Positions 1 through 64,000 of a DNA stretch of 64,000 nt are shown piece by piece (position 1 is the stretch's first letter; every line of letters begins with the position of its first letter). Made by a program: the position numbers and the translations under genes. Origin of the DNA: Pseudomonas hydrolytica (GTDB lineage Bacteria; Pseudomonadota; Gammaproteobacteria; Pseudomonadales; Pseudomonadaceae); NCBI RefSeq assembly GCF_021495345.1, contig NZ_CP099397.1:3720001-3784000 (forward strand), in the 5' to 3' direction. The notes below the pieces were generated by a model. That model did no database searches, was not told where the DNA came from, and saw only the letters and a list, made by a program, of their open reading frames with translations.

Positions 1-48
1 GTGTTCCTGGGCCATGCGGCGAATCCACTTGTCCGATTTGATGCTCAT
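1..48 (-). CDS. dcd: dCTP deaminase, N-terminal 16 codons only
   Basis: The reverse strand reads [16 protein letters not shown] from an ATG at 48 and then leaves the window. This is the N-terminus I know for Pseudomonas dCTP deaminase, which converts dCTP to dUTP for thymidylate synthesis. The neighbourhood (apbC and metG close by) is the known Pseudomonas order, which supports the call. Only 16 residues are visible, so no catalytic residue can be checked. The gene diverges from the cold-shock gene. Confidence 0.8.
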
Positions 49-349
49 GGCGAGGTGTCCTGAGTGGGCGGTTACGAAAAAAAGTGAGCGCATCTTACCG
101 ATGCAGGCGCCACGCTTCAAAGAGTGCCGCCCGCCCCATCAGTCGTTATTTGCAAAAAAGCTGCATCGACCATTCGCACTCGGCGATAAAAACACGTATG
201 GTGTGCCCACTGTGCTGCATGTGTCACCGCGAATCGCTACTAGATGCCTAGATCTCGATCCAAACATCGTCCGACTCCTAGTACTCGTTGCACTCAGTCC
301 CGGCCTGGGCTTTTCCAGGGCTGTAATTACTTTTGTTAGGAGACATCAC
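49..349 (+). other. Intergenic region with the promoter and probable long leader of the cold-shock gene
   Basis: This 301-base gap separates divergent dcd and the cold-shock gene. It is richer in A and T than its surroundings (A-runs near 78 and 185). The reading frame of the cold-shock gene stays open upstream to position 14, but the translation there is not protein-like. Cold-shock genes commonly carry long structured 5' leaders, so an RNA thermosensor-type leader is plausible. That is inference; I could not place a transcription start or a cold box with confidence. Confidence 0.4.
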
Positions 350-559
350 ATGTCCAATCGTCAGACTGGCACCGTCAAGTGGTTCAACGATGAGAAAGGC
401 TACGGCTTCATCACCCCGCAATCCGGTGACGACCTCTTCGTACACTTCAAAGCCATCCAGAGCGACGGTTTCAAATCCCTGAAGGAAGGCCAGCAGGTTT
501 CCTTCGTGGCTACCCGTGGCCAGAAAGGCATGCAGGCTGAGGAAGTTCAGGTTATCTAA
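350..559 (+). CDS. Cold-shock domain protein (CspA/CapB family)
   Basis: A 69-residue protein that is essentially one cold-shock (OB-fold) domain. RNP1 is visible as KGYGFITP (about residues 16-23) and RNP2 as DLFVHFKAI (about 29-37). Such proteins bind single-stranded RNA and DNA and act as RNA chaperones in the cytoplasm. The start at 350 follows AGGAGA with normal spacing and gives the family length; the open frame upstream lacks homology. It is monocistronic, followed by a strong terminator. The N-terminus [14 protein letters not shown] matches the Pseudomonas CapB/CspA type. Confidence 0.95.
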
Positions 560-582
560 CCTGCACTACCCCGCTTGAAAAG

Positions 583-608
583 AGCCCCGCCTAGTGCGGG
601 GCTTTTTT
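583..608 (+). terminator. Rho-independent terminator after the cold-shock gene
   Basis: AGCCCCGC, a five-base loop (CTAGT), GCGGGGCT, then six or more T residues. A classic intrinsic terminator 24 bases after the stop codon. Confidence 0.95.
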
Positions 609-632
609 ATGGGGGTCTGGAAGATGCCTGCC

Positions 633-793
633 TCCCCTCTCCCATGCATTGGAGAGGGGACGGGGGAGAGGGTTCTGCAACCTGCCGCAGTCGCACATCG
701 CTCTCTCCCGCCCTTCGGGCACCCTCGGCTTGGGCATCCTGCGTCGCTCTACCTCCTGCATCCATGCAGTCGTCTCCCATAGATGGGAGAGGG
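633..793. repeat. CTCTCCC/GGGAGAG palindromic intergenic repeat
   Basis: Two pyrimidine/purine hairpins bracket this gap: CCTCTCC near 635 with GGAGAGG near 652, and TCTCCCAT near 773 with ATGGGAGA near 783. A GGGGGAGAGGG tract lies between them. The same motif family recurs between rnfC and rnfD. I see no gene here; the short open frames have no ribosome-binding site or protein character. Confidence 0.7.
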
Positions 794-821
794 TCATCAG
801 AAGGCCGCTGCGCGGCTGCTG

Positions 822-1910
822 TTAGTCCTCACTGATCTCGATGCTGGGCATGGCCGGCTTGCCCGCCTGGGCGATGCGCGCACCGACCTTGCGCGCCAGG
901 TCCTGATAGATCATGGCGATCTGGCTTTCCGGATCGGCAATGGTGGTCGGCTTGCCGTCATCGGCCTGCATGCGGATGGCCATCGACAGCGGCAGGGAGG
1001 CCAGCAGCTCGACGCCGTATTGCGCAGCCAGCTTCTCGCCTCCGCCCTCGCCGAACAGGTGCTCGGCATGGCCGCAGTTCGAGCAGATGTGCACCGCCAT
1101 GTTCTCCACCACACCCAGCACCGGGATGTGCACCTTGCGGAACATCTCCACGCCTTTCTTGGCATCGAGCAGGGCCAGGTCCTGCGGCGTGGTGACGATC
1201 ACGCTGCCGGCCACCGGCACCTTCTGCGCCAGGGTCAACTGGATGTCACCGGTACCCGGCGGCATATCCACCACCAGGTAATCGAGGTCGTTCCAGGCGG
1301 TTTGGGTGATCAGCTGCAGCAGCGCACCGCTGACCATCGGCCCGCGCCACACCATCGGCGTGTTGTCGTCGGTGAGAAAGGCCATGGACATCACCTGCAC
1401 GCCATGGGCCTCGAGCGGCACGAACCATTTCTGATCCTTCACCTGCGGCCGCGTACCCTCGGCGATGCCGAACATGATGCCCTGGCTGGGCCCGTAGATA
1501 TCGGCGTCGAGGATGCCCACGCGCGCGCCCTCGCGGGCCAGCGCCAGCGCCAGGTTGGCCGCGGTGGTGGACTTGCCCACACCGCCCTTGCCCGAAGCCA
1601 CGGCGATCACGTTCTTTACCCCGGCCAGTGCCGGCACCTGGGCCTGGCCCTGATGCGAGTCGATCACGCAGTCGACCTTTACCTGCGCACTGTCGACGCC
1701 ATCGAGGTTCTCCAGCGCCATTTGCAGCATCTGCGCCCAACCGTTCTTGAACAGGCCGGCGGCGTAGCCCAGCTCCAGACGTACGGTAACGCGCGCGCCC
1801 TGGATGTCGACCTCGCGCAGGCAACCGGCGCTGACCGGGTCCTGATCGAGATGGGGGTCGGTGAACTGACGCAGACAGGCTTCGACCGCTTCGCGGGTGA
1901 CGGCACTCAT
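822..1910 (-). CDS. apbC: Iron-sulfur cluster carrier P-loop ATPase (Mrp/ApbC)
   Basis: A 362-residue protein. The N-terminal MIP18-like (DUF59) domain covers about residues 1-85. A Mrp/NBP35 ATPase domain follows, with the deviant Walker A GKGGVGKST (about residue 110) and switch motif DADIYGPSQ. The CSNCG pair (about residue 282) is the CxxC that binds the transferred 4Fe-4S cluster. It loads Fe-S clusters onto apo-enzymes in the cytosol. It is divergent from metG, which is the usual Pseudomonas arrangement. Full length with all key motifs present. Confidence 0.95.
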   Translation of the reverse strand: MSAVTREAVEACLRQFTDPHLDQDPVSAGCLREVDIQGARVTVRLELGYAAGLFKNGWAQMLQMALENLDGVDSAQVKVDCVIDSHQGQAQVPALAGVKNVIAVASGKGGVGKSTTAANLALALAREGARVGILDADIYGPSQGIMFGIAEGTRPQVKDQKWFVPLEAHGVQVMSMAFLTDDNTPMVWRGPMVSGALLQLITQTAWNDLDYLVVDMPPGTGDIQLTLAQKVPVAGSVIVTTPQDLALLDAKKGVEMFRKVHIPVLGVVENMAVHICSNCGHAEHLFGEGGGEKLAAQYGVELLASLPLSMAIRMQADDGKPTTIADPESQIAMIYQDLARKVGARIAQAGKPAMPSIEISED

Positions 1911-2070
1911 GCAAGAACTCCAGAAGACAGGCAGAAAATCAGGCGGGCATCATAGCAGCAGCCTCCCCAAGCAGCGCAGCATGCGCTTTTGCCTGCCGCA
2001 GGTAGCTTGAAGCTTGTCGCTTCCCTTATAGTTGCCGACTTCCCTCGTTTTACCAGTGCAGCCGATCACC

Positions 2071-4107
2071 ATGACCGAAGCCCGCAAGATTCTCGTTACC
2101 AGCGCCCTCCCCTACGCCAACGGCTCCATCCACCTCGGCCATATGCTCGAGTACGTGCAGACCGACATGTGGGTGCGCTACCAGAAGCTGCGCGGCAATC
2201 AGGCGATCTACGTCTGCGCCGACGATGCCCACGGCTCGGCGATCATGCTGCGCGCCGAGAAGGAAGGCATCACCCCCGAGCAGCTCATCGCCAACGTGCA
2301 GGCCGAGCACACCGCCGACTTCGCCGACTTCCTGGTGGACTTCGACAACTACCACTCCACCCACTCGCAGGAAAACCGCGAGCTGTCGGCATCCATCTAC
2401 CTGGCGCTGCGCGACAAGGGCCATATCGCCACCCGCGCGGTGACCCAGTACTTCGACCCCGAAAAGGGCATGTTCCTCGCCGACCGCTTCATCAAGGGCA
2501 CCTGCCCGAAGTGCGGCGCCGAGGATCAGTACGGCGACAACTGCGAGAAGTGCGGCGCGACCTATACACCGACCGAGCTGAAGAATCCGCGCTCGGCCAT
2601 CTCCGGCGCGGTGCCGGTACTCAAGGAGTCGCAGCACTTCTTCTTCAAGCTGCCGGACTTCGAGGCCATGCTCAAGCAGTGGACCCGCTCAGGCGCGCTG
2701 CAGGAGGCGGTGGCCAACAAGATCGCCGAATGGCTCGACGGCGGCCTGCAGGAGTGGGACATCAGCCGTGATGCGCCCTACTTCGGCTTCGAGATTCCCG
2801 GCGAGCCGGGCAAGTACTTCTACGTCTGGCTGGACGCGCCGATCGGCTATATGGCCAGCTTCAAGAACCTCTGCAGCAAACGCCCGGAGCTGGACTTCGA
2901 TGCGTTCTGGGGCAAGGATTCCACCGCCGAGCTGTACCACTTCATCGGCAAGGACATCGTCAACTTCCACGCCCTGTTCTGGCCGGCCATGCTCGAAGGC
3001 GCCGGCTACCGCAAGCCCACTGCGGTCAACGTGCACGGCTATCTGACGGTGAACGGGCAAAAGATGTCCAAGTCGCGCGGCACCTTCATCAAGGCGCGCA
3101 CCTATCTGGATCACCTGAACCCGGAGTACCTGCGCTACTACTACGCCTCCAAGCTGGGCCGCGGCGTCGACGATCTGGACCTGAACCTCGAGGACTTCGT
3201 GCAGAAGGTTAACTCGGATCTGGTCGGCAAGGTGGTCAACATCGCCAGCCGCTGCGCCGGCTTCATCCACAAGGGCAACAATGGCCTGCTGGTCGCCGCC
3301 AACCCGGAGCCGGAGCTGTGGGACGCCTTCCAGGCCGCTGCGCCGAGCATCGCCGAGGCCTACGAAGCACGTGATTTCTCCCGCGCCATGCGCGAGATCA
3401 TGGCCCTGGCCGACCGCGCCAACGCCTGGATCGCCGACAAGGCGCCCTGGGCCCTGAACAAGGTCGAAGGCAAGCAGGCCGAGGTGCAGGAAATCTGCGC
3501 GCTGGGCATCAATCTGTTCCGCCAGCTGGTGATCATGTTGAAACCCGTGCTGCCGAAGCTGGCCGCCGATGCCGAAGCCTTCCTCAATGTGAATCCGCAA
3601 ACCTGGGCCGACCTCACGCTGCCGCTGGCCAACCACCAGCTCAACCCGTTCAACCCGCTGCTGACCCGCATCGAGCCGGCGAAGATCGAAGCCATGGTCG
3701 AAGCCTCCAAGGAAGATCTGGCCGCCGAAGCGTCCAAGCCACAGGGCAATGGCGAACTGGCCAAGGACCCGCTGGCCGCCGAGATCAACTTCGATGCCTT
3801 CGCCGCCGTCGACCTGCGTATCGCCCTGATCGAGAAGTGCGAGTTCGTCGAAGGCGCCGACAAGCTGCTGCGCCTGTCGCTGGATATCGGTGACGAGAAG
3901 CGCAACGTGTTCTCCGGCATCAAGTCCGCCTACCCGGACCCGAGCAAGCTGGAAGGCCGCCTGACCCTGTACGTCGCCAACCTGGCGCCGCGCAAGATGA
4001 AGTTCGGTATCAGCGAAGGCATGGTCCTGGCGGCCGGCCCCGGTGGCGAGGAAATCTACCTGCTCAGCCCGGACAGCGGCGCCAAGCCGGGTCAGCGCGT
4101 CAAGTAA
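2071..4107 (+). CDS. metG: Methionyl-tRNA synthetase
   Basis: A 678-residue class I synthetase that charges tRNA-Met. HIGH-type motif HLGH is near residue 24, KMSKS near 336, and the zinc knuckle [18 protein letters not shown] near 146-163. The C-terminal tRNA-binding (Trbp111-like) dimerisation domain begins near residue 575 ([12 protein letters not shown]). The start [18 protein letters not shown] matches Pseudomonas MetG; an in-frame upstream ATG at 2032 would add 13 non-conserved residues and is rejected. It is a single gene with its own terminator. Confidence 0.97.
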
Positions 4108-4138
4108 GCGCCAGCTAGGCTTACTTATAGGCATCGAA

Positions 4139-4164
4139 CAAGCCGGCCAATGCCGGCTTGTTTG
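4139..4164 (+). terminator. Terminator after metG
   Basis: Perfect 9-bp stem CAAGCCGGC / GCCGGCTTG with loop CAAT, followed by TTTG. The T-run is short, so efficiency is uncertain, but it lies between metG and the rnf operon. Confidence 0.75.
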
Positions 4165-4230
4165 CATCTACGCGCTTCCCGATAATAGGCGCCCTTTTCC
4201 TACGGCCTTTGCGCACTCGACGGCAACCCG

Positions 4231-4815
4231 ATGACCGAACTCGTCCTGATCATGGTCAGCGCCATCCTGGTCAACAACTTTGTGCTGGTGCAGTTTCTCG
4301 GCCTGTGCCCGTTCATGGGCGTGTCGAAGAAGATCGAAACCGCCATCGGCCTGTCGCTGGCCACCACCTTCGTGCTGACCCTGGCCGCCATGTGCAGCTA
4401 CCTGGTGCAGCAGTACGTGCTCAAGCCGCTGGACCTGGAATTCCTGCGCACCATCAGCTTCATCCTGGTGATCGCGGTGACCGTGCAGTTCACCGAGATG
4501 GTGGTGAACAAGACCAGCCCGCTGCTGTATCGCGTGCTGGGCATCTTCCTGCCGCTGATCACCACCAACTGCATCGTCCTGGGCGTGGCCCTGCTCAACG
4601 CCAACAAGGCCGAGTTCACCTTCATCACCGCCACCGTCAACGGCTTCGCCGCCGGCCTGGGCTTCTCCCTGGTGCTGGTGCTGTTCGCCGCCATGCGTGA
4701 GCGCATCGCCATCGCCGACGTACCGAAGTCCTTCCAGGGCGCGGCCATCGGCATGATCACCGCCGGCCTGATGTCGCTGGCCTTCATGGGCTTTGCCGGG
4801 TTGATCAAGCTATGA
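4231..4815 (+). CDS. rnfA: Rnf complex subunit A (membrane)
   Basis: A 194-residue integral membrane protein with about six hydrophobic segments. The N-terminal [19 protein letters not shown] and the internal [13 protein letters not shown] are the duplicated signature shared by RnfA, RnfE and NqrD/NqrE. Each half carries a conserved Cys ([13 protein letters not shown]) that in this family binds a membrane 2Fe-2S cluster. First gene of rnfABCDGE; its last codons overlap rnfB by ATGA. The complex couples electron transfer between NADH and ferredoxin to an ion gradient. Confidence 0.97.
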
Positions 4816-5387
4816 GCCTGGTTCTCGTCGCCGTACTCGCCCTGCTCGGCCTGTGCCTGATCGCCGGCGCCATCCTAGGTTTCGCCGCGGTGCGCTTCAA
4901 GGTCGAGGGCGACCCCATCGCCGAGCAGATCAACGCCCTGCTGCCGCAGACCCAGTGCGGCCAGTGCGGCTACCCCGGCTGCAAGCCCTACGCCGAGGCG
5001 ATCGCCGGTGGCGACAAGATCAACAAGTGCCCGCCCGGCGGCGAGGCGACCATCCAGGCGCTGGCCGACCTGCTGGACGTCGAACCCGAGCCGCTAGATG
5101 CGGTGGAAGGCGAGAAGCCGCAGATGGTCGCGTTCATCCGCGAAGCAGAATGCATTGGCTGCACCAAGTGCATCCAGGCCTGTCCGGTGGACGCCATCGT
5201 CGGCGCTGCGCGGCAGATGCACACGGTGATCGTCAGCGAATGCACCGGCTGCGACCTCTGCGTCGAACCCTGCCCGGTGGACTGCATCGACATGATCGAA
5301 GTCGGTAGCACCGTGCAAAGCTGGAAATGGGACAAACCGCTGGCGCCCGGCCAGTTGATCGCCAGCGACCGGGAGCAGGCGGCATGA
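4812..5387 (+). CDS. rnfB: Rnf complex subunit B (Fe-S)
   Basis: A 191-residue protein with an N-terminal membrane anchor (about residues 3-24). An Fe-S domain [17 protein letters not shown] follows (about 46-62). Two ferredoxin-type 4Fe-4S motifs are [13 protein letters not shown] (about 114) and [14 protein letters not shown] (about 144). RnfB is the docking point for ferredoxin. Start and stop overlap the neighbouring genes by four bases each, which indicates translational coupling. Length is normal for gamma-proteobacteria. Confidence 0.97.
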
Positions 5388-8023
5388 GCGCGCAGGAAAA
5401 GATCTGGGATATCCCGGGTGGCATCCACCCTGCCGAGCGCAAGGAGCTGTCCAACCGCACGCCGATCCAGCAGGCGCCGCTGCCCAAGCGCCTGGTGTTG
5501 CCGCTCGGCCAGCATATCGGTGCAGTCGCCGAGCCCTGCGTGGTGGTCGGCCAACGGGTGCGCAAGGGCGAGAAGATTGCCGAAGCCAACGGCTTCGTCA
5601 GCGCGCCGCTGCATGCCCCGACCTCCGGTACCGTCAGCTTTATCGGCCCGCAGCCCTACCCGCATGTCTCCGGCATGCTGGCGCCGGCCATCGTCATCGA
5701 CAGCGACGGCCTGGACGAGTGGATCGAACTGAAGCCGCATGCCGACTACCGGCATATGGCATCCGCCGAGCTGCTGGCGCTGATCCGCGAGGCGGGTATC
5801 AGCGGCCTGGGCGGCGCCGGCTTCCCCACCGCGGTGAAGCTCACCGCCCGGCCGACGCAGAAGATCCACACCCTGATCATCAACGGCACCGAGTGCGAGC
5901 CCTATATCACCGCCGACGACCTGCTGATGCGCGAGCGCGCCGGCGAGCTGGTTTCCGGCATCGATATCCTGGTGCAGCTGATCCAGCCCGATCAGGTGCT
6001 GATCGGCATCGAGGACAACAAGCCCGAGGCCATCGCCGCGGTGCGCAGCGCCTGCAGCGAGCGCAGCTACCAGGTGCGGGTCTTCCCCACCAAGTACCCC
6101 TCCGGCGGCGAGAAGCAGCTGATCCAGATTCTCACCGGTGTCGAGGTGCCCTCGGGCGGGCTGCCGGCCGATATCGGCATCCTCTGCCAGAACGTCGGCA
6201 CCTGCACGGCCATTCACGACGCGGTGGTGCTGGGCAAACCGCTGATTTCGCGTATCACCACCCTGACCGGCGAGGCGCTGGCACGCCCGGGCAATGTCGA
6301 GGCGCTGCTCGGCACGCCGGTGGGCGAGCTGCTGGAATTCGCCGGGCTGGATACCGGCAAACTCAATCGCCTGATCATGGGCGGACCGATGATGGGCTTT
6401 ACCCTGCCCAGCCTCGAGGTGCCGCTGATCAAGACCAGCAACTGCCTGCTGGCCAGCACCGCCGCCGAGTTACCACCGCCACCACCGGCCATGCCCTGCA
6501 TCCGCTGCGGCGAATGCGCCGAGGCCTGCCCGGCCAGCCTGCTGCCGCAGCAACTGCACTTCTTCGCCCTGGGCCAGGAACACGAACAGCTCAAGGCGCA
6601 CAACCTGTTCGACTGCATCGAGTGTGGTGCCTGCGCCTACGTCTGCCCATCGAGCATTCCGCTGGTGCAGTACTACCGTGCGGCCAAGGCGGAAATCCGC
6701 GAGCTGGAACAGAAGCAGCTCAAGGCCGAGCACTCCAAGCAGCGCTTCGAACAGCGCCAAGAACGCCTGCGCCGCGCCGAGGAACAGAAGGAAGCCGAGC
6801 GCAAGGCGCGCGCGGAAAAAGCCGCCCGCGCCAAGGCGGCGCAGGCCGAGGCACCTGCGGTAACGGCAGCCGCGCCGGCCGATGACGCGCTGAAGAAACT
6901 CAAGATCGAAGCCAGCATGGCCCAGGTCGCGCTGAAGAAGGCGGAAAAACAGCTGGCCGCCCACGACACGCCGGAGCTGCAGACCCAGGTCGCCGAGCTT
7001 CGTGCCGCTGCAGAGGCCGCGCAAAAGGCCTTGGCCGACGCACAGGCAGCTGCCCCTGCCCCGGCGCCCAAACCGGCCGGCGACGAAGCGCTGAAGAAGG
7101 CCAAGATCGACGCGGCCATGCTCAAGGCCCAGCTGCGCAAGCTGGAAAAGCTCGAAAACCCGGACGACGACCAGCAGGCCGAACTCGCTCGCCTGCGCCA
7201 GCAGCTGGAAGCCGCCGAGAAGGCCCTGGCCGATCTGGAAAAGCAGGCGCCTGCCCCCGCTGCCAAACCGGCCGGCGACGAGGCGCTGAAGAAAGCCAAG
7301 ATCGACGCCGCCATGCTCAAGGCCCAGCTGCGCAAGCTGGAAAAGATCGAGACCCCGGACGACGACCAGCAGGCCGAACTCGCTCGCCTGCGCCAGCAGC
7401 TGGAAGCCGCCGAGAAGGTTCTGGCCGATCTGGAAAGCCAGGCGCCCGACCCCGCCGCCAAACCGGCCGGCGACGAAGCGTTGAAGAAGGCCAAGATCGA
7501 AGCCGCCATGCTCAAGGCCCAGCTGCGCAAGCTGGAGAAGATCGAAAACCCGGACGACGACCAGCAGACCGAACTCGCCCGTCTGCGTCAGCAACTGGAA
7601 GCAGCCGAGAAAGCCCTGGCCGATCTGGAAGGCCGGACACCCGCCCCTGCCGCCAAACCCGCCGGTGACGACGCCTTGAAAAAGGCCAAGGTCGAACTGG
7701 CGATGAAACGCGCCGAGCTGAAGAAGGCCGAGAATGCCGGCGCCGACGAAGCCGACCTGCAGCCTCTGCGCGATGCCCTGGCCGCCGCCGAACAGGCTCT
7801 GCATGTAGCCGAGGCGGCCTCGGGCAAGCCGGCGCCGGAGCTGGTACGCACCGAACGCCCCGGCGTGGACGAAAAATTCAAGGCGCTAAAGACCGAGGTG
7901 GCCTTCGCCCGCGCCGACCTGCGCAAGCTGGAGCGTGAAGAGAGCGCCTCTGGCGAGGCGCTGGAACAGGCGCGTACACGCCTGGCCGAAGCCGAACGCA
8001 AGCTGGCCGAATACCAGCCGTAG
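5384..8023 (+). CDS. rnfC: Rnf complex subunit C (NADH/FMN-binding) with an expanded repetitive C-terminus
   Basis: An 879-residue protein. The N-terminal RnfC domain and the NADH/FMN-binding region ([11 protein letters not shown], about residue 146) are followed by two 4Fe-4S motifs, [12 protein letters not shown] (about 372) and [12 protein letters not shown] (about 411). From about residue 445 to the end the protein is a long charged, Ala/Lys/Glu-rich, coiled-coil-like tail. This tail contains three near-identical 65-residue repeats plus degenerate copies. The ATGA overlap with rnfB fixes the start. Core RnfC is near 450 residues, so almost half of this protein is tail; its role is unknown. 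Confidence 0.95.
7082..7666 (+). repeat. Three tandem 195-bp in-frame repeats in rnfC
   Basis: Units begin at 7082, 7277 and 7472. Each starts near DEALKKAKI and ends near KPAG, and all are exactly 195 bp (65 codons) and nearly identical at DNA level. A degenerate copy precedes them at 6881 and another follows at 7667. Each unit encodes a basic helix ([20 protein letters not shown]), an acidic hinge (NPDDDQQ), a second helix and a Pro/Ala linker. The DNA identity implies recent expansion or homogenisation. Confidence 0.95.
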
Positions 8024-8067
8024 CGATCGCCCCGGATTACCTCCAGGGCAGGCAGCACAACGATTAA

Positions 8068-8276
8068 AGCCCCTCTCCCACTTGTGGGAGAGGGGTTGGG
8101 GAGAGGGCCAGTACGCCGCACCCTCTCCCCGGCCCTCTCCCGTAAACGGGAGAGGGGGAACGAAAACGCCGGCACGCCGGTACAGCGCCCCGGATTGCAT
8201 CCGGGCTACAAAAGATATCCGCCGCGTCGGAGCACCCGGGCGGCACAGACAACCGTAGCCCGGATGCAATCCGGGG
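8068..8276. repeat. Repeat cluster between rnfC and rnfD
   Basis: The 299-base gap 8024-8322 holds two repeat families. The first is pyrimidine/purine hairpins (CCCCTCTCCC near 8070 with GGGAGAGGGG; CCCTCTCCCGT near 8140 with its complement), the family also seen at 633-793. The second is a facing pair of REP palindromes, CCCCGGATTGCATCCGGGC near 8188 and GCCCGGATGCAATCCGGGG near 8258. No gene is visible. The other rnf junctions overlap, so this looks like an insertion into the operon. Confidence 0.85.
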
Positions 8277-8322
8277 AATGAACACCACTGCGCTCAATAC
8301 GAACGCAGTAACAGGAGCGCCG

Positions 8323-9354
8323 ATGGCCCTGCCCCGCATCACATCGCCCCACGCCAAGGGCAGCAACCGTACCCAGCAGGTCATGCTGCAGGTGCTGCTG
8401 GCCACCGTGCCGGGCATCCTCGCGCTGACCTGGCTGTTCGGCGCCGGCACCCTGTTCAACCTGCTCTGGGCCAGCCTCTGCGCGCTGGGCTTCGAGGCCG
8501 CGCTGCTGGCCGCACGCAAGCGCCCGGTGGCCTTCTTCCTCAAGGACTACAGCGCCCTGGTCACCGCCGTGCTGTTGGCCCTGGCCCTGCCGCCCTACTC
8601 GCCCTGGTGGCTGACCCTGATCGCCTGCGGCTTCGCCATCGGCTTCGGCAAGCAGCTCTATGGTGGCCTCGGGCAGAACCCCTTCAACCCGGCCATGCTC
8701 GGCTATGTGGTGGTGCTGATCTCCTTCCCGGTGGAGATGACCAGTTGGCCCGCGCCGCACGGCGTCGCTGCGCTGGACGGCATCAAGCACATACTCGGTA
8801 TCGCCAGCCTGCCCGATGGCTGGGCCCAGGCCACCGCGCTGGACGCGCTGAAAGTGAACAAGAGCCTGACCATCGACGAGCTGCGCGCCGCCAATCCGGC
8901 CTTCGGCCATTTCGGCGGTGCCGGCAGCGAGGCGGTCAACCTGGCGTTCCTCGCCGGCGGCCTGTACCTGCTGCACAAACGCCTGATCACCTGGCACGCG
9001 CCGGTGGGCATGCTCGCTGCGCTGTTCGTCATGAGCCTGCTGTTCTGGAATGGTAGCGGCTCGGACTCCAACGGCTCGCCGCTGTTCCACCTGCTTACCG
9101 GCGCCACCATGCTCGGCGCCTTCTTCATCGTCACCGACCCGGTTTCCGGCGCGACCAGCAATCGCGGGCGTCTGGTGTTCGGCATCGGCGTCGGCGTACT
9201 GGTCTACGTGATCCGCGCCTGGGGCGGCTACCCGGACGCGGTGGCCTTCGCCGTGCTGCTGATGAACCTCGCGGCGCCGACCATCGATTACTACACCCGG
9301 CCGCGCAGCTACGGCCATCGCAAGCCCAACAGCGGCTTCAAGCTGGGAGAATGA
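8323..9354 (+). CDS. rnfD: Rnf complex subunit D (membrane, covalent FMN)
   Basis: A 343-residue polytopic membrane protein of the NqrB/RnfD family. The motif [10 protein letters not shown] (about residue 259) contains the threonine that in this family carries FMN through a phosphoester bond; [12 protein letters not shown] follows. The start [17 protein letters not shown] matches Pseudomonas RnfD and has AGGAG upstream; an in-frame ATG at 8278 lies in repeat sequence and is rejected. It ends in an ATGA overlap with rnfG. Confidence 0.95.
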
Positions 9355-9992
9355 GCATGCTGCCGGAAATCAGCCGCTCGATGCTGAAGAACGCCCTGGT
9401 GCTCGGCCTGTTCGCCATTGGCACCGTCGGCAGCGTGGCCCTGCTGCAACAGGGCACCGCCACGCGTATCGCCGCCGCCGAGCGCGAAGCGCAGGTGCGC
9501 GCCCTGGCCGAAATCCTGCCGGCAGGCAGCTACGACAACCACCTGCTGGACAACCGCATCGAACTCAATGCCCCCGAGCTGGGCCACCGCAGCCCGCAGT
9601 CGGCCTACCTGGCATTGAAGGGCGAGCAGCCCAGCGCGCTGATTCTGCCGGTGACCGCACCGGACGGTTACAGCGGCGCCATCCACCTGCTGGTGGGCAT
9701 CTTCGCCGACGGCCGTCTGGCCGGCGTGCGTGTGCTTGGCCACCGGGAAACCCCGGGCCTGGGCGACAAGATCGAACTGGCCAAGAGCGACTGGGTGCGC
9801 AGCTTCGAGGGCAAGTCCCTGAACAACCCTGGCGAAGACGGCTGGGCGGTGAAGAAGGATCGCGGCGAGTTCGACCAGTTCGCCGGCGCCACCATCACCC
9901 CGCGCGCCGTGGTCAAGGCCGTGCACGGCGCCCTGCGCTACTTCGACAAGCACCGCGCCCAGTTGCTGGGCCTGGCGGAGGACGAGCAATGA
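9351..9992 (+). CDS. rnfG: Rnf complex subunit G (periplasmic FMN protein)
   Basis: A 213-residue protein with one N-terminal membrane helix (about residues 10-30) and a periplasmic FMN-binding domain. The flavinylation motif appears as [12 protein letters not shown] (about residue 179), with the acceptor Thr in [16 protein letters not shown] is typical of RnfG/NqrC. The start overlaps the rnfD stop; a second ATG six bases on is equally possible. The C-terminus overlaps rnfE by ATGA. Confidence 0.95.
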
Positions 9993-10696
9993 CCAGTTAT
10001 CGCGAAATCAGCTTCAACGGCCTGTGGAAGAACAACCCGGCGCTGGTGCAGCTGCTCGGCCTGTGCCCGCTGCTGGGGGTGAGCAACTCCACGGTCAACG
10101 CCCTCGGCCTGGCCCTGGCCAGCGCGGTGGTGCTGGTGTGCTCCAACACCGCCGTGTCGCTGGTGCGCGGCGTGGTCAACACCGCCGTGCGCCTGCCTGC
10201 CTTCGTCATGATCATCGCCGCGCTGACCACCTGCATCGAGCTGCTGATGCAGGCCTTCACCTACGAGCTGTACCAGATCCTCGGCATCTTCATCCCGCTG
10301 ATCACCACCAACTGCGTGATCCTCGGCCGCGCCGACGGCTTCGCCGCCAAGCACGACCCGGCCCGCGCCGCCTATGACGGTCTGATGATGGGGCTGGGCT
10401 TCGGCCTGGTGCTGGTCATGATCGGCGCCATCCGCGAGCTGCTCGGCACCGGCGCCCTGTTCGCCAACATGCACCTGCTGTTCGGCCCGATTGCCGCCGA
10501 GTGGAAGCTCACCCTGGTACAGGATTACAAGGGCTTTCTGCTGGCCATCCTGCCGCCGGGCGCCTTTATCGTCCTGGGCCTGCTGATCGCCGGCAAGAAC
10601 CGCATCGACCAGATCGCCGCGGAACGGGCCAAGGCCACCGCGCCCGAAGCCCCTGCACAAAGCCGTCGGGTTCGAGTGACCGGAGTCATCGAATGA
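9989..10696 (+). CDS. rnfE: Rnf complex subunit E (membrane)
   Basis: A 235-residue polytopic protein homologous to Rnf[19 protein letters not shown] near the N-terminus and [16 protein letters not shown] in the middle carry the paired conserved cysteines. The C-terminal tail is longer than in RnfA and is polar. Last rnf gene; its stop overlaps the nth start, so nth is probably co-transcribed, as in P. aeruginosa. Confidence 0.96.
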
Positions 10697-11331
10697 ACGC
10701 CGCCAAACGCCTGGAAATCTTCCGCCGCCTGCACGAGGACAACCCCGAGCCGAAGACCGAGCTGGCCTACAGCACGCCGTTCGAGCTGCTGGTAGCCGTG
10801 ACGCTATCGGCCCAGGCCACCGACGTCAGCGTCAACAAGGCCACGGCCAAGCTGTTCCCGGTGGCCAATACGCCGGAGGCCATCTACGCCCTGGGCGTCG
10901 AGGGACTTTCCGAGTACATCAAGACCATCGGCCTGTACAACAGCAAGGCGAAGAACGTCATCGAGGCCTGCCGCATCCTCATCGAGAAACACGGCAGTCA
11001 GGTGCCGGACAACCGCGAGGACCTCGAAGCCCTGCCCGGCGTCGGCCGCAAGACTGCCAACGTGGTGCTCAATACGGCTTTTCGCCAGCTGGCCATGGCC
11101 GTGGACACGCACATCTTCCGCGTCAGCAACCGCACCGGCATCGCGCCGGGCAAGAACGTGGTCGAGGTGGAGAAGAAGCTGCTCAAGTTCGTGCCCAAGG
11201 ATTATCTGCTCGACGCCCACCACTGGCTGATCCTGCACGGACGCTACGTCTGCACCGCACGCAAACCGCGCTGTGGCGCCTGCCGCATCGAGGATCTGTG
11301 CGAGTACAAGGCCAAGACTTCCGACGATTGA
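10693..11331 (+). CDS. nth: Endonuclease III (DNA glycosylase/AP lyase)
   Basis: A 212-residue HhH-GPD glycosylase that removes oxidised pyrimidines. The helix-hairpin-helix [17 protein letters not shown] (about residues 114-130) includes the catalytic Lys, and [11 protein letters not shown] supplies the catalytic Asp. The 4Fe-4S site is C-x6-C-x2-C-x5-C near the C-terminus ([17 protein letters not shown]). It overlaps rnfE by four bases. Full length. Confidence 0.97.
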
Positions 11332-11442
11332 TCGGTCATAGAAAGCAGCGATGCTCTGATTGAAAAAATCTTTTTTACCCGCTCATTTTTTGCCGCTATA
11401 AGGTGCGCAAATGGCCCCGGTAACTGGCCTGGAGTGGAATAG

Positions 11443-11622
11443 ATGAGCACTGACAAAGAAGACCTCGAGCTGGACGAAGACTTTGTCGCGGATGAATCGG
11501 ACGATGCCGAGCCTGCGGTGGAAGTCGCCAAGACCAACCTGACCAAGCGCCGCATCATCGACAACTTCCTCGAAGAGCGTCGCCTGCACAAGCAGCTGGC
11601 CGAATACGATTTCGATATCTGA
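11443..11622 (+). CDS. Small acidic PA3496-family protein
   Basis: A 59-residue protein beginning MSTDKEDLELDEDFVADESD, with an acidic N-terminal half and a basic C-terminal half (LTKRRIIDNFLEERRLHKQL). It matches my memory of the small PA3496 family, which directly follows nth in P. aeruginosa and is annotated there as a putative envelope-integrity protein. No catalytic motif, signal peptide or membrane segment is visible. Preceded by GGAGTGG and followed by a strong terminator. Confidence 0.8.
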   Translation: MSTDKEDLELDEDFVADESDDAEPAVEVAKTNLTKRRIIDNFLEERRLHKQLAEYDFDI

Positions 11623-11637
11623 TCGCGCCACGCAAGA

Positions 11638-11663
11638 AGCCCCGCCAACCGCGGGGCTTTTTC
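11638..11663 (+). terminator. Terminator after the PA3496-family gene
   Basis: AGCCCCGC, short loop CAACC, GCGGGGCT, then TTTT. It also lies just beyond the 3' end of the convergent GGDEF gene. Confidence 0.9.
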
Positions 11664-11666
11664 GTT

Positions 11667-12737
11667 TCAGCTCACCGCGCGCAAGGCACGGCGCGCGCAC
11701 TTGTTGGCGTACATCGCCGCATCGGCCTGGACCAGCAGGCTGTCGAGCCCCTCGTCGGGATTCAGCGACGACTCGCTGACCCCCATGCTCATCGACAGAC
11801 GCTGCCCGGCGCCGCCCTCTCTGCCACGCAATGCCTGCTCCAGACGCCGCAGCACCTCTTCGCTGTCGCTGTAGTCGCTGGCCAGCACGACGAATTCGTC
11901 GCCGCCCAGCCGGGCGATCACGTCGGTGTTGCGGAACTGCGCCTTGAGCACGTCGGCCGCCGCCTTGAGCAAGCGATCCCCGGCGCCGTGGCCGAAGCGA
12001 TCATTGACCGGCTTGAGCTCGTCGAGGTCGGCATACAGCAGCAGGCAGCGCCCCTTGCGCCGCCGCGCCGCGCGCAGTTCGCGCTCGGCCAGCAGGCGAA
12101 AGCCGCGACGGTTGTACAAACCGGTCAGGTCGTCGATCAGCGACAGCTGGCGCACTGCCTGCTCGGCCAGTTGGCGTTCCCGCACCTCTTCCTGCAAGCG
12201 TCGATTGGCTTCGGCCAGCTGCGCCGTGCGCTCTTCGACGCGGCGCTCCAGCTCGGCATAGACCTGGACATTCTCCAGAGCCACCGAGGTGGAATCGGCC
12301 AACGCCTGTAGCAGTTGCACCTGCTCGTCGGTGGCGTGGCAGTACTCGGCCCAGTAGGTACCGATGGCGCCGATCGGCTCCAGGGTACGGATCGGCACCA
12401 TGACCAGGCTCTTGACGAAGGTCGGCCGATACGCCTCATGGGGAATGCGCGGGTCGGCGTAGATGTCGGGAATCACGGTAGCACTGCGGTTGAGCATGGC
12501 CCAACCGCTGATGCAGGCACTCAAGGGGAAACGTTGGCCTTTCCACAGGGGCGAGATGGCGTCCTCGTCGCGATAGAAGCATTGCAGCCCATCGCGCAGG
12601 ACGAAGGTGGCGCCGTCGGCACCGGTCAGCTCGCGGGCCGCGCTTCGGACGATCTCCGCTACGCGGTCCACATCCTTCGCCATAGAAAGCTCCTGAACCA
12701 CACGAACGAGGCGCAGAGCTTGGGAATCGGTCTTCAT
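11667..12737 (-). CDS. GAF-GGDEF diguanylate cyclase
   Basis: A 356-residue cytoplasmic protein. A GAF domain covers about residues 15-165, a coiled-coil linker (about 165-195) follows, and then a GGDEF domain. The active-site loop is intact (LGGDEFVVL). An inhibitory-site RNTD lies five residues upstream, so product feedback is expected. It should make cyclic di-GMP; the GAF ligand is unknown. There are no membrane segments. It stands alone, convergent to the PA3496-family gene. Confidence 0.9.
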   Translation of the reverse strand: MKTDSQALRLVRVVQELSMAKDVDRVAEIVRSAARELTGADGATFVLRDGLQCFYRDEDAISPLWKGQRFPLSACISGWAMLNRSATVIPDIYADPRIPHEAYRPTFVKSLVMVPIRTLEPIGAIGTYWAEYCHATDEQVQLLQALADSTSVALENVQVYAELERRVEERTAQLAEANRRLQEEVRERQLAEQAVRQLSLIDDLTGLYNRRGFRLLAERELRAARRRKGRCLLLYADLDELKPVNDRFGHGAGDRLLKAAADVLKAQFRNTDVIARLGGDEFVVLASDYSDSEEVLRRLEQALRGREGGAGQRLSMSMGVSESSLNPDEGLDSLLVQADAAMYANKCARRALRAVS

Positions 12738-12806
12738 GGAGGCACCTCGCCAGTCAGCGAATGGCCACTATTTTTGTAAGCATTTACTTACAAAGACCGA
12801 TGACTG

Positions 12807-13199
12807 TCAATCGTTTCGCTTGGGCGAGAGCAACTCGATCTTGTAGCCGTCCGGGTCCTCGACAAAGGCCAGGATGCTGTTGCCATGCTTCATCGGGCCT
12901 GGCTCGCGGGTGATCTTGCCGCCGCGCGAACGGATGTCCTCGCAGGCCTTGTAGACGTCTTCCACTTCCAGGGCGATATGGCCGTAGCCGGTGCCCAGCT
13001 CGTAGCTGTCAACGCCCCAGTTGTGGGTCAGCTCGATCACGCTGTTGTGCGCCTCGTCGCCATAGCCGACGAATGCGAGGGTGAACTGACCGTCCGGGTA
13101 GTCCTTGCGGCGCAGCAGGGTCATGCCCAGCACCTCGGTGTAGAAGGCGATGGACTTGTCCAGATCGCCAACGCGCAGCATGGTATGCAGCAGTCTCAT
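12807..13199 (-). CDS. gloA: Lactoylglutathione lyase (glyoxalase I)
   Basis: A 130-residue VOC-fold protein that isomerises the methylglyoxal-glutathione hemithioacetal. Metal ligands of the short Ni/Co class are seen in [13 protein letters not shown] (His5), NSVIELTHN (Glu), [11 protein letters not shown] (His) and YKIELLSP (Glu). Length matches the E. coli-like short type. It lies downstream of argG on the same strand, as in P. aeruginosa, with a hairpin between them. Confidence 0.96.
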
Positions 13200-13223
13200 C
13201 AGTTTTTCCTCTTCTAAAAGCAG

Positions 13224-13246
13224 AACCCCGGCTTGTGGCCGGGGTT
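13224..13246 (-). terminator. Hairpin between argG and gloA
   Basis: AACCCCGGC / GCCGGGGTT with a five-base loop. Read on the minus strand it is followed by CTGCTTTTAG, a weak T-tract. It probably terminates argG transcription partly before gloA. Confidence 0.6.
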
Positions 13247-13269
13247 CGTCTCACAAGGCGCTCAGCTTA

Positions 13270-14487
<1,218 letters not shown>

Positions 14488-14602
14488 GCCATCACTCCAC
14501 GGGTTGTACGGTAAAACCGGTGATTCTACTGACCCCGCGGGCCAATTTACAGTGGCGCGACAGCTTGTGACGATGAAGCGACCAAAGCTGCGCTCCGAAG
14601 GG

Positions 14603-15550
14603 TCAGGACGGCGTGCTGCCAGCCGGGTCGGCCGGCGCGGTCGGGGCAGGGTCTGCGGGAGCGCTGGGCGGCGCGACTTCGGCCGGCGCCGCGCGGTCCA
14701 GACGCAGGGTGGCACGGCGGTTCTTGGCGCGGTTGGCCTCGTTGTTGTTGGGCACCAGCGGGTAGCGCTCGCCATGAAAACGGACGGTAATCTGCTCCGT
14801 CGGCACACCGCCGGCCACCAGATACTCCTGCACGGCCAATGCGCGGCGGCGGGACAGGTCGCGATTGGTCAGGCGATTGCCGCTGTTGTCGGCGTGACCG
14901 TCGATCTGGAAGCTGTTGATGCTGGGGTCGGCCTTGACGAAGTCCAGAATGATGTCGAGCTTGGCCTTGGCCATGGCATCCAGTTCGATCCCGCCGCCGG
15001 GAAAGCCGATCTGCGCCTGGCGAATCTGCTCGAAGTTGACCGGCAGCAGCTTGGCGGTGCACGCCTGGTATTCCTCGTAGGCCTTGTGGAACTTCACCGG
15101 CAGCAGGCGCACCTCGAGGTTGTCGCCGCCATTGAGGGTGCGGTGACGCACCAGCGGGCTACGCCCTTCCAGCAGACCGGTGAGCAGCCGCGCACCCTGC
15201 TCCTGCGAGCTATTGAACGGCACCTCGCCGTTGCCAACACTGACCACGCCGAGATTGATGTCACCACGCCCCGGTTGCCAGGGCGCCGCTGCCGCCAGCA
15301 AGGTCGCCGAGCCGGCGCCCATCCAGCGCTCGCGCGCCTTGAGACGGAAGGTCACCTGCTCACCGGCACGGCGCACGAACTCGCCGCTGCCGAAGTTGCT
15401 GATCGACTGACTGAGGCGGCACTCGAACTGATCGCCCTCTACCTTCCATTCCACCTGCTCGATCCGCGTCTGGAAACTGATGGCGTGCGCCGACAGGCAC
15501 AGAGGCATGCTCGCCAGCAGGCTGATGAGAAGAGATTGGGGCGCACGCAC
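14603..15550 (-). CDS. motY: Sodium-type flagellar protein MotY (OmpA-like C-terminus)
   Basis: A 315-residue exported protein. I chose a GTG start at 15550 because GGAG lies seven bases upstream and it gives a clean signal peptide ending SAHA before [16 protein letters not shown]; the frame stays open 57 codons further upstream without protein character. The N-terminal half binds the flagellar basal body (T ring). The C-terminal OmpA domain has the peptidoglycan-binding pattern [12 protein letters not shown] and [16 protein letters not shown]. The tail is Pro/Ala-rich. It is divergent from pyrC, as in P. aeruginosa. Confidence 0.9.
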
Positions 15551-15744
15551 GGTCGGCTCCAGGAAAACGTCGTTCGCTTTGCTATCGGTACGAGCGCGGA
15601 AAACTGTAGGGGCGAATTCGTTCGGGAAAGCGCAGAACTCAGCGCAGCGCCAAGGCGAACAAATTGCCTGGCGCACCCTCACAGCGCATTTTCCGACGGT
15701 TTCCGGTAGCATTCCGCTCACGTTTTACCCGCCTGGAAACCCCC

Positions 15745-16791
15745 ATGTCCGACCGCCTGACTCTCCTGCGTCCCGATGACTGGCACATTCACCTGCGCGA
15801 TGGTGCGGTGCTGCCACACACCGTCGGCGATGCCGCGCGCACTTTCGGCCGCGCCATCATCATGCCCAACCTGGTTCCGCCGGTACGCAATGCCGCCGAG
15901 GCCGACGCCTATCGCCAGCGCATTCTCGCTGCGCGCCCGGCCGGCAGCCGCTTCGAGCCGCTGATGGTGCTCTACCTCACCGACAACACCAGCCCCGAGG
16001 ACGTCCGCGCGGCCAAGGCCAGCGGCTTCGTGCATGCGGCCAAGCTCTATCCGGCCGGTGCCACCACCAACTCCGACTCGGGCGTCACCAGCATCGACAA
16101 GATCTTCCCGGCGCTGGAAGCCATGGCCGAAGTCGGCATGCTGCTGCTGGTGCATGGCGAGGTGACCCGCGCCGAGATCGACGTGTTCGACCGCGAAAAG
16201 GCCTTCATCGACGAGCATCTGACCCGCGTGGTCGAGCGCTTCCCCACGCTGAAAGTGGTGTTCGAGCACATCACCACCCGTGACGCGGTGCAGTTCGTCG
16301 AGGCGGCCTCGGCCAACGTCGGCGCCACCATCACCGCGCACCACCTGCTGTACAACCGCAACCACATGCTAGTTGGCGGTATTCGCCCGCACTTCTACTG
16401 CCTGCCGATCCTCAAGCGCAACGTGCACCAGGAAGCCCTGCTCGACGCGGCCACCAGCGGCAACGTCAAGTTCTTCCTCGGCACCGACTCGGCTCCGCAC
16501 GCCAAGCACGCCAAGGAAGCCGCCTGCGGCTGCGCCGGCTGCTACACCGCCTTCGCCGCCATCGAGCTGTACGCCGAGGCGTTCGAACAGCGCAAGGCGC
16601 TGGACAAGCTGGAAGCCTTTGCCAGCTTCCACGGCCCGGACTTCTACGGCCTGCCGCGCAACAGCGACAGCATCACCCTGGCGCGTGAGGAATGGACCGT
16701 GCCGGCCAGCCTGCCGCTGGGCGACAACAGCGTGGTACCGCTGCGTGCCGGCGAAACCCTGCGCTGGAAGCTGCTGGAGGGCCAGGCGTGA
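15745..16791 (+). CDS. pyrC: Dihydroorotase
   Basis: A 348-residue class II dihydroorotase for pyrimidine synthesis. Zinc ligands are visible in [10 protein letters not shown] (HxH, about residue 14), [12 protein letters not shown] (the carbamylated Lys) and [20 protein letters not shown] holds the catalytic Asp. The start [13 protein letters not shown] fits the family. The stop overlaps the GTG start of rnt, so the two genes are translationally coupled. Confidence 0.97.
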
Positions 16792-17462
16792 GCGAAGACA
16801 GCTACGACGACGAGCTCGAACCCAGCCTGCCTGCCGGCCCGCGCACCCCGATGGCCGCGCGCTTTCGCGGCTACCTGCCGGTGGTAGTGGACGTCGAGAC
16901 CGGTGGCTTCAATTGCGCCACCGACGCCCTGCTGGAAATCGCCGCGACCACCATCGCCATGGACGAGGGCGGCTTTCTCTATCCGGATCACACGCACTTC
17001 TTCCGCATCGAGCCCTTCGAGGGCGCCAATATCGAGGCGGCAGCGCTGGAGTTCACCGGCATCAAGCTCGATCACCCGCTGCGCATGGCGGTGAGCGAGG
17101 AGCATGCCCTGGGCGAGATCTTCAAGGGCCTGCGCAAGTCGATCAAATCGGCCGGCTGCAAGCGCGCCATCCTGGTGGGCCACAACAGCAGCTTCGATCT
17201 GGGCTTTCTCAACGCCGCGGTGGCGCGTTGCGGAATCAAGCGCAACCCCTTCCATCCCTTCTCCAGTTTCGATACCGCCACCCTGGCCGGCCTCGCCTAC
17301 GGCCAGACCGTGCTTGCCAAGGCCTGCCAGGCCGCCGGCATCGAGTTCGATGGCAAGGAGGCGCACTCGGCGCGCTACGACACCGAAAAGACGGCCGAGC
17401 TGTTCTGCGGCATCGTCAACCGCTGGAAGGAAATGGGCGGCTGGGACGAGTTCGATCAGTAG
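16788..17462 (+). CDS. rnt: Ribonuclease T
   Basis: A 224-residue DEDD exonuclease that trims tRNA and other stable RNA 3' ends. Exo I is VVDVETGGF, Exo II is [12 protein letters not shown], and Exo III is [14 protein letters not shown]. The GTG start within the pyrC stop (GTGA) gives exactly the usual RNase T length. A strong terminator follows. Confidence 0.96.
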
Positions 17463-17478
17463 GGGCAACCCGCTCATG

Positions 17479-17505
17479 AAAAAACCGGCGCACGCCGGTT
17501 TTTTC
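17479..17505 (+). terminator. Terminator after pyrC-rnt
   Basis: AAAAACCGGCG, loop CAC, GCCGGTTTTTT. The A-tract and T-tract flank the stem, so it could work in both directions. Confidence 0.92.
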
Positions 17506-17563
17506 ATATCAGGCCTGGGGCCTGCACCGTTCGTCAGGAGATGCGAGCATTCGCAATCGATCT

Positions 17564-17592
17564 TTGACAAGCATTCTCATTAACATTAGTAT
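17564..17592 (+). promoter_or_regulatory. bfd promoter with overlapping Fur box
   Basis: A sigma-70 promoter is visible: TTGACA at 17564, a 17-base spacer, and TAGTAT at 17587. TGACAAG-C-ATTCTCA at 17565-17579 matches 11 of 14 positions of the 7-1-7 Fur consensus TGATAAT-N-ATTATCA and covers the -35 element. Iron-replete repression of bfd is therefore expected, as known in Pseudomonas. Confidence 0.75.
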
Positions 17593-17631
17593 CCGACCCA
17601 TCGAACAGAACTACCAAGACGAGCCTTGCTT

Positions 17632-17850
17632 ATGTACGTCTGCCTCTGTGAAGGTGTCACCGATACGCAAATCCGCGACGCGGTCTATGAAGGCTGCTGC
17701 AGCTACCGTGAAGTCCGCGGCACCCTGGGCATCGCCAGCCAGTGCGGCAAGTGCGCCTGCCTGGCCAAGCAGGTGGTACGCGAGACCATCGCCGAAGTGC
17801 AGAGCAGCCAGGCCAGCCTGGCCTACCCCGCCGGTTTCGCGGCCGCCTGA
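17632..17850 (+). CDS. bfd: Bacterioferritin-associated ferredoxin
   Basis: A 72-residue protein. Four cysteines form the BFD 2Fe-2S site: MYVCLCEGVTD (Cys4, Cys6) and SQCGKCACLAKQ (about Cys38 and Cys41). It donates electrons to bacterioferritin to release stored iron. The start at 17632 places Cys at position 4, as in the family. A Fur-type promoter lies upstream and a long terminator downstream. No bfrB is adjacent in this window. Confidence 0.95.
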   Translation: MYVCLCEGVTDTQIRDAVYEGCCSYREVRGTLGIASQCGKCACLAKQVVRETIAEVQSSQASLAYPAGFAAA

Positions 17851-17864
17851 TAGATGAATGAAAC

Positions 17865-17896
17865 AAAAAACCGGATCGAATGATCCGGTTTTTTTT
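17865..17896 (+). terminator. Bidirectional-looking terminator between bfd and the convergent gene
   Basis: AAAAAACCGGATC, loop GAAT, GATCCGGTTTTTTTT: a 13-bp stem including A/T tracts on both sides. It sits between convergent genes and can serve both. Confidence 0.95.
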
Positions 17897-17923
17897 CGCC
17901 CGAACGTTGGTCGCGCGCGAAGG

Positions 17924-18292
17924 CTACAGGCCGTCGCGCTCCACATGGTCGAGGTTCACCGCCTCGCCCGGCTTGGCGTGCAGCTTGGCGCGGATGTCCT
18001 CGAAGATCGCGTCATACTCCTTGTGCGCACGCATGATCGGGCTGTTGTTGGGGTGCAGACCATGCTTGGCCACCAGCCGGGATATCACGCTGGCGAAGTT
18101 GAAGGCTGTATCGCGGTGCATCTCGAAGACTTCCTCGAAGGCCTTGCCGTCGATCTCGCCCACCAGGCGCCCATGCAGCATGGGACCCTCCGGGGAGTCC
18201 TTGCGGACCTCGTAGTAGAAATCGATGCTGTACGCCGGCTGCCCGCCCAGGCCAGGCGGATTGCTGCGGTGCAGATGGCCAGGTTCGAACAT
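17924..18292 (-). CDS. Hypothetical protein, probable DUF5064 family
   Basis: A 122-residue soluble protein starting MFEPGHLHRSNPP, a start I associate with the DUF5064 family of Pseudomonas. It has alternating strand-like stretches (YSIDFYYEVR, MLHGRLVGEIDG) then a helical C-terminal half. No catalytic motif or signal peptide is visible. GAGGGGACC precedes the start. Function unknown. Confidence 0.65.
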   Translation of the reverse strand: MFEPGHLHRSNPPGLGGQPAYSIDFYYEVRKDSPEGPMLHGRLVGEIDGKAFEEVFEMHRDTAFNFASVISRLVAKHGLHPNNSPIMRAHKEYDAIFEDIRAKLHAKPGEAVNLDHVERDGL

Positions 18293-18384
18293 GGTCCCCT
18301 CCTTTGAAACTGCGCGTCTGGAACTCCCTGACGGGAGCGTTCGCAGAGTCTAGACCGATCGCCGCTGCGCTGCTGCGCCCTCGT

Positions 18385-18702
18385 TCAGTGCAGCGTCCCG
18401 TCCCCTGCCCTTTCCTGCACCAGCACCCAGGGCGCCACCACCACGGCCCAGAGCTGCGGATCGCGCGTCAGCAGATCTTCGGCACGCGCATCCTCGAGGC
18501 GGCCCACCAGCCCCTCGCTCATCCACTGCGCGACACGTGCCTGATCGTTCTCGGCCACGGCCTGCGCGACCGCGACCAGATCCTGATTGCCCTCGACCCA
18601 GAGCAACGCGCCACGGGCGAAGAAAGGCTGCAATTCCTGCCAGCGAATCGGCGCGGTTTCGCCAAGCAGCTTGGCATAGAGGGTGCTAGATTGATCCGTC
18701 AT
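18385..18702 (-). CDS. DUF2288 family protein
   Basis: A 105-residue protein, MTDQSSTLYAKLLGETAPI, with IRWQELQPFFARGALLWV and DLVAVAQAVAEND, which I recognise as the DUF2288 pattern of small proteobacterial proteins. No signal peptide or known active site. The frame is open to 18837, but the ATG at 18702 begins the conserved part. Function unknown. Divergent from braC with a 294-base gap. Confidence 0.75.
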   Translation of the reverse strand: MTDQSSTLYAKLLGETAPIRWQELQPFFARGALLWVEGNQDLVAVAQAVAENDQARVAQWMSEGLVGRLEDARAEDLLTRDPQLWAVVVAPWVLVQERAGDGTLH

Positions 18703-18996
18703 GGTGTGGCCTGTGTCGATGGCGTGAATGAGGGCGCGCAATGATAGCGTCAGCAGCCCCTCTGGCAACCGCACGACGCTCGCCAACCGACTGAAGCCAC
18801 GCCGTTTTTCTATACATTCCTTGCAATTACGCGACACCCCCGTGTTTCGCCTCCAGCTACCGGCTTTTCAAGGCGCAAATTCGCGCTCTAAACTGCTCCG
18901 GTACAGTTGCCGGAGGCTTTACCGGGATAATGGACCCGGTTCTGCAGCTTCGGCCGCAAGAACTACAACAACGATAAACACAAGAGTGGAGCACTC

Positions 18997-20118
18997 ATGA
19001 ACAAGGCTACTAAGCAGATTTCCAAGCTGTTCGCGGCAATGGCACTGGCGGGGGCGGCCAGCTATTCGATGGCGGCCGACAACATCAAGATCGGCCTGGC
19101 CGGTCCGGTGACCGGTGCCGTCGCTCAGTACGGTGAGATGCAATTCATCGGCGCCAAGATGGCCATCGAGCAGATCAACAAGGCTGGCGGCGTGAACGGC
19201 GCCCAGCTCGAAGGCGTGGTCTATGACGACGCTTGCGATCCGAAGCAGGCCGTGGCCGTTGCCAACAAGATCGTCAACGACGGCGTCAAGTTCGTGGTTG
19301 GCCACCTGTGCTCCAGCTCCACTCAACCGGCTTCCGACATCTACGAAGATGAAGGCATCCTGATGATCACCGCGGCTTCCACCAGCCCGGACATCACCGC
19401 TCGTGGCTACGAGCTGGTGTTCCGCACCATCGGTCTGGACAGCCTGCAGGGCCCGACCGCCGGTAACTTCATCGCCGACCACGTCAAGCCGAAGAACGTT
19501 GCCGTCATCCACGACAAGCAGCAGTACGGCGAAGGCATCGCCACCGCGGTCAAGCAGACCCTGGAAGGCAAAGGCGTGAAGGTTTCCCTGTTCGAAGGCA
19601 TCAACGCCGGCGACAAGGACTTCTCCGCTCTGATCGCCAAGCTGAATCAGGCTGGCGTCGACTTCGTCTACTACGGCGGCTACCACCCGGAACTGGGCCT
19701 GCTGCTGCGCCAGACCAAGGAGCGTGGCCTGAACGTCAAGTTCATGGGTCCGGAAGGCGTGGGTAACAAGGAAATCTCCGCCATCGCAGGTCCCGCCTCC
19801 GAAGGTCTGCTGGTGACCCTGCCGAAGTCCTTCGACCAGGATCCGAAGAACCAGGCGCTGGTCGAGGCCTTCAAGGCCAAGAACGAAGACCCGAGCGGTC
19901 CGTTCGTGTTCCCAGCCTACGCTGCCGTTCAGGTCATCGCTGAAGGCATCGAGAAAGCCGGCGATACCGACACCGCCAAAGTGGCCGCAGCCCTGCGCGC
20001 CAACAGCTTCGACACCCCCACCGGCACCCTGGCCTTCGACGAGAAGGGCGATCTGAAGGACTTCAGCTTCGTGGTGTACGAGTGGCACCAGGACGGCACC
20101 AAGTCCGAAGCCAAGTAA
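18997..20118 (+). CDS. braC: Periplasmic branched-chain amino-acid binding protein
   Basis: A 373-residue periplasmic receptor with a signal peptide cleaved near SMAADNIKI (about residue 26). The mature part is a type I binding fold: IGLAGPVTGAVAQYGEMQ at the N-terminus, CSSSTQPASDIY in the ligand site, and a Cys pair (DDACD, HLCSS). It delivers Leu, Ile, Val and Ala to BraDEFG. AGTGGAG precedes the start. A terminator follows, so the downstream membrane genes are probably made at lower level through read-through. Confidence 0.96.
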   Translation: MNKATKQISKLFAAMALAGAASYSMAADNIKIGLAGPVTGAVAQYGEMQFIGAKMAIEQINKAGGVNGAQLEGVVYDDACDPKQAVAVANKIVNDGVKFVVGHLCSSSTQPASDIYEDEGILMITAASTSPDITARGYELVFRTIGLDSLQGPTAGNFIADHVKPKNVAVIHDKQQYGEGIATAVKQTLEGKGVKVSLFEGINAGDKDFSALIAKLNQAGVDFVYYGGYHPELGLLLRQTKERGLNVKFMGPEGVGNKEISAIAGPASEGLLVTLPKSFDQDPKNQALVEAFKAKNEDPSGPFVFPAYAAVQVIAEGIEKAGDTDTAKVAAALRANSFDTPTGTLAFDEKGDLKDFSFVVYEWHQDGTKSEAK

Positions 20119-20134
20119 GCTTCCTGTCTGAGCC

Positions 20135-20166
20135 AAAGCCCACTGCCTCCAGCAGTGGGCTTTGTT
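20135..20166 (+). terminator. Terminator or attenuating hairpin between braC and braD
   Basis: AAAGCCCACTGC, loop CTCCA, GCAGTGGGCTTT, then GTTTATT. It fits the common pattern in which the binding protein is expressed in excess over the permease. Confidence 0.88.
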
Positions 20167-20235
20167 TATTAGAAGAATTCCGGCCTCGCGCTGCGCCACA
20201 AGCGCCGCTTTACGCAAGCGCCCAGGAGTTAGGCA

Positions 20236-21155
<920 letters not shown>

Positions 21156-21159
<4 letters not shown>

Positions 21160-22427
21160 GCCTCACCACCATCAAGAGCCTCAAATCCGCGATTTTCAGC
21201 GCCCTGCTGGTGCTGATCATCTCCTACCCGGTCCTGGGCCTGAAGCTGACCACCGTGGGCATCAGCCTGCGCGTGGAAGGCGCCACCGCCTTCGAACTCT
21301 GGTGCATCGGCGGCGCCGCCGCGCTGATCTTCCTCTGGCAACTGCTGCGTGACCGCATCACCCCGGCCTGGGCCCAACTGCCCAAGCTGCCCAGCGGCTC
21401 CGGCCAGATCGGCAACTTCCTCACCCTGCCCTCCACCCAGCGCTGGATCATCCTGGCGATGGTCATGGTGGCACTGGTGTGGCCGTTCTTCGCCAGCCGC
21501 GGCGCGGTGGACATCGCCACGCTGATCCTGATCTACGTGATGCTCGGCCTCGGCCTGAACATCGTCGTGGGCCTGGCCGGTCTGCTCGACCTGGGCTACG
21601 TCGGTTTCTACGCCGTCGGCGCCTACAGCTACGCGATCCTGGCGCACTACTTCGGTCTGGGCTTCTGGATCTGCCTGCCGCTGGCCGGCATGATGGCGGC
21701 GCTGTTCGGCTTCCTGCTGGGCTTCCCGGTGCTGCGCCTGCGCGGTGACTACCTGGCCATCGTCACCCTCGGTTTCGGCGAGATCATCCGCATCCTGCTG
21801 CGCAACATGACCGAGTACACCGGTGGCCCCAACGGTCTGAGCATCGCCAACGAAAACAAGCCGACCCTGTTCGGTCTGTCCTTCGAGCGCCGCGTGCCGG
21901 CGGACATGCCGACCTTCCATGGCTTCTTCGAGATCGCCTACAACTCGCAGTACAAGGTGATCTTCCTCTACCTGATCGCCCTGCTGCTGGTGCTGCTGAC
22001 CCTGTTCCTGGTCAACCGCCTGCTGCGCATGCCGATCGGTCGCGCCTGGGAAGCCCTGCGCGAGGACGAGATCGCCTGCCGTGCACTGGGTCTGAACCCG
22101 ACCGTGATCAAGCTCTCGGCCTTCACCATCGGCGCCAGCCTGGCAGGTTTCGCCGGCAGCTTCTTCGCCGCGCGTCAGGGCCTAGTGACGCCGGAGTCGT
22201 TCACCTTCATCGAGTCGGCGATGATCCTCGCCATCGTGGTACTCGGCGGCATGGGCTCGCAGCTGGGCGTGATCCTCGCTGCCATCGTCATGGTGATGCT
22301 GCAGGAAATGCGGGAACTGAGTGAGTACCGCATGCTGTTCTTCGGTCTGGTCATGATCTTCATGATGATCTGGCGCCCGCAAGGGTTGCTGCCGATGCAA
22401 CGTCCCCACCTGGAGCTGAAGCGATGA
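21156..22427 (+). CDS. braE: Branched-chain amino-acid ABC permease (LivM type)
   Basis: A 423-residue membrane protein. The N-terminal part (about residues 1-110) is an extension with two or three hydrophobic segments, as known for Pseudomonas and E. coli LivM. The core follows with [29 protein letters not shown] and the cytoplasmic loop [20 protein letters not shown]. It overlaps both braD and braF by four bases. Confidence 0.96.
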
Positions 22428-23191
22428 GCCGCACGATTCTCGAAGTAAGCGGCCTGACCATGCGTTTCGGCGGCCTGCTGGCCGTCAACGAGGTGGGCCT
22501 CAACGTCAAGGAAAAGCAGGTGGTCTCGATGATCGGCCCGAACGGCGCCGGCAAGACCACCGTGTTCAACTGCCTGACCGGCTTCTACCAGCCGACCTCC
22601 GGCAGCATCCGCCTGAACGGCGAGTCGATCGAAGGCCTGCCGGGCCACAAGATCGCGCGCAAGGGCGTGGTGCGGACCTTCCAGAACGTGCGTCTGTTCA
22701 AGGACATGACCGCGGTGGAAAACCTGCTGGTGGCCCAGCATCGCCACCTCAACACCAGCTACCTGGCCGGCCTGTTCAAGACCCCGGGCTTTCGCCGCAG
22801 CGAACGCGAGGCCATGGATTTTGCCGCCTACTGGCTGGAGCAGGTCAACCTGGTGGACTTCGCCAACCGCAGTGCCGGTACCCTGGCCTACGGTCAGCAG
22901 CGTCGCCTGGAAATCGCCCGCTGCATGATGACGCGCCCGAGCATCCTGATGCTCGACGAGCCGGCCGCCGGCCTCAACCCGCGCGAGACCGAAGACCTCA
23001 AGGCGCTGATCGGCGTGCTGCGTGACGAACACAACGTCACCGTGCTGCTGATCGAGCACGACATGAAGCTGGTGATGAGCATTTCCGACCACATCTACGT
23101 GATCAACCAGGGCACTCCCCTGGCCGACGGCACGCCGGACGACATCCGCAACAACCCGGACGTGATCAAAGCCTATCTGGGGGAGGCGTAA
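22424..23191 (+). CDS. braF: Branched-chain amino-acid ABC ATPase (LivG type)
   Basis: A 255-residue ATPase. Walker A is GPNGAGKTT (about residue 39), Walker B is [13 protein letters not shown], and the H-loop is LLIEHDM. The signature motif reads [13 protein letters not shown], the usual LivG variant of LSGGQ. The [13 protein letters not shown] segment is typical. Translationally coupled to braE; braG begins three bases after its stop. Confidence 0.97.
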
Positions 23192-23194
23192 TCC

Positions 23195-23896
23195 ATGCTG
23201 AGCTTCAACAACGTCTCAACCTTCTACGGCAAGATCCAGGCGCTGCACGATGTCAGCATCGAAGTGCAGAAAGGCGAGATCGTCACCCTGATCGGTGCCA
23301 ACGGCGCCGGCAAGTCGACCCTGCTGATGACCCTGTGCGGCAACCCGCGCGCCACCAGCGGCAGCATCCGTTACCTGGGTGAAGAGCTGGTGGGCATGGA
23401 TACCCCGGAGATCATGCGCAAGAGCATCGCCATCGTGCCGGAAGGCCGTCGCGTGTTCGCCCGCCTGACCGTCGAGGAAAACCTGGCCATGGGCGGCTTC
23501 TTCGGCGACAAGGCGGAGAATCAGGCGCAACTGGACAAGGTCCTGCACCTGTTCCCGCGCCTGAAGGAGCGCTTCGCCCAGCGTGCCGGCACCATGAGCG
23601 GTGGCGAGCAGCAGATGCTCGCCATCGGCCGTGCCTTGATGAGCAAGCCCAACCTGCTGCTGCTCGACGAGCCGTCGCTGGGTCTGGCGCCGATCATCAT
23701 CCAGCAGATCTTCGACATCATCGAGCAACTGCGCAAAGACGGCGTGACCATCTTCCTGGTCGAGCAGAACGCCAACCAGGCGCTGAAGCTGGCCGATCGT
23801 GGCTATGTGCTGGAGAACGGCCACATCGTCATGCAAGGTAGCGGCGAAGAGCTGCTCAACGACCCGAAGGTACGCGACGCCTACCTCGGTGGCTGA
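23195..23896 (+). CDS. braG: Branched-chain amino-acid ABC ATPase (LivF type)
   Basis: A 233-residue ATPase. Walker A GANGAGKST (about residue 34), signature MSGGEQQMLAIGRAL, Walker B LLLLDEPSLGLAP, and FLVEQNANQALKLADRGYVLENG, the LivF hallmark. Last gene of the operon, with a strong terminator 19 bases after the stop. Confidence 0.97.
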   Translation: MLSFNNVSTFYGKIQALHDVSIEVQKGEIVTLIGANGAGKSTLLMTLCGNPRATSGSIRYLGEELVGMDTPEIMRKSIAIVPEGRRVFARLTVEENLAMGGFFGDKAENQAQLDKVLHLFPRLKERFAQRAGTMSGGEQQMLAIGRALMSKPNLLLLDEPSLGLAPIIIQQIFDIIEQLRKDGVTIFLVEQNANQALKLADRGYVLENGHIVMQGSGEELLNDPKVRDAYLGG

Positions 23897-23914
23897 GCGC
23901 AACCTGCGACATGG

Positions 23915-23941
23915 AAACCGCCCTTCGGGGCGGTTTTTTTA
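23915..23941 (+). terminator. Terminator after braG
   Basis: AAACCGCCC, TTCG tetraloop, GGGCGGTTTTTTT. Confidence 0.96.
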
Positions 23942-24088
23942 TTTTCCGGGATGCATTTGGACGACGCCTGGCTGGTGCGCGGGGCGTAGCCAACGAAACG
24001 GCAAAGTCTTAAGCGAATATTTCCGCCCCCTTGCACCCTCCTCCCCGGGGATTAGGCTCAGGGTCTCAAGCCTTGCGAGACCACGCCC

Positions 24089-24949
24089 ATGCGCAAATCC
24101 CTGCTCCTGCTACTGGTCCTCAGCCTGCTGCTCGGTGCCTGCAGCCGCATCGACCTGGCCTACCGCAATCTGGACCGGCTGATTCCCTGGAAGCTCGGCG
24201 ACTACGTGGCCCTGAACAGCGAACAGAAGGCCTGGCTCAAACCGCAGCTGCAGGAGCACCTGAGCTGGCACTGCAGCGTGGAGTTGCCGCGCTATGTGGA
24301 TTGGCTGGAGCGTAGCCGGCAAGCGCTGAGCAGCCGCGACAGCCAGGCTCTGGCCGGCCAGCTGGAAGCCTTCGACAGCGCCATGCAGCGCATCGCCGTG
24401 GAGATCACCCCGAGCGCCACCGAGCTGCTGCGCGGCCTGAGCCCGCGCCAGGTGGAGCAACTGTTCGCCGCCCTCGACGAGCAGAACGCCGAACTGCGCG
24501 AAGAGTTTCTCGAACCGCCGCTGGAGCAGCAGATCGCCCGCCGCGCCGAGCGCATGAGCGAGCGCCTGCAGCCCTGGTTCGGCAAGCTCAACGCGGCGCA
24601 GCGCCAACGGGTCGACGACTGGGCCGAGGGCCTGGGCGCGCAGAATCGGGTGTGGCTGGACAACCGCCTGGCCTGGCAGCAGGCCCTGCGCGAAGCGCTC
24701 GAGGCACGCCGCGGCGATGACTTCGACGCACGCATGGCGGCGCTGCTGCAGGAGCGCGAACGGTTCTACACCGACGCCTACAAGGCCAGCTACCAGGCCA
24801 ATCGCCAGGCCATGGCCGAGATGATCGTCGACCTCATCGCGCAGGCCGACGACTCGCAGCTCAGACGGGCACAGCAGCGCCTGAGCAGCCTGCAGGCCGA
24901 CCTGGCCGCGCAGCAGTGCCAAGCGGGCGAGTCGGTAGCCAGCCGTTGA
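24089..24949 (+). CDS. DUF6279-type lipoprotein
   Basis: A 286-residue protein with a lipoprotein signal: hydrophobic LLLLLVLSLLLGAC with lipobox LGAC (Cys18). The mature part is almost all helical, rich in Arg, Glu, Gln and Leu. The start region IDLAYRNLDRLIPWKLGDYVALNSEQ is what I recognise from DUF6279 proteins of Pseudomonas. Probably anchored in the outer membrane on the periplasmic side. Function unknown. It is convergent with ung. Confidence 0.8.
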   Translation: MRKSLLLLLVLSLLLGACSRIDLAYRNLDRLIPWKLGDYVALNSEQKAWLKPQLQEHLSWHCSVELPRYVDWLERSRQALSSRDSQALAGQLEAFDSAMQRIAVEITPSATELLRGLSPRQVEQLFAALDEQNAELREEFLEPPLEQQIARRAERMSERLQPWFGKLNAAQRQRVDDWAEGLGAQNRVWLDNRLAWQQALREALEARRGDDFDARMAALLQERERFYTDAYKASYQANRQAMAEMIVDLIAQADDSQLRRAQQRLSSLQADLAAQQCQAGESVASR

Positions 24950-24998
24950 AACGACGGGCGCGCGCAGCCTGCCCCTGAGCCATAGGCTGCAATCGCGG

Positions 24999-25688
24999 CT
25001 ATAGCGCCGGCAGACGCCAGTCGATGGGGCTCATGCCGTTCTGTGCGAGGAACTGGTTGCAGCGGCTGAAATGACCGTTGCCGATGAAACCGCGATGGGC
25101 GGACAACGGCGATGGATGCGGCGAACGCAGCACCAGATGCTTGGTCGGGTCGATCAGGCGCTGCTTGCTCTGCGCATGGCTGCCCCAGAGCAGGAACACC
25201 ACCTTGGGCTGATGCTCGCTGACCACCTCGATCACCCGGTCGGTGAACGGCTGCCAGCCCTTGGCCGCGTGCGAGCCGGCATTGCCGCGCTCCACCGTCA
25301 GCGAGGTGTTGAGCAGCAGCACGCCCTGATCGGCCCAGCTCTGCAGGTAGCCGTGGGCGGGGATGTCGAGATTGAGGTCGCGCTTGAGTTCCTTGTAGAT
25401 GTTCACCAGCGACGGCGGCGTCTGCACGCCCGGCTGCACCGAGAAGCACAGCCCGTGCGCCTGACCCGGCCCGTGGTATGGATCCTGGCCGATGATCACC
25501 ACCTTGACCTGGTCCAGCGGCGTGGAATTGAGGGCGTTGAAGATCAGCGGGCCCGGCGGATAGATCTCCTTGCCGGCGGCCTTCTCCGCCCGCAGGAACT
25601 CGCGCAGCTCCTTCATGTAGGGCTTGTCGAACTCCTCGCGCAGCGCGTGTTTCCAGCTGGCTTCGAGCTTGATGCGATCTTCGGTCAT
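24999..25688 (-). CDS. ung: Uracil-DNA glycosylase (family 1)
   Basis: A 229-residue repair enzyme. The water-activating loop is [14 protein letters not shown] (about residue 65) with the catalytic Asp. [17 protein letters not shown] and the leucine/histidine loop [14 protein letters not shown] are complete. The start [12 protein letters not shown] gives the family length. It lies alone between convergent and divergent neighbours. Confidence 0.98.
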
Positions 25689-25825
25689 GACAGTTCCTGC
25701 AGCGACAAAACGAGTGCAGGCACGCTAGAGAAGGGGGGGATGCAAGTCAAGAAAGCGCTTGCCGGCGCCACGCAGGATGCTTTGCTAGCCTTTCCGGCAT
25801 CGCCTCAACCGATGAACCCAAGCCG

Positions 25826-26638
25826 ATGCCCACCTCTACCGATACCCTGCGCATGGCGTTGCTCAACCGCTTCCTCAAGGGCGAAGCCAGGATTCCGCAG
25901 ATGCCTGAAGCCGCCGTTCGCATCCGCAAGCTGCTGGATGACCCGCGAACCTCCCTGGAACAGCTGACCCGGGTGATCACCGGCGACCCGCCGCTGGCCG
26001 CGTACCTGATGCAGTTTTCCAACACGCCCCTGCTGCGTGGCGACCGCGCCTGCAGCTCGCTGCGCGAACTGCTGAGCCGCCTGGGCACCCGCCAGCTGGC
26101 CGATCTGGTGCTGGGCTTCAGCCTGCAGCATCTGTTCACCAGTACCGAACCGGCCCTGCAGCAGGCCTTTCGCACGCGCTGGCGCAGCGCCCGAGAGCGC
26201 GCCGCCCACTGCGCGGTCCTGGCCCAGCGCACCGGCCTGTCGCTGGACGACGCCATGCTCGGCGGCCTGCTGCAGGACATCGGCAGCCTGCCGCTGCTCT
26301 CGGAGCTGGAGCACTGGCCGAACGTGCCGCGCGAGAGCGATACGCTGCACGAGCTGTGCGACCAGCTGTCCGGTGACCTCGGCGCTCTGATTCTGACGCG
26401 CTGGCAGCTGCCCTCGGCAGTGATCGAATCCACGCGCCTCTTTGGCCAATGGCAACGCCAGCATGACGGCGCTGCCGACCTGGCGGATCTGGTACTGCTG
26501 GCCAGCGCTCTGCAGAGCAACCGGTCGCTGCCCGAGCCGCTGCCGGCGCAGGCGAAGCTGGGTCTGGAGCAACCGCTCGGCGAACTGAGACAGGAGCTCG
26601 CCGACGAGCTGAACCTGTGGAAGCGCCTGCTCGCCTGA
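25826..26638 (+). CDS. HDOD-domain protein
   Basis: A 270-residue soluble protein. The HDOD domain begins near IPQMPEAAVRIRKLLDD (about residue 23), with a VITGDPPLAAYLMQFSN core and LRELLSRLGTRQLADLV. The catalytic HD pair of true HD phosphohydrolases is not seen, as usual for HDOD; GGLLQDIGSLPLL occupies the corresponding region. Such proteins act in signalling or stress responses. Partner and role cannot be told from context. Confidence 0.85.
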   Translation: MPTSTDTLRMALLNRFLKGEARIPQMPEAAVRIRKLLDDPRTSLEQLTRVITGDPPLAAYLMQFSNTPLLRGDRACSSLRELLSRLGTRQLADLVLGFSLQHLFTSTEPALQQAFRTRWRSARERAAHCAVLAQRTGLSLDDAMLGGLLQDIGSLPLLSELEHWPNVPRESDTLHELCDQLSGDLGALILTRWQLPSAVIESTRLFGQWQRQHDGAADLADLVLLASALQSNRSLPEPLPAQAKLGLEQPLGELRQELADELNLWKRLLA

Positions 26639-26735
26639 AGCCTCTGCTATGCAGCCTCATCAGGCAACTGGATGCAGCTTGCCCATGCCCACGCGGCGGT
26701 CGAGACTCTCTCGCACAGCCCGCGCAGGAGGTCAC

Positions 26736-27149
26736 ATGAGCGACTCCATCGGCATCAGCCGCGAGCGTCTGGAACAGGCGCTCGCCCACTCCACCTTCGC
26801 CCAACTGCTCGGCGCCGAGCTGCTCGACTTCGCGCCGGGCCGGGTCAGCCTGCAGGTACGCAGCCGCCCCGACCTGTGCCAGCACCATGGCTACATGCAC
26901 GGCGCGGTGGTCGGTTTCATGGTCGACAGCGGTTGCGCCTGGGCCGCGGCGTCGATGGTCGGCGACGTGGTCACCAGCGAATACAAACTCAACCTGCTTG
27001 CCCCGGCGCTCGGCGAACGCCTGCTGTGCCGCGCCGAAGTGCTCAAGGCCGGGCAGCGCCAGGCAGTCTGCCGGGCCGATGTGTTCGCCCTGAAAGATGG
27101 CCAGGAGAAGCTGGTGGCCACCGGCCTGGCGACCATCGCGCGGGTGTAG
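26736..27149 (+). CDS. PaaI-family hotdog thioesterase
   Basis: A 137-residue protein. The hotdog motif HHGYMHGAVVGFMVDSGCAWAA (about residues 50-71) is typical of the PaaI/YbgC-like acyl-CoA thioesterase group, followed by SEYKLNLLAPALGERL. I start it at 26736, which has AGGAGG five bases upstream and the family length. Substrate unknown. It is followed 11 bases later by a MITE-like element. Confidence 0.85.
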   Translation: MSDSIGISRERLEQALAHSTFAQLLGAELLDFAPGRVSLQVRSRPDLCQHHGYMHGAVVGFMVDSGCAWAAASMVGDVVTSEYKLNLLAPALGERLLCRAEVLKAGQRQAVCRADVFALKDGQEKLVATGLATIARV

Positions 27150-27160
27150 CGGACGCGCGA

Positions 27161-27366
27161 CTAGCAGGCCGTTGAAAAACGTAGGCGAGGCAGCCAGTGC
27201 AATACCGATGGCGGCCCCGCAAAAACAGCCGAAAAACGACCGGGGTCGCGTCCGACTTTACGTGTTGTAAATGAGCATTTTGATGGGGGCGCCTAGCTCG
27301 GACTCGCGCACGAGGCTGTTTTTAACGCAGCAATGGCAACGCAGGTAGTTTTCAACAGCCTGCTAG
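27161..27366. mobile_element. MITE-like element with terminal inverted repeats and CTAG flanks
   Basis: The left end reads CTAGCAGGCCGTTGAAAA and the complement of the right end reads CTAGCAGGCTGTTGAAAA: 17 of 18 bases identical. The element is about 206 bp with no coding capacity. CTAG at both tips may be a 4-bp target duplication, in which case the element proper is 27165-27362. It sits between two convergent genes, and the CTAG at its right tip forms the stop codon of the regulator. A related transposase, if any, is elsewhere. Confidence 0.7.
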
Positions 27367-28244
27367 CCCTGATGCAGCGCCCGGTAATGGCTGGGCGCCA
27401 TGCCCACCACCTTGCGAAACAGCCGCGAGAAGTAATAGGGGTCCTCGTAACCCAGCTGCTCGGCGACCTGACGCACCTCGATATCGCCACGGTCGAGCAG
27501 ACGGCAGGCCAGCGCCATCTTCAGCTGGATGAAGTCCTGGATCGGCGCATGGCCGGTCAGCGCGCGGTAGGTCTTGGCGAAGTGAAAGCGCGAGAGCTTG
27601 AACTGCGCCGCCAGTTCGTCGAGGTTGAGGTTGCCGTGCAGGTGGGCGCGCATCACCGCCTGCACCGCTTCGATATCCAGCACCCGCCCGGATTTCAGAC
27701 TGACCCGCGCCGGCAGCACCGCCAGGGAGCTGAGCATCGCCTGCAGGCGGTGCGCAGCATGGATGAAGGGCAAGGCGTTGAGGCCCTGCCGCTGCAGACC
27801 CAGCAGCGCCTCGAAGTCGCCGAGCAAACGCGGCTGCACACCGATGCGCCGCAGCGTCTGCGCGCCCAGCAGACGCAGGAAGTCCTCGCTGAGGCTGCCG
27901 TCGAAGTGCACCCAATAGATCGTCCAGGGGCTTTGCCCATCGGCGCCATAGGCATGCGGCACGTCCTTGGGCAGCAGCAGCAGATCGCCAGCAGCAACCT
28001 CGAATCGTCCATCCGTCGCTTCCAGCCAGCCCCTGCCGGAGCGGCAATAGATCAGTAGGTGATCGTCCGGCTGCAGGCGCCGCATCTGGTGTCCGGCCGC
28101 GTCAGGGTAGAAGCCCATGGCCAGGGGATAGCAGCCCGAGCTGAGCGGATGGCGTACCAGCAGGCGGCGCAGGCGCGGCGGCGTGATGAAGCGCTGCCCG
28201 CCGAGTGGCAGCGGCCAGTTGGAGGTTTCCACCCGCAGGCCCAT
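27363..28244 (-). CDS. mmsR: AraC-family regulator of the mms genes
   Basis: A 293-residue regulator. An N-terminal cupin-like sensing domain covers about residues 20-150 (DHLLIYCRSGRGWLE). A C-terminal double helix-turn-helix follows, with NLDELAAQFKLSRFHFAKTYRAL and VRQVAEQLGYEDPYYFSRLFRKVVGMAPSHYR. I chose the ATG at 28244 because AAGGA lies nine bases upstream; in-frame starts at 28289 (ATG) and 28316 (TTG) would run into the operator repeats. It is divergent from mmsA, which is the P. aeruginosa mmsR arrangement. The TAG stop lies in the CTAG at the edge of the MITE-like element. Confidence 0.85.
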   Translation of the reverse strand: MGLRVETSNWPLPLGGQRFITPPRLRRLLVRHPLSSGCYPLAMGFYPDAAGHQMRRLQPDDHLLIYCRSGRGWLEATDGRFEVAAGDLLLLPKDVPHAYGADGQSPWTIYWVHFDGSLSEDFLRLLGAQTLRRIGVQPRLLGDFEALLGLQRQGLNALPFIHAAHRLQAMLSSLAVLPARVSLKSGRVLDIEAVQAVMRAHLHGNLNLDELAAQFKLSRFHFAKTYRALTGHAPIQDFIQLKMALACRLLDRGDIEVRQVAEQLGYEDPYYFSRLFRKVVGMAPSHYRALHQG

Positions 28245-28276
28245 GACGATCATTCCTTGCAAACGCTCATGAATGA

Positions 28277-28338
28277 CAAGATCGTCCATCCGCAGGCCAA
28301 GATCGTCAATCCACAAGGCGGCGTCGAGTGGCTATAAA
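28277..28338 (+). promoter_or_regulatory. Candidate MmsR operator (direct repeats) and mmsA promoter
   Basis: Two 15-base direct repeats, CAAGATCGTCCATCC at 28277 and CAAGATCGTCAATCC at 28298, differ at one base and are spaced exactly 21 bp, two helical turns. This is the usual geometry of AraC-family half-sites. A -10-like TATAAA follows at 28333. The second repeat overlaps the place where a -35 would be, which fits activation by contact with sigma factor. The sites are seen; their function is inferred. Confidence 0.65.
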
Positions 28339-28367
28339 GAGACGGTACAAGAACAAAGGAGGCGAGC

Positions 28368-29864
28368 ATGCCCCGTACCCTGCCGCAACTGATCGACGGT
28401 CAATGGCGCGCCAGCCAGGCTCACGAACTGATCGAAGTCACTGACCCGGCCACCCAGGAGGTGCTCGCCCTCGCCCCCAAGGCCACCGCCGAGGAAATCG
28501 AGGCGGCCGTGGCCAGCGCCCAGCAGGCCTTTCTCGCCTGGCGCGAGGTGCCGGTATCGGAGCGGGCCCGCTTGATGCTGCGCTACCAGCATCTGCTCAA
28601 GGAACATCACGACGAGTTGGCGGAGATTCTCGCCGCGGAAACCGGCAAGACCTTCGCCGATGCCAAGGGCGATGTGTGGCGCGGCATCGAAGTGGCCGAG
28701 CATGCCGCCAACATCGCCAGCCTGGTGATGGGCGAGACGGTGGAGAACGTCGCTCGCGAGATCGACACCGCCAGCTGGATTCAGCCGCTGGGCGTGTGCG
28801 TCGGCATCACCCCGTTCAATTTCCCGGCGATGATCCCGCTGTGGATGTTTCCGCTGGCCATCGCCTGCGGCAATACCTTCATCCTCAAGCCGTCGGAACA
28901 GGACCCGATGACGCCCAACCGTCTGGCCGAACTCTTCCTCGAGGCCGGCGCGCCGGCCGGGGTGCTGCAGGTGCTGCATGGCGGTCGCGAGCAGGTCGAC
29001 GCCCTGCTGGTGCACCCGGCGGTACGCGCGGTGTCCTTCGTCGGCTCGGTAACGGTGGGCCAGCACGTCTACCGCACCGGCACCCAGCACCTGAAACGGG
29101 TGCAGGCCTTCGCCGGAGCCAAGAACCATATGGTGATCATGCCGGACGCGCCGAAGGATCAGGTGCTCAGCAACCTGCTCGGCGCCAGTTGCGGCGCCGC
29201 CGGGCAGCGCTGCATGGCGATCAGCGTGGCGGTGTTCGTCGGCGAGGCAAAACAGTGGATCGACGAGTTGGCGACGCAGATGGCCGCACTGCGCCCCGGT
29301 CACTGGCAGGATGGCGGCGCCGCCTACGGCCCGCTGATCAGCCCGCAGGCACGCCAGCGCGTGCTGCGCCTGATCGATGAAGGCAAGGCCGAGGGCGCCG
29401 AGTGCCTGCTCGACGGTTCGCAGTGCACGGTGGAGGGCTACCCGGACGGCAACTGGGTCGGGCCGACCCTGTTCCGCGGCGTGACGTCGAAGATGGGCCT
29501 GTACCGCGAGGAGATCTTCGGCCCGGTGCTGGTGTGCATGGAGGTGGACAGCCTGGAAGAGGCCATCGAACTGGTCAACGCCAGCCCCTACGGCAACGGC
29601 ACCAGCCTGTTCACCCGCTCCGGCGGCGCCGCGCGGCACTTCCAGCACGCGGTGGAGGTCGGCCAGGTCGGCATCAACGTGCCGATTCCGGTGCCGCTGC
29701 CGTTCTTTTCCTTCACCGGCTGGAAGGGTTCGTTCTACGGCGACCTGCACGCCTACGGCAAGCAGGCGGTGCGTTTCTACACCGAAACCAAGACGGTCAC
29801 GACCCGCTGGTTCGACGACAAGCCACTCGGCGAGGGTCCGAACATGACTATCCAGCTGAAATGA
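28368..29864 (+). CDS. mmsA: Methylmalonate-semialdehyde dehydrogenase (CoA-acylating)
   Basis: A 498-residue aldehyde dehydrogenase that turns methylmalonate semialdehyde into propionyl-CoA, the last step of valine breakdown (it also acts on malonate semialdehyde). Nucleotide-binding [15 protein letters not shown] is near residue 224; the catalytic Cys is in [11 protein letters not shown] (about residue 284). [20 protein letters not shown] segments are typical of MMSDH. AAAGGAGGCGAGC precedes the start. Divergent from mmsR. Confidence 0.96.
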
Positions 29865-29961
29865 GAACTGGGTGATGCTTTCTTAGACTAATAGACGATC
29901 ACCCGAACTGGACGAGCGGCGTAAAACGGTTCTCTGCAGAACAAAAACAAGGAGAACTGCA

Positions 29962-31209
29962 ATGCGCCAACTCACAGCCATCCTGGCCCTGTGGGCCGGG
30001 GTTACCGCCTGCGTGCAAGCTGCCGAGCCGATCACCCTCGGGCTCAACTACCCGCGCACAGGACCATACAAGGAGGAGGGATTGGCGCAGATGCGTGGAG
30101 CCCTGCTGGCCATCGACGAGATCAATGCCGCTGGCGGCGTGCTGGGAAGGCCCCTGCGCCTGTCCAGCAAGGACACCGCCTCGCGCCCGGCCAAGGCGGA
30201 AAAGAACGTCGACAAGCTGGCCGCCGAAGGCGCGGTGATGCTCTTCGGCGGTGCCTCCAGCGCCGTGGCCATCGCCGCCGGCAAACGCGCCAAGCAGCAT
30301 GGCCTGCTGTATTTCGGCACCCTCACCTACTCCAACGACACCACCGGCAAGGACGGCCACCGCTACATGTTCCGCGAGTGCAACAACGCCTGGATGAGCG
30401 CCAAGGTGCTCGGCCAGTACCTGAGCAAGACCTTGCCGAACAAGCGCTACTTCTACGTCACGGCCGATTACACCTGGGGCCATACCAGCGAGGCTTCGTT
30501 GCGCCAGGCCACTTCGAGCGACAACGCCGCCCAGCACGCCGGCGTGCGCGTCCCCTTCCCTGGCGCGCGCCTGGCCGATTATCAGGATGCCCTGACCCAG
30601 GCCGCCGCGAGCAAGGCCGACATCCTCGCCCTGGTGCTGTTCGGCGAGGACCTGGTGCGCGCCATGCGCATCGCCAAGGACCTGGGCCTGACCGAGCGCA
30701 TGCAGATCGTCGCCCCCAACCTCACCCAGAGCATGGTCGAACAAGCCGGCCCGGACCTGATGCAGGGCGTGATCGGCACCGAACCCTGGACCTGGCGCGT
30801 GCCGGCGCTGGAGAAGTCCGCGCGTGGCGAAGCCTTCGTCCAGGCCTTCAAGACCCGCTACCAGATGTACCCCTCCAGCTCCGCCGCTTCGGCCTACAGC
30901 ATCGTCCAGCAGTGGGCCGATGCCGCCAAGCGCGCCAACAGCCTCGATAGCGAAGCGCTGATCAAGGCGCTGGAGGGCCACCGCTACAGCCTGCTGAAGG
31001 GCGAGCAGCAATGGCGCGCCTTCGATCACCAGAACCTGCAGACGGTCTACGCGGTGAAAGTGAAGCCGCGCGACGAGGTGCTCAAGGACCCGCTCAAGCA
31101 GGACTACTTCGAAATCGTCGACCGCCTCGACGCCAGCACGGCGCTGCCCAGCCTCGCCGACTGGCAGGCCGAGCGCCGGGCCGGCGGCCAACCCCTGACC
31201 TTGCAATGA
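29962..31209 (+). CDS. Periplasmic binding protein, branched-chain amino-acid type (orphan)
   Basis: A 415-residue exported protein with a signal peptide ending near CVQAAEPITLG. The fold is the type I (LivJ/Peripla_BP_6) kind: LGLNYPRTGPYKEEGLAQMRGALLAIDEINAAGGV and MLFGGASSAVAIAAGK. No permease or ATPase gene is nearby. The next gene (acyl-CoA dehydrogenase) starts six bases after its stop, so the two are co-transcribed. It may bind valine, a related acid or another amide-type ligand; the sequence does not tell. Confidence 0.85.
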   Translation: MRQLTAILALWAGVTACVQAAEPITLGLNYPRTGPYKEEGLAQMRGALLAIDEINAAGGVLGRPLRLSSKDTASRPAKAEKNVDKLAAEGAVMLFGGASSAVAIAAGKRAKQHGLLYFGTLTYSNDTTGKDGHRYMFRECNNAWMSAKVLGQYLSKTLPNKRYFYVTADYTWGHTSEASLRQATSSDNAAQHAGVRVPFPGARLADYQDALTQAAASKADILALVLFGEDLVRAMRIAKDLGLTERMQIVAPNLTQSMVEQAGPDLMQGVIGTEPWTWRVPALEKSARGEAFVQAFKTRYQMYPSSSAASAYSIVQQWADAAKRANSLDSEALIKALEGHRYSLLKGEQQWRAFDHQNLQTVYAVKVKPRDEVLKDPLKQDYFEIVDRLDASTALPSLADWQAERRAGGQPLTLQ

Positions 31210-31215
31210 GATGCC

Positions 31216-32379
31216 ATGGACTTCGAACTCAATGACGAGCAACGCCTGCTGACCGACAGTGCCCGCGCCTTTGCCACGCGGGAACTGGCGCCCCATGCCG
31301 CGGACTGGGACCGCGACCACCACTTCCCCCTGGAGGTGATCCGCCGCGCCGCCGAGCAGGGCTATCTGGCCCTCTATCTGAAGGAGGAGGATGGCGGGCT
31401 GGGGCTGTCACGGCTGTCCAGTTCATTGATCTTCGAACAGCTGGCGGCCGGTTGCGTAGCCACCACCGCCTACCTGACCATCCACAACATGGCCACCTGG
31501 ATGCTCGCCAGCTTCGCCAGTGCCGAGCTCAAGGACGCCTGGCTACCGGGCCTGGCCTCCGGCCAGTTGCTCGCCTCCTACTGCCTGACCGAGCCGGATG
31601 CCGGCTCGGACGCCGCCAACCTGCGCACCCGCGCGCGGCGTGACGGCGACGATTACGTCATCGATGGCAGCAAATGCTTCATCTCCGGCGCGGGTTCGAC
31701 CGATGTGCTGATCGTCATGGCGCGCACCGGCGAGGACGGCGCCAAGGGCATCTCCTGCTTCCTGGTGCCGGCCGATGCCCCTGGCGTGCGCTACGGACGC
31801 AACGAGGACAAGATGGGCTGGAAGGCGCAGCCGACCCGCACCATCACCTTCGACGGCGTGCGCATCCCCGCCAGCCACCGCATCGGCCCCGAGGGCGAAG
31901 GCTTCGTCTACGCCATGAAGGGCCTCGACGGCGGGCGTCTGAATATCGCCAGCTGCTCGCTCGGCGCGGCCCAGGCGGCGCTGCAGCAGAGCCTGCGCTA
32001 CGTCGAGGAACGCAAACAGTTCGGCAAGCCCCTCAGCGAATTCCAGGCGCTGCAGTTCAAGCTCGCCGACATGCTCACCGACCTCACCGCCAGCCGGCAG
32101 ATGGTGCGCCTGGCCGCGCACAAGCTCGACCGCGGCCATGGCGAGGCCAGCCTCTACTGCGCCATGGCCAAGCGCTTCGCCACCGATCACTGCTTCAGCG
32201 TCTGCAACGAAGCCCTGCAACTGCACGGCGGCTACGGCTATCTGAATGACTATCCACTGGAACGCTGGGTACGCGATGCCCGTGTACACCAGATACTGGA
32301 AGGCACCAACGAGATCATGCGGGTGATCGTCGCGCGCCGCCTGCTGCAGCAGGGCGGCATGCTCGATCGCCTGCTCTGA
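31216..32379 (+). CDS. Acyl-CoA dehydrogenase, probably isobutyryl-CoA dehydrogenase
   Basis: A 387-residue flavoenzyme. FAD/substrate-binding motif YCLTEPDAGSDAANLRT (about residue 119), KCFISGAGSTDVLIVMAR, and the C-terminal LHGGYGYLNDYPLERWVRDARVHQILEGTNEIMR, in which the Glu of EGTNEI is the usual catalytic base position. In valine breakdown it would make methacrylyl-CoA. The substrate call comes from its place between mmsA and the later pathway genes. Confidence 0.88.
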   Translation: MDFELNDEQRLLTDSARAFATRELAPHAADWDRDHHFPLEVIRRAAEQGYLALYLKEEDGGLGLSRLSSSLIFEQLAAGCVATTAYLTIHNMATWMLASFASAELKDAWLPGLASGQLLASYCLTEPDAGSDAANLRTRARRDGDDYVIDGSKCFISGAGSTDVLIVMARTGEDGAKGISCFLVPADAPGVRYGRNEDKMGWKAQPTRTITFDGVRIPASHRIGPEGEGFVYAMKGLDGGRLNIASCSLGAAQAALQQSLRYVEERKQFGKPLSEFQALQFKLADMLTDLTASRQMVRLAAHKLDRGHGEASLYCAMAKRFATDHCFSVCNEALQLHGGYGYLNDYPLERWVRDARVHQILEGTNEIMRVIVARRLLQQGGMLDRLL

Positions 32380-32473
32380 ACCAGACAGCGCACCCGCAGG
32401 CGCCGGTGGCCGGCGATCTCGACGAGGTCGCCAACACCTGGGCTCCTACAATGAAGCCATAACGGGGAATCTC

Positions 32474-33292
32474 ATGACTACCGCACTGGAAACCTACAAA
32501 TCCGGCATCTTCGACCTGACCCACAAGCTGACCGTGGAAAAGCACGGCCATACCGCGCTGATCACCATCAACCATCCGCCGGCCAACACCTGGGACCGCG
32601 ACTCGCTGATCGGCCTCAAGCAGGTGGTCGAGCACCTCAACCGTGACGACGAGGTCTACGCCCTGGTGGTGACCGGCCAGGGACCGAAGTTCTTCTCCGC
32701 CGGCGCCGACCTGAACATGTTCGCCGACGGCGACAAGGCGCGCGCCCGCGAGATGGCCCGACGCTTCGGCGAAGCCTTCGAGACCCTGCGCGATTTCCGC
32801 GGCGTGTCCATCGCCGCGATCAACGGCTACGCCATGGGCGGCGGCCTGGAATGCGCCCTGGCCTGCGACATCCGCATCGCCGAACGCCAGGCGCAGATGG
32901 CCCTGCCGGAAGCGGCCGTGGGCCTGCTGCCGTGCGCCGGCGGCACCCAGGCGCTACCCTGGCTGGTGGGTGAAGGCTGGGCCAAGCGCATGATCCTCTG
33001 CGGCGAGCGTATCGACGCCGAAACCGCCCTGCGCATCGGCCTGGTCGAGCAGGTGGTGGATACCGGCGAGGCGCGCGGCAGCGCCCTGCTGCTGGCCGCC
33101 AAGGTGGCGCGGCAGAGCCCGGTGGCGGTGCGCACCATCAAGCCGCTGATCCAGGGCGCGCGCGAGCGCGGCCCGAACACCTGGCTGCCGGAAGAGCGCG
33201 AGCGCTTCGTCGACCTGTTCGACGCCGACGATACCCGCGAGGGCGTCAACGCCTTCCTGGAAAAACGCGACCCGCAGTGGCGCAACAAATGA
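32474..33292 (+). CDS. Enoyl-CoA hydratase (valine pathway)
   Basis: A 272-residue crotonase-fold protein. The oxyanion hole is seen in KFFSAGADLNMFADG (about residue 76) and INGYAMGGGLECALACD (about residue 117). ALPEAAVGLLPCAGGTQALPWLVG carries the catalytic-Glu region, though the first usual Glu position (GGLEC) should be aligned with the family. It would hydrate methacrylyl-CoA to 3-hydroxyisobutyryl-CoA here. Followed by a short repeat-containing gap. Confidence 0.88.
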   Translation: MTTALETYKSGIFDLTHKLTVEKHGHTALITINHPPANTWDRDSLIGLKQVVEHLNRDDEVYALVVTGQGPKFFSAGADLNMFADGDKARAREMARRFGEAFETLRDFRGVSIAAINGYAMGGGLECALACDIRIAERQAQMALPEAAVGLLPCAGGTQALPWLVGEGWAKRMILCGERIDAETALRIGLVEQVVDTGEARGSALLLAAKVARQSPVAVRTIKPLIQGARERGPNTWLPEERERFVDLFDADDTREGVNAFLEKRDPQWRNK

Positions 33293-33303
33293 GTCGCGGC
33301 TCC

Positions 33304-33397
33304 GTAGGGTGCCGCGGGGCCGCCCAGGCCGTGCGCACCACAATCGGCAACCCAATAACCGCACGGTGGATGGATAAAGTGTCATCCGCCCTACGCT
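33304..33397. repeat. Degenerate GTAGGGTG palindromic repeat
   Basis: GTAGGGTGCCGCGG at the left and CATCCGCCCTACG at the right end form loose inverted arms of the GTAGGGTGCGC family seen at 36399-36735. It lies between two pathway genes and codes for nothing visible. Confidence 0.5.
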
Positions 33398-33407
33398 GGA
33401 AACCCCT

Positions 33408-34511
33408 ATGAACCTGCAATTCGAAGAACGCCCCAGCCTGCATGGCTACCGCATCGGCATCGCCAGCCTGGACGCCGAGAAGAGCCTCAACGCTCTCACC
33501 CTGCCGATGATCCAGGCGCTCGATGCGCGCCTGCAAGCCTGGGCCGAAGACCCGACCATCGCCTGCGTGATGCTGCGCGGCAACGGCCCGAAAGCCTTCT
33601 GCGCCGGCGGCGACGTGGTGCAGCTGGTGCAGCGGTGCCGCGAACACCCCGGTGAGGTGCCGCCGCTGGCGCGGCGCTTCTTCGCCGACGAATACCGCCT
33701 CGACCACCGCATCCACAGCTATCCCAAACCCTTCATCTGCTGGGCCCACGGCCACGTGCTGGGCGGCGGCATGGGCCTGATGCAGGGCGCCGGCGTCCGC
33801 ATCGTCACGCCGAGCAGCCGACTGGGCATGCCGGAAATCAATATCGGCCTGTATCCGGATGTCGGCGGCAGCTGGTTCCTTGCCCGTCTGCCGGGGCGTC
33901 TGGGCCTGTTTCTCGGCCTCACCGCCGCCAGCATCAACGCCCGCGATGCGCTGGACCTGAACCTGGCCGACCGCTTTCTGCGCGACGACCAGCAGGATGC
34001 CCTGCTCGAAGGCCTGGTGCAGCTGAACTGGCGCGAGCAGCCGGCCGCGCAACTGCACAGCCTGCTGCGCGCACTGGAGAACGAGGCGCGCGGCGAACTG
34101 CCGGCGGCCCAGTGGCTGCCGCGCCGCGAGCGTATCGACGAGCTGCTCGATGTCGCCGACCTGCCGGCGGCGGTTCAGGCCATCAGCGCCCTGCAGCAGG
34201 ATGACGACGCCCTGCTCGCCCGCGCCGCCAAGACCCTGGCCCATGGCTGCCCGCTGACCGCGCACCTGGTCTGGCAGCAGATCCGCCGCGCGCGGCACCT
34301 GTCGCTGGCCGAGGTGTTCCGCATGGAATACGCCATGAGCCTGAATTGCTGCCGCCACCCGGACTTCCCCGAAGGCGTGCGCGCTCGCCTGATCGACAAG
34401 GACCAGACGCCGCACTGGCATTGGCCGGACGTGGCCGCGATTCCCGAGGCGGTGATCGAAGCGCACTTCGCGCCGGCCTGGGAGGGTGAACATCCGTTGG
34501 CGGATCTGTAG
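33408..34511 (+). CDS. 3-Hydroxyisobutyryl-CoA hydrolase
   Basis: A 367-residue crotonase-superfamily protein of the longer HIBYL-CoA hydrolase type. AFCAGGDVVQLVQ (about residue 64) and GHVLGGGMGLMQGAG give the oxyanion hole. GMPEINIGLYPDVGGSWFL has the Glu and Asp typical of the hydrolase. The long C-terminal region (VFRMEYAMSLNCCRHPDFPEGVRARLIDKD) is diagnostic for the family. It frees 3-hydroxyisobutyrate for MmsB. Confidence 0.93.
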   Translation: MNLQFEERPSLHGYRIGIASLDAEKSLNALTLPMIQALDARLQAWAEDPTIACVMLRGNGPKAFCAGGDVVQLVQRCREHPGEVPPLARRFFADEYRLDHRIHSYPKPFICWAHGHVLGGGMGLMQGAGVRIVTPSSRLGMPEINIGLYPDVGGSWFLARLPGRLGLFLGLTAASINARDALDLNLADRFLRDDQQDALLEGLVQLNWREQPAAQLHSLLRALENEARGELPAAQWLPRRERIDELLDVADLPAAVQAISALQQDDDALLARAAKTLAHGCPLTAHLVWQQIRRARHLSLAEVFRMEYAMSLNCCRHPDFPEGVRARLIDKDQTPHWHWPDVAAIPEAVIEAHFAPAWEGEHPLADL

Positions 34512-34520
34512 GAACCTGCG

Positions 34521-34580
34521 CCGACTCGGTGCGCACGGCGCACCCTACATATGCCCCGTAGCCCGAGTGCAATCCGGGGT
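34521..34580. repeat. REP-type palindromes
   Basis: GGTGCGCACGGCGCACCCTAC (one arm of the GTAGGGTGCGC family) is followed by GTAGCCCGAGTGCAATCCGGGG, a variant of the GTAGCCCGGATGCAATCCGGGG palindrome. Both families recur in other gaps of the window. Confidence 0.75.
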
Positions 34581-34643
34581 ATCGGTCACGGAGCGAATTC
34601 ATTCGCGATAGAGCAGACACGACGCCCTCAGAGGAGTACCGGC

Positions 34644-35480
34644 ATGGACGACAAGCAGTTGCAAAAAGCCCTGACCTTCCGGGCCCTGCATCAACGCGAC
34701 GAGCTGCTGGTACTGCCCAACCCCTGGGATGCCGGCTCGGCGAAGATACTCGCGGCCCTGGGTTTCGAAGCCCTGGCCACCACCAGCGCCGGCCTGGCCT
34801 TTGCGCTTGGCCGCCCCGATGGCGAAGGTCTGATCAGCCGCGAGGAAACCCTGGCCAATGCTCGCGCCATCGTGGCCGCCACGCCCTTGCCGGTGGCAGC
34901 CGACCTGGAGAACGGCTTCGCCGACGACCCGTCAGGCTGTGCGGACACCCTGCTGCAGGCCGCCGCCTGCGGACTGGTGGGCGGCTCCATCGAAGATGCC
35001 AGCGGACGTGTGGATGCGCCCATCTATCCCCTGGAGCTGGCGGTGGAACGCATCCGCGCCTCGGTGGCCGCGGCGCGCAGCCTGCCCTTTCCTTTCACCC
35101 TCTGCGCCCGCGCGGAGAACTTCCTGCACGGGCGCCAGGACCTGCGCGACACCCTCAAGCGGCTCGAGGCCTATGCTGAAGCCGGAGCGGACGTGCTCTA
35201 TGCGCCAGGGCTGACCACGCGCGAGCAGATCGACGCCGTGGTGCGCGCCGTTGCGCCACGGCCGGTCAACGTACTGATGGGCCTGCCCGGGATCGCGCTG
35301 ACCCTGGATGACCTGAGTGAGCTGGGCGTACGCCGGGTCAGCGTCGGCTCCAGCCTGGCACGCACAGCCCTGGGCGGCTTCCTGCGCGCCGCGCGAGAGC
35401 TGCGGCGCGGCAACTGCGACTTCGCCAGGGATGCCACCTCCTTCGCCGAACTCAACGACCTGTTCAAAGCCGGGCAATAG
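34644..35480 (+). CDS. Isocitrate lyase/PEP mutase superfamily protein
   Basis: A 278-residue TIM-barrel protein. LPNPWDAGSAKILAALGFEALATTSAG (about residues 25-51) is the family N-terminal signature, with DLENGFAD and GSIEDASGR around the metal site. The KKCGH catalytic loop of isocitrate and methylisocitrate lyases is not present, so those activities are unlikely; an oxaloacetate-decarboxylase or PEP-mutase-like role is possible. GAGGAG precedes the start. It sits inside the valine cluster, 28 bases before mmsB. Confidence 0.82.
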   Translation: MDDKQLQKALTFRALHQRDELLVLPNPWDAGSAKILAALGFEALATTSAGLAFALGRPDGEGLISREETLANARAIVAATPLPVAADLENGFADDPSGCADTLLQAAACGLVGGSIEDASGRVDAPIYPLELAVERIRASVAAARSLPFPFTLCARAENFLHGRQDLRDTLKRLEAYAEAGADVLYAPGLTTREQIDAVVRAVAPRPVNVLMGLPGIALTLDDLSELGVRRVSVGSSLARTALGGFLRAARELRRGNCDFARDATSFAELNDLFKAGQ

Positions 35481-35508
35481 CTGGCAAAAACACGAAAGGA
35501 GAACCGAG

Positions 35509-36393
35509 ATGACCCAGATCGCCTTTATCGGCCTCGGCCATATGGGCCTGCCCATGGCCCGAAACCTGCTCAAGGCGGGTTATCCGCTGAAAGTCTTCGA
35601 CCTGGTGCGCAGCGCCGTCGACACCCTGGCCGGCGAAGGCGCGGTGGCAGCCGAGAGCGCCGCCGAGGCCAGCGATCAGGCACAGGTGGTGATCAGCATG
35701 CTGCCGGCCAGCCGCCATGTGGAAGGCCTGTACCTGGGCGAAGACGGCCTGCTCGCGCGGCTGCCCGCCGACACGCTGGTGATCGAGTGCTCGACCATCG
35801 CCCCGGAGTCCGCGCGCAAGGTACATGCCGCTGCCCGTGAGCGCGGCGTCGCCCTGCTCGATGCGCCGGTGTCCGGCGGCACGGCTGGCGCTGCCGCCGG
35901 CACCCTGACCTTCATGGTCGGCGGCGAGGCCCAGGCGCTGGAGAAAGCCCGGCCGATCCTCGCCACCATGGGCAGAAACATCTTCCATGCCGGCCCGGAC
36001 GGCGCCGGCCAGGTGGCCAAGGTGTGCAACAACCAGGTGCTCGCCGTGCAGATGATCGCCACTGCCGAAGCCATGGCCATGGGCGTGGCCAATGGCCTGG
36101 AGCCGGCGGTGCTGGCCGAGATCATGCGGCAGAGCTCCGGCGGCAACTGGACACTGGAGAAGTACAACCCCTGGCCCGGGGTGATGGAGAACGTCCCGGC
36201 GTCCAAGGGCTACAGCGGCGGCTTCATGGCCGAGCTGATGGCCAAGGACCTCGGCCTGGCCCAGGAAACCGCCAGCCACAGCGGCAACAGCACGCCCATG
36301 GGCGCTTTGGCGCTGCAGCTGTATCGCCTGCTGCTCAAACAGGGCAAGGGCAAGCAGGATTTCTCGGTGGTGCAGCAGCTGTTCGTGCAATAG
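35509..36393 (+). CDS. mmsB: 3-Hydroxyisobutyrate dehydrogenase
   Basis: A 294-residue NAD-dependent beta-hydroxyacid dehydrogenase. The Rossmann motif GLGHMGLPMARN (about residue 8), substrate-binding DAPVSGGTAGAAAGTL (about residue 119), and the catalytic Lys in GQVAKVCNNQ (about residue 170) are intact. It makes methylmalonate semialdehyde for MmsA. AAGGAGAACC precedes the start. Last gene of the valine cluster; an array of palindromic repeats follows at once. Confidence 0.95.
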   Translation: MTQIAFIGLGHMGLPMARNLLKAGYPLKVFDLVRSAVDTLAGEGAVAAESAAEASDQAQVVISMLPASRHVEGLYLGEDGLLARLPADTLVIECSTIAPESARKVHAAARERGVALLDAPVSGGTAGAAAGTLTFMVGGEAQALEKARPILATMGRNIFHAGPDGAGQVAKVCNNQVLAVQMIATAEAMAMGVANGLEPAVLAEIMRQSSGGNWTLEKYNPWPGVMENVPASKGYSGGFMAELMAKDLGLAQETASHSGNSTPMGALALQLYRLLLKQGKGKQDFSVVQQLFVQ

Positions 36394-36398
36394 CGCCC

Positions 36399-36735
36399 GT
36401 AGGGTGCGCTGCGCGCACCGTAGCGTTTCCCGGTAGAGCTGGTGCGCACGGCGCACCCTACGGAGCCGCCCCCATCGTAGGGTGCGCTGTGCGCACCGGG
36501 GCGTTTCCCGGTAGAGCTGGTGCGCATGGCGCACCCTACGGAAGCCGCGCCCTCCTCGTAGGGTGCGCTGCGCGCACCATGGCGTTTCCCGGTAGAGCTG
36601 GTGCGCATGGCGCACCCTACGGGAGCCGAGCCCCATCGTAGGGTGCGCTGCGCGCACCATGGCGTTTCCCGGTAGAGCTGGTGCGCATGGCGCACCCTAC
36701 GGGGCCGCCCCATCGTAGGGTGCGCTGCGCGCACC
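36399..36735. repeat. Tandem array of four and a half 77-81-bp palindromic repeats
   Basis: Units start at 36399, 36477, 36558 and 36638, with a partial fifth at 36715. Each reads GTAGGGTGCGCTGCGCGCACC, then a near-invariant CGTTTCCCGGTAGAGCT core, then the complementary arm GGTGCGCATGGCGCACCCTAC, then a short GC-rich spacer. Unit lengths are 78, 81, 80 and 77. Each unit can fold into a long hairpin, and single arms are found in at least four other gaps. No coding sense. Confidence 0.93.
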
Positions 36736-36749
36736 AGGACCATCGGAGC

Positions 36750-36995
36750 TCAACGCAGCGTCTGCAAATGCAAAACACCAAACAGCAGCACCTGCAGGCG
36801 CTGCCACCACAACAGCGGCAGGCCCCGCAGGCGCGAGCCGAACAGCACCAGCTCGCCCACATGCGCCAGCAGCACCGCCAGGGCGGCCCAGTTGACCCAG
36901 CCGCCCAGCGGCGCGGCGAAGGGGTAGAAGAGATTGAGCAGCGCCACCAGCCAGAACATGGCCAGGGCGCCCTTGGCGAAAGACAGCAGGTTCAT
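36750..36995 (-). CDS. DUF1145 family small membrane protein
   Basis: An 81-residue protein starting MNLLSFAKGALAMFWLVALLN with two or three hydrophobic segments and HVGELVLFGSRLRGLP between them. This matches the DUF1145 inner-membrane family. GGAGG lies upstream on the minus strand. Function unknown. Confidence 0.75.
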   Translation of the reverse strand: MNLLSFAKGALAMFWLVALLNLFYPFAAPLGGWVNWAALAVLLAHVGELVLFGSRLRGLPLLWWQRLQVLLFGVLHLQTLR

Positions 36996-37073
36996 CGTCA
37001 GCCTCCGAATGGATGAACCTGCAGTGTGCCCAGCCGAACGGCAGCACACCGCCCTTCTTTCGACTGGCGCGCC

Positions 37074-38861
37074 CTAGCGCAGCGTCAATCCGAACGCCTC
37101 GTCGGCGAAGTCGAAGCAGGCGAGGAAACGACGAATCTCCAGCAGGTTGCCATCGACTTTCACATCGCCCAGCAGCCCCCCCTTGACCAGGCCGCCCTCG
37201 CCGGTCAGCAGGGTTTCCATGAAGCGCTTGTCCATGCTCAGGCGCAGCTCGGTGCCTTCGGGAATACCCTTGTGCAGCTGCGCGACGCCGCGCCGAACCT
37301 CCAGCGCCCACTGCTCGTCCACATCGGGAAAGCTGAAGCCCAGGGTCAGTTCCAGATCGCCGGCCTTCTGCGGGTCGATGCGGGTCACCCAGTTCTGCAG
37401 GAAGCTCTGCGGGGTGAAGCTGCGCACCATGTCCGGCGAGAGGAACACCTTGCGCATTTCCAGCGAGCGCTGACGGATGGCGTCGCCGTCGAGCTTGCCC
37501 TCCAGTTCCATGGCGCTCATCAGGTACCAGTTGCGCCAGTTGATGTTCATGCTGGCGTAACCCAGCTTGCGAAAGCTGCGCGCCTTGATTTCGCGCGCCA
37601 GCTTGTCGTCGTGGTCGACGCGGATGGCGTAGCCGGCCAGCTCGGCGGCCCACTGATAGTCGCCCTTCAGATAGGCGTTGCCGGCCTCCAGCAACAGCTT
37701 TTCACGACCGCCGGCCAGGGCGATCAGCCGCTCGGCCTGCAGCCGCGGCGGGGTCGGGTCGAGGGCCACCGGGTCGCCCTGGAACCAGCCCAGGTAGCCG
37801 TTGTAGATCTGCCGTACGCTGTGCTTCACCGTGCCGTAGTACTCGCGCAGATAAGGCGTGTAGCCGGCCAGGTGCGGCGGCAGCTTGACCTGCTCAACCA
37901 GCTCGTCCGGGGTCAGGCCCTTGTTCATCCAGCGCACGGTCTGGTCATGGATGTAGGCGATACCGTCGCGGGTCATGCGTAGCACTTCCTCGACCCTGTC
38001 CTGGCCGCTGACCGGGCGACCATGCAGCGGCACCATATGCTCGGCCCGGTAGGCGCGCAGCTTGTCCAGGCTCTCGACCCACTGCACCGGGTCGCGGAAC
38101 CTGGTGCCGCGCAGCGTATGGATGTTCGGCAGGGTCGGCCCCTGATCGACCTCGGCACTGATCAGCACGCGGTTGTCCGGCAGGTACAGGATGATCTCAT
38201 CCGGCGCCTCGCTGGGGACGTGCAGAAACTGCACGTCGAGACCGGCGATCCTGGTGTCCAGGCGTTCGCCAAAGGTCACGGTCGGAGCGATGAACGACGA
38301 CGGCTCGGCCTTGGCCAGCGGACCGATACCGGCGTTCATCCCCTCCTGATCGCTGGCCGGCAGGAACGAGCCGAAGCTGTAGGCCGAGCGCACGCCGAGG
38401 ATCGGCCCGACCAGCGCGCCCTGCGCCACCACGTTCTGCAGCAGCGTCTCGTGGGCATAGATCTGCACCTCGCCGCGCTCGACCTGCTCGCGGCTGACGA
38501 ACGCCTGCACGCCGTTGATGTGATCCGGGTGGAAGTGGGTGTAGACCACCGCCTTGATCGGCTTGTCGCTGAGCTTGCGGAACTCGGCCATGATCTTACG
38601 CGACTCGCTGACCGACTCGCCGGTGTCGACGATGATCAGCCCCTCGGGCGCCTCGATCATTACCACGTTGCCCAACTGCCAGCCGACCGCCGAATAGACA
38701 TTGCCCGCGACGCGGTAGATCTGCTGGGCGAAGTGCCTGGTGTGCGCGGCCAGCTCGGCGTGAATGCTCGGCTCGATACGCTCGGCCGGCAGTTCGGCCT
38801 GTGCGCCCAGGGGCAAGGCAGCGGCCAGCAGCAGGCCGCCAAAGCGAGAGAAGGTGCTCAT
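37074..38861 (-). CDS. Alkyl-sulfatase-type metallo-beta-lactamase-fold hydrolase
   Basis: A 595-residue exported enzyme; the signal peptide ends near GAQAELPAE. The metallo-beta-lactamase domain has THFHPDH (residues 108-114) and later Glu/His ligands. An alkyl sulfatase dimerisation region follows (GGREKLLLEAGNAYLKGDYQWAAELAGYAI, about residue 395), then a C-terminal SCP2-like domain. The order is that of SdsA1-type sulfatases that cleave primary alkyl sulfates, though THFHPDH differs slightly from the SdsA1 motif I remember. I start at 38861 because a signal peptide follows. It is divergent from a LysR gene. Confidence 0.85.
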   Translation of the reverse strand: MSTFSRFGGLLLAAALPLGAQAELPAERIEPSIHAELAAHTRHFAQQIYRVAGNVYSAVGWQLGNVVMIEAPEGLIIVDTGESVSESRKIMAEFRKLSDKPIKAVVYTHFHPDHINGVQAFVSREQVERGEVQIYAHETLLQNVVAQGALVGPILGVRSAYSFGSFLPASDQEGMNAGIGPLAKAEPSSFIAPTVTFGERLDTRIAGLDVQFLHVPSEAPDEIILYLPDNRVLISAEVDQGPTLPNIHTLRGTRFRDPVQWVESLDKLRAYRAEHMVPLHGRPVSGQDRVEEVLRMTRDGIAYIHDQTVRWMNKGLTPDELVEQVKLPPHLAGYTPYLREYYGTVKHSVRQIYNGYLGWFQGDPVALDPTPPRLQAERLIALAGGREKLLLEAGNAYLKGDYQWAAELAGYAIRVDHDDKLAREIKARSFRKLGYASMNINWRNWYLMSAMELEGKLDGDAIRQRSLEMRKVFLSPDMVRSFTPQSFLQNWVTRIDPQKAGDLELTLGFSFPDVDEQWALEVRRGVAQLHKGIPEGTELRLSMDKRFMETLLTGEGGLVKGGLLGDVKVDGNLLEIRRFLACFDFADEAFGLTLR

Positions 38862-38958
38862 GGCGATAGGACGTCTTGTTGTTGAAGTACTGGCAGGTTG
38901 GCAAAGGCCAGCTGATAATTCCAATGCATTCGAACCCAAGAACCAATGCAGAGCACGC

Positions 38959-39870
38959 ATGAACGACCTACGCCAGCTTCGTCACTTCGTGGCCCTCGCC
39001 GAACACGGTCACTTCGCCCGTGCCGCCGAGGCCGTGCACCTCAGCCAGCCGGCGTTGAGCCGCAGCATCCAGGCCCTGGAGGCGCAGCTCGGCTGCAGCC
39101 TGGTGGACCGCCATAGCCGCGGCATCAGCCTGACCGCCCACGGCCAACTGGTGCTGGAACATGCCCGCCGCCTGTTGGCCGGCAGCCTGGCGTTGAGCAA
39201 TGCGGTCAACCAGCTGGGCAATCTTGAAGCCGGCGAGCTGCGCCTCGGCGCCGGCCCCTACCCGGCCGCGCGGTTGATACCGCAGGCCCTCGGGCAATTG
39301 CTGCAGCGGTATCCGCGGGTGCAGGTGAAGCTGGACATCGGCAACTGGCTGGAACTGCGCGACAGCCTGCTGGACTCGGCCATCGAGCTGTTCGTCGCCG
39401 ATATCCGCGAGCTGCAGGGTGATACGCAGCTGCAGATCGAACCGCTGCGCGTGCATCGGGGCGTGCTGTTCTGCCGCCCGGCGCACCCGTTACTGCAGCG
39501 GCGCGATCTGCAACCGCGCGACCTGCTGGACTTTCCCCTGGCCGGCACGCAGTTGCCGCAGGCGGTCGAGCGCAGCCTGGGTCACGCCAGCGGACGCGCG
39601 CAACCCTTGAGCGTGCAGTGCGACAACTTTCTCGTGCTCAAGCGCCTGGTGGCCGACAGCGACGTGCTGAGCATGGCGCCTTGGGACGTGATCGCCGAAG
39701 AGGTCGCAGCCGGCCAACTGAGCCTGCTGCCGCTGGCCCCGGCGAGCCTGCAGCAGCAGTCGGCCTATGGCCTGGTCAGCCGCGCCGGACACAGCCTGTC
39801 GCCGGCGGCGCAGGCCATGGTCGAGGAGATTCGTCAGCTGGATGCAGCGACTCCGCGCGTGGCGGGTTGA
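38959..39870 (+). CDS. LysR-family regulator, divergent from the sulfatase gene
   Basis: A 303-residue protein. The N-terminal winged helix MNDLRQLRHFVALAEHGHFARAAEAVHLSQPALSRSIQALE is canonical, followed by an effector domain from about residue 90. The 97-base gap shared with the sulfatase gene suggests it controls that gene, perhaps in response to alkyl sulfates or sulfur supply. That role is inference. The frame is open upstream but inside the sulfatase gene. Confidence 0.92.
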   Translation: MNDLRQLRHFVALAEHGHFARAAEAVHLSQPALSRSIQALEAQLGCSLVDRHSRGISLTAHGQLVLEHARRLLAGSLALSNAVNQLGNLEAGELRLGAGPYPAARLIPQALGQLLQRYPRVQVKLDIGNWLELRDSLLDSAIELFVADIRELQGDTQLQIEPLRVHRGVLFCRPAHPLLQRRDLQPRDLLDFPLAGTQLPQAVERSLGHASGRAQPLSVQCDNFLVLKRLVADSDVLSMAPWDVIAEEVAAGQLSLLPLAPASLQQQSAYGLVSRAGHSLSPAAQAMVEEIRQLDAATPRVAG

Positions 39871-39873
39871 GCC

Positions 39874-40323
39874 TCACCAGCGCCGCTCGCCGCTACGCTG
39901 CTGGCGCTCATTGGCGCGTCCGTTGGAAAACTGCAGCTGGGTGCTGCGGCTGGTGCCCCAACTGCGCTGCGTCTGCTGATTGCGATGTTCCTGGCGACGC
40001 TGGTCGCGGCGGTAGTCGTGGCGCGGCGGCTGGTGGTACTTGTGGCCGTCGCGATGACGATGATCGTGGCCATAGTGATGACGCGGCGGCGGTGCCGGCA
40101 CATAACGCTTGGAATCGTGGCGATGACGGTCGTACCGGCGGTCGTCGTAATAGTAGTAACGCGGCGTGACATAGACCGGCGGCGAGTAATCGCGGCGGTA
40201 GCCGTCGTAATAGTGGTGCGAGTGATGATGGCCGCGGTAGCCACGGTCGTAGCCGTCACCGTACACGGTGCAGCCACTGAGCGGGATGAACAGCAAGGCA
40301 GCGATCAGGGTTCTGTAGGACAT
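39874..40323 (-). CDS. His/Tyr/Arg-rich small lipoprotein
   Basis: A 149-residue protein with signal MSYRTLIAALLFIPLSGC; lipobox LSGC puts the lipid on Cys18. The mature part is extreme in composition: YDRGYRGHHHSHHYYDGYRR, then YYYYDDRRYDRHRHD, HHYGHDHRHRDGHKYH, and a Gln/Arg-rich tail. GGAGG precedes the start. It could bind metals or polyanions, but no known domain is visible. It follows two tiny lipoproteins on the same strand. Confidence 0.75.
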   Translation of the reverse strand: MSYRTLIAALLFIPLSGCTVYGDGYDRGYRGHHHSHHYYDGYRRDYSPPVYVTPRYYYYDDRRYDRHRHDSKRYVPAPPPRHHYGHDHRHRDGHKYHQPPRHDYRRDQRRQEHRNQQTQRSWGTSRSTQLQFSNGRANERQQRSGERRW

Positions 40324-40402
40324 GAAAGCCTCCGCAGGGGAAGCGGGGGACGCGCACCGCGCCCCCGAGGGAAGAGGCCGGACCGCCAGGCCCGGGACTG
40401 GA

Positions 40403-40558
40403 TCAGCAACGACCTTTCTTGGCCTGCCCCGGCGGACAGTGGGGAGGCCCACCGCCGCCATCGCCGATATCGATGCCAATACCCGGCAGCCTCACACTGC
40501 AGCCGGAAAGACCGAAAGCCAGGCTCATCGCCAGCAGCAACATGCCGAAGGTTTTCAT
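40403..40558 (-). CDS. 51-residue lipoprotein with C-terminal CPPGQAKKGRC
   Basis: Reads MKTFGMLLLAMSLAFGLSGC (lipobox LSGC, Cys20), then SVRLPGIGIDIGDGGGGPPH and CPPGQAKKGRC to the end. Its ATG overlaps the TGA of the upstream lipoprotein (TGATG), so translation is coupled. The C-terminal CPPG-x4-GRC motif is shared with that neighbour. Function unknown. Confidence 0.8.
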   Translation of the reverse strand: MKTFGMLLLAMSLAFGLSGCSVRLPGIGIDIGDGGGGPPHCPPGQAKKGRC

Positions 40559-40737
40559 CAGCAGCGCCCCTGCATGCGCAGCCCCGGCGGACAGAAGTGA
40601 CCGCCGCCGTGGTAGCCGCGGCCACCCACGTCGACACGAATCACATCGGGATCGCCGACCCGGGCATGCACGCCCGGGGCACTGAAACTACAACCGCCCA
40701 GCAACAACGCCAGCGCCATCACAGTCAAACCACGCAT
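40558..40737 (-). CDS. 59-residue lipoprotein with C-terminal CPPGLRMQGRC
   Basis: Reads MRGLTVMALALLLGGC with lipobox LGGC (Cys16), then SFSAPGVHARVGDPDVIRV, a Gly/His stretch and FCPPGLRMQGRC at the end. GAGGAG lies upstream of the start. First of three lipoprotein genes on this strand, and probably co-transcribed with them. Two Cys in the C-terminal motif could form a disulfide or hold a metal. Function unknown. Confidence 0.8.
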   Translation of the reverse strand: MRGLTVMALALLLGGCSFSAPGVHARVGDPDVIRVDVGGRGYHGGGHFCPPGLRMQGRC

Positions 40738-40883
40738 TTGGAATACTCCTCGAATTTCCAGTATCTGCTGGACGCCCGACCACCGCAGCCGGCATGGCTC
40801 CATCAGCATGCTCGTTCGACAATCTGCGCTGGATCACGTTCCGTGCAGCCGAGTGACGGCGATCACGGGCTCGTCACGGTCAC

Positions 40884-40899
40884 TGGCACGCTCCTCGCT
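40884..40899 (+). promoter_or_regulatory. Sigma-54-like promoter upstream of guanidine-I riboswitch 1
   Basis: TGGCACGCTCCTCGCT: the GG (-24) and GC (-12) elements are at exact sigma-54 spacing; only the T of TTGC is changed to C. The same variant precedes the other two guanidine-I riboswitches of this window. Expected transcription start is near 40910. Confidence 0.7.
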
Positions 40900-40950
40900 T
40901 GGCAAGGCGCCGCAGCGGGAAGGCGATCAGTGCTGCTAACAGAAATGGCC

Positions 40951-41060
40951 GACTAGGGTTCCGGCCCACCCGCACGGGTGGGTGACTGGTCCGAGAGTGG
41001 GCGACCTCGGAGCGGCGGGAAGCCGCGGGGTTACACGGCGGGATAAAAGCCCGGGAGAAC
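40951..41060 (+). promoter_or_regulatory. Guanidine-I (ykkC) riboswitch 1
   Basis: The conserved ykkC elements occur in order: GACTAGGGTTCCGG, then CTGGTCCGAGAG, then ACACGGCGGGATAAAAGCCC and GGGAGA. The variable stems between are GC-rich (CCCACCCGCACGGGTGGG; GAGCGGCGGGAAGCCGC). This class binds free guanidinium and usually turns on the downstream gene. The next gene, 53 bases away, is a periplasmic binding protein. Confidence 0.95.
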
Positions 41061-41112
41061 GCGCAGCACGGCTGCCCGCCTTCCCGCTTTCGTCCATAAC
41101 CCGAGGTTTTCC

Positions 41113-42174
41113 ATGTCCATTCGCTCCCTGCTCACCGCCCTGCTCTGCGCCTGTCTGCTCGGCGCTCCAACGGCCCAGGCCGCGCCCAAGACCTTCAAGC
41201 TGTGCTGGTCGATCTTCGCCGGCTGGATGCCCTGGGGCTATGCCGCCGAACAGGGCATCGTGAAGAAGTGGGCAGACAAGTACGGCATCGACATTCAGGT
41301 GCAGGAAGTGCCGGATTACGTCGGTTCCATCGAGCGCTACAGCGCCGGCCAGTTCGACGCCTGCACCATGACCAACATGGATGCCCTGACCATTCCCGCC
41401 GCCGCCGGCAAGGACAGCACCGCGCTGATCATCGGCGACTTCTCCAACGGCGCCGACGGCCTGCTGCTGCGCGGCAGCGGCCTGCGAATCCAGGACCTCA
41501 AGGGCAAGAGCGTGCTGCTGGTGGAGAACTCGGTGTCGCATTACCTGCTCAGCCGCGCGCTGGAGTGGGCCCTGCTCGAGGAGAGCGACGTGACCATCAT
41601 CAACGTCTCCGACACCGAAATCGCCGAGGCCTTCCTCGCCGGCAAGGGCGACGCGGTGATCACCTGGAACCCGATCCTCTCCGAGATCCGCCGCAAGGCC
41701 GAGGTCAGCCAGGTGTTCAGCTCCAATCTGATTCCCGGTGAAATCCTCGACCTCACCGTGGTCGACAGCCAGACCCTGGCGCAGCACCCGGAGTTCGGCC
41801 GCGCACTGACCGGCGCCTGGTTCGAGACCCAGCGCCTGCTCGGCCTGCCCACCCCGGCCGGGCGCGAGGCCCGGGCCAGAATGGCGGCCGCTGCCGACAC
41901 CACCGCAGAAGATTTCGAGGCCCAGTTGGGCACCCTGCGCTCGTTCTACTCGCCGCGCACCGCGCTGAACTTCGCGCGCACCGGCAAGCTGCCGGATCTG
42001 ATGCAACGGGTGGCGCGCTTCGCCGATGCCCACGGCCTGCTGGGCAAGAGCGGCTTGGGGCTGACCAATCTGGGGATCGCCTTTAGCGGCGAACGGACTT
42101 TGGGTAACCCACAGCGCATCCTGCTGCGTTTCAATCACGACTACATGCAGTTGGCCGCCGACGGCGCACTCTGA
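41113..42174 (+). CDS. Periplasmic binding protein of the guanidine locus (first paralogue)
   Basis: A 353-residue exported protein with a signal peptide ending near TAQAAPKT. It is of the NMT1/TauA-like solute-binding type: CWSIFAGWMPWGYAAEQGIV, QFDACTMTNMDALTIPAAAG and LIPGEILDLTVV. It closely resembles the second binding protein of this locus. With its riboswitch and the nearby permease and ATPase, it most likely binds guanidine or a guanidino/urea-type compound. It is a single-gene transcription unit. Confidence 0.88.
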   Translation: MSIRSLLTALLCACLLGAPTAQAAPKTFKLCWSIFAGWMPWGYAAEQGIVKKWADKYGIDIQVQEVPDYVGSIERYSAGQFDACTMTNMDALTIPAAAGKDSTALIIGDFSNGADGLLLRGSGLRIQDLKGKSVLLVENSVSHYLLSRALEWALLEESDVTIINVSDTEIAEAFLAGKGDAVITWNPILSEIRRKAEVSQVFSSNLIPGEILDLTVVDSQTLAQHPEFGRALTGAWFETQRLLGLPTPAGREARARMAAAADTTAEDFEAQLGTLRSFYSPRTALNFARTGKLPDLMQRVARFADAHGLLGKSGLGLTNLGIAFSGERTLGNPQRILLRFNHDYMQLAADGAL

Positions 42175-42276
42175 CGCCCCAGCAGGCAGCACGACCCGAG
42201 CCCAATGCACCAGCAGAGCGCATCGCATGCCCCGACGCCAGCCGAGCGAGCGCCGCCTGCTGCGCTTCGCGGTGCA

Positions 42277-42292
42277 TGGCACGATGTTCGCT
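42277..42292 (+). promoter_or_regulatory. Sigma-54-like promoter upstream of guanidine-I riboswitch 2
   Basis: TGGCACGATGTTCGCT, with exact -24/-12 spacing and the same TCGCT -12 variant as at 40884 and 46693. Expected start near 42303. A GC hairpin (42316-42329) and a 20-base stretch also present before riboswitch 3 lie between this start and the aptamer. Confidence 0.7.
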
Positions 42293-42356
42293 AAGAACAG
42301 CCCGTGCAGGAACAACCCGGCTCGCCGGGATCGCGGCACCACAATTTGCCAATAGC

Positions 42357-42450
42357 CGGCTAGGGTTCCGGCTCGCCACCCGCGAGCGACTGGTCCGAGA
42401 GCTGGCGACCTCCAGCGAGGTTACACGGCGGGACAAAAGCCCGGGAGAAC
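42357..42450 (+). promoter_or_regulatory. Guanidine-I (ykkC) riboswitch 2
   Basis: GGCTAGGGTTCCGG, GACTGGTCCGAGAG, ACACGGCGGGACAAAAGCCC and GGGAGA are all present, with a variable stem GCTCGCCACCCGCGAGC. It precedes the ABC permease and ATPase genes, about 185 bases upstream of the permease start. Confidence 0.95.
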
Positions 42451-42513
42451 GCGCCCCATCCGTGGGGAACCGCCGCGCACTCCTGCCCGCCCCTGTCCAA
42501 CTGGAGGTTCACC

Positions 42514-42594
42514 ATGGGTATGCCCCACTCGTTTCAGCGGCCATCGGCCACCCATCCCAAAGGCCCGATGCCCGCACGCCCTTGCGCCCGCTAG
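42514..42594 (+). CDS. Possible 26-codon leader ORF
   Basis: ATG GGT ATG CCC CAC to a TAG stop, 26 residues (MGMPHSFQRPSATHPKGPMP then ARPCAR). It is preceded by ACTGGAGGTTCACC, almost the same ribosome-binding region as the second binding-protein gene (GACTGGAGGTTCCA). It could be a remnant of a gene once here, a leader peptide, or chance. No homology is claimed. Confidence 0.35.
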   Translation: MGMPHSFQRPSATHPKGPMPARPCAR

Positions 42595-42634
42595 CGGCGC
42601 AGGCATTTCGCTCCAGGCCCGACGAGGACTCCCC

Positions 42635-43450
42635 ATGCGCCTGATCAATCGCCACCCGGATCGCAGCGGCCGCCTGCTGCTGATCCTGCTGCCCTTCGCC
42701 CTGCTGCTGTTCGTCTACTTCAGTGCCTCGACCACCCGCCTGGCCGAAAACCCCAACGACAAGCTGCTGCCCAGCGCCAGCCAGATGGTCGATGCCATCG
42801 ACCGCCTGGCCTTCACCGAGGACAAACGCAGCGGCCAGTACCTGTTCTGGCAGGACACCGCCTCCAGCCTGCAACGCCTGGGCATGGGCCTGGGCATCGC
42901 CGCGCTGCTGGGCCTGGTGCTGGGCATCGCCGCCGGCAGCATCCCGCTGTTCGGCGCACCGCTGTCACCGCTGCTCACGGTGCTGTCGATGATTCCGCCA
43001 CTGGCCATCCTGCCGATCCTGTTCATCGTCTTCGGCCTGGGCGAGCTGTCCAAGGTGATGCTGATCGCCATCGGCATCACCCCCTGCATCGCCCGCGATA
43101 TCGAACAGCGCGCCCGCGAGATTCCCGGCGAGCTGCTGATCAAGGCGCAGACCCTCGGCGCCAACACCTGGACGCTGATCCTGCGCCTGGTGCTGCCGCA
43201 GCTGCTGCCGCGCCTGCTGATCTCGCTGCGCCTGATGCTCGGCTCGGCCTGGCTGTTTCTGATCGCCGCCGAGGCCATCGCCTCGACCGACGGCCTCGGC
43301 TATCGCATCTTCCTGGTGCGCCGCTACATGGCCATGGACGTGATCCTGCCCTACGTGGTGTGGATCACCCTGCTGGCCTGGCTGATGGACCTGGGCCTGC
43401 GTCAGGTGCTGCGCCTGTGCTTCCCCTGGCATGAAGGAGGCAAGGCATGA
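42635..43450 (+). CDS. ABC transporter permease of the guanidine locus
   Basis: A 271-residue membrane protein of the SsuC/TauC type with about six hydrophobic segments. The EAA-like loop is EIPGELLIKAQTLGANTWTLILRLVLPQLL (about residues 165-194). Start MRLINRHPDRSGR follows GAGGACTCCCC. Its stop overlaps the ATPase start (ATGA). Controlled by riboswitch 2; predicted to import guanidine or a related compound with the nearby binding proteins. Confidence 0.88.
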   Translation: MRLINRHPDRSGRLLLILLPFALLLFVYFSASTTRLAENPNDKLLPSASQMVDAIDRLAFTEDKRSGQYLFWQDTASSLQRLGMGLGIAALLGLVLGIAAGSIPLFGAPLSPLLTVLSMIPPLAILPILFIVFGLGELSKVMLIAIGITPCIARDIEQRAREIPGELLIKAQTLGANTWTLILRLVLPQLLPRLLISLRLMLGSAWLFLIAAEAIASTDGLGYRIFLVRRYMAMDVILPYVVWITLLAWLMDLGLRQVLRLCFPWHEGGKA

Positions 43451-44316
43451 CCCTGTTCAGCCAACATATCGTCCCGCTGAGGGAACCTGCCATGAGCGAA
43501 TCCAGCGCTACGGCCGCGAGCCCGGCGACAACCGCCTTTATCGAAGCGCGCAACCTGTGGCAGGAGTACGGCGACCAGGTCGTGCTCGAACGCCTCAACC
43601 TCAAGGTGAATGAAGGCGAATTCTGCACCCTGGTCGGCGCCTCCGGCTGTGGCAAGTCCACCTTCCTGCGCATGCTCCTCGGCCAGGAACGCCCGAGCCG
43701 CGGCGAACTGCTGCTGCGTGGTCAGGTGCTGCCCAACGAGCCCGATCCGAGCCGGGGTGTGGTGTTCCAGCGTTACTCGGTATTTCCGCATCTGAGCGTG
43801 CTGGACAACGTCGCCCTCGGTCTGGAGCTGCCGAAGTCGAAGCTGCTGGGCCGGCTGTTCGGTGCCGCCAAGCGCGAGGCCCGCGAGCGCGCTGCGGAAA
43901 TCCTCACCAAGGTCGGCCTCGGCCATGCCCTGAACAGATACCCCAGCGCACTCTCCGGTGGCATGCAGCAACGCCTGGCCATCGCCCAGGCGCTGGTGAT
44001 GCAACCGCGCATGCTGCTGCTCGACGAGCCCTTCGGCGCCCTCGACCCCGGCATCCGCAAGGACATGCACGCACTGCTGCTGGAGCTGTGGCAGGAAACC
44101 CGCCTGACCGTGTTCATGGTCACCCACGACCTGTCCGAAGGCTTCAGCCTCGGCACCCGCCTGCTGGTGTTCGACAAGGTACGCCACGACCCGCAGGCGC
44201 CCGGTGCATACGGGGCGCGGATCACCTATGACATTCCGCTGAACGCGGCGCGCCGGGCGCAGGTGCAACTGCCCAGCGAGCTGGCCGAGCGTATCGCCGC
44301 GCGCAACGAACCGTAG
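43447..44316 (+). CDS. ABC transporter ATPase of the guanidine locus
   Basis: A 289-residue ATPase. Walker A GASGCGKST (about residue 63), Q-loop FQRYSVFPHL, signature LSGGMQQRLAIAQ, Walker B LLLDEPFGALDP and the switch His in THDLSEG are intact. The C-terminal part resembles the SsuB/TauB-like group. Start at 43447 couples to the permease; an internal ATG at 43492 (MSESSATAAS) is a possible alternative because the first 15 residues look non-conserved. Confidence 0.9.
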   Translation: MTLFSQHIVPLREPAMSESSATAASPATTAFIEARNLWQEYGDQVVLERLNLKVNEGEFCTLVGASGCGKSTFLRMLLGQERPSRGELLLRGQVLPNEPDPSRGVVFQRYSVFPHLSVLDNVALGLELPKSKLLGRLFGAAKREARERAAEILTKVGLGHALNRYPSALSGGMQQRLAIAQALVMQPRMLLLDEPFGALDPGIRKDMHALLLELWQETRLTVFMVTHDLSEGFSLGTRLLVFDKVRHDPQAPGAYGARITYDIPLNAARRAQVQLPSELAERIAARNEP

Positions 44317-44453
44317 CCCGGATGAAATCCGGGGATAGCCGGCACCTTTTCCCCGGATTGCATCCGGGCTACGGAGCGGCCAGCCTGGTGCGCACAGCGC
44401 ACCCTACGAAGCGCACACCGCGTTGCAGAACGTAGGGTGCGCCGTGCGCACCA
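44311..44453. repeat. REP palindrome pairs after the ATPase gene
   Basis: GTAGCCCGGATGAAATCCGGGG faces CCCCGGATTGCATCCGGGC, followed by a second pair, GGTGCGCACAGCGCACCCTAC facing GTAGGGTGCGCCGTGCGCACC. The first arm overlaps the ATPase stop codon. This fills the gap between two convergent transcription units and may help to terminate both. Confidence 0.85.
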
Positions 44454-44479
44454 CCTGTGCCTCCGGCAAGGAAGCTCCC

Positions 44480-45412
44480 CTAGCTCAACACCTCGAGATA
44501 GCGCGCCAGCGTTTCCCCCTCCGTGGCAAACCAGCGCTGCGCCTCGTCGGTACAGGGCGTGGCGAGATCGGCGCGCCAGTCCGGCTCCAGCGTATCGATA
44601 AGGAAGGTGCGCACCACCGCACGGCCGTCCGGCCTTTGCAGGTGCTGGCACACGCGCCCGGCCGCCGGGATCTCGTAGCCTTCCAGCGAAACGCGCTGCC
44701 CGACCCGCGCCGGCGGGGTGGACAGCACCACCCGATACCGGCCCGGCTGATCGGCATAGGCCAGCGAGGTTTCGCAGTCGAATAGCGCGGCCAGGGCCTG
44801 TCCATCACCCTGCGCCCGCTCCGCTCGCTCGCGCAGCTGCAGCGCTGACTCACCCGGCTCCACCGCCCGCCCGTGCATCCAGCCAAGCCGGTCGCCGCAG
44901 AGAATCAGGCCACCGCCGCGCTGCAGCACCTGGCCGGTTTCGGCATCGCACTCCTCCAGCAGACGCAGGCTGATCAACGGCCCGCCGCTGGCCTGCAGGC
45001 GCCAGTCCTCGACATAGGCACCACTGGTGCCGAACTCGATCATGCAGTTGCCGATGCGCTGCAACTGCGCCGGCTCCGGCCAGCGGTTGTGCAGTTGCAG
45101 GGACACCCCGCCGCGCCAGCTCAAGTAGCCGTTCTCCCAGATACTGTCAGCCACCCAGCCCTCATGATTGGCAAGCTGGCGCAGCTCGGCGGCATCGTAG
45201 TCCTGCCAGGCCCGCACCGGCAGCGCGGGTGCGTCCGGCAGGCGCAGGTCGATGGTGAAGCTGCGGCTCTGCAGCCAGTGCACCTGGGTGCGCTCATCGC
45301 TGCGGCCATCGGCGAAGCTGATGGTGCGCCGACGAAAGTGCCCGAGCATCCAGTCCGGCACACCGCCCTCGGCGCGCTGCGGGTAACGTGCAGCCAGTTC
45401 CAGCAGGTTCAT
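44480..45412 (-). CDS. Unassigned protein coupled to the 2-oxoglutarate dioxygenase
   Basis: A 310-residue soluble protein that I do not recognise. It starts MNLLELAARYPQRAEGGVPD and has two beta-rich parts: VHWLQSRSFTIDLRLP with SWRGGVSLQLHNRWP and MIEFGTSGAYVEDWRLQ, then a region with GGLILCGDRLGWMHGRAV and CETSLAYADQPGRYRVVLST. No signal peptide or clear catalytic motif. Its ATG overlaps the stop of the dioxygenase gene (ATGA), so it is made together with it under the guanidine-II switch. It may act on the dioxygenase product or bind its substrate; that is only inference. Confidence 0.8.
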   Translation of the reverse strand: MNLLELAARYPQRAEGGVPDWMLGHFRRRTISFADGRSDERTQVHWLQSRSFTIDLRLPDAPALPVRAWQDYDAAELRQLANHEGWVADSIWENGYLSWRGGVSLQLHNRWPEPAQLQRIGNCMIEFGTSGAYVEDWRLQASGGPLISLRLLEECDAETGQVLQRGGGLILCGDRLGWMHGRAVEPGESALQLRERAERAQGDGQALAALFDCETSLAYADQPGRYRVVLSTPPARVGQRVSLEGYEIPAAGRVCQHLQRPDGRAVVRTFLIDTLEPDWRADLATPCTDEAQRWFATEGETLARYLEVLS

Positions 45413-46434
45413 GCCGTCACCTCCCGGCCGCCTTGACCAAAGCTGGACAAACCCGCCGCACCATCCGGCAATTGCAGTGAGCCGTCCTCCAGCCGCTCTC
45501 GCAGATAGCGGAAGGTCTGCGCCGTCTGCGCGAACAGGTGGTCGCCACAGCTCACCGGCGCGTACACCCGCTCACCGCGCGGCGGCAGACCGGGGATCGG
45601 CGCGATGCGCGTCGGGTAGTCGCAGGCGCAGAACAGTGGGAAGGCGAAGCGCTCCTCGCTGACCTTGCGCACGCGGTGCGAGGTGGCGACGAAATGGCCG
45701 TTGCTGAGCACCTCCAGCATGTCGCCGATATTGATCACGAAGGCGTCCTCCACCAGCGGCACGTCGATCCACTGCCCGTCGCCGTTGAGCACCTGCAAAC
45801 CTTCGGCGGTGGGTAGCAGGATGGTGAAGCATTCGTAGTCGGTGTGCGCGCCGATACCGGGACGGTCGGCCACCGGATCGGGGGCGAGCGGGTAATGGAT
45901 CATGCGCAGCTGGCTGGTGGGCTGCCGGGTGATGCCGGCGAAGGTGTCCTCGGCCAGCCCCAGCGCCAGGGCGAAGCCGCGAAACAGCGTGTCGCCCAGC
46001 GCCAGCGCGGCGCGGTAGTAGGCACTGACCTCGCGCTTGAAGTCCGCCGAGTCCGGCCACTGCGTCGGGCCCAGCAGCGGATAGACCTGAGCCGCCTCGG
46101 TGTAGTCGTAATTGACGTCGTAGGCCTCTTTCAGATCCTTGCTGCCGCCGACAAACTGCTCCTCGCCCTCCGGCACGTAGCCGCTGTGGTTGCTCGACTG
46201 GCCGATGTAAAAGCGCATCTTCTCCTCCAGCGGGCGTGCGAAGAAGCGGCGCGCCTGGTCGACCAAACCGTCGCGCAGCTCACGCGCAATGCCGTGCCCG
46301 GTGATCTGCAGAAAGCCGACCTCGCGCGCGGCACGGCCCAGCTCATCGGCTACGAGCCGGCGCTCGGCAGGATGCTCGCTATACAAGCCCGAGACGTCGA
46401 TCAGGGGAATCGAGGTGAAATGGGTATGCGCCAT
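45409..46434 (-). CDS. Fe(II)/2-oxoglutarate-dependent dioxygenase (isopenicillin-N-synthase-like)
   Basis: A 341-residue enzyme. The N-terminal DIOX_N part (IPLIDVSGL, TGHGIARELRDG) is followed by the double-stranded beta-helix. Iron ligands are His197 and Asp199 in GAHTDYECFTIL and His253 in TSHRVRKVS; Arg262 is placed to hold 2-oxoglutarate. This fold includes ethylene-forming enzyme and arginine/homoarginine hydroxylases that release guanidine. The gene has a guanidine-II riboswitch directly upstream, and the next gene is coupled to it. The substrate is not known; a guanidino compound is the obvious candidate. Confidence 0.88.
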   Translation of the reverse strand: MAHTHFTSIPLIDVSGLYSEHPAERRLVADELGRAAREVGFLQITGHGIARELRDGLVDQARRFFARPLEEKMRFYIGQSSNHSGYVPEGEEQFVGGSKDLKEAYDVNYDYTEAAQVYPLLGPTQWPDSADFKREVSAYYRAALALGDTLFRGFALALGLAEDTFAGITRQPTSQLRMIHYPLAPDPVADRPGIGAHTDYECFTILLPTAEGLQVLNGDGQWIDVPLVEDAFVINIGDMLEVLSNGHFVATSHRVRKVSEERFAFPLFCACDYPTRIAPIPGLPPRGERVYAPVSCGDHLFAQTAQTFRYLRERLEDGSLQLPDGAAGLSSFGQGGREVTA

Positions 46435-46500
46435 GGCAATCTCCCTTGAACAAGTGAGTTACCTGGTCGTCCAGACGAGCAGCGGGTCGGGTCGTCCCGA
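46435..46500 (-). promoter_or_regulatory. Guanidine-II (mini-ykkC) riboswitch
   Basis: On the minus strand two short hairpins each carry an ACGA tetraloop: TCGGG-ACGA-CCCGA (46500-46487) and CTGG-ACGA-CCAG (46474-46463), with a 12-base linker. A ribosome-binding site AAGGGAG lies at 46447-46441 and the dioxygenase ATG at 46434. Twin ACGR loops just before a Shine-Dalgarno sequence are the definition of the guanidine-II class, which turns translation on when guanidinium binds. Confidence 0.9.
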
Positions 46501-46692
46501 GGGCGGCAGCAAGGCCGCCCCTGCAACGGGGTCGATAGCGATTTCCATGCCACCGCCATCATGCCGCCAAGGCGCGGTGCTTTGAGCCGAATTGCCCCCG
46601 AACGGTGCAATGAACACCGCCCAGGCCCCATCAGGCAGCACGCAAACCGCGAGCAGCATCACCCAAGCGCGCAGTCACGGGCTCCGGCGAGC

Positions 46693-46708
46693 TGGCACGC
46701 TATTCGCT
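46693..46708 (+). promoter_or_regulatory. Sigma-54-like promoter upstream of guanidine-I riboswitch 3
   Basis: TGGCACGCTATTCGCT, with -24 GG and -12 GC at exact spacing and the same TCGCT variant as the other two. Expected start near 46719, followed by hairpin CCGGG-TTTT-CCCGG (46733-46746) and the block ATCGCGGCACCACAATTTGC (46748-46767). Confidence 0.7.
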
Positions 46709-46775
46709 AAAGCTCAGGTGTGCAGGTTACAACCGGGTTTTCCCGGAATCGCGGCACCACAATTTGCGAAATGGA

Positions 46776-46870
46776 TGACTAGGGTTCCGATCCGCGCAGG
46801 CGGGTGACTGGTCCGAGAGTCATCGACCTCCAGTGAGGTTACACGGCGGGATAAAAGCCCGGGAGAACGC
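46776..46870 (+). promoter_or_regulatory. Guanidine-I (ykkC) riboswitch 3
   Basis: GACTAGGGTTCCGA, GACTGGTCCGAGAG, ACACGGCGGGATAAAAGCCC and GGGAGA are present in order, with a short variable stem (TCCGCGCAGGCGGG). It precedes the second binding protein, the DUF1989 pair and the carboxylase, which probably form one operon. Confidence 0.95.
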
Positions 46871-46934
46871 GCCTTTCGAACCATTCGAAACGTGCCGCGA
46901 CTCCTGCCCGTACTCAACAAGACTGGAGGTTCCA

Positions 46935-48002
46935 ATGCGCAAGTACCGTCTGCTCTCCTTCGCCGCTGCCGGTCTGGCCGCGCTGCTCAGCTTCAGCGCC
47001 CACGCCGAGAAGAAAGACAGCTTCAGTGTCTGCTGGACGCTCTACGCCGGCTGGATGCCCTGGGGCTATGCCAGCACCTCCGGCATCATCGACAAATGGG
47101 CGAAGAAGTACGGCATCGACATCGATGTCGTGCAGCTCAACGACTACGTGGAATCCATCAACCAGTACAGCGTCGGCCAGTTCGACGGCTGCACCATGAC
47201 CAACATGGACGCCCTGACCATTCCCGCCGCCGGCGGCGTGGACAGCACCGCGCTGATCGTCGGCGATTACTCCAACGGCAACGACGGCCTGCTGATCAAG
47301 GGCGAAGGCAAGACCCTGGCCGACCTCAAGGGCATGCAGGTCAACCTGGTGGAGCTGTCGGTATCCCACTACTTCCTCGCCCGCGCGCTGGAAAGCGCCG
47401 GCATGAGCGAGCGCGACGTGAGCGTGGTGAACACCTCCGACGCCGACATCATCGCCGCCTTCTCCACCCCCAGCGTGCAGGCCGCCGCCACCTGGAACCC
47501 GATGCTCGCCGAGATCAAGGCCCAGCCGGGCAGCACCGAGGTGTTCGACTCCTCGAAGATCCCCGGTGAAATCCTCGACATGATGGTGGTCAACACCCAG
47601 ACGCTGAAGGACAACCCGGACTTCGGCAAAGCCCTGGTCGGCGCCTGGTTCGAGATTCTCGACCTGATGCAGTCCGGCACCCCGCAAGCCACCGAAGCGC
47701 TGACCGAAATGGCCAAGGCCTCCGGTACCGACCTGGCCGGATTCCAGGCCCAGCTGGCGACTACCAAGCTGTTCTACACACCCAAGGAAACCCTGGACTT
47801 CGTCACCAGCCCGGCCCTGCCGGAGACCATGACCAAGGTCGCCAACTTCAGCTTCGAGCACGGCATCCTCGGTGAAGGCGCGCGCAGCGCTGACGCCATC
47901 GGCATGACCTTCGCGGGCGACGTGACTACCGGCGACAGCGCCAACATCAAGCTGCGCTTCGACCCGAGCTACATACAGATGGCCGTCGACGGCAAGCTCT
48001 GA
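46935..48002 (+). CDS. Periplasmic binding protein of the guanidine locus (second paralogue)
   Basis: A 355-residue exported protein with a signal peptide ending near SAHAEKKD. It shares long blocks with the first paralogue: CWTLYAGWMPWGYASTSGII, QFDGCTMTNMDALTIPAAGG, KIPGEILDMMVVNTQTLKDN. TGGAGG precedes the start. It is first in the catabolic operon, whereas the permease and ATPase are in a separate unit. Two receptors for one permease suggest two affinities or two ligands. Confidence 0.88.
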   Translation: MRKYRLLSFAAAGLAALLSFSAHAEKKDSFSVCWTLYAGWMPWGYASTSGIIDKWAKKYGIDIDVVQLNDYVESINQYSVGQFDGCTMTNMDALTIPAAGGVDSTALIVGDYSNGNDGLLIKGEGKTLADLKGMQVNLVELSVSHYFLARALESAGMSERDVSVVNTSDADIIAAFSTPSVQAAATWNPMLAEIKAQPGSTEVFDSSKIPGEILDMMVVNTQTLKDNPDFGKALVGAWFEILDLMQSGTPQATEALTEMAKASGTDLAGFQAQLATTKLFYTPKETLDFVTSPALPETMTKVANFSFEHGILGEGARSADAIGMTFAGDVTTGDSANIKLRFDPSYIQMAVDGKL

Positions 48003-48077
48003 CCCTCACGCCCCTCACAACGATGATCAGGCGCCACTGCCGGCGCCTGACGATACGGCTTTGATCCCGAGGTACCC

Positions 48078-48806
48078 ATGACAACTGCCCTCACCCTCCG
48101 CCCTACCCTCTATGAGGAAACTGTCCCCGGCGGCGGCCACACGTCCTTCGTGCTCAAGCGCGGCCAGTTGCTGCGCATCACCGATATCGAAGGCGGCGCC
48201 AACGTCAGCCTGCTGCTGTTCAACGCCCTCGAGAAAAGCGAGCGGCTGAACCTGCCCGATACCTTGAAATGCCAGCACACCGCCAAACTCACCGCCGGCC
48301 ACTGCCTGTATTCGGACATGGGCCGCGTGCTGGCCGCCATCACCGCGGATACCTGTGGCTGGCACGACAGCTTCGGTGGAGTGCTATCGGCCTCCGAAGT
48401 GCTGGAGAAATACGGCCAGGGCCGCTATCAGGAACTGCGCAACGGCTTCTTCCGCAACGGCATGGACAACCTGCTGGTGGAAATGGGCAAGTGGGACCTC
48501 AACCTGCAAGACCTGTTGATGAACCTCAACCTGTTCAGCCGCGTGGACGTCGACGCCGATGGCGTATTCCACTTCCAGCCGAACAACTCCAAGGCCGGCG
48601 ACCATATCGAGCTGTATGCGCCGATGGACACGCTGGTGGTGCTCACCGCCCTGCAGCACCCGATGGACCCCAACCCGCAGTACGCGCCCAAGCCGGTGCA
48701 ATTGACCTGGAGCAAGGTCGCCAGCGACGGCATCACCCTGCTCTGCCGCACCTTGCGCCCGGAGAACGGCCGCGGCTTTCACAACACCGAACGTCAGTAT
48801 CTCTGA
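48078..48806 (+). CDS. DUF1989/urea carboxylase-associated protein (carboxyguanidine deiminase subunit)
   Basis: A 242-residue soluble protein. The family pattern is clear: [32 protein letters not shown], then the metal-site region [13 protein letters not shown] and [28 protein letters not shown]. Proteins of this pair were long called urea carboxylase-associated proteins. In Pseudomonas syringae the pair is reported as carboxyguanidine deiminase (CgdAB), which converts carboxyguanidine to allophanate. It lies ten bases before its paralogue. Confidence 0.88.
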
Positions 48807-48816
48807 GGGCGCACAC

Positions 48817-49452
48817 ATGAGCCTGACCGCAAGCAACCTGCATCCCGAGACCGCCAGCTTCCGCCACACCATCCCGGCGGGCGAGCCCTACCTGTTCGAG
48901 GTCAAGGCCGGGCAGACCCTGCGCCTGCATGACCTGGAAGGCAACCAGGCGATCGACACCCTGTTCTTCGCCGCGAAGAACCCGCGCGAACGCTTCGACC
49001 CGCAGCGCACCCTGCGCAAGCAGAACAAGGTTTACCTCACCACCGGCACGGTGCTCTACTCCAACCTCGGCAAACCGCTGCTGACCATAGTCGCCGACAC
49101 CTGCGGCCGCCACGACACCCTCGGCGGCGCCTGCGCGCAGGAGAGCAACACCGTCAGGTATGCACTCGAGAAGCGCTATATGCACAGCTGCCGCGACAAC
49201 TTCCTGCGCGCCAGCCTGCACGACGGCCGTCTGAGCAAGCGCGACCTCGGCGCCAATATCAATTTCTTCATGAACGTGCCGGTAACGCCGGAAGGCGGCC
49301 TGACCTTCGAGGACGGCCTCTCCGCGCCCGGCAAGTACGTGGAGCTCAAGGCCGAGACCGATGTCATCGTGCTGATCTCCAACTGCCCGCAACTGAACAA
49401 CCCCTGCAACGGCTGGAACCCGACCCCGGCCGAAGTGCTGGTGTGGAACTGA
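48817..49452 (+). CDS. DUF1989/urea carboxylase-associated protein (second carboxyguanidine deiminase subunit)
   Basis: A 211-residue paralogue of the preceding protein. The pattern is [34 protein letters not shown], then [19 protein letters not shown] and [29 protein letters not shown]. The Cys/His cluster (TCGRHD, GGAC) probably binds a metal. It presumably forms a complex with its neighbour and hands allophanate to a hydrolase that is not encoded here. Confidence 0.88.
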
Positions 49453-49612
49453 CGCAGGGCGGGTGAAACCCGCCAAGGCCCGGCGGGTTTTCACCGGCCC
49501 TGCAAAATTTGTCCCCAGCACGCGCAACACGCATCACCCGGATTTCCACCACGGACGACCGTGGCACATGACGAATGACGGCGGGACGGCCCGCCACGCC
49601 CTTCGAGGGTCA

Positions 49613-52600
49613 ATGAAGATGTTCGACAAACTCCTGATCGCCAACCGTGGCGCCATTGCCTGCCGCATCCTGCGCACCCTGCGTCAACTGAACGTCAGCG
49701 GCGTAGCCGTGTATGCCGAGGCAGACGCTGCCAGCCTGCATATCCAGCAGGCCGATGAAGCCTTCTGCCTCGGCGACGGCCCCGCCGCGCAGACCTACCT
49801 GGTGGTCGACAAGATTCTCGCCGCGGCCAAGGCCTGCGGCGCGCAGGCCATCCATCCCGGCTACGGCTTTCTCTCCGAGAACGCCGCCTTCGCCGAAGCC
49901 TGCGAAGCCGCCGGCATAGCCTTCGTCGGCCCCACGCCCGAGCAACTGCGCGTATTCGGCCTCAAGCACACCGCCCGCGCCCTGGCCAAGCAACATGGCG
50001 TGCCCATGCTCGAAGGCACCGAATTGCTGGAAAACCTCGACGCCGCGCTCAAGGCCGGCGAACAGGTCGGCTACCCGGTGATGCTGAAAAGCACTGCCGG
50101 CGGTGGCGGCATCGGCATGCGCGTCTGCCGCTCGGCCGCCGAACTCAGCGAAGCCTTCGAGGCGGTCAAGCGCCTGGGGCAGAACAACTTCAGCGACAGC
50201 GGCGTATTTATCGAGAAGTACATCCAGCGCGCCCGCCACCTGGAAGTGCAGGTATTCGGCGACGGCCAGGGCGAGGTGCTCGCCCTCGGCGTGCGCGACT
50301 GCTCGGTACAACGGCGCAACCAGAAGGTGCTGGAAGAAACACCGGCACCGAACCTGCCCGCCGGCATGAATGAGGCGCTGTGCGCGGCGGCGATCAAGCT
50401 GGCCAAGGCGGTGAATTACCGTAGCGCCGGCACCGTCGAATTCGTCTACGACAGCGAGGCCGAGCGCTTCTACTTCCTCGAAGTGAACACCCGTCTGCAG
50501 GTCGAGCACGGCGTCACCGAACAGGTGTGGGGCGTCGACCTGGTGCGCTGGATGATCGAACTGGCGGCCGGCGATCTACCGCCGCTGAGCGAACTGGCCA
50601 AAGGCCTGAAGCCCAACGGCCACGCCATCCAGGCACGCCTGTACGCCGAAGATCCGGGCCGGGATTTTCAGCCCAGCCCCGGCCTGCTGACTGCCGTGAC
50701 CTTCCCGCCCACTGACGGCGAGGCCCTGCGTATCGACACCTGGGTCGAAGCCGGCTGCGAGATTCCGCCCTACTTCGACCCGATGATCGCCAAGCTGATC
50801 ACCTGGGCGCAAAGCCGCGAAGAAGCCTCCCATGCGCTGGATCAGGCCCTGGCAGGCACCCTGCTCTACGGCGTGGAATGCAACCGCGACTACCTGCGCC
50901 AGATCCTTAGCGATGCGCCTTTCGCCAGCGGCCATCCCTGGACCCGCTGCCTGGAAAACCTCGTCTATCAGGCCAGCACCTTCGAAGTGCTCGGCGCCGG
51001 CACCCAAACCAGCGTGCAGGACTATCCCGGCCGCCTCGGCTACTGGGCCGTGGGCGTACCGCCGTCCGGGCCGATGGATGATCGCGCCCTGCGCCTGGGC
51101 AACCGCCTGCTGGGCAACGCAGAGGGCGCCGCCGGCCTGGAAATCACCATGAGCGGCCCGACCCTGCGCTTCAATACGGACGCCGTGGTCGCCGTCACCG
51201 GCGCCGAGATTCCGCTGAGCATCGATGGCTTAGAACAGCCGATGAACACCGCCCTGCTGATCGAGGCCGGCAGCACCCTGACGCTCGGCACCATCGCAGG
51301 CAGCGGCGCGCGCAGCTACCTGAGCGTTCGCGGCGGCATTCAGGTGCCGGATTACCTGGGCAGCAAGAGCACCTTTACCCTCGGCCAGTTCGGCGGCCAT
51401 GGCGGCCGTGCACTGCGCGCCGGCGACGTGCTGCACCTGCTGCCGCTGGCCGATACCGGCAGCGGCGCGCAACTGCCCGCCGAACTCTGCCCATCCCTGC
51501 CGGCCGTACGCGAACTGCGCGTGATCTACGGCCCGCACGGCACGCCGGAATACTTCACACCCGCCTATGTCGACAGCTTCCTCGCCACCGAGTGGGAAGT
51601 GCACTTCAACTCCAGCCGCACCGGCGTGCGCCTGATCGGGCCGAAACCGGAATGGGTGCGCGACAGCGGCGGCGAAGCCGGCCTGCACCCGTCCAATATT
51701 CACGACAACCCCTACGCCATCGGCGCGGTAGATTTTACCGGCGACATGCCGGTGATCCTCGGCCCGGACGGCCCCAGCCTGGGCGGCTTCGTCTGCCTGG
51801 TGACTATCATCGAGGCCGACCTGTGGCAGCTCGGCCAGCTCAAGGCCGGCGACAAGGTACGCTTCGTGCCGGTGGATATCGCCACGGCACGGGAGTTGGC
51901 CAAAGCCAGTGCCAGCGAATGCACCAGCCTTTGTGGGAGCGGCTTCAGCCGCGATGCAGGCAACACCGAAATCGCGGATAAATCCGCTCCTACAGACGCG
52001 ACCGTAGCCCGGATGCAATCCGGGGAAAACGCAGCGCCTGAATCCCGGATTGCATCCGGGCTACAAAGCCCCATCGTCCTCGACATCGGCCAGGCCGACA
52101 CCCGCCTGGTCGCACGCCTGTCCGGCGACACCCACCTGCTGCTGGAAATTGGCCAGCCGGAACTGGACCTGGTGCTGCGCTTCCGTGGCCACGCGCTGAT
52201 GCAGGCGCTGGAGGCCAAGCGGCTCGCCGGCGTGATCGACCTCACCCCCGGCATTCGCTCGCTGCAGGTGCACTACCAGCCGGAAACCCTGCCGCTGCAG
52301 CGCCTGCTCGACCTAGTCGCCGGCGAGTGGGACGCGGTATGCGCCGCCAAGGATCTGAAGGTGCCGTCGCGCATCGTCCACCTGCCGCTGTCCTGGGACG
52401 ACCCGGCCTGCCAGCTGGCCATCGAGAAATACATGACCACCGTGCGCAAGGACGCCCCCTGGTGCCCGAGCAACCTGGAGTTCATCCGCCGCATCAACGA
52501 CCTGCCGAACCTCGACGAGGTGTACCGCACCGTGTTCGACGCCAGCTACCTGGTGATGGGCCTGGGCGACGTCTATCTCGGCGCGCCGGTGGCCACGCCG

Positions 52601-53314
52601 CTGGACCCGCGCCATCGCCTGGTCACCACCAAGTACAACCCGGCGCGCACCTGGACGGCGGAGAACTCCGTCGGCATCGGCGGCGCCTATATGTGCGTGT
52701 ACGGCATGGAAGGCCCCGGCGGCTATCAGTTCGTCGGCCGTACCCTGCAGATGTGGAACCGCTACCGCGAGGTCGAGGCCTTCGACGGCAAGCCCTGGCT
52801 GCTGCGCTTCTTCGACCAGATCCGCTTCTACCCGGTGAGTGCCGACGAACTGCTGCGCATCCGCCGCGACTTCCCACTGGGCCGCTACCCGCTGCGCATC
52901 GAGCACAGCGAACTGGCCCTGGCCGACTACCAGCAGTTTCTCGATGAAGAAGCAGAGGGCATCGCCGCCTTCCGCCAGCAGCAGCGCGCGGCTTTCGATG
53001 CCGAGCGCCAGCGATGGATCGAATCGGGTCAGGCGCATTTCGAAGTCGAGGAAGTGGCCGCCGAGCTTGGCGATGATGCGCCGCTGGGGGCCGGTCAGCA
53101 CGGCATCGACAGCCATATCGCCGGCAACCTCTGGCAGGTGCAGGTGGAAGCCGGCGCACAGGTGCAGGCCGGCGACGTGCTGGTGATTCTCGAATCGATG
53201 AAGATGGAGATTCCGCTGACCGCACCGGTGGCCGGCACCGTGCGCGAGGTGCGTGTGCAGCCCGGCTCGCCGGTACGCGCCGGGCAGCGCGTGGTGGTGC
53301 TGGAAGAGGCCTGA
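49613..53314 (+). CDS. Urea/guanidine carboxylase, biotin-dependent
   Basis: A 1233-residue multidomain enzyme. Biotin carboxylase covers about residues 1-450 (KLLIANRGAIACRI; KSTAGGGGIGM; EVNTRLQVEHGVTE). The carboxyltransferase is built from KipA- and KipI-like halves (VQDYPGRLGYWAVGVPPSGPMDD; YGMEGPGGYQFVGR). A C-terminal biotinyl domain has ESMKMEIPLTAP. The riboswitch and deiminase pair favour guanidine as substrate; a reported Asp/Asn difference in the carboxyltransferase domain should decide, but I cannot place it with certainty. The gene contains an in-frame REP insertion. ATG at 49619 is an alternative start. Confidence 0.92.
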   Translation: MKMFDKLLIANRGAIACRILRTLRQLNVSGVAVYAEADAASLHIQQADEAFCLGDGPAAQTYLVVDKILAAAKACGAQAIHPGYGFLSENAAFAEACEAAGIAFVGPTPEQLRVFGLKHTARALAKQHGVPMLEGTELLENLDAALKAGEQVGYPVMLKSTAGGGGIGMRVCRSAAELSEAFEAVKRLGQNNFSDSGVFIEKYIQRARHLEVQVFGDGQGEVLALGVRDCSVQRRNQKVLEETPAPNLPAGMNEALCAAAIKLAKAVNYRSAGTVEFVYDSEAERFYFLEVNTRLQVEHGVTEQVWGVDLVRWMIELAAGDLPPLSELAKGLKPNGHAIQARLYAEDPGRDFQPSPGLLTAVTFPPTDGEALRIDTWVEAGCEIPPYFDPMIAKLITWAQSREEASHALDQALAGTLLYGVECNRDYLRQILSDAPFASGHPWTRCLENLVYQASTFEVLGAGTQTSVQDYPGRLGYWAVGVPPSGPMDDRALRLGNRLLGNAEGAAGLEITMSGPTLRFNTDAVVAVTGAEIPLSIDGLEQPMNTALLIEAGSTLTLGTIAGSGARSYLSVRGGIQVPDYLGSKSTFTLGQFGGHGGRALRAGDVLHLLPLADTGSGAQLPAELCPSLPAVRELRVIYGPHGTPEYFTPAYVDSFLATEWEVHFNSSRTGVRLIGPKPEWVRDSGGEAGLHPSNIHDNPYAIGAVDFTGDMPVILGPDGPSLGGFVCLVTIIEADLWQLGQLKAGDKVRFVPVDIATARELAKASASECTSLCGSGFSRDAGNTEIADKSAPTDATVARMQSGENAAPESRIASGLQSPIVLDIGQADTRLVARLSGDTHLLLEIGQPELDLVLRFRGHALMQALEAKRLAGVIDLTPGIRSLQVHYQPETLPLQRLLDLVAGEWDAVCAAKDLKVPSRIVHLPLSWDDPACQLAIEKYMTTVRKDAPWCPSNLEFIRRINDLPNLDEVYRTVFDASYLVMGLGDVYLGAPVATPLDPRHRLVTTKYNPARTWTAENSVGIGGAYMCVYGMEGPGGYQFVGRTLQMWNRYREVEAFDGKPWLLRFFDQIRFYPVSADELLRIRRDFPLGRYPLRIEHSELALADYQQFLDEEAEGIAAFRQQQRAAFDAERQRWIESGQAHFEVEEVAAELGDDAPLGAGQHGIDSHIAGNLWQVQVEAGAQVQAGDVLVILESMKMEIPLTAPVAGTVREVRVQPGSPVRAGQRVVVLEEA
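51933..52064. repeat. Composite REP insertion inside the carboxylase gene
   Basis: Two REP families lie end to end within the coding sequence. The first is GTGGGAGCGGCTTCAGCCGC with ATCGCGGATAAATCCGCTCC (51933-51993); the second is GTAGCCCGGATGCAATCCGGGG facing CCCGGATTGCATCCGGGC (52004-52064). Total length is 132 bp, 44 codons, with no stop in frame. It encodes a stretch such as CGSGFSRDAGNTEIADKSAP in the linker between the two carboxyltransferase halves (about residues 774-817). Confidence 0.9.
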
Positions 53315-53463
53315 AGCGTAGGCGACAGGTCAACGGAAAATCAGGGCCGCCGGACCGAACCGGTGGCCCTGAAGTACGCAGAAGAGGGTTAATACCAAAG
53401 GCAACGATGACGCGTCGGCGACGGCACGCTAGCATTGGGCCACGCAATCAAGGCTCGGACCTC

Positions 53464-54933
53464 ATGCCACTCAGCACTTCCCGCAAGGCCCAGTTCACCC
53501 TTCTGCTACTGCTGGGCACCCTGCTGCTGGGGGGCTTTCTCGCCACCAGCCTGGCCAGTTACCACGCCTCGCGCGAAAGCATTCGCCACAACATCGTCAA
53601 CACCGAGCTGCCGCTGACCTCGGACAACATCTACTCCGAGATCCAGAAAGACCTGATCCGCCCGACGCAGATCGCCTCGATGATGTCGCGCGATACCTTC
53701 CTGCGCGACTGGGCGCTGGCCGGCGAGCTCGATCCCGAGCCCATCACCCGCTACCTGCGTGAAATCCAGGACCACTACGGCACCTTCACCAGTTTCTTCA
53801 TCTCCGAACGCACCCGCACCTACTATCAGGCCAAGGGCGTGCTCAAGCAGGTCCGCGAGGACGAGCCACGCGACGCCTGGTACTTCCGCGTGCGCCAGAT
53901 GAGCGAACCTTACGAAATCAGCGTCGACCCGGACATGGCCAATGCGGATCAGCTGACCTTCTTCATCAACTTCAAGGTGTTCGACTATGAGGAACGCTTT
54001 ATCGGCGTGGCCGGCGTCGGCCTCACCGTGGATGCCGTGGTCAAGCTGGTGGACGACTACCAGCGGCGCTACGACCGCAGCATCTTCTTCACCGACCGCA
54101 GCGGCCTGCTGGTACTGACCGGTGCCGATGGCGGCCCAATGGGATCTCGCCGTGGCCAGGCGCTCAATACCATCGACGGCCTGGAGAACCTGCTGTTCGA
54201 ACTGCCGCGCCCCGAGAGCGGCAACTTCAGCTATCAGGAGCACGGCCGCGGCCATTTCCTCAACGTGCGCTACATCCCCGAACTGGACTGGTACCTGTTC
54301 GTTGACAAGCACGAGGAAGGCGCCCTGGCCGGCATCCGCAAGAGCCTCTACCTCAACCTGCTGATCTGCACCCTGATCACCCTGGCCGTGCTGCTTCTGG
54401 TCTACCTCGCCACACGCCGCTACCAGCGCCGCATCGCCGCCCTGGCCACCACCGACAGCCTCACCGAACTGCCCAACCGCCGCGGCTTCGACATCCTCGC
54501 CGCGCAGGCACTGCAGGAGGCCCAGCGAGACAGCAGCCCGCTGTGCGCGGTGCTGCTGGACCTGGACAACTTCAAGGCCCTTAACGACGCCCATGGCCAT
54601 CTGGCCGGCGACGACGTGCTGCGCCGCTTCGCCCGCCAGCTGCGCGGCAGCCTGCGCCAGGCGGACATCCTCTGCCGCTGGGGCGGCGAGGAATTCATCC
54701 TGCTGCTGAAGAACACCGACCGCAACGCCGCCCATGAGCTGGCCGAGAAACTGCGCCAGCAATGCGCCGAGCAGCGCTACCCGGTTGCAGGCGAGGCCCT
54801 GCAGGTCACCGTCAGCCTCGGCCTCAGCCAGTGGCAAGAGGGCGAAACCCTGCACGACCTGCTCGGCCGTACCGATCGCGCGCTGTATCGCGCCAAGCAG
54901 GCCGGGCGCGACCGCGTCTGCGTCGATCCCTGA
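53464..54933 (+). CDS. Membrane diguanylate cyclase with Cache-type sensor
   Basis: A 489-residue protein. A first membrane helix (about residues 9-30), a periplasmic double-Cache-like domain (about 31-290, with SEIQKDLIRPTQIASMMSRD), a second helix (about 297-320), then a GGDEF domain. The active site reads GGEEF, an active variant, with inhibitory-site RQAD five residues before it. It should sense an external ligand and make cyclic di-GMP. Upstream residues before MPLSTSRK are not protein-like. The stop overlaps the next gene. Confidence 0.92.
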   Translation: MPLSTSRKAQFTLLLLLGTLLLGGFLATSLASYHASRESIRHNIVNTELPLTSDNIYSEIQKDLIRPTQIASMMSRDTFLRDWALAGELDPEPITRYLREIQDHYGTFTSFFISERTRTYYQAKGVLKQVREDEPRDAWYFRVRQMSEPYEISVDPDMANADQLTFFINFKVFDYEERFIGVAGVGLTVDAVVKLVDDYQRRYDRSIFFTDRSGLLVLTGADGGPMGSRRGQALNTIDGLENLLFELPRPESGNFSYQEHGRGHFLNVRYIPELDWYLFVDKHEEGALAGIRKSLYLNLLICTLITLAVLLLVYLATRRYQRRIAALATTDSLTELPNRRGFDILAAQALQEAQRDSSPLCAVLLDLDNFKALNDAHGHLAGDDVLRRFARQLRGSLRQADILCRWGGEEFILLLKNTDRNAAHELAEKLRQQCAEQRYPVAGEALQVTVSLGLSQWQEGETLHDLLGRTDRALYRAKQAGRDRVCVDP

Positions 54934-55139
54934 TGGATAGCCAACACTGCCCGCTGTGCGGCCGCAGCAACCAGTGCAGCCTGGCCAACGGTCGCCAGGA
55001 CGAACCCTGCAGGTGCTTCGACGTGCAGATCGATCCGGCCGCGCTGCAGCGCCTGACGCCCGAGCAGCGCAACCAGGCCTGCCTGTGCCCGGCCTGCGCC
55101 GGCGCAGTGAAAGCCGCCGAGCGCCGCGAGCAGAACTGA
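54933..55139 (+). CDS. Cysteine-rich CWC-type small protein
   Basis: A 68-residue protein, MDSQHCPLCGRSNQCSLANG, with CPLCG, NQC, PCRCF and CLCPAC: eight cysteines, which suggests zinc binding. The pattern fits the cysteine-rich CWC family, with CRC in place of CWC. The ATG overlaps the TGA of the cyclase gene and the next gene starts three bases after its stop, so it sits in a tight three-gene unit. Function unknown. Confidence 0.78.
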   Translation: MDSQHCPLCGRSNQCSLANGRQDEPCRCFDVQIDPAALQRLTPEQRNQACLCPACAGAVKAAERREQN

Positions 55140-55142
55140 GCC

Positions 55143-55835
55143 ATGCGCCTGGATCGCTTTCTCAGCAACTTCCCCCGTTTCAGCCGGCAGGACAGCCGCC
55201 TGCTGATCTGCGCCGGGCGCCTGCGCGTGGATGGCGAGACCGTCCGCGACCCGCGTTTCGACGTGCGCGATTTCCAGCGCGTGGAGCTGGACGACGAACT
55301 GCTCCAGGCCGGACGCAGCGCGCGCTACTGGATGCTGCACAAACCGGTCGGCGTGGTCAGCGCCACCGCGCATGACGAACACCGCACCGTGCTCGACCTG
55401 CTCGACGAACCGGACAAGCACGACCTGCACCTGGCCGGGCGCCTGGACCTCAACACCAGCGGCCTGCTGCTGATCACCAACGACGGTCGCTGGTCGCGGC
55501 GTATCACCCAGCCGCAGCAGCGCAAGCCCAAGGTCTACCACGTCAGCACCGAACAGCCGATCACCGCCGAATACGCCGAAGTGTTCGAGCGCGGCCTGTA
55601 CTTCGCCTTCGAAGACCTCACCACCCTGCCCGCCCGGCTCGAACTGCTGGGCAGCCACAGCGCCCGCCTGACCCTGTTCGAGGGCCGTTACCATCAGGTC
55701 AAGCGCATGTTCGGCCACTTCCGCAATCGCGTGGTCGCGCTGCATCGCGAGAGCATGGGCGAGATCGTCCTCGACCCGCGGCTGGCGCCCGGCCAGTACC
55801 GCGCGCTGACCGCCGCAGAAATCGCCAGCGTCTGA
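55143..55835 (+). CDS. rsuA: 16S rRNA pseudouridine synthase, RsuA family
   Basis: A 230-residue enzyme. An N-terminal S4 RNA-binding domain (MRLDRFLSNF, LICAGRLRVDGETV) precedes the catalytic domain. The catalytic Asp lies in LAGRLDLNTSGLLLITNDG (about residue 103), and YHQVKRMFG is near the C-terminus. The family modifies U516 of 16S rRNA; a sister subfamily member (RluE/RluF) is less likely given the length and S4 domain. Confidence 0.9.
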   Translation: MRLDRFLSNFPRFSRQDSRLLICAGRLRVDGETVRDPRFDVRDFQRVELDDELLQAGRSARYWMLHKPVGVVSATAHDEHRTVLDLLDEPDKHDLHLAGRLDLNTSGLLLITNDGRWSRRITQPQQRKPKVYHVSTEQPITAEYAEVFERGLYFAFEDLTTLPARLELLGSHSARLTLFEGRYHQVKRMFGHFRNRVVALHRESMGEIVLDPRLAPGQYRALTAAEIASV

Positions 55836-56226
55836 TCGCACAGGCGCCGAACCTTACAACCCGACCAACGGTATCCAGAAACCGCGATAAAGATGTGACT
55901 CGCCCTTGCATGGCTGCAAGGCAACTGCTTGAATCGAATCACAAGTCCTGAGATGACCAATCGGTCACTACCGGACATCTAAGCGTTTCTTCGGTTACTG
56001 GCGTTCTGCGCCGACTGGATTCCTGCCTGGTAACACCGCCCCCTCTCCGGCCTCCGAAAAGGCTTGGAGCGCTCGCCTGTTTCGATCCTAACTGTTTGAA
56101 AATAAAAGAATTCCAAAAATCTCTCGCCTGACATCAGCTTGTCACGTCCAGGCGTTTTCCTGACTGCCCGAAGCTTGCGAACGGCCACCCGCTCGCCTTG
56201 ACCCATTTGCGCCAGGAGGAAACGAC
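55836..56226 (+). other. Long non-coding leader/promoter region of phaG
   Basis: A 391-base gap with lower GC content than its surroundings, including an A/T-rich patch near 56090-56120 (TGTTTGAAAATAAAAGAATT). No open reading frame looks coding. CAGGAGGAAACGAC gives a strong ribosome-binding site for phaG. I could not fix a promoter class; a GAACCTT element near 55848 is only a weak hint of an extracytoplasmic sigma-factor site. Confidence 0.4.
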
Positions 56227-57114
56227 ATGAGGCCAGAAACCGCAGTCGTCGAGATCAACAGGAAGCACAAGGTTCACACGGAGTTCTACGGCAACCCGGC
56301 AGCAAGCAAGACCGTAATCCTGGTCAACGGCTCCCTGGCCACAACAGCCTCGTTCACCCAGACCGTCAAATACCTGCAACCGCAGTTCAACGTGGTCGCC
56401 TTCGACCTGCCCTACGCCGGCCAGTCGAAACCGTACAACAGCGACTTCACCCCCATCAGCAAGGAAGACGAAGCCGCGATCCTGCTCAAGCTGATCGACC
56501 ACTACGGCGCCAACTACCTGATGTCCTTCTCCTGGGGCGGCGTCGCCTCCATGCTCGCCCTGGCCCAGCGCCCGGCCACCCTGGAACGGGCGGCGATCTG
56601 CTCCTTCTCGCCAATCCTCAACGTGCCGATGCTCGACTACCTGCACAAGGGCCTGCGCTTTCTCAACGCGGTGGATCGCGACAACATCGCCCTGCTGGTC
56701 AACAGCACCATCGGCAAGCACCTGCCATCGCTGTTCAAGCGCTTCAACCACAAGCACGTCAGCACCCTGGACGAGCACGAATACCGGCAGATGTACGCGC
56801 ACATCAAGCAGGTCCTGAGCATGGAAGCGCACTGCGGCAAGGAATGCCTGCAGGCCATCGATATCCCGCTGATATTCGTCAACGGCGACCGCGACGAATA
56901 CACCTCGGTGGAAGACGCCTGCCTGTTCGCCCAGCATATCGAGCACGCCGAATTCGCCGTAATCAACGACGCCGGCCACTTCCTCGACATGGAACACAAG
57001 GCTGCCTGGCTGCAGACCCAGCGCGTGCTGCTGGACTTCTTCAACGCCCCCAGCAAGCGCCTGCAACTGCCGACGCGCGGCGAGCTGCAGGAACTGCAGG
57101 CCATGGCAGTATGA
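56227..57114 (+). CDS. phaG: (R)-3-hydroxyacyl-ACP:CoA transacylase/thioesterase
   Basis: A 295-residue alpha/beta hydrolase. LVNGSLATTASFTQTVKYL, FDLPYAGQSKPYN, the nucleophile elbow SFSWGGVAS (Ser near residue 102), KHLPSLFKRFNHKHVSTLD and NDAGHFLDMEHK (His near residue 258) match P. putida PhaG, including its length. It diverts 3-hydroxyacyl-ACP from fatty-acid synthesis to medium-chain polyhydroxyalkanoate. RhlA, the rhamnolipid enzyme, is the nearest alternative, but the sequence is closer to PhaG. Monocistronic. Confidence 0.9.
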   Translation: MRPETAVVEINRKHKVHTEFYGNPAASKTVILVNGSLATTASFTQTVKYLQPQFNVVAFDLPYAGQSKPYNSDFTPISKEDEAAILLKLIDHYGANYLMSFSWGGVASMLALAQRPATLERAAICSFSPILNVPMLDYLHKGLRFLNAVDRDNIALLVNSTIGKHLPSLFKRFNHKHVSTLDEHEYRQMYAHIKQVLSMEAHCGKECLQAIDIPLIFVNGDRDEYTSVEDACLFAQHIEHAEFAVINDAGHFLDMEHKAAWLQTQRVLLDFFNAPSKRLQLPTRGELQELQAMAV

Positions 57115-57122
57115 GCGGCCTC

Positions 57123-57166
57123 AAGCGCGGAGCGAATGTACCTGTCGCTCTGCTCCGCGCTTCATT
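57123..57166 (+). terminator. Hairpin after phaG
   Basis: AAGCGCGGAGC and GCTCCGCGCTT form an 11-bp stem with an 18-base loop, followed by CATTT. Likely terminator or mRNA 3'-end stabiliser. Confidence 0.7.
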
Positions 57167-57199
57167 TCCGCCGCAGGTTCCGGTATAAAGGCACCCGCT

Positions 57200-57273
57200 G
57201 CGGGTGTCGTATAATGGTAATACCCTAGCTTCCCAAGCTAGAGCCGTGGGTTCGATTCCCATCACCCGCTCCA
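57200..57273 (+). tRNA. tRNA-Gly (anticodon CCC)
   Basis: Acceptor stem GCGGGTG/CACCCGC, D-arm with TAATGGTAAT, anticodon stem CTAGC/GCTAG with loop TTCCCAA, T-arm GTGGGTTCGATTCCCAT, and an encoded CCA end. The loop gives anticodon CCC, which reads GGG codons. Length is 74 with CCA. Confidence 0.97.
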
Positions 57274-57283
57274 GCCAAGCAAA

Positions 57284-57312
57284 AGCCTCGTCATCACTGA
57301 CGGGGCTTTTTC
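57284..57312 (+). terminator. Terminator after tRNA-Gly
   Basis: AGCCTCGTCA, loop TCAC, TGACGGGGCT (one G-T pair), then TTTTTCG. Confidence 0.93.
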
Positions 57313-57520
57313 GTTTCTGGCGTTTGAAGGGCTTGACCGCAAGGGTTCGGGCCGGGAGGGATGGCGCTTTTTTGCGATCACACAAAAAGGCGCTGGAGAG
57401 AAAAATAAATCTGTCCCCTTTTCTCACAAATGAGGCAAGACAAGCCAGCCCATGAGAAAAAACCTATCGAAAGCGCTGTAAGACATCGTCAGAAATACCG
57501 CAGCCAACGAGACCATCATA

Positions 57521-58075
57521 CTAACGGTGCTTGTCCGTTTCCCGCGTTTGTATTCGGTAAATAAGGTGGATGTCCTCTGGCTCCAACCGATACAGCTCCT
57601 CATCCGGTTTAGCACATAGGCTGCAACCGAGTCTTCGATAGAAATCCACCGTGTTCTGCGACGGCGTAGCCGAAACGTAGAGCGCGCTGGCGCCCAGCAG
57701 GCGGGCCTGCGCCGCGGCGCGGCGGAAGAGATGAGCACCGAGGCCGCGGCTGCGGTAAGCATGGCTGATATGGAGAAACTTCAGTTGCAGACAGTCGCCG
57801 TCTGGGCCGAGACGACGCGTGTCGAGTACCACCGCGCCTATCAGGCGTCCCTGATCGTAGAGGCCCAAAAACCATCCACCGCGGTCGAAGCAATCGAGCA
57901 GGATCGGCGTGTAGTGCTCGGCCTCCCCCTGCGGCCAGCCGCGCATGTCGTAAAACTCCGGGCGCAGCACTAGTTGGCCGGCCTCGACGGAATAAAGCTG
58001 TTCGATCACTTCGCTACGGTCTATCTCCCAGAGCTGTGGAATTTCTTCACGGCGCAGCAGGCGCTCTTCGCTCAT
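57521..58075 (-). CDS. GNAT-family N-acetyltransferase
   Basis: A 184-residue protein. The acetyl-CoA-binding region LKFLHISHAYRSRGLGAHLFRRAAAQA (about residues 98-124) has the RxxGxG/A pattern. SATPSQNTVDFYRRLGC is the usual C-terminal GNAT segment. Substrate cannot be told. AAGGAAACCACG precedes the start. It is alone, between the tRNA and the mechanosensitive channel gene. Confidence 0.88.
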   Translation of the reverse strand: MSEERLLRREEIPQLWEIDRSEVIEQLYSVEAGQLVLRPEFYDMRGWPQGEAEHYTPILLDCFDRGGWFLGLYDQGRLIGAVVLDTRRLGPDGDCLQLKFLHISHAYRSRGLGAHLFRRAAAQARLLGASALYVSATPSQNTVDFYRRLGCSLCAKPDEELYRLEPEDIHLIYRIQTRETDKHR

Positions 58076-58291
58076 CGTGGTTTCCTTGCAGGGGTATACC
58101 CTCGGTGGTAGCTGGAGCCGGTACGGTCCTACATGACGTCAAAGCCGGCCAGGCCCTGAGCTTCATGGGGAATGCTGCAGGCCCAGGTGAAGAATGACTC
58201 AGCACCTCCAACCAAAGCCACTCGTTCCCCGGAACTTCTGCCCACCAACGCCACCAGAAACCTATATGTCCTTTTCTGGAGGCCCCTGGCG

Positions 58292-59422
58292 ATGGAACAG
58301 TGGAATATCTGGCTTGACCGCGATCTCTGGCTCAACGTGGCAATCGTGGTAGTGGCCACCGCGCTGATCTACAGCGTGCTGCGCACCCTGGTCAGCACCC
58401 TGCACAAGCGATTGATGGCCTGGTCGAAGGAACAGGACGGCAGTTGGCCGCACTTCGTGGCGGTGGTGATCGGCCGTACCAGCCGCCTGTTGCTGCTGGC
58501 CTTTTCCCTGTTGCTGGCGTTGCGCCTGCCGGAGCTGCCCGGCAGTTGGCAGAGCGCGTTGAGCCATACCTGGTTCGTCGCCCTGGCCTTGCAGGTGGCG
58601 CTGTGGGTGGATACCGGCGTGCGCCTGTGGTCGCGCAGCCTGGTGATGAAGAAAGGCGGCACCTACAACCCGGTGATGACCACCATCATCAGCATCATGA
58701 TCCTGATCGTGGTGTGGTCGGTGATGCTGCTGTCGATCCTGGCCAACCTGGGGGTGGATATCACCGCGCTGGTGGCCAGCCTGGGTGTTGGCGGTATCGC
58801 CGTGGCGCTGGCGGTGCAGACGGTGCTCAGCGACGTGTTCGCCTCGCTGTCGATCGGCGTCGACAAGCCCTTCGAGATCGGCGACTTCGTGGTGTTCGGC
58901 GAGGTGGCCGGGACCATCGAGCATATCGGCCTGAAGACCACGCGCATCCGCAGCCTCAGCGGTGAACAGGTGGTGTGCGCCAATGCCGACCTGCTGCGGC
59001 AGGTGGTGCGCAACTACAAGCGCATGAATACCCGACGCATCGTCTTCAAGTTCGGCATCAACTACGACACGCCCAGCGACAAGGTGCGTCAGGTGGCCGA
59101 GAAGGTCGGCGACATCATCCGCGCCACGCCCAAGGCCAGGTTCGACCGCGCGCACTTTCTCGGCTTCGATGAAAGCCAGCTGACCTTCGAGGTGGTGTAT
59201 ATCGTGCTGACCTCGGACTACAACCAGTACATGGACATCCAGCAGGAGATCAACCTGCAACTGCTCGATGCCCTGCGCGAACTGGATGTGCGCTTCGCCC
59301 TGCCGCGTCGCGACCTGCGCCTGGTGGGCGAGAAGATGCCGGTACTCAAGGTCGCCGGCCTGCCGCAGCAGTTGGAAAACGAGGGCAGCGACTCGGATCA
59401 GCGCCTGCCGAGGTTCAGCTAG
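58292..59422 (+). CDS. MscS-family mechanosensitive channel
   Basis: A 376-residue membrane protein. About four hydrophobic segments fill residues 14-170. The pore helix and beta domain follow: LGVDITALVASLGVGGIAVALAVQTVLSDVFASLSIGVDKPFEIGDFV. I start it at ATG 58292 with GGAGG ten bases upstream; the frame is open to 58172 without conserved sequence. Predicted to release solutes on osmotic downshock. Confidence 0.9.
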   Translation: MEQWNIWLDRDLWLNVAIVVVATALIYSVLRTLVSTLHKRLMAWSKEQDGSWPHFVAVVIGRTSRLLLLAFSLLLALRLPELPGSWQSALSHTWFVALALQVALWVDTGVRLWSRSLVMKKGGTYNPVMTTIISIMILIVVWSVMLLSILANLGVDITALVASLGVGGIAVALAVQTVLSDVFASLSIGVDKPFEIGDFVVFGEVAGTIEHIGLKTTRIRSLSGEQVVCANADLLRQVVRNYKRMNTRRIVFKFGINYDTPSDKVRQVAEKVGDIIRATPKARFDRAHFLGFDESQLTFEVVYIVLTSDYNQYMDIQQEINLQLLDALRELDVRFALPRRDLRLVGEKMPVLKVAGLPQQLENEGSDSDQRLPRFS

Positions 59423-59528
59423 GCGCTGGCCACGGATCTGCTCGATCCGTGCAACAGACCTGCCACCCGGGTGCTGTATATCACCGCGCGAGGCAACCTT
59501 AGAGTGGGGCGCCCAGGAGACCCCGACC

Positions 59529-60182
59529 ATGGCGCCCCACTCTTTCGAACTGCAGTATTTCTTCGACCCGCTGTGTGGCTGGTGCTATGCCAGCGCCCCC
59601 GCGCTGGCAGGTTTGGCCGAGCGCCATGGCGCCGCGCTGCGCATGATGCCGGTGGGCCTGTTCATGCAACCACGCCCGGTGGCGGCCATCGCCGAGCATG
59701 CCTGGCACAACGACCAGCGCATCGTCGCGTTGACCGGGCAGCGCTTTACCGAGGCTTATCGCAGCCGGGTGCTGCTGGCAGCGGATGGCGTGTTCGACTC
59801 CACCCCGCTGACCCGCGCGCTGGTGGCACTGGGCGCACTGGACACGGCACTGGAGCCACAGCTGCTGCATGTGGCGCAGCTCGCCCGTTACGTCGACGGG
59901 ATGGATACCTGCACGGTCGATGCCGTCAGCCGCATTACCGCCGATGTCGCGGCCAGCGCCGGCCACGGGCTCGATGCCGATGAACTGGCCGCTCGCCTGC
60001 GCGATGACCGCGTGCTGGCCGAGAATACGGCCCGCCGCGTCGCCGCTGCGCGGCAAGCGATGCCGGCCGGCGGTGTGCCACAGCTGCTGTTGCGGGCTGA
60101 CGGGGTAAATCAGGTGATCGCTGGGCAGGACCTCTACACAGGCCCGCAACGGCTGCTCGCGCGGATCGTTTCCCTGCTCTGA
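59529..60182 (+). CDS. DsbA-fold thiol oxidoreductase-like protein
   Basis: A 217-residue cytoplasmic protein without signal peptide. The N-terminal FFDPLCGWCYASAPAL carries CGWC, and the cis-Pro is in GGVPQLLL (about residue 185). This is the FrnE/DsbA-like group often annotated as protein-disulfide isomerase. Substrate unknown. It starts just after the channel gene with its own ribosome-binding site region GAGACC. Confidence 0.85.
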   Translation: MAPHSFELQYFFDPLCGWCYASAPALAGLAERHGAALRMMPVGLFMQPRPVAAIAEHAWHNDQRIVALTGQRFTEAYRSRVLLAADGVFDSTPLTRALVALGALDTALEPQLLHVAQLARYVDGMDTCTVDAVSRITADVAASAGHGLDADELAARLRDDRVLAENTARRVAAARQAMPAGGVPQLLLRADGVNQVIAGQDLYTGPQRLLARIVSLL

Positions 60183-60323
60183 GCGCCCCGATGGCGCTTC
60201 ATGCTGGCCCGACCGACCCACCATCGAAACAGCCCATAAGGCCTCTGGCCATCATATAAATTATTGATAAAACTGGACTTTTTACCTTCACAGCGGCGAT
60301 GACCACGGCTAATCTGCCGCCCC

Positions 60324-61022
60324 ATGATTCGACGTCTACTGCCCCTGCTCTGCTGTTTCACAGCCCTTTCCCTGCACGCCGCACCCGCCACTTTCGCCGA
60401 GGCCAAGCGCCTGGCCTGGCCGCTGTACGCCAAGCAGTCCACCGAGTTCTATTGCGGCTGCAAGTACAGCGGCAAGCGGGTCGATCTGCGCTCCTGTGGT
60501 TACACACCCCGCAAGAACGCCAATCGCGCCCAGCGCATCGAGTGGGAACATATCGTCCCGGCCTGGGTGATCGGCCATCAGCGCCAGTGCTGGCAGAAAG
60601 GCGGCCGCAAGAACTGCGCGGCCAACGATGCGCAGTTCCGCAAGGCCGAGGCCGACCTGCACAACCTGGTGCCGAGCATCGGCGAGGTGAACGGCGACCG
60701 CAGCAACTACAGCTTCGCCTGGCTGCCGCAGAAACCGCATCAGTACGGGCAATGCGAGACGGTGGTGGACTTCAAGGCGCGCAAGGTGATGCCGCGTCCG
60801 GCCATCCGCGGGATGATCGCGCGCACCTACTTCTACATGTCCGACCGCTACCAACTGCGCCTGTCGAAGCAGGATCGCCAGCTCTACGAAGCCTGGAGCA
60901 AGGCCTACCCGGTCAAACCCTGGGAGCAGCAGCGCAACCAGCAGGTGGCCTGCGTGATGGGCTGGGGCAATCCGTACGTGAGCAAGGTGGATATGAGCCG
61001 GTGCGCGCGGGGGCGTGGCTAA
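60324..61022 (+). CDS. endA: Endonuclease I (secreted/periplasmic nuclease)
   Basis: A 232-residue exported protein with a signal peptide ending near LHAAPATF. The His-Me finger site is RIEWEHIVPAWVIG (about residue 72), with CQRQCWQ-type Cys pairs likely disulfide-bonded and NLVPSIGEVNGDRSNY holding metal ligands. The order matches the EndA/Vvn family. An A/T-rich promoter region lies upstream (60255-60285). Confidence 0.93.
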   Translation: MIRRLLPLLCCFTALSLHAAPATFAEAKRLAWPLYAKQSTEFYCGCKYSGKRVDLRSCGYTPRKNANRAQRIEWEHIVPAWVIGHQRQCWQKGGRKNCAANDAQFRKAEADLHNLVPSIGEVNGDRSNYSFAWLPQKPHQYGQCETVVDFKARKVMPRPAIRGMIARTYFYMSDRYQLRLSKQDRQLYEAWSKAYPVKPWEQQRNQQVACVMGWGNPYVSKVDMSRCARGRG

Positions 61023-61313
61023 CGCAGGGAGCGCCGTGCGCAGCGCATTTCACCCGATATTCCACGATCGCCACCGAATCGCTGAGAGCAGGTGCCCATG
61101 GCGCACCCTACGGCAGCAGGTCCCGATAGCGCGCGAGATCGGCGGGGAAAAGAGGCCCGTAGGGTGCGCCGTGCGCACCGACCAAAACGGCAATTGCAGG
61201 AGTTGGCCAGCGATCATGGGTCGCGGCTAGAGCCCCTGCCACAGCCTAGGTGCCGGTAGCGGGAAGGGTGTTCGCCGGCAACCGTGGGTCGGTGCGCGCG
61301 GCGCACCCTACGA
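61023..61313. repeat. GTAGGGTGCGC-family palindromic arms after endA
   Basis: Scattered arms GGTGCCCATGGCGCACCCTACG (near 61090), GTAGGGTGCGCCGTGCGCACC (near 61158) and GGTGCGCGCGGCGCACCCTACG (near 61290). The last reaches the 3' end of the convergent small gene. No coding sense is visible between 61023 and 61307. Confidence 0.75.
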
Positions 61314-61514
61314 AGAGCTCGTCAACCGCTGCAGCTCGCGCCGCACCATGTTGGCGAACTCCGGCGGGCTGAGCTGGTACAGCTCCTGCGCCACCCAGGG
61401 CAGCCAGCGCTCCTGCAGCTCGGCCCTGCGCGCCAGCAGGCGCTGGGCCTCGGCGTCGGCGCGGGCCTGGTGCTCGCGGTGGTAGTCGGCGCGGCTCGGT
61501 TTTTCTGTGCTCAC
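61308..61514 (-). CDS. 68-residue charged hypothetical protein
   Basis: Starts at GTG 61514 with AAGGG seven bases upstream. It reads VSTEKPSRADYHREHQARAD and continues Arg/Glu/Ala-rich, ending LSPPEFANMVRRELQRLTSSS-like, so it is mostly helical and soluble. It is divergent from the TyrR-type regulator with a 73-base gap. I do not recognise it. The frame is open upstream, but that part overlaps the regulator gene. Confidence 0.6.
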   Translation of the reverse strand: MSTEKPSRADYHREHQARADAEAQRLLARRAELQERWLPWVAQELYQLSPPEFANMVRRELQRLTSSS

Positions 61515-61587
61515 GGTGTTGCCCTTTTCCTCATGCGCGGCGGAGCAGGCATAATCGCCGCCTGTTCGCCCATTTCGACCGTCATCA

Positions 61588-63108
61588 ATGCGCATCCACG
61601 TCAGTTTCATCGACCGCGTCGGCATCACCCAGGAAGTCCTGGCGCTGCTTGGCGGGCGCAATCTGAACCTCGATGCGGTGGAGATGGTACCGCCAAACGT
61701 CTACATCGACGCACCGACCCTGAGCGCCGCGGTGCTCGAGGAGCTGCGCGGCGCGCTGCTGCAGGTGCATGGCGTGCAGAGCGTGGAGGTGGTGGACATT
61801 CTGCCCGGCCAGCGTCGCCGCCTGCAGCTCGATGCCCTGCTCGCGGCCATGCCCGACCCGGTGCTGGCGGTGGATGACCGCGCCACCGTGCTGCTGGCCA
61901 ACCCGGCGCTGGTGGAGCTGTGCGGTCGCACGCCCGAAGGCCTGAGCATCGCCGCGCTGTTCGCCGATGACGCACTGCAGCAATCGCTGCTCGCCGCCGG
62001 TTTCCACCAGCCGCTGCGCGAGGTGCATTTCGCCGGCCAGCCGCTGCTGCTCGATGCCCAGCCGATCACCGAAGACGGACGCCTGACCGGCGGCCTGCTC
62101 ACCCTGTATGCACCAAGCCGCATGGGTCAGCGCCTGGCCGCCCTGCATCATGATCATGCAGAGGGCTTCGACTCGCTGCTCGGCGAGTCCGCTCCGATTC
62201 GTGCGCTCAAGGCCCGCGCCCTGCGCGTGGCGTCGCTCGACGCACCGCTCTTGATCCATGGCGAAACCGGTACCGGCAAGGAGCTGGTGGCACGCGCCTG
62301 TCATACCGTCAGCGTGCGCCGCAATGCGCCCTTCCTCGCCCTGAACTGCGCCGCGCTGCCGGAGAACCTGGCCGAGAGCGAACTGTTCGGCTACGCCCCC
62401 GGCGCCTTTACCGGCGCCCAGCGCGGCGGCAAGCCGGGGCTGCTGGAGCTGGCCAACCAGGGCACGGTGTTTCTCGACGAAATCGGCGAAATGTCGCCCT
62501 ATCTGCAGGCCAAGTTGCTGCGCTTTTTGAGCGACGGCAGCTTCCGCCGCGTCGGTGGTGACCGCGAGGTGAAGGTGGACGTGCGTATCCTCAGCGCCAC
62601 CCACCGCGATCTGGAAAAGATGGTGGCCGAAGGCAGCTTCCGCGAAGACCTGTTCTACCGCCTCAACGTGCTCAATCTGGAAGTGCCGCCGCTGCGCGAG
62701 CGCGGCCAGGACATCCTGCTGCTGGCCCAGCACTTCATGGCCCAGGCCTGCGCGCAGATCCAGCGCCTGCCCTGCCGCCTGGCGCCGACCACCTTCCCCG
62801 CCCTGCTGGCCGGGCGTTGGCCGGGCAACGTGCGCCAGTTGCAGAACGTGATCTTCCGCGCTGCCGCGATCTGCGACAGCAACTGGGTGGAGATGGACGA
62901 TCTGGATATCGCCGGCACCGAAGTGGCGCCGAAGGTCGAAGGAGAAGTCGCCAGCCTGGAACAGGCCATGGACGAGTACGAGAAGGCGCTACTGGAAAAG
63001 CTCTACGACAGCCACCCCTCCAGCCGCCAGCTGGCCGCACGCCTGGGCACCTCGCATACCGCCATCGCCAAGCGCCTGCGCAAGTACGGGATACCGGGCA
63101 AGCATTAA
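61588..63108 (+). CDS. TyrR-family sigma-54 enhancer-binding regulator (GcsR-like)
   Basis: A 506-residue activator. An ACT domain (MRIHVSFIDRVGITQEVLALL, about 1-75) is followed by a PAS domain (about 78-190) and an AAA+ domain with Walker A GETGTGKE, GAFTGA and Walker B GTVFLDEIGEM. A TyrR-type C-terminal helix-turn-helix ends the protein (SSRQLAARLGTSHTAIAKRLRKYGI). The intact GAFTGA means it can work with sigma-54. The N-terminus resembles my memory of GcsR, the glycine-responsive activator of P. aeruginosa, more than PhhR. No obvious target gene is adjacent. Confidence 0.88.
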   Translation: MRIHVSFIDRVGITQEVLALLGGRNLNLDAVEMVPPNVYIDAPTLSAAVLEELRGALLQVHGVQSVEVVDILPGQRRRLQLDALLAAMPDPVLAVDDRATVLLANPALVELCGRTPEGLSIAALFADDALQQSLLAAGFHQPLREVHFAGQPLLLDAQPITEDGRLTGGLLTLYAPSRMGQRLAALHHDHAEGFDSLLGESAPIRALKARALRVASLDAPLLIHGETGTGKELVARACHTVSVRRNAPFLALNCAALPENLAESELFGYAPGAFTGAQRGGKPGLLELANQGTVFLDEIGEMSPYLQAKLLRFLSDGSFRRVGGDREVKVDVRILSATHRDLEKMVAEGSFREDLFYRLNVLNLEVPPLRERGQDILLLAQHFMAQACAQIQRLPCRLAPTTFPALLAGRWPGNVRQLQNVIFRAAAICDSNWVEMDDLDIAGTEVAPKVEGEVASLEQAMDEYEKALLEKLYDSHPSSRQLAARLGTSHTAIAKRLRKYGIPGKH

Positions 63109-63137
63109 GGCCAGGCTTAACAAGCGGACCACTCGCC

Positions 63138-63306
63138 CTTGTAGGGTGGGTTAGGCGCCTGTCGCAAATACTTAGGCCCCCGAAGGTCCCGATGCGCCGT
63201 AACCCACCATCGGCGCAACGCGGAAGATCGCCCGCTGGGTTACGCGGCGCACCACGACCGCAGTGCCTGAGAACTCACCTATTGGCGCCGCTAACCCACC
63301 CTACGG
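63138..63306. repeat. GTAGGGTGGGTTA inverted repeat region
   Basis: Left arm GTAGGGTGGGTTAGGCGC and right arm GGCGCCGCTAACCCACCCTAC are inverted copies; between them are GCCGTAACCCACCATCGGCGC and GCTGGGTTACGCGGCGC. It can fold into a long cruciform between two convergent genes. No gene is visible. Confidence 0.8.
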
Positions 63307-63320
63307 CTTTCGGTGTTGAG

Positions 63321-63872
63321 TCAGATCGGCGTGGTGCTGGTCGGCACCTTGATCACCCCACAGGCCACACGCGCCCCGCCACCGCCCAGCGGCTGCGGAT
63401 GATCGGCGTGGTTGTCGCCGCCAGCGTGAATCATCAGCGAACGGTTGTGCAGGTCTTGCAGGCTCTTGAGCCGTGGCGCCAGCACCGGCTGGCTGGCCTT
63501 GCCGTCCTCGGTCACCAGCAGTGCGGGCAGGTCGCCCAGGTGGGCATTGTCTTCCCAGGGGAAGCCATGGCGGCCGGCATTCTGCGGGTCCCAGTGGCCA
63601 CCTGCTGCGCCGGCCGGCGTCAGCTTGCCATCCACCTCCGCGGCGTTGCAGTTGGGCTCGGTGTGCACGTGAAAGCCATGCACGCCAGGTTCCAGCCCCT
63701 GCAGATCAGGGGTGAATACCAGCCCGTAGGCCGACTGGCTGATGGTCACGGTGCCGATGGATGCGCCAGTACCTTTCTCCGTGGCCTGCTCCAGCGTCAC
63801 GGTAACCGTCTCGCTGGCCTGCAGACTGGTGGCGCCAAACAGCGCGAATGCCAGGGGAATCAGGGGTTTCAT
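63321..63872 (-). CDS. sodC: Periplasmic Cu/Zn superoxide dismutase
   Basis: A 183-residue exported protein with a signal peptide ending near SLQASETV. Copper ligands are in [13 protein letters not shown] and [13 protein letters not shown]; the zinc-site region is [26 protein letters not shown]. The Cys pair (NCNAA, VACGVI) forms the usual disulfide. It removes superoxide in the periplasm. AAGGAGAT precedes the start. The 128 bases upstream to the window end hold no gene that I can see. Confidence 0.95.
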
Positions 63873-64000
63873 GTCGATCTATCTCCTTGTCGATGAAGCC
63901 TCCCAGTTACCGACCTTCGATCCTCTGAGCGGTTCCAGCCATATGCTGTATCGATATCGATCCACCGTAACGATTTAGCAACAAAGACCTGCAAGCCGCG

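Follow-up and report, generated by a model that had tools for sequence, protein, structure and literature searches.

A probable methylguanidine demethylation operon of Pseudomonas hydrolytica preceded by a Guanidine-II type riboswitch of its own

Bacterial breakdown of methylguanidine has been described in V. boliviensis (Sinn et al., Nat Commun, October 2025; PMC12508155), where the dioxygenase MgdH hydroxylates methylguanidine, also accepting N,N-dimethylguanidine, and MgdL, a hypothetical protein with catalytic Asp49 and Arg51 as well as conserved Glu, Asp and Trp residues for the guanidine group (unnumbered in the text), converts the hydroxylated product to guanidine and formaldehyde. There, mgdH and mgdL belong to a single long operon, where they are flanked by gca and atzF, and a Guanidine-II riboswitch precedes gca; this RNA reportedly binds guanidine and methylguanidine alike (KD 93 uM and 83 uM, respectively), whereas the Guanidine-I RNA of the same organism binds guanidine only (PMC12508155), and tolerance of methylguanidine is established for the Guanidine-II class, its binding differing no more than fourfold from that of guanidine (PMC5486947). 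Ethylene-forming enzyme and plant 2-ODD-C23 share the fold and the Fe/2-oxoglutarate chemistry and both produce guanidine, but their substrates are arginine and homoarginine, and their hydroxylated products are reported to fall apart without a lyase (PMC12508155).

The window analyzed here, a 64,000-nt stretch of the 5.29 Mb, single-contig chromosome of P. hydrolytica, carries the following guanidine-related features:

40942..41059, plus strand: Guanidine-I aptamer before binding protein 1 (Rfam, 84.6 bits)
41113..42174, plus strand: ABC substrate-binding protein 1 (TIGR03427, 433.3 bits)
42349..42449, plus strand: Guanidine-I aptamer before the permease (Rfam, 96.4 bits)
42635..43450, plus strand: ABC permease (PF00528)
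43447..44316, plus strand: ABC ATPase (PF00005)
44480..45412, minus strand: mgdL-like gene, 310 aa, probable N-(hydroxymethyl)guanidine lyase (from sequence and PMC12508155)
45409..46434, minus strand: mgdH-like Fe(II)/2-oxoglutarate dioxygenase gene, 341 aa, probable methylguanidine hydroxylase (from sequence and PMC12508155)
46431..46466, minus strand: predicted OFF-state helix between the P2 3' arm with the bases 3' of it and the Shine-Dalgarno/start region (folding, compensatory changes)
46441..46447, minus strand: Shine-Dalgarno sequence AAGGGAG of mgdH (sequence)
46462..46475, minus strand: Guanidine-II hairpin P2, UCUGG-ACGA-CCAGG, UCUGGACGACCAGG (pair rule, compensatory changes and model R2, see below)
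46487..46500, minus strand: Guanidine-II hairpin P1, UCGGG-ACGA-CCCGA, UCGGGACGACCCGA (same evidence as P2)
46768..46867, plus strand: Guanidine-I aptamer before the second binding protein (Rfam, 94.0 bits)
46935..48002, plus strand: ABC substrate-binding protein 2 (TIGR03427, 565.7 bits)
48078..48806, plus strand: carboxyguanidine deiminase subunit (UAAP1, TIGR03425, 330.2 bits)
48817..49452, plus strand: carboxyguanidine deiminase subunit (UAAP2, TIGR03424, 322.1 bits)
49547..49594, plus strand: ordinary-type Guanidine-II riboswitch in front of gca (Rfam, 44.8 bits)
49610..53314, plus strand: guanidine carboxylase gene gca, annotated as urea carboxylase (TIGR02712, 1869.8 bits; function as given in the text of PMC12508155 and PMC12186494)

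Genes and switches known from the guanidine carboxylase pathway (gca, cgdA/B, atzF) adjoin mgdHL, but unlike in that known system they are spread over several units, with two binding proteins and five guanidine aptamers within 9 kb (three Guanidine-I and two Guanidine-II, counting the one before mgdH). Genome-wide, only the three Guanidine-I aptamers and the gca Guanidine-II exceeded the Rfam cut-offs for the two classes. An allophanate hydrolase gene is present elsewhere in the genome, outside the guanidine locus, and a promoter and terminator scan gave nothing exceeding shuffled controls.

Functionally, the dioxygenase reading frame is intact over its 341 aa (DIOX_N, E 5.7e-28; 2OG-FeII_Oxy, E 1.9e-21), adjoins the mgdL-like gene and the guanidine genes, and shares 98% identity with each of its closest named relatives, those of P. 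guguanensis and Pseudomonas sp. P818. H197, D199, H253 and R262, which we take to be the His-x-Asp, His and Arg of the Fe(II)/2-oxoglutarate site, are invariant in all 19 aligned sequences, the window's included, in keeping with a sequence-only reading that had called these residues intact. The partner gene, whose start overlaps the mgdH stop by four bases (ATGA), had been overlooked in that reading, and the enzyme pair was already published (PMC12508155). Its 310-aa product matched nothing in Pfam or NCBIfam at E 0.001; D55-x-R57 as well as E126, E135 and W137 are invariant in 18/18 aligned sequences, several of which are only 23-28% identical to the window's protein. Structurally, the model of this protein (pLDDT 93.8) is a predicted beta-barrel like that of MgdL, with lipocalin-like matches mostly over residues 16-178; the top three Foldseek matches were set aside for TM-scores of 0.25 or below.

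Because the dioxygenase and its partner match MgdH and MgdL, the substrate is probably methylguanidine and not arginine. The sequence-only reading had proposed an alkylguanidine, arginine or agmatine-like substrate feeding the carboxylase pathway next door; its alkylguanidine option and the link to the adjoining pathway come close to this assignment, and the arginine and agmatine options find no support. Release of guanidine from arginine, homoarginine or agmatine, in the manner of ethylene-forming enzyme or 2-ODD-C23, could draw on the best PDB match of the dioxygenase, 9ovh (E 6e-50), whose chain bears the name ethylene/succinate-forming enzyme, and on the reported ability of agmatine to sit in Guanidine-II crystals, but hydroxylated arginine and homoarginine are described as decaying spontaneously (PMC12508155), yet a lyase-like gene is kept here, and we hold such a source of guanidine to be very improbable. 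With high confidence, on the strength of gene order and conserved residues, we instead assign the two genes to a probable operon for the demethylation of methylguanidine, mgdH-mgdL, with a Guanidine-II riboswitch of its own that likely acts as a translational ON switch.

The comparison with the published system was made on genomes that share its operon order, which stood in for the V. boliviensis proteins themselves (UniProt A0A265DXP8, A0A265DXW6). A search with the MgdL alignment through 275 genomes, all from a single family, turned up relatives in 26 of them, and 18 of these regions were examined. Thirteen of these carry the permease, the ATPase, the two deiminase subunits, a Guanidine-II pair, gca and mgdH in the published order, led by the binding protein in 12 (L148 starts at the permease); in two of them (L148, L151) mgdH lies ~1.9 kb behind gca. 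The hairpin pair stands before gca in 13/13 and before mgdH in 0/13. The gene behind mgdH, analyzed in all but L146, overlaps mgdH in 11 of 12 regions, has its Asp-x-Arg at residue 49, the position of the published Asp49, in 10 of 12 and at residue 64 in one, the last being a short frame, and is followed in 10 of 12 by a gene of 604-716 aa, a putative allophanate hydrolase called by eye. From gene order and residue numbering we infer that these genomes are Halomonadaceae of the Vreelandella type.

The two systems are alike in having a dioxygenase and lyase-type pair with Asp-x-Arg, an adjoining carboxylase pathway and ABC importer, and both Guanidine-I and Guanidine-II switches in the locus. 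Unlike in V. boliviensis, mgdHL of the window stands apart as a divergently oriented operon led by a dedicated Guanidine-II, and the gene for allophanate hydrolase is found in another part of the genome. At the protein level, the window's MgdH is 56% identical to one Vreelandella-type MgdH and its MgdL only 26% identical to one Vreelandella-type MgdL (both from published-order genomes), but a profile-profile comparison between the two MgdL groups gives a probability of 99.1% with Asp-x-Arg in register, D55 and R57 falling on residues 49 and 51.

At 26% identity the specificity of MgdL could have shifted, so that the main substrate of the dioxygenase might be a different alkylguanidine, either N,N-dimethylguanidine or one with a longer chain, and the MgdL-like protein might cleave that hemiaminal, and the acceptance of N,N-dimethylguanidine by V. 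boliviensis MgdH points the same way. According to the text of PMC12508155, however, hydroxylated dimethylguanidine was no substrate for V. boliviensis MgdL, and the Guanidine-II RNA of that organism, of the same class as the window's, did not respond to dimethylguanidine, which leaves such a substrate an unlikely choice, if one to be taken more seriously than arginine. The enzyme chemistry of a methylguanidine operon is already known from PMC12508155, and what is added here is the control, by way of a separate mgdHL operon with its own Guanidine-II subtype; such an arrangement is mentioned neither in the consulted text of that paper nor in the titles and abstract openings returned by literature searches, which had gaps on the gene contexts of guanidine riboswitches.

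As the sequence-only reading had reported, two ACGA-loop hairpins precede the Shine-Dalgarno sequence and the dioxygenase gene on the minus strand. Its spacing of 12 bases was close, the hairpins being 11 nt apart as paired and 13 nt apart between their 12-nt cores; 27 nt separate the end of P2 from the mgdH AUG (46434, minus strand), with AAGGGAG at 46447-46441 in between. The pair resembles the Rfam family RF01068 (Guanidine-II, mini-ykkC) in its two ACGR-tetraloop hairpins with G+C-rich stems and G-C closing pairs before a Shine-Dalgarno sequence, and its linker falls within the 7-40 nt given for the class in the text of PMC7544219, although some relatives exceed 40 nt and reach 79. Rfam nevertheless did not call the window's mgdH hairpins at the RF01068 gathering score of 32, a detection threshold and not a defining feature of the class; below it they received 16.7 bits in the wrong register and 18.9 bits in the right one. 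Because of this rejection, we built covariance models from relatives. The first, R1, contains the window's own site, so that its score of 54.4 bits there is circular; the test that counts is R2, a model of 26 relatives that excludes the window's group as well as L033, L066 and L070 and that found the site at 37.4 bits (E 3.2e-6), the second-best place scoring 14.9 bits. The covariance-model check proposed with that reading thereby came out negative for Rfam and positive for R2. Likewise, at the gathering score Rfam missed the mgdH site in 23/23 of the relatives given to it (23 of 66), while calling a Guanidine-II before gca in 7 of these same 23 loci. The mgdH hairpins are probably a Guanidine-II type switch, with predicted ligand binding, that the standard Rfam library misses.

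Conservation was assessed over 99 dioxygenase loci: the window (its copy L001 omitted), 80 that come from named genomes and rank best among 226 confirmed ones, nine from a genus sample and nine of ten further regions (L110 was omitted, its dioxygenase being distant). A pair was counted when two ACGR hairpins lay within 300 nt upstream of the dioxygenase; all counts come from a loosened form of this rule, adopted after a stricter version that rejected hairpins with two G-U pairs had passed over the window itself. By this rule a pair stands before the dioxygenase in 64/76 loci with an adjacent mgdL-like gene and in 3/23 without, many of the 64 being close relatives and two genomes having entered twice (L037/L114, L048/L112), and the 67 pair sites comprise 50 distinct sequences. 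By record titles, the pair-bearing loci belong to gamma- and betaproteobacteria. Base-shuffled upstream stretches contained a pair in 0/5000 cases, and random 300-nt stretches from the same loci in 202/20000, an upper bound because true sites were left unmasked.

The exceptions are few. The pair-bearing loci that lack mgdL all fall inside the mgdH clade of the tree: L033, whose contig ends just past mgdH, and L069 and L073 (Halieaceae), which have switch and mgdH with no mgdL detected. Of the other 20 mgdL-less loci, 17 form one separate sister clade. Conversely, seven loci of Hyphomicrobium/Phenylobacterium MAGs (L067, L068, L071, L072, L076, L077, L078) have no pair and a different gene arrangement, with mgdH and mgdL inside the main operon in L067 and L068, and four more (L042, L047, L062, L084) have an adjacent mgdL and no pair by the rule. 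Run on 37 loci, most of them pairless by the rule, R1 matched four at E <=0.0012, of which L106, L107 and L108 already had a pair and L025, at 31.3 bits, was new; L025 is the last of the 12 mgdL-adjacent loci that lack a pair by the rule.

Evolutionarily, the two stems carry compensatory changes. In an alignment of 33 of the 67 sites (32 distinct; near-copies and the longest linkers left out), 93.0% of P1/P2 cells are paired, 26 cells carry double-sided changes against 9.3 (sd 3.1) after shuffling, and the covariation score is 0.236 against 0.121, none of the three values being reached in any of 500 shuffles. A chance or unrelated inverted repeat could appeal to the silence of Rfam at its cut-off, but the conserved position and ACGR loops, the compensatory changes and the R2 match obtained without the window's group make it scarcely credible that the hairpins are no riboswitch. 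The association claimed by the sequence-only reading between a Guanidine-II type switch and the dioxygenase is in this sense borne out by the pair counts and R2, and many homologues are linked to guanidine genes, contrary to its refuting case in which they never would be.

Across all loci, 51 distinct pairs have the P2 core CUGG and mostly the P1 core CGGG, and 38 distinct pairs are of other kinds, 35 of them with the P2 core CGGGACGRCCCG; this split is a description and not a test, because CUGG itself defined it. Compared with ordinary Guanidine-II, the mgdH type has CUGG as P2 core where the other pairs in the same loci have CGGG. The linker between cores varies (median 23, range 13-79 nt), and the distance from P2 to the start is steadier (median 30, range 21-49). 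All 44 distinct linkers of at least 17 nt contain a predicted hairpin, folding to -3 kcal/mol or better, which is modest evidence by itself because shuffles give 32.6 of 44; the window's own 13-nt linker has no predicted hairpin. Judged from their sequences, the mgdH switches are a distinct Guanidine-II subtype, with a CUGG P2 core, a predicted hairpin in the longer linkers and a probable helix masking the ribosome site.

In the full-leader fold of the window, the P2 3' arm and the following bases pair with the Shine-Dalgarno/start region, and the predicted probability of downstream pairing by this arm averages 0.63 across 62 loci (five further loci, without a Shine-Dalgarno sequence by the rule, fall outside this folding set). 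When the P2 5' arm was removed, the masking helix appeared in most of 32 sequences shown, as judged by eye. Among 24 of these that were aligned, it had 15 cells with double-sided changes against 5.0 shuffled and 80.3% paired cells against 73.1, both reached in 0/500 shuffles; two further measures were weak, namely how many pairs show double changes (value reached in 26/500 shuffles) and how many pair types occur (83/500), and the three outermost pairs are each broken in between 7 and 10 of the 24 sequences. Enforcing P1 and P2, a weak test, opened the Shine-Dalgarno sequence in 29/62 loci, closed it in 11/62 and left it nearly unchanged in 22/62. A translational ON switch before mgdH is likely, if only moderately supported because the enforced-fold results were mixed and part of the helix statistics weak.

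Mechanistically, we posit that, in the absence of ligand, the P2 3' arm and the bases behind it would pair with the Shine-Dalgarno/start region, as folding and compensatory changes suggest, and that guanidine or methylguanidine on the ACGA loops would let P1 and P2 form and dock, freeing the ribosome site by analogy with the known class and V. boliviensis. If the chemistry is that of V. boliviensis, MgdH would then use O2 and 2-oxoglutarate to hydroxylate methylguanidine on its methyl group and MgdL would split the product into guanidine and formaldehyde, and guanidine would both induce the Guanidine-I controlled importer and deiminase genes and be converted to ammonium through the carboxylase pathway. 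The locus could in this way be switched on in two steps, mgdHL through Guanidine-II and then import and degradation through Guanidine-I. Since Guanidine-II takes guanidine and methylguanidine, and Guanidine-I guanidine only, the mgdHL switch can sense substrate and product, and Guanidine-I the product alone. More tentatively, the CUGG/linker-hairpin subtype might act in vivo to sense the substrate methylguanidine, with the Guanidine-I RNAs of the same locus sensing guanidine, the product; RNA control in two such steps, with a sensor for an alkylguanidine that occurs in nature, is a possibility that we rate below even chances. The subtype, missed by the standard library, offers a test of the class as a natural methylguanidine sensor.

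Conversion of methylguanidine to guanidine would likely serve this Pseudomonas as nitrogen food, and, since creatinine can give rise to methylguanidine non-enzymatically (PMC12508155), the ability may be relevant to the use of animal waste as a nitrogen source. The pathway likely reaches beyond the halophiles named so far (Vreelandella, Salinisphaera) to Pseudomonas, Gilvimarinus, Halieaceae, Variovorax and others. Some of these may already be among the 216 MgdL homologues of PMC12508155; in the consulted text of that paper, Pseudomonas occurs in reference titles only.

Two lines of support for the substrate were rejected as proof. In a 55-row MgdH tree the window's, Vreelandella-type, alphaproteobacterial and mgdL-less sister clades are each well supported, with no supported order among them, and plain similarity does not suffice, since the mgdL-less clade (52-55% identical to the window's dioxygenase) is nearly as close as Vreelandella-type MgdH. 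In one member of that sister clade, L089 (Enterobacter), the neighbors include an agmatinase-like ureohydrolase and a lysine/arginine/ornithine-type ABC binding protein, and its enzyme may therefore act on another guanidino compound. The co-occurrence of cgdB was likewise not taken as proof: the gene is present in 23/23 mgdHL genomes tested, drawn from 35 loci that carry mgdL and lack a full gca (most of the 12 outside this count are MAGs), and also in 12/17 genomes of the sister clade.

Two minor observations concern MgdL. A VIA search matched it to yeast YLR301w (HRI1; listed as uncharacterized) at 14% identity, a protein absent from the best 50 Foldseek matches and to which a sequence search of MgdL relatives against the PDB gave no alignment. 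A plasmid search for mgdL returned three records, at 33-37% identity.

A second dioxygenase, 35–38% identical to MgdH, the probable methylguanidine hydroxylase of the window, is encoded at L110, L136, L138, L140, L143 and L144, where it is followed by a protein like MgdL (the probable N-(hydroxymethyl)guanidine lyase) and then by an ABC ATPase. Searches of these stretches found neither the guanidine genes that were sought nor a Guanidine-II pair of ACGR-loop hairpins, and the dioxygenase and MgdL-like protein possibly constitute another two-step demethylase. In the actinobacterium Nocardia (L084:7270-9023), a dioxygenase lies directly 3′ of an MgdL-like protein that contains the Asp-x-Arg motif, and guanidine carboxylase genes are absent from this stretch.

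Among the related dioxygenases that lack mgdL, the Enterobacter representative of the sister clade adjoins genes for a ureohydrolase resembling agmatinase and for an ABC binding protein of lysine/arginine/ornithine type (L089:6035-9884), and these neighbors hint that its substrate is a different guanidino compound. At two Halieaceae loci (L069 and L073), mgdH and the Guanidine-II pair are both present, followed by a binding protein, and no mgdL was detected.

Within the guanidine carboxylase gene of the window (gca), an in-frame stretch (~51880-52100) separates the two carboxyltransferase domains, and varies in both length and sequence among the seven relatives, of 12 tried, in which a pattern search located it. 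It includes GSGFSRDA, a peptide typical of translated REP elements.

Elsewhere in the window, the intergenic regions at 36200-36750 and 44300-44650 appeared by eye to carry many GTGCGCA-like repeats that give rise to long spurious reading frames; across the whole window, one core of these repeats matches 13 times on one strand and 8 times on the other.
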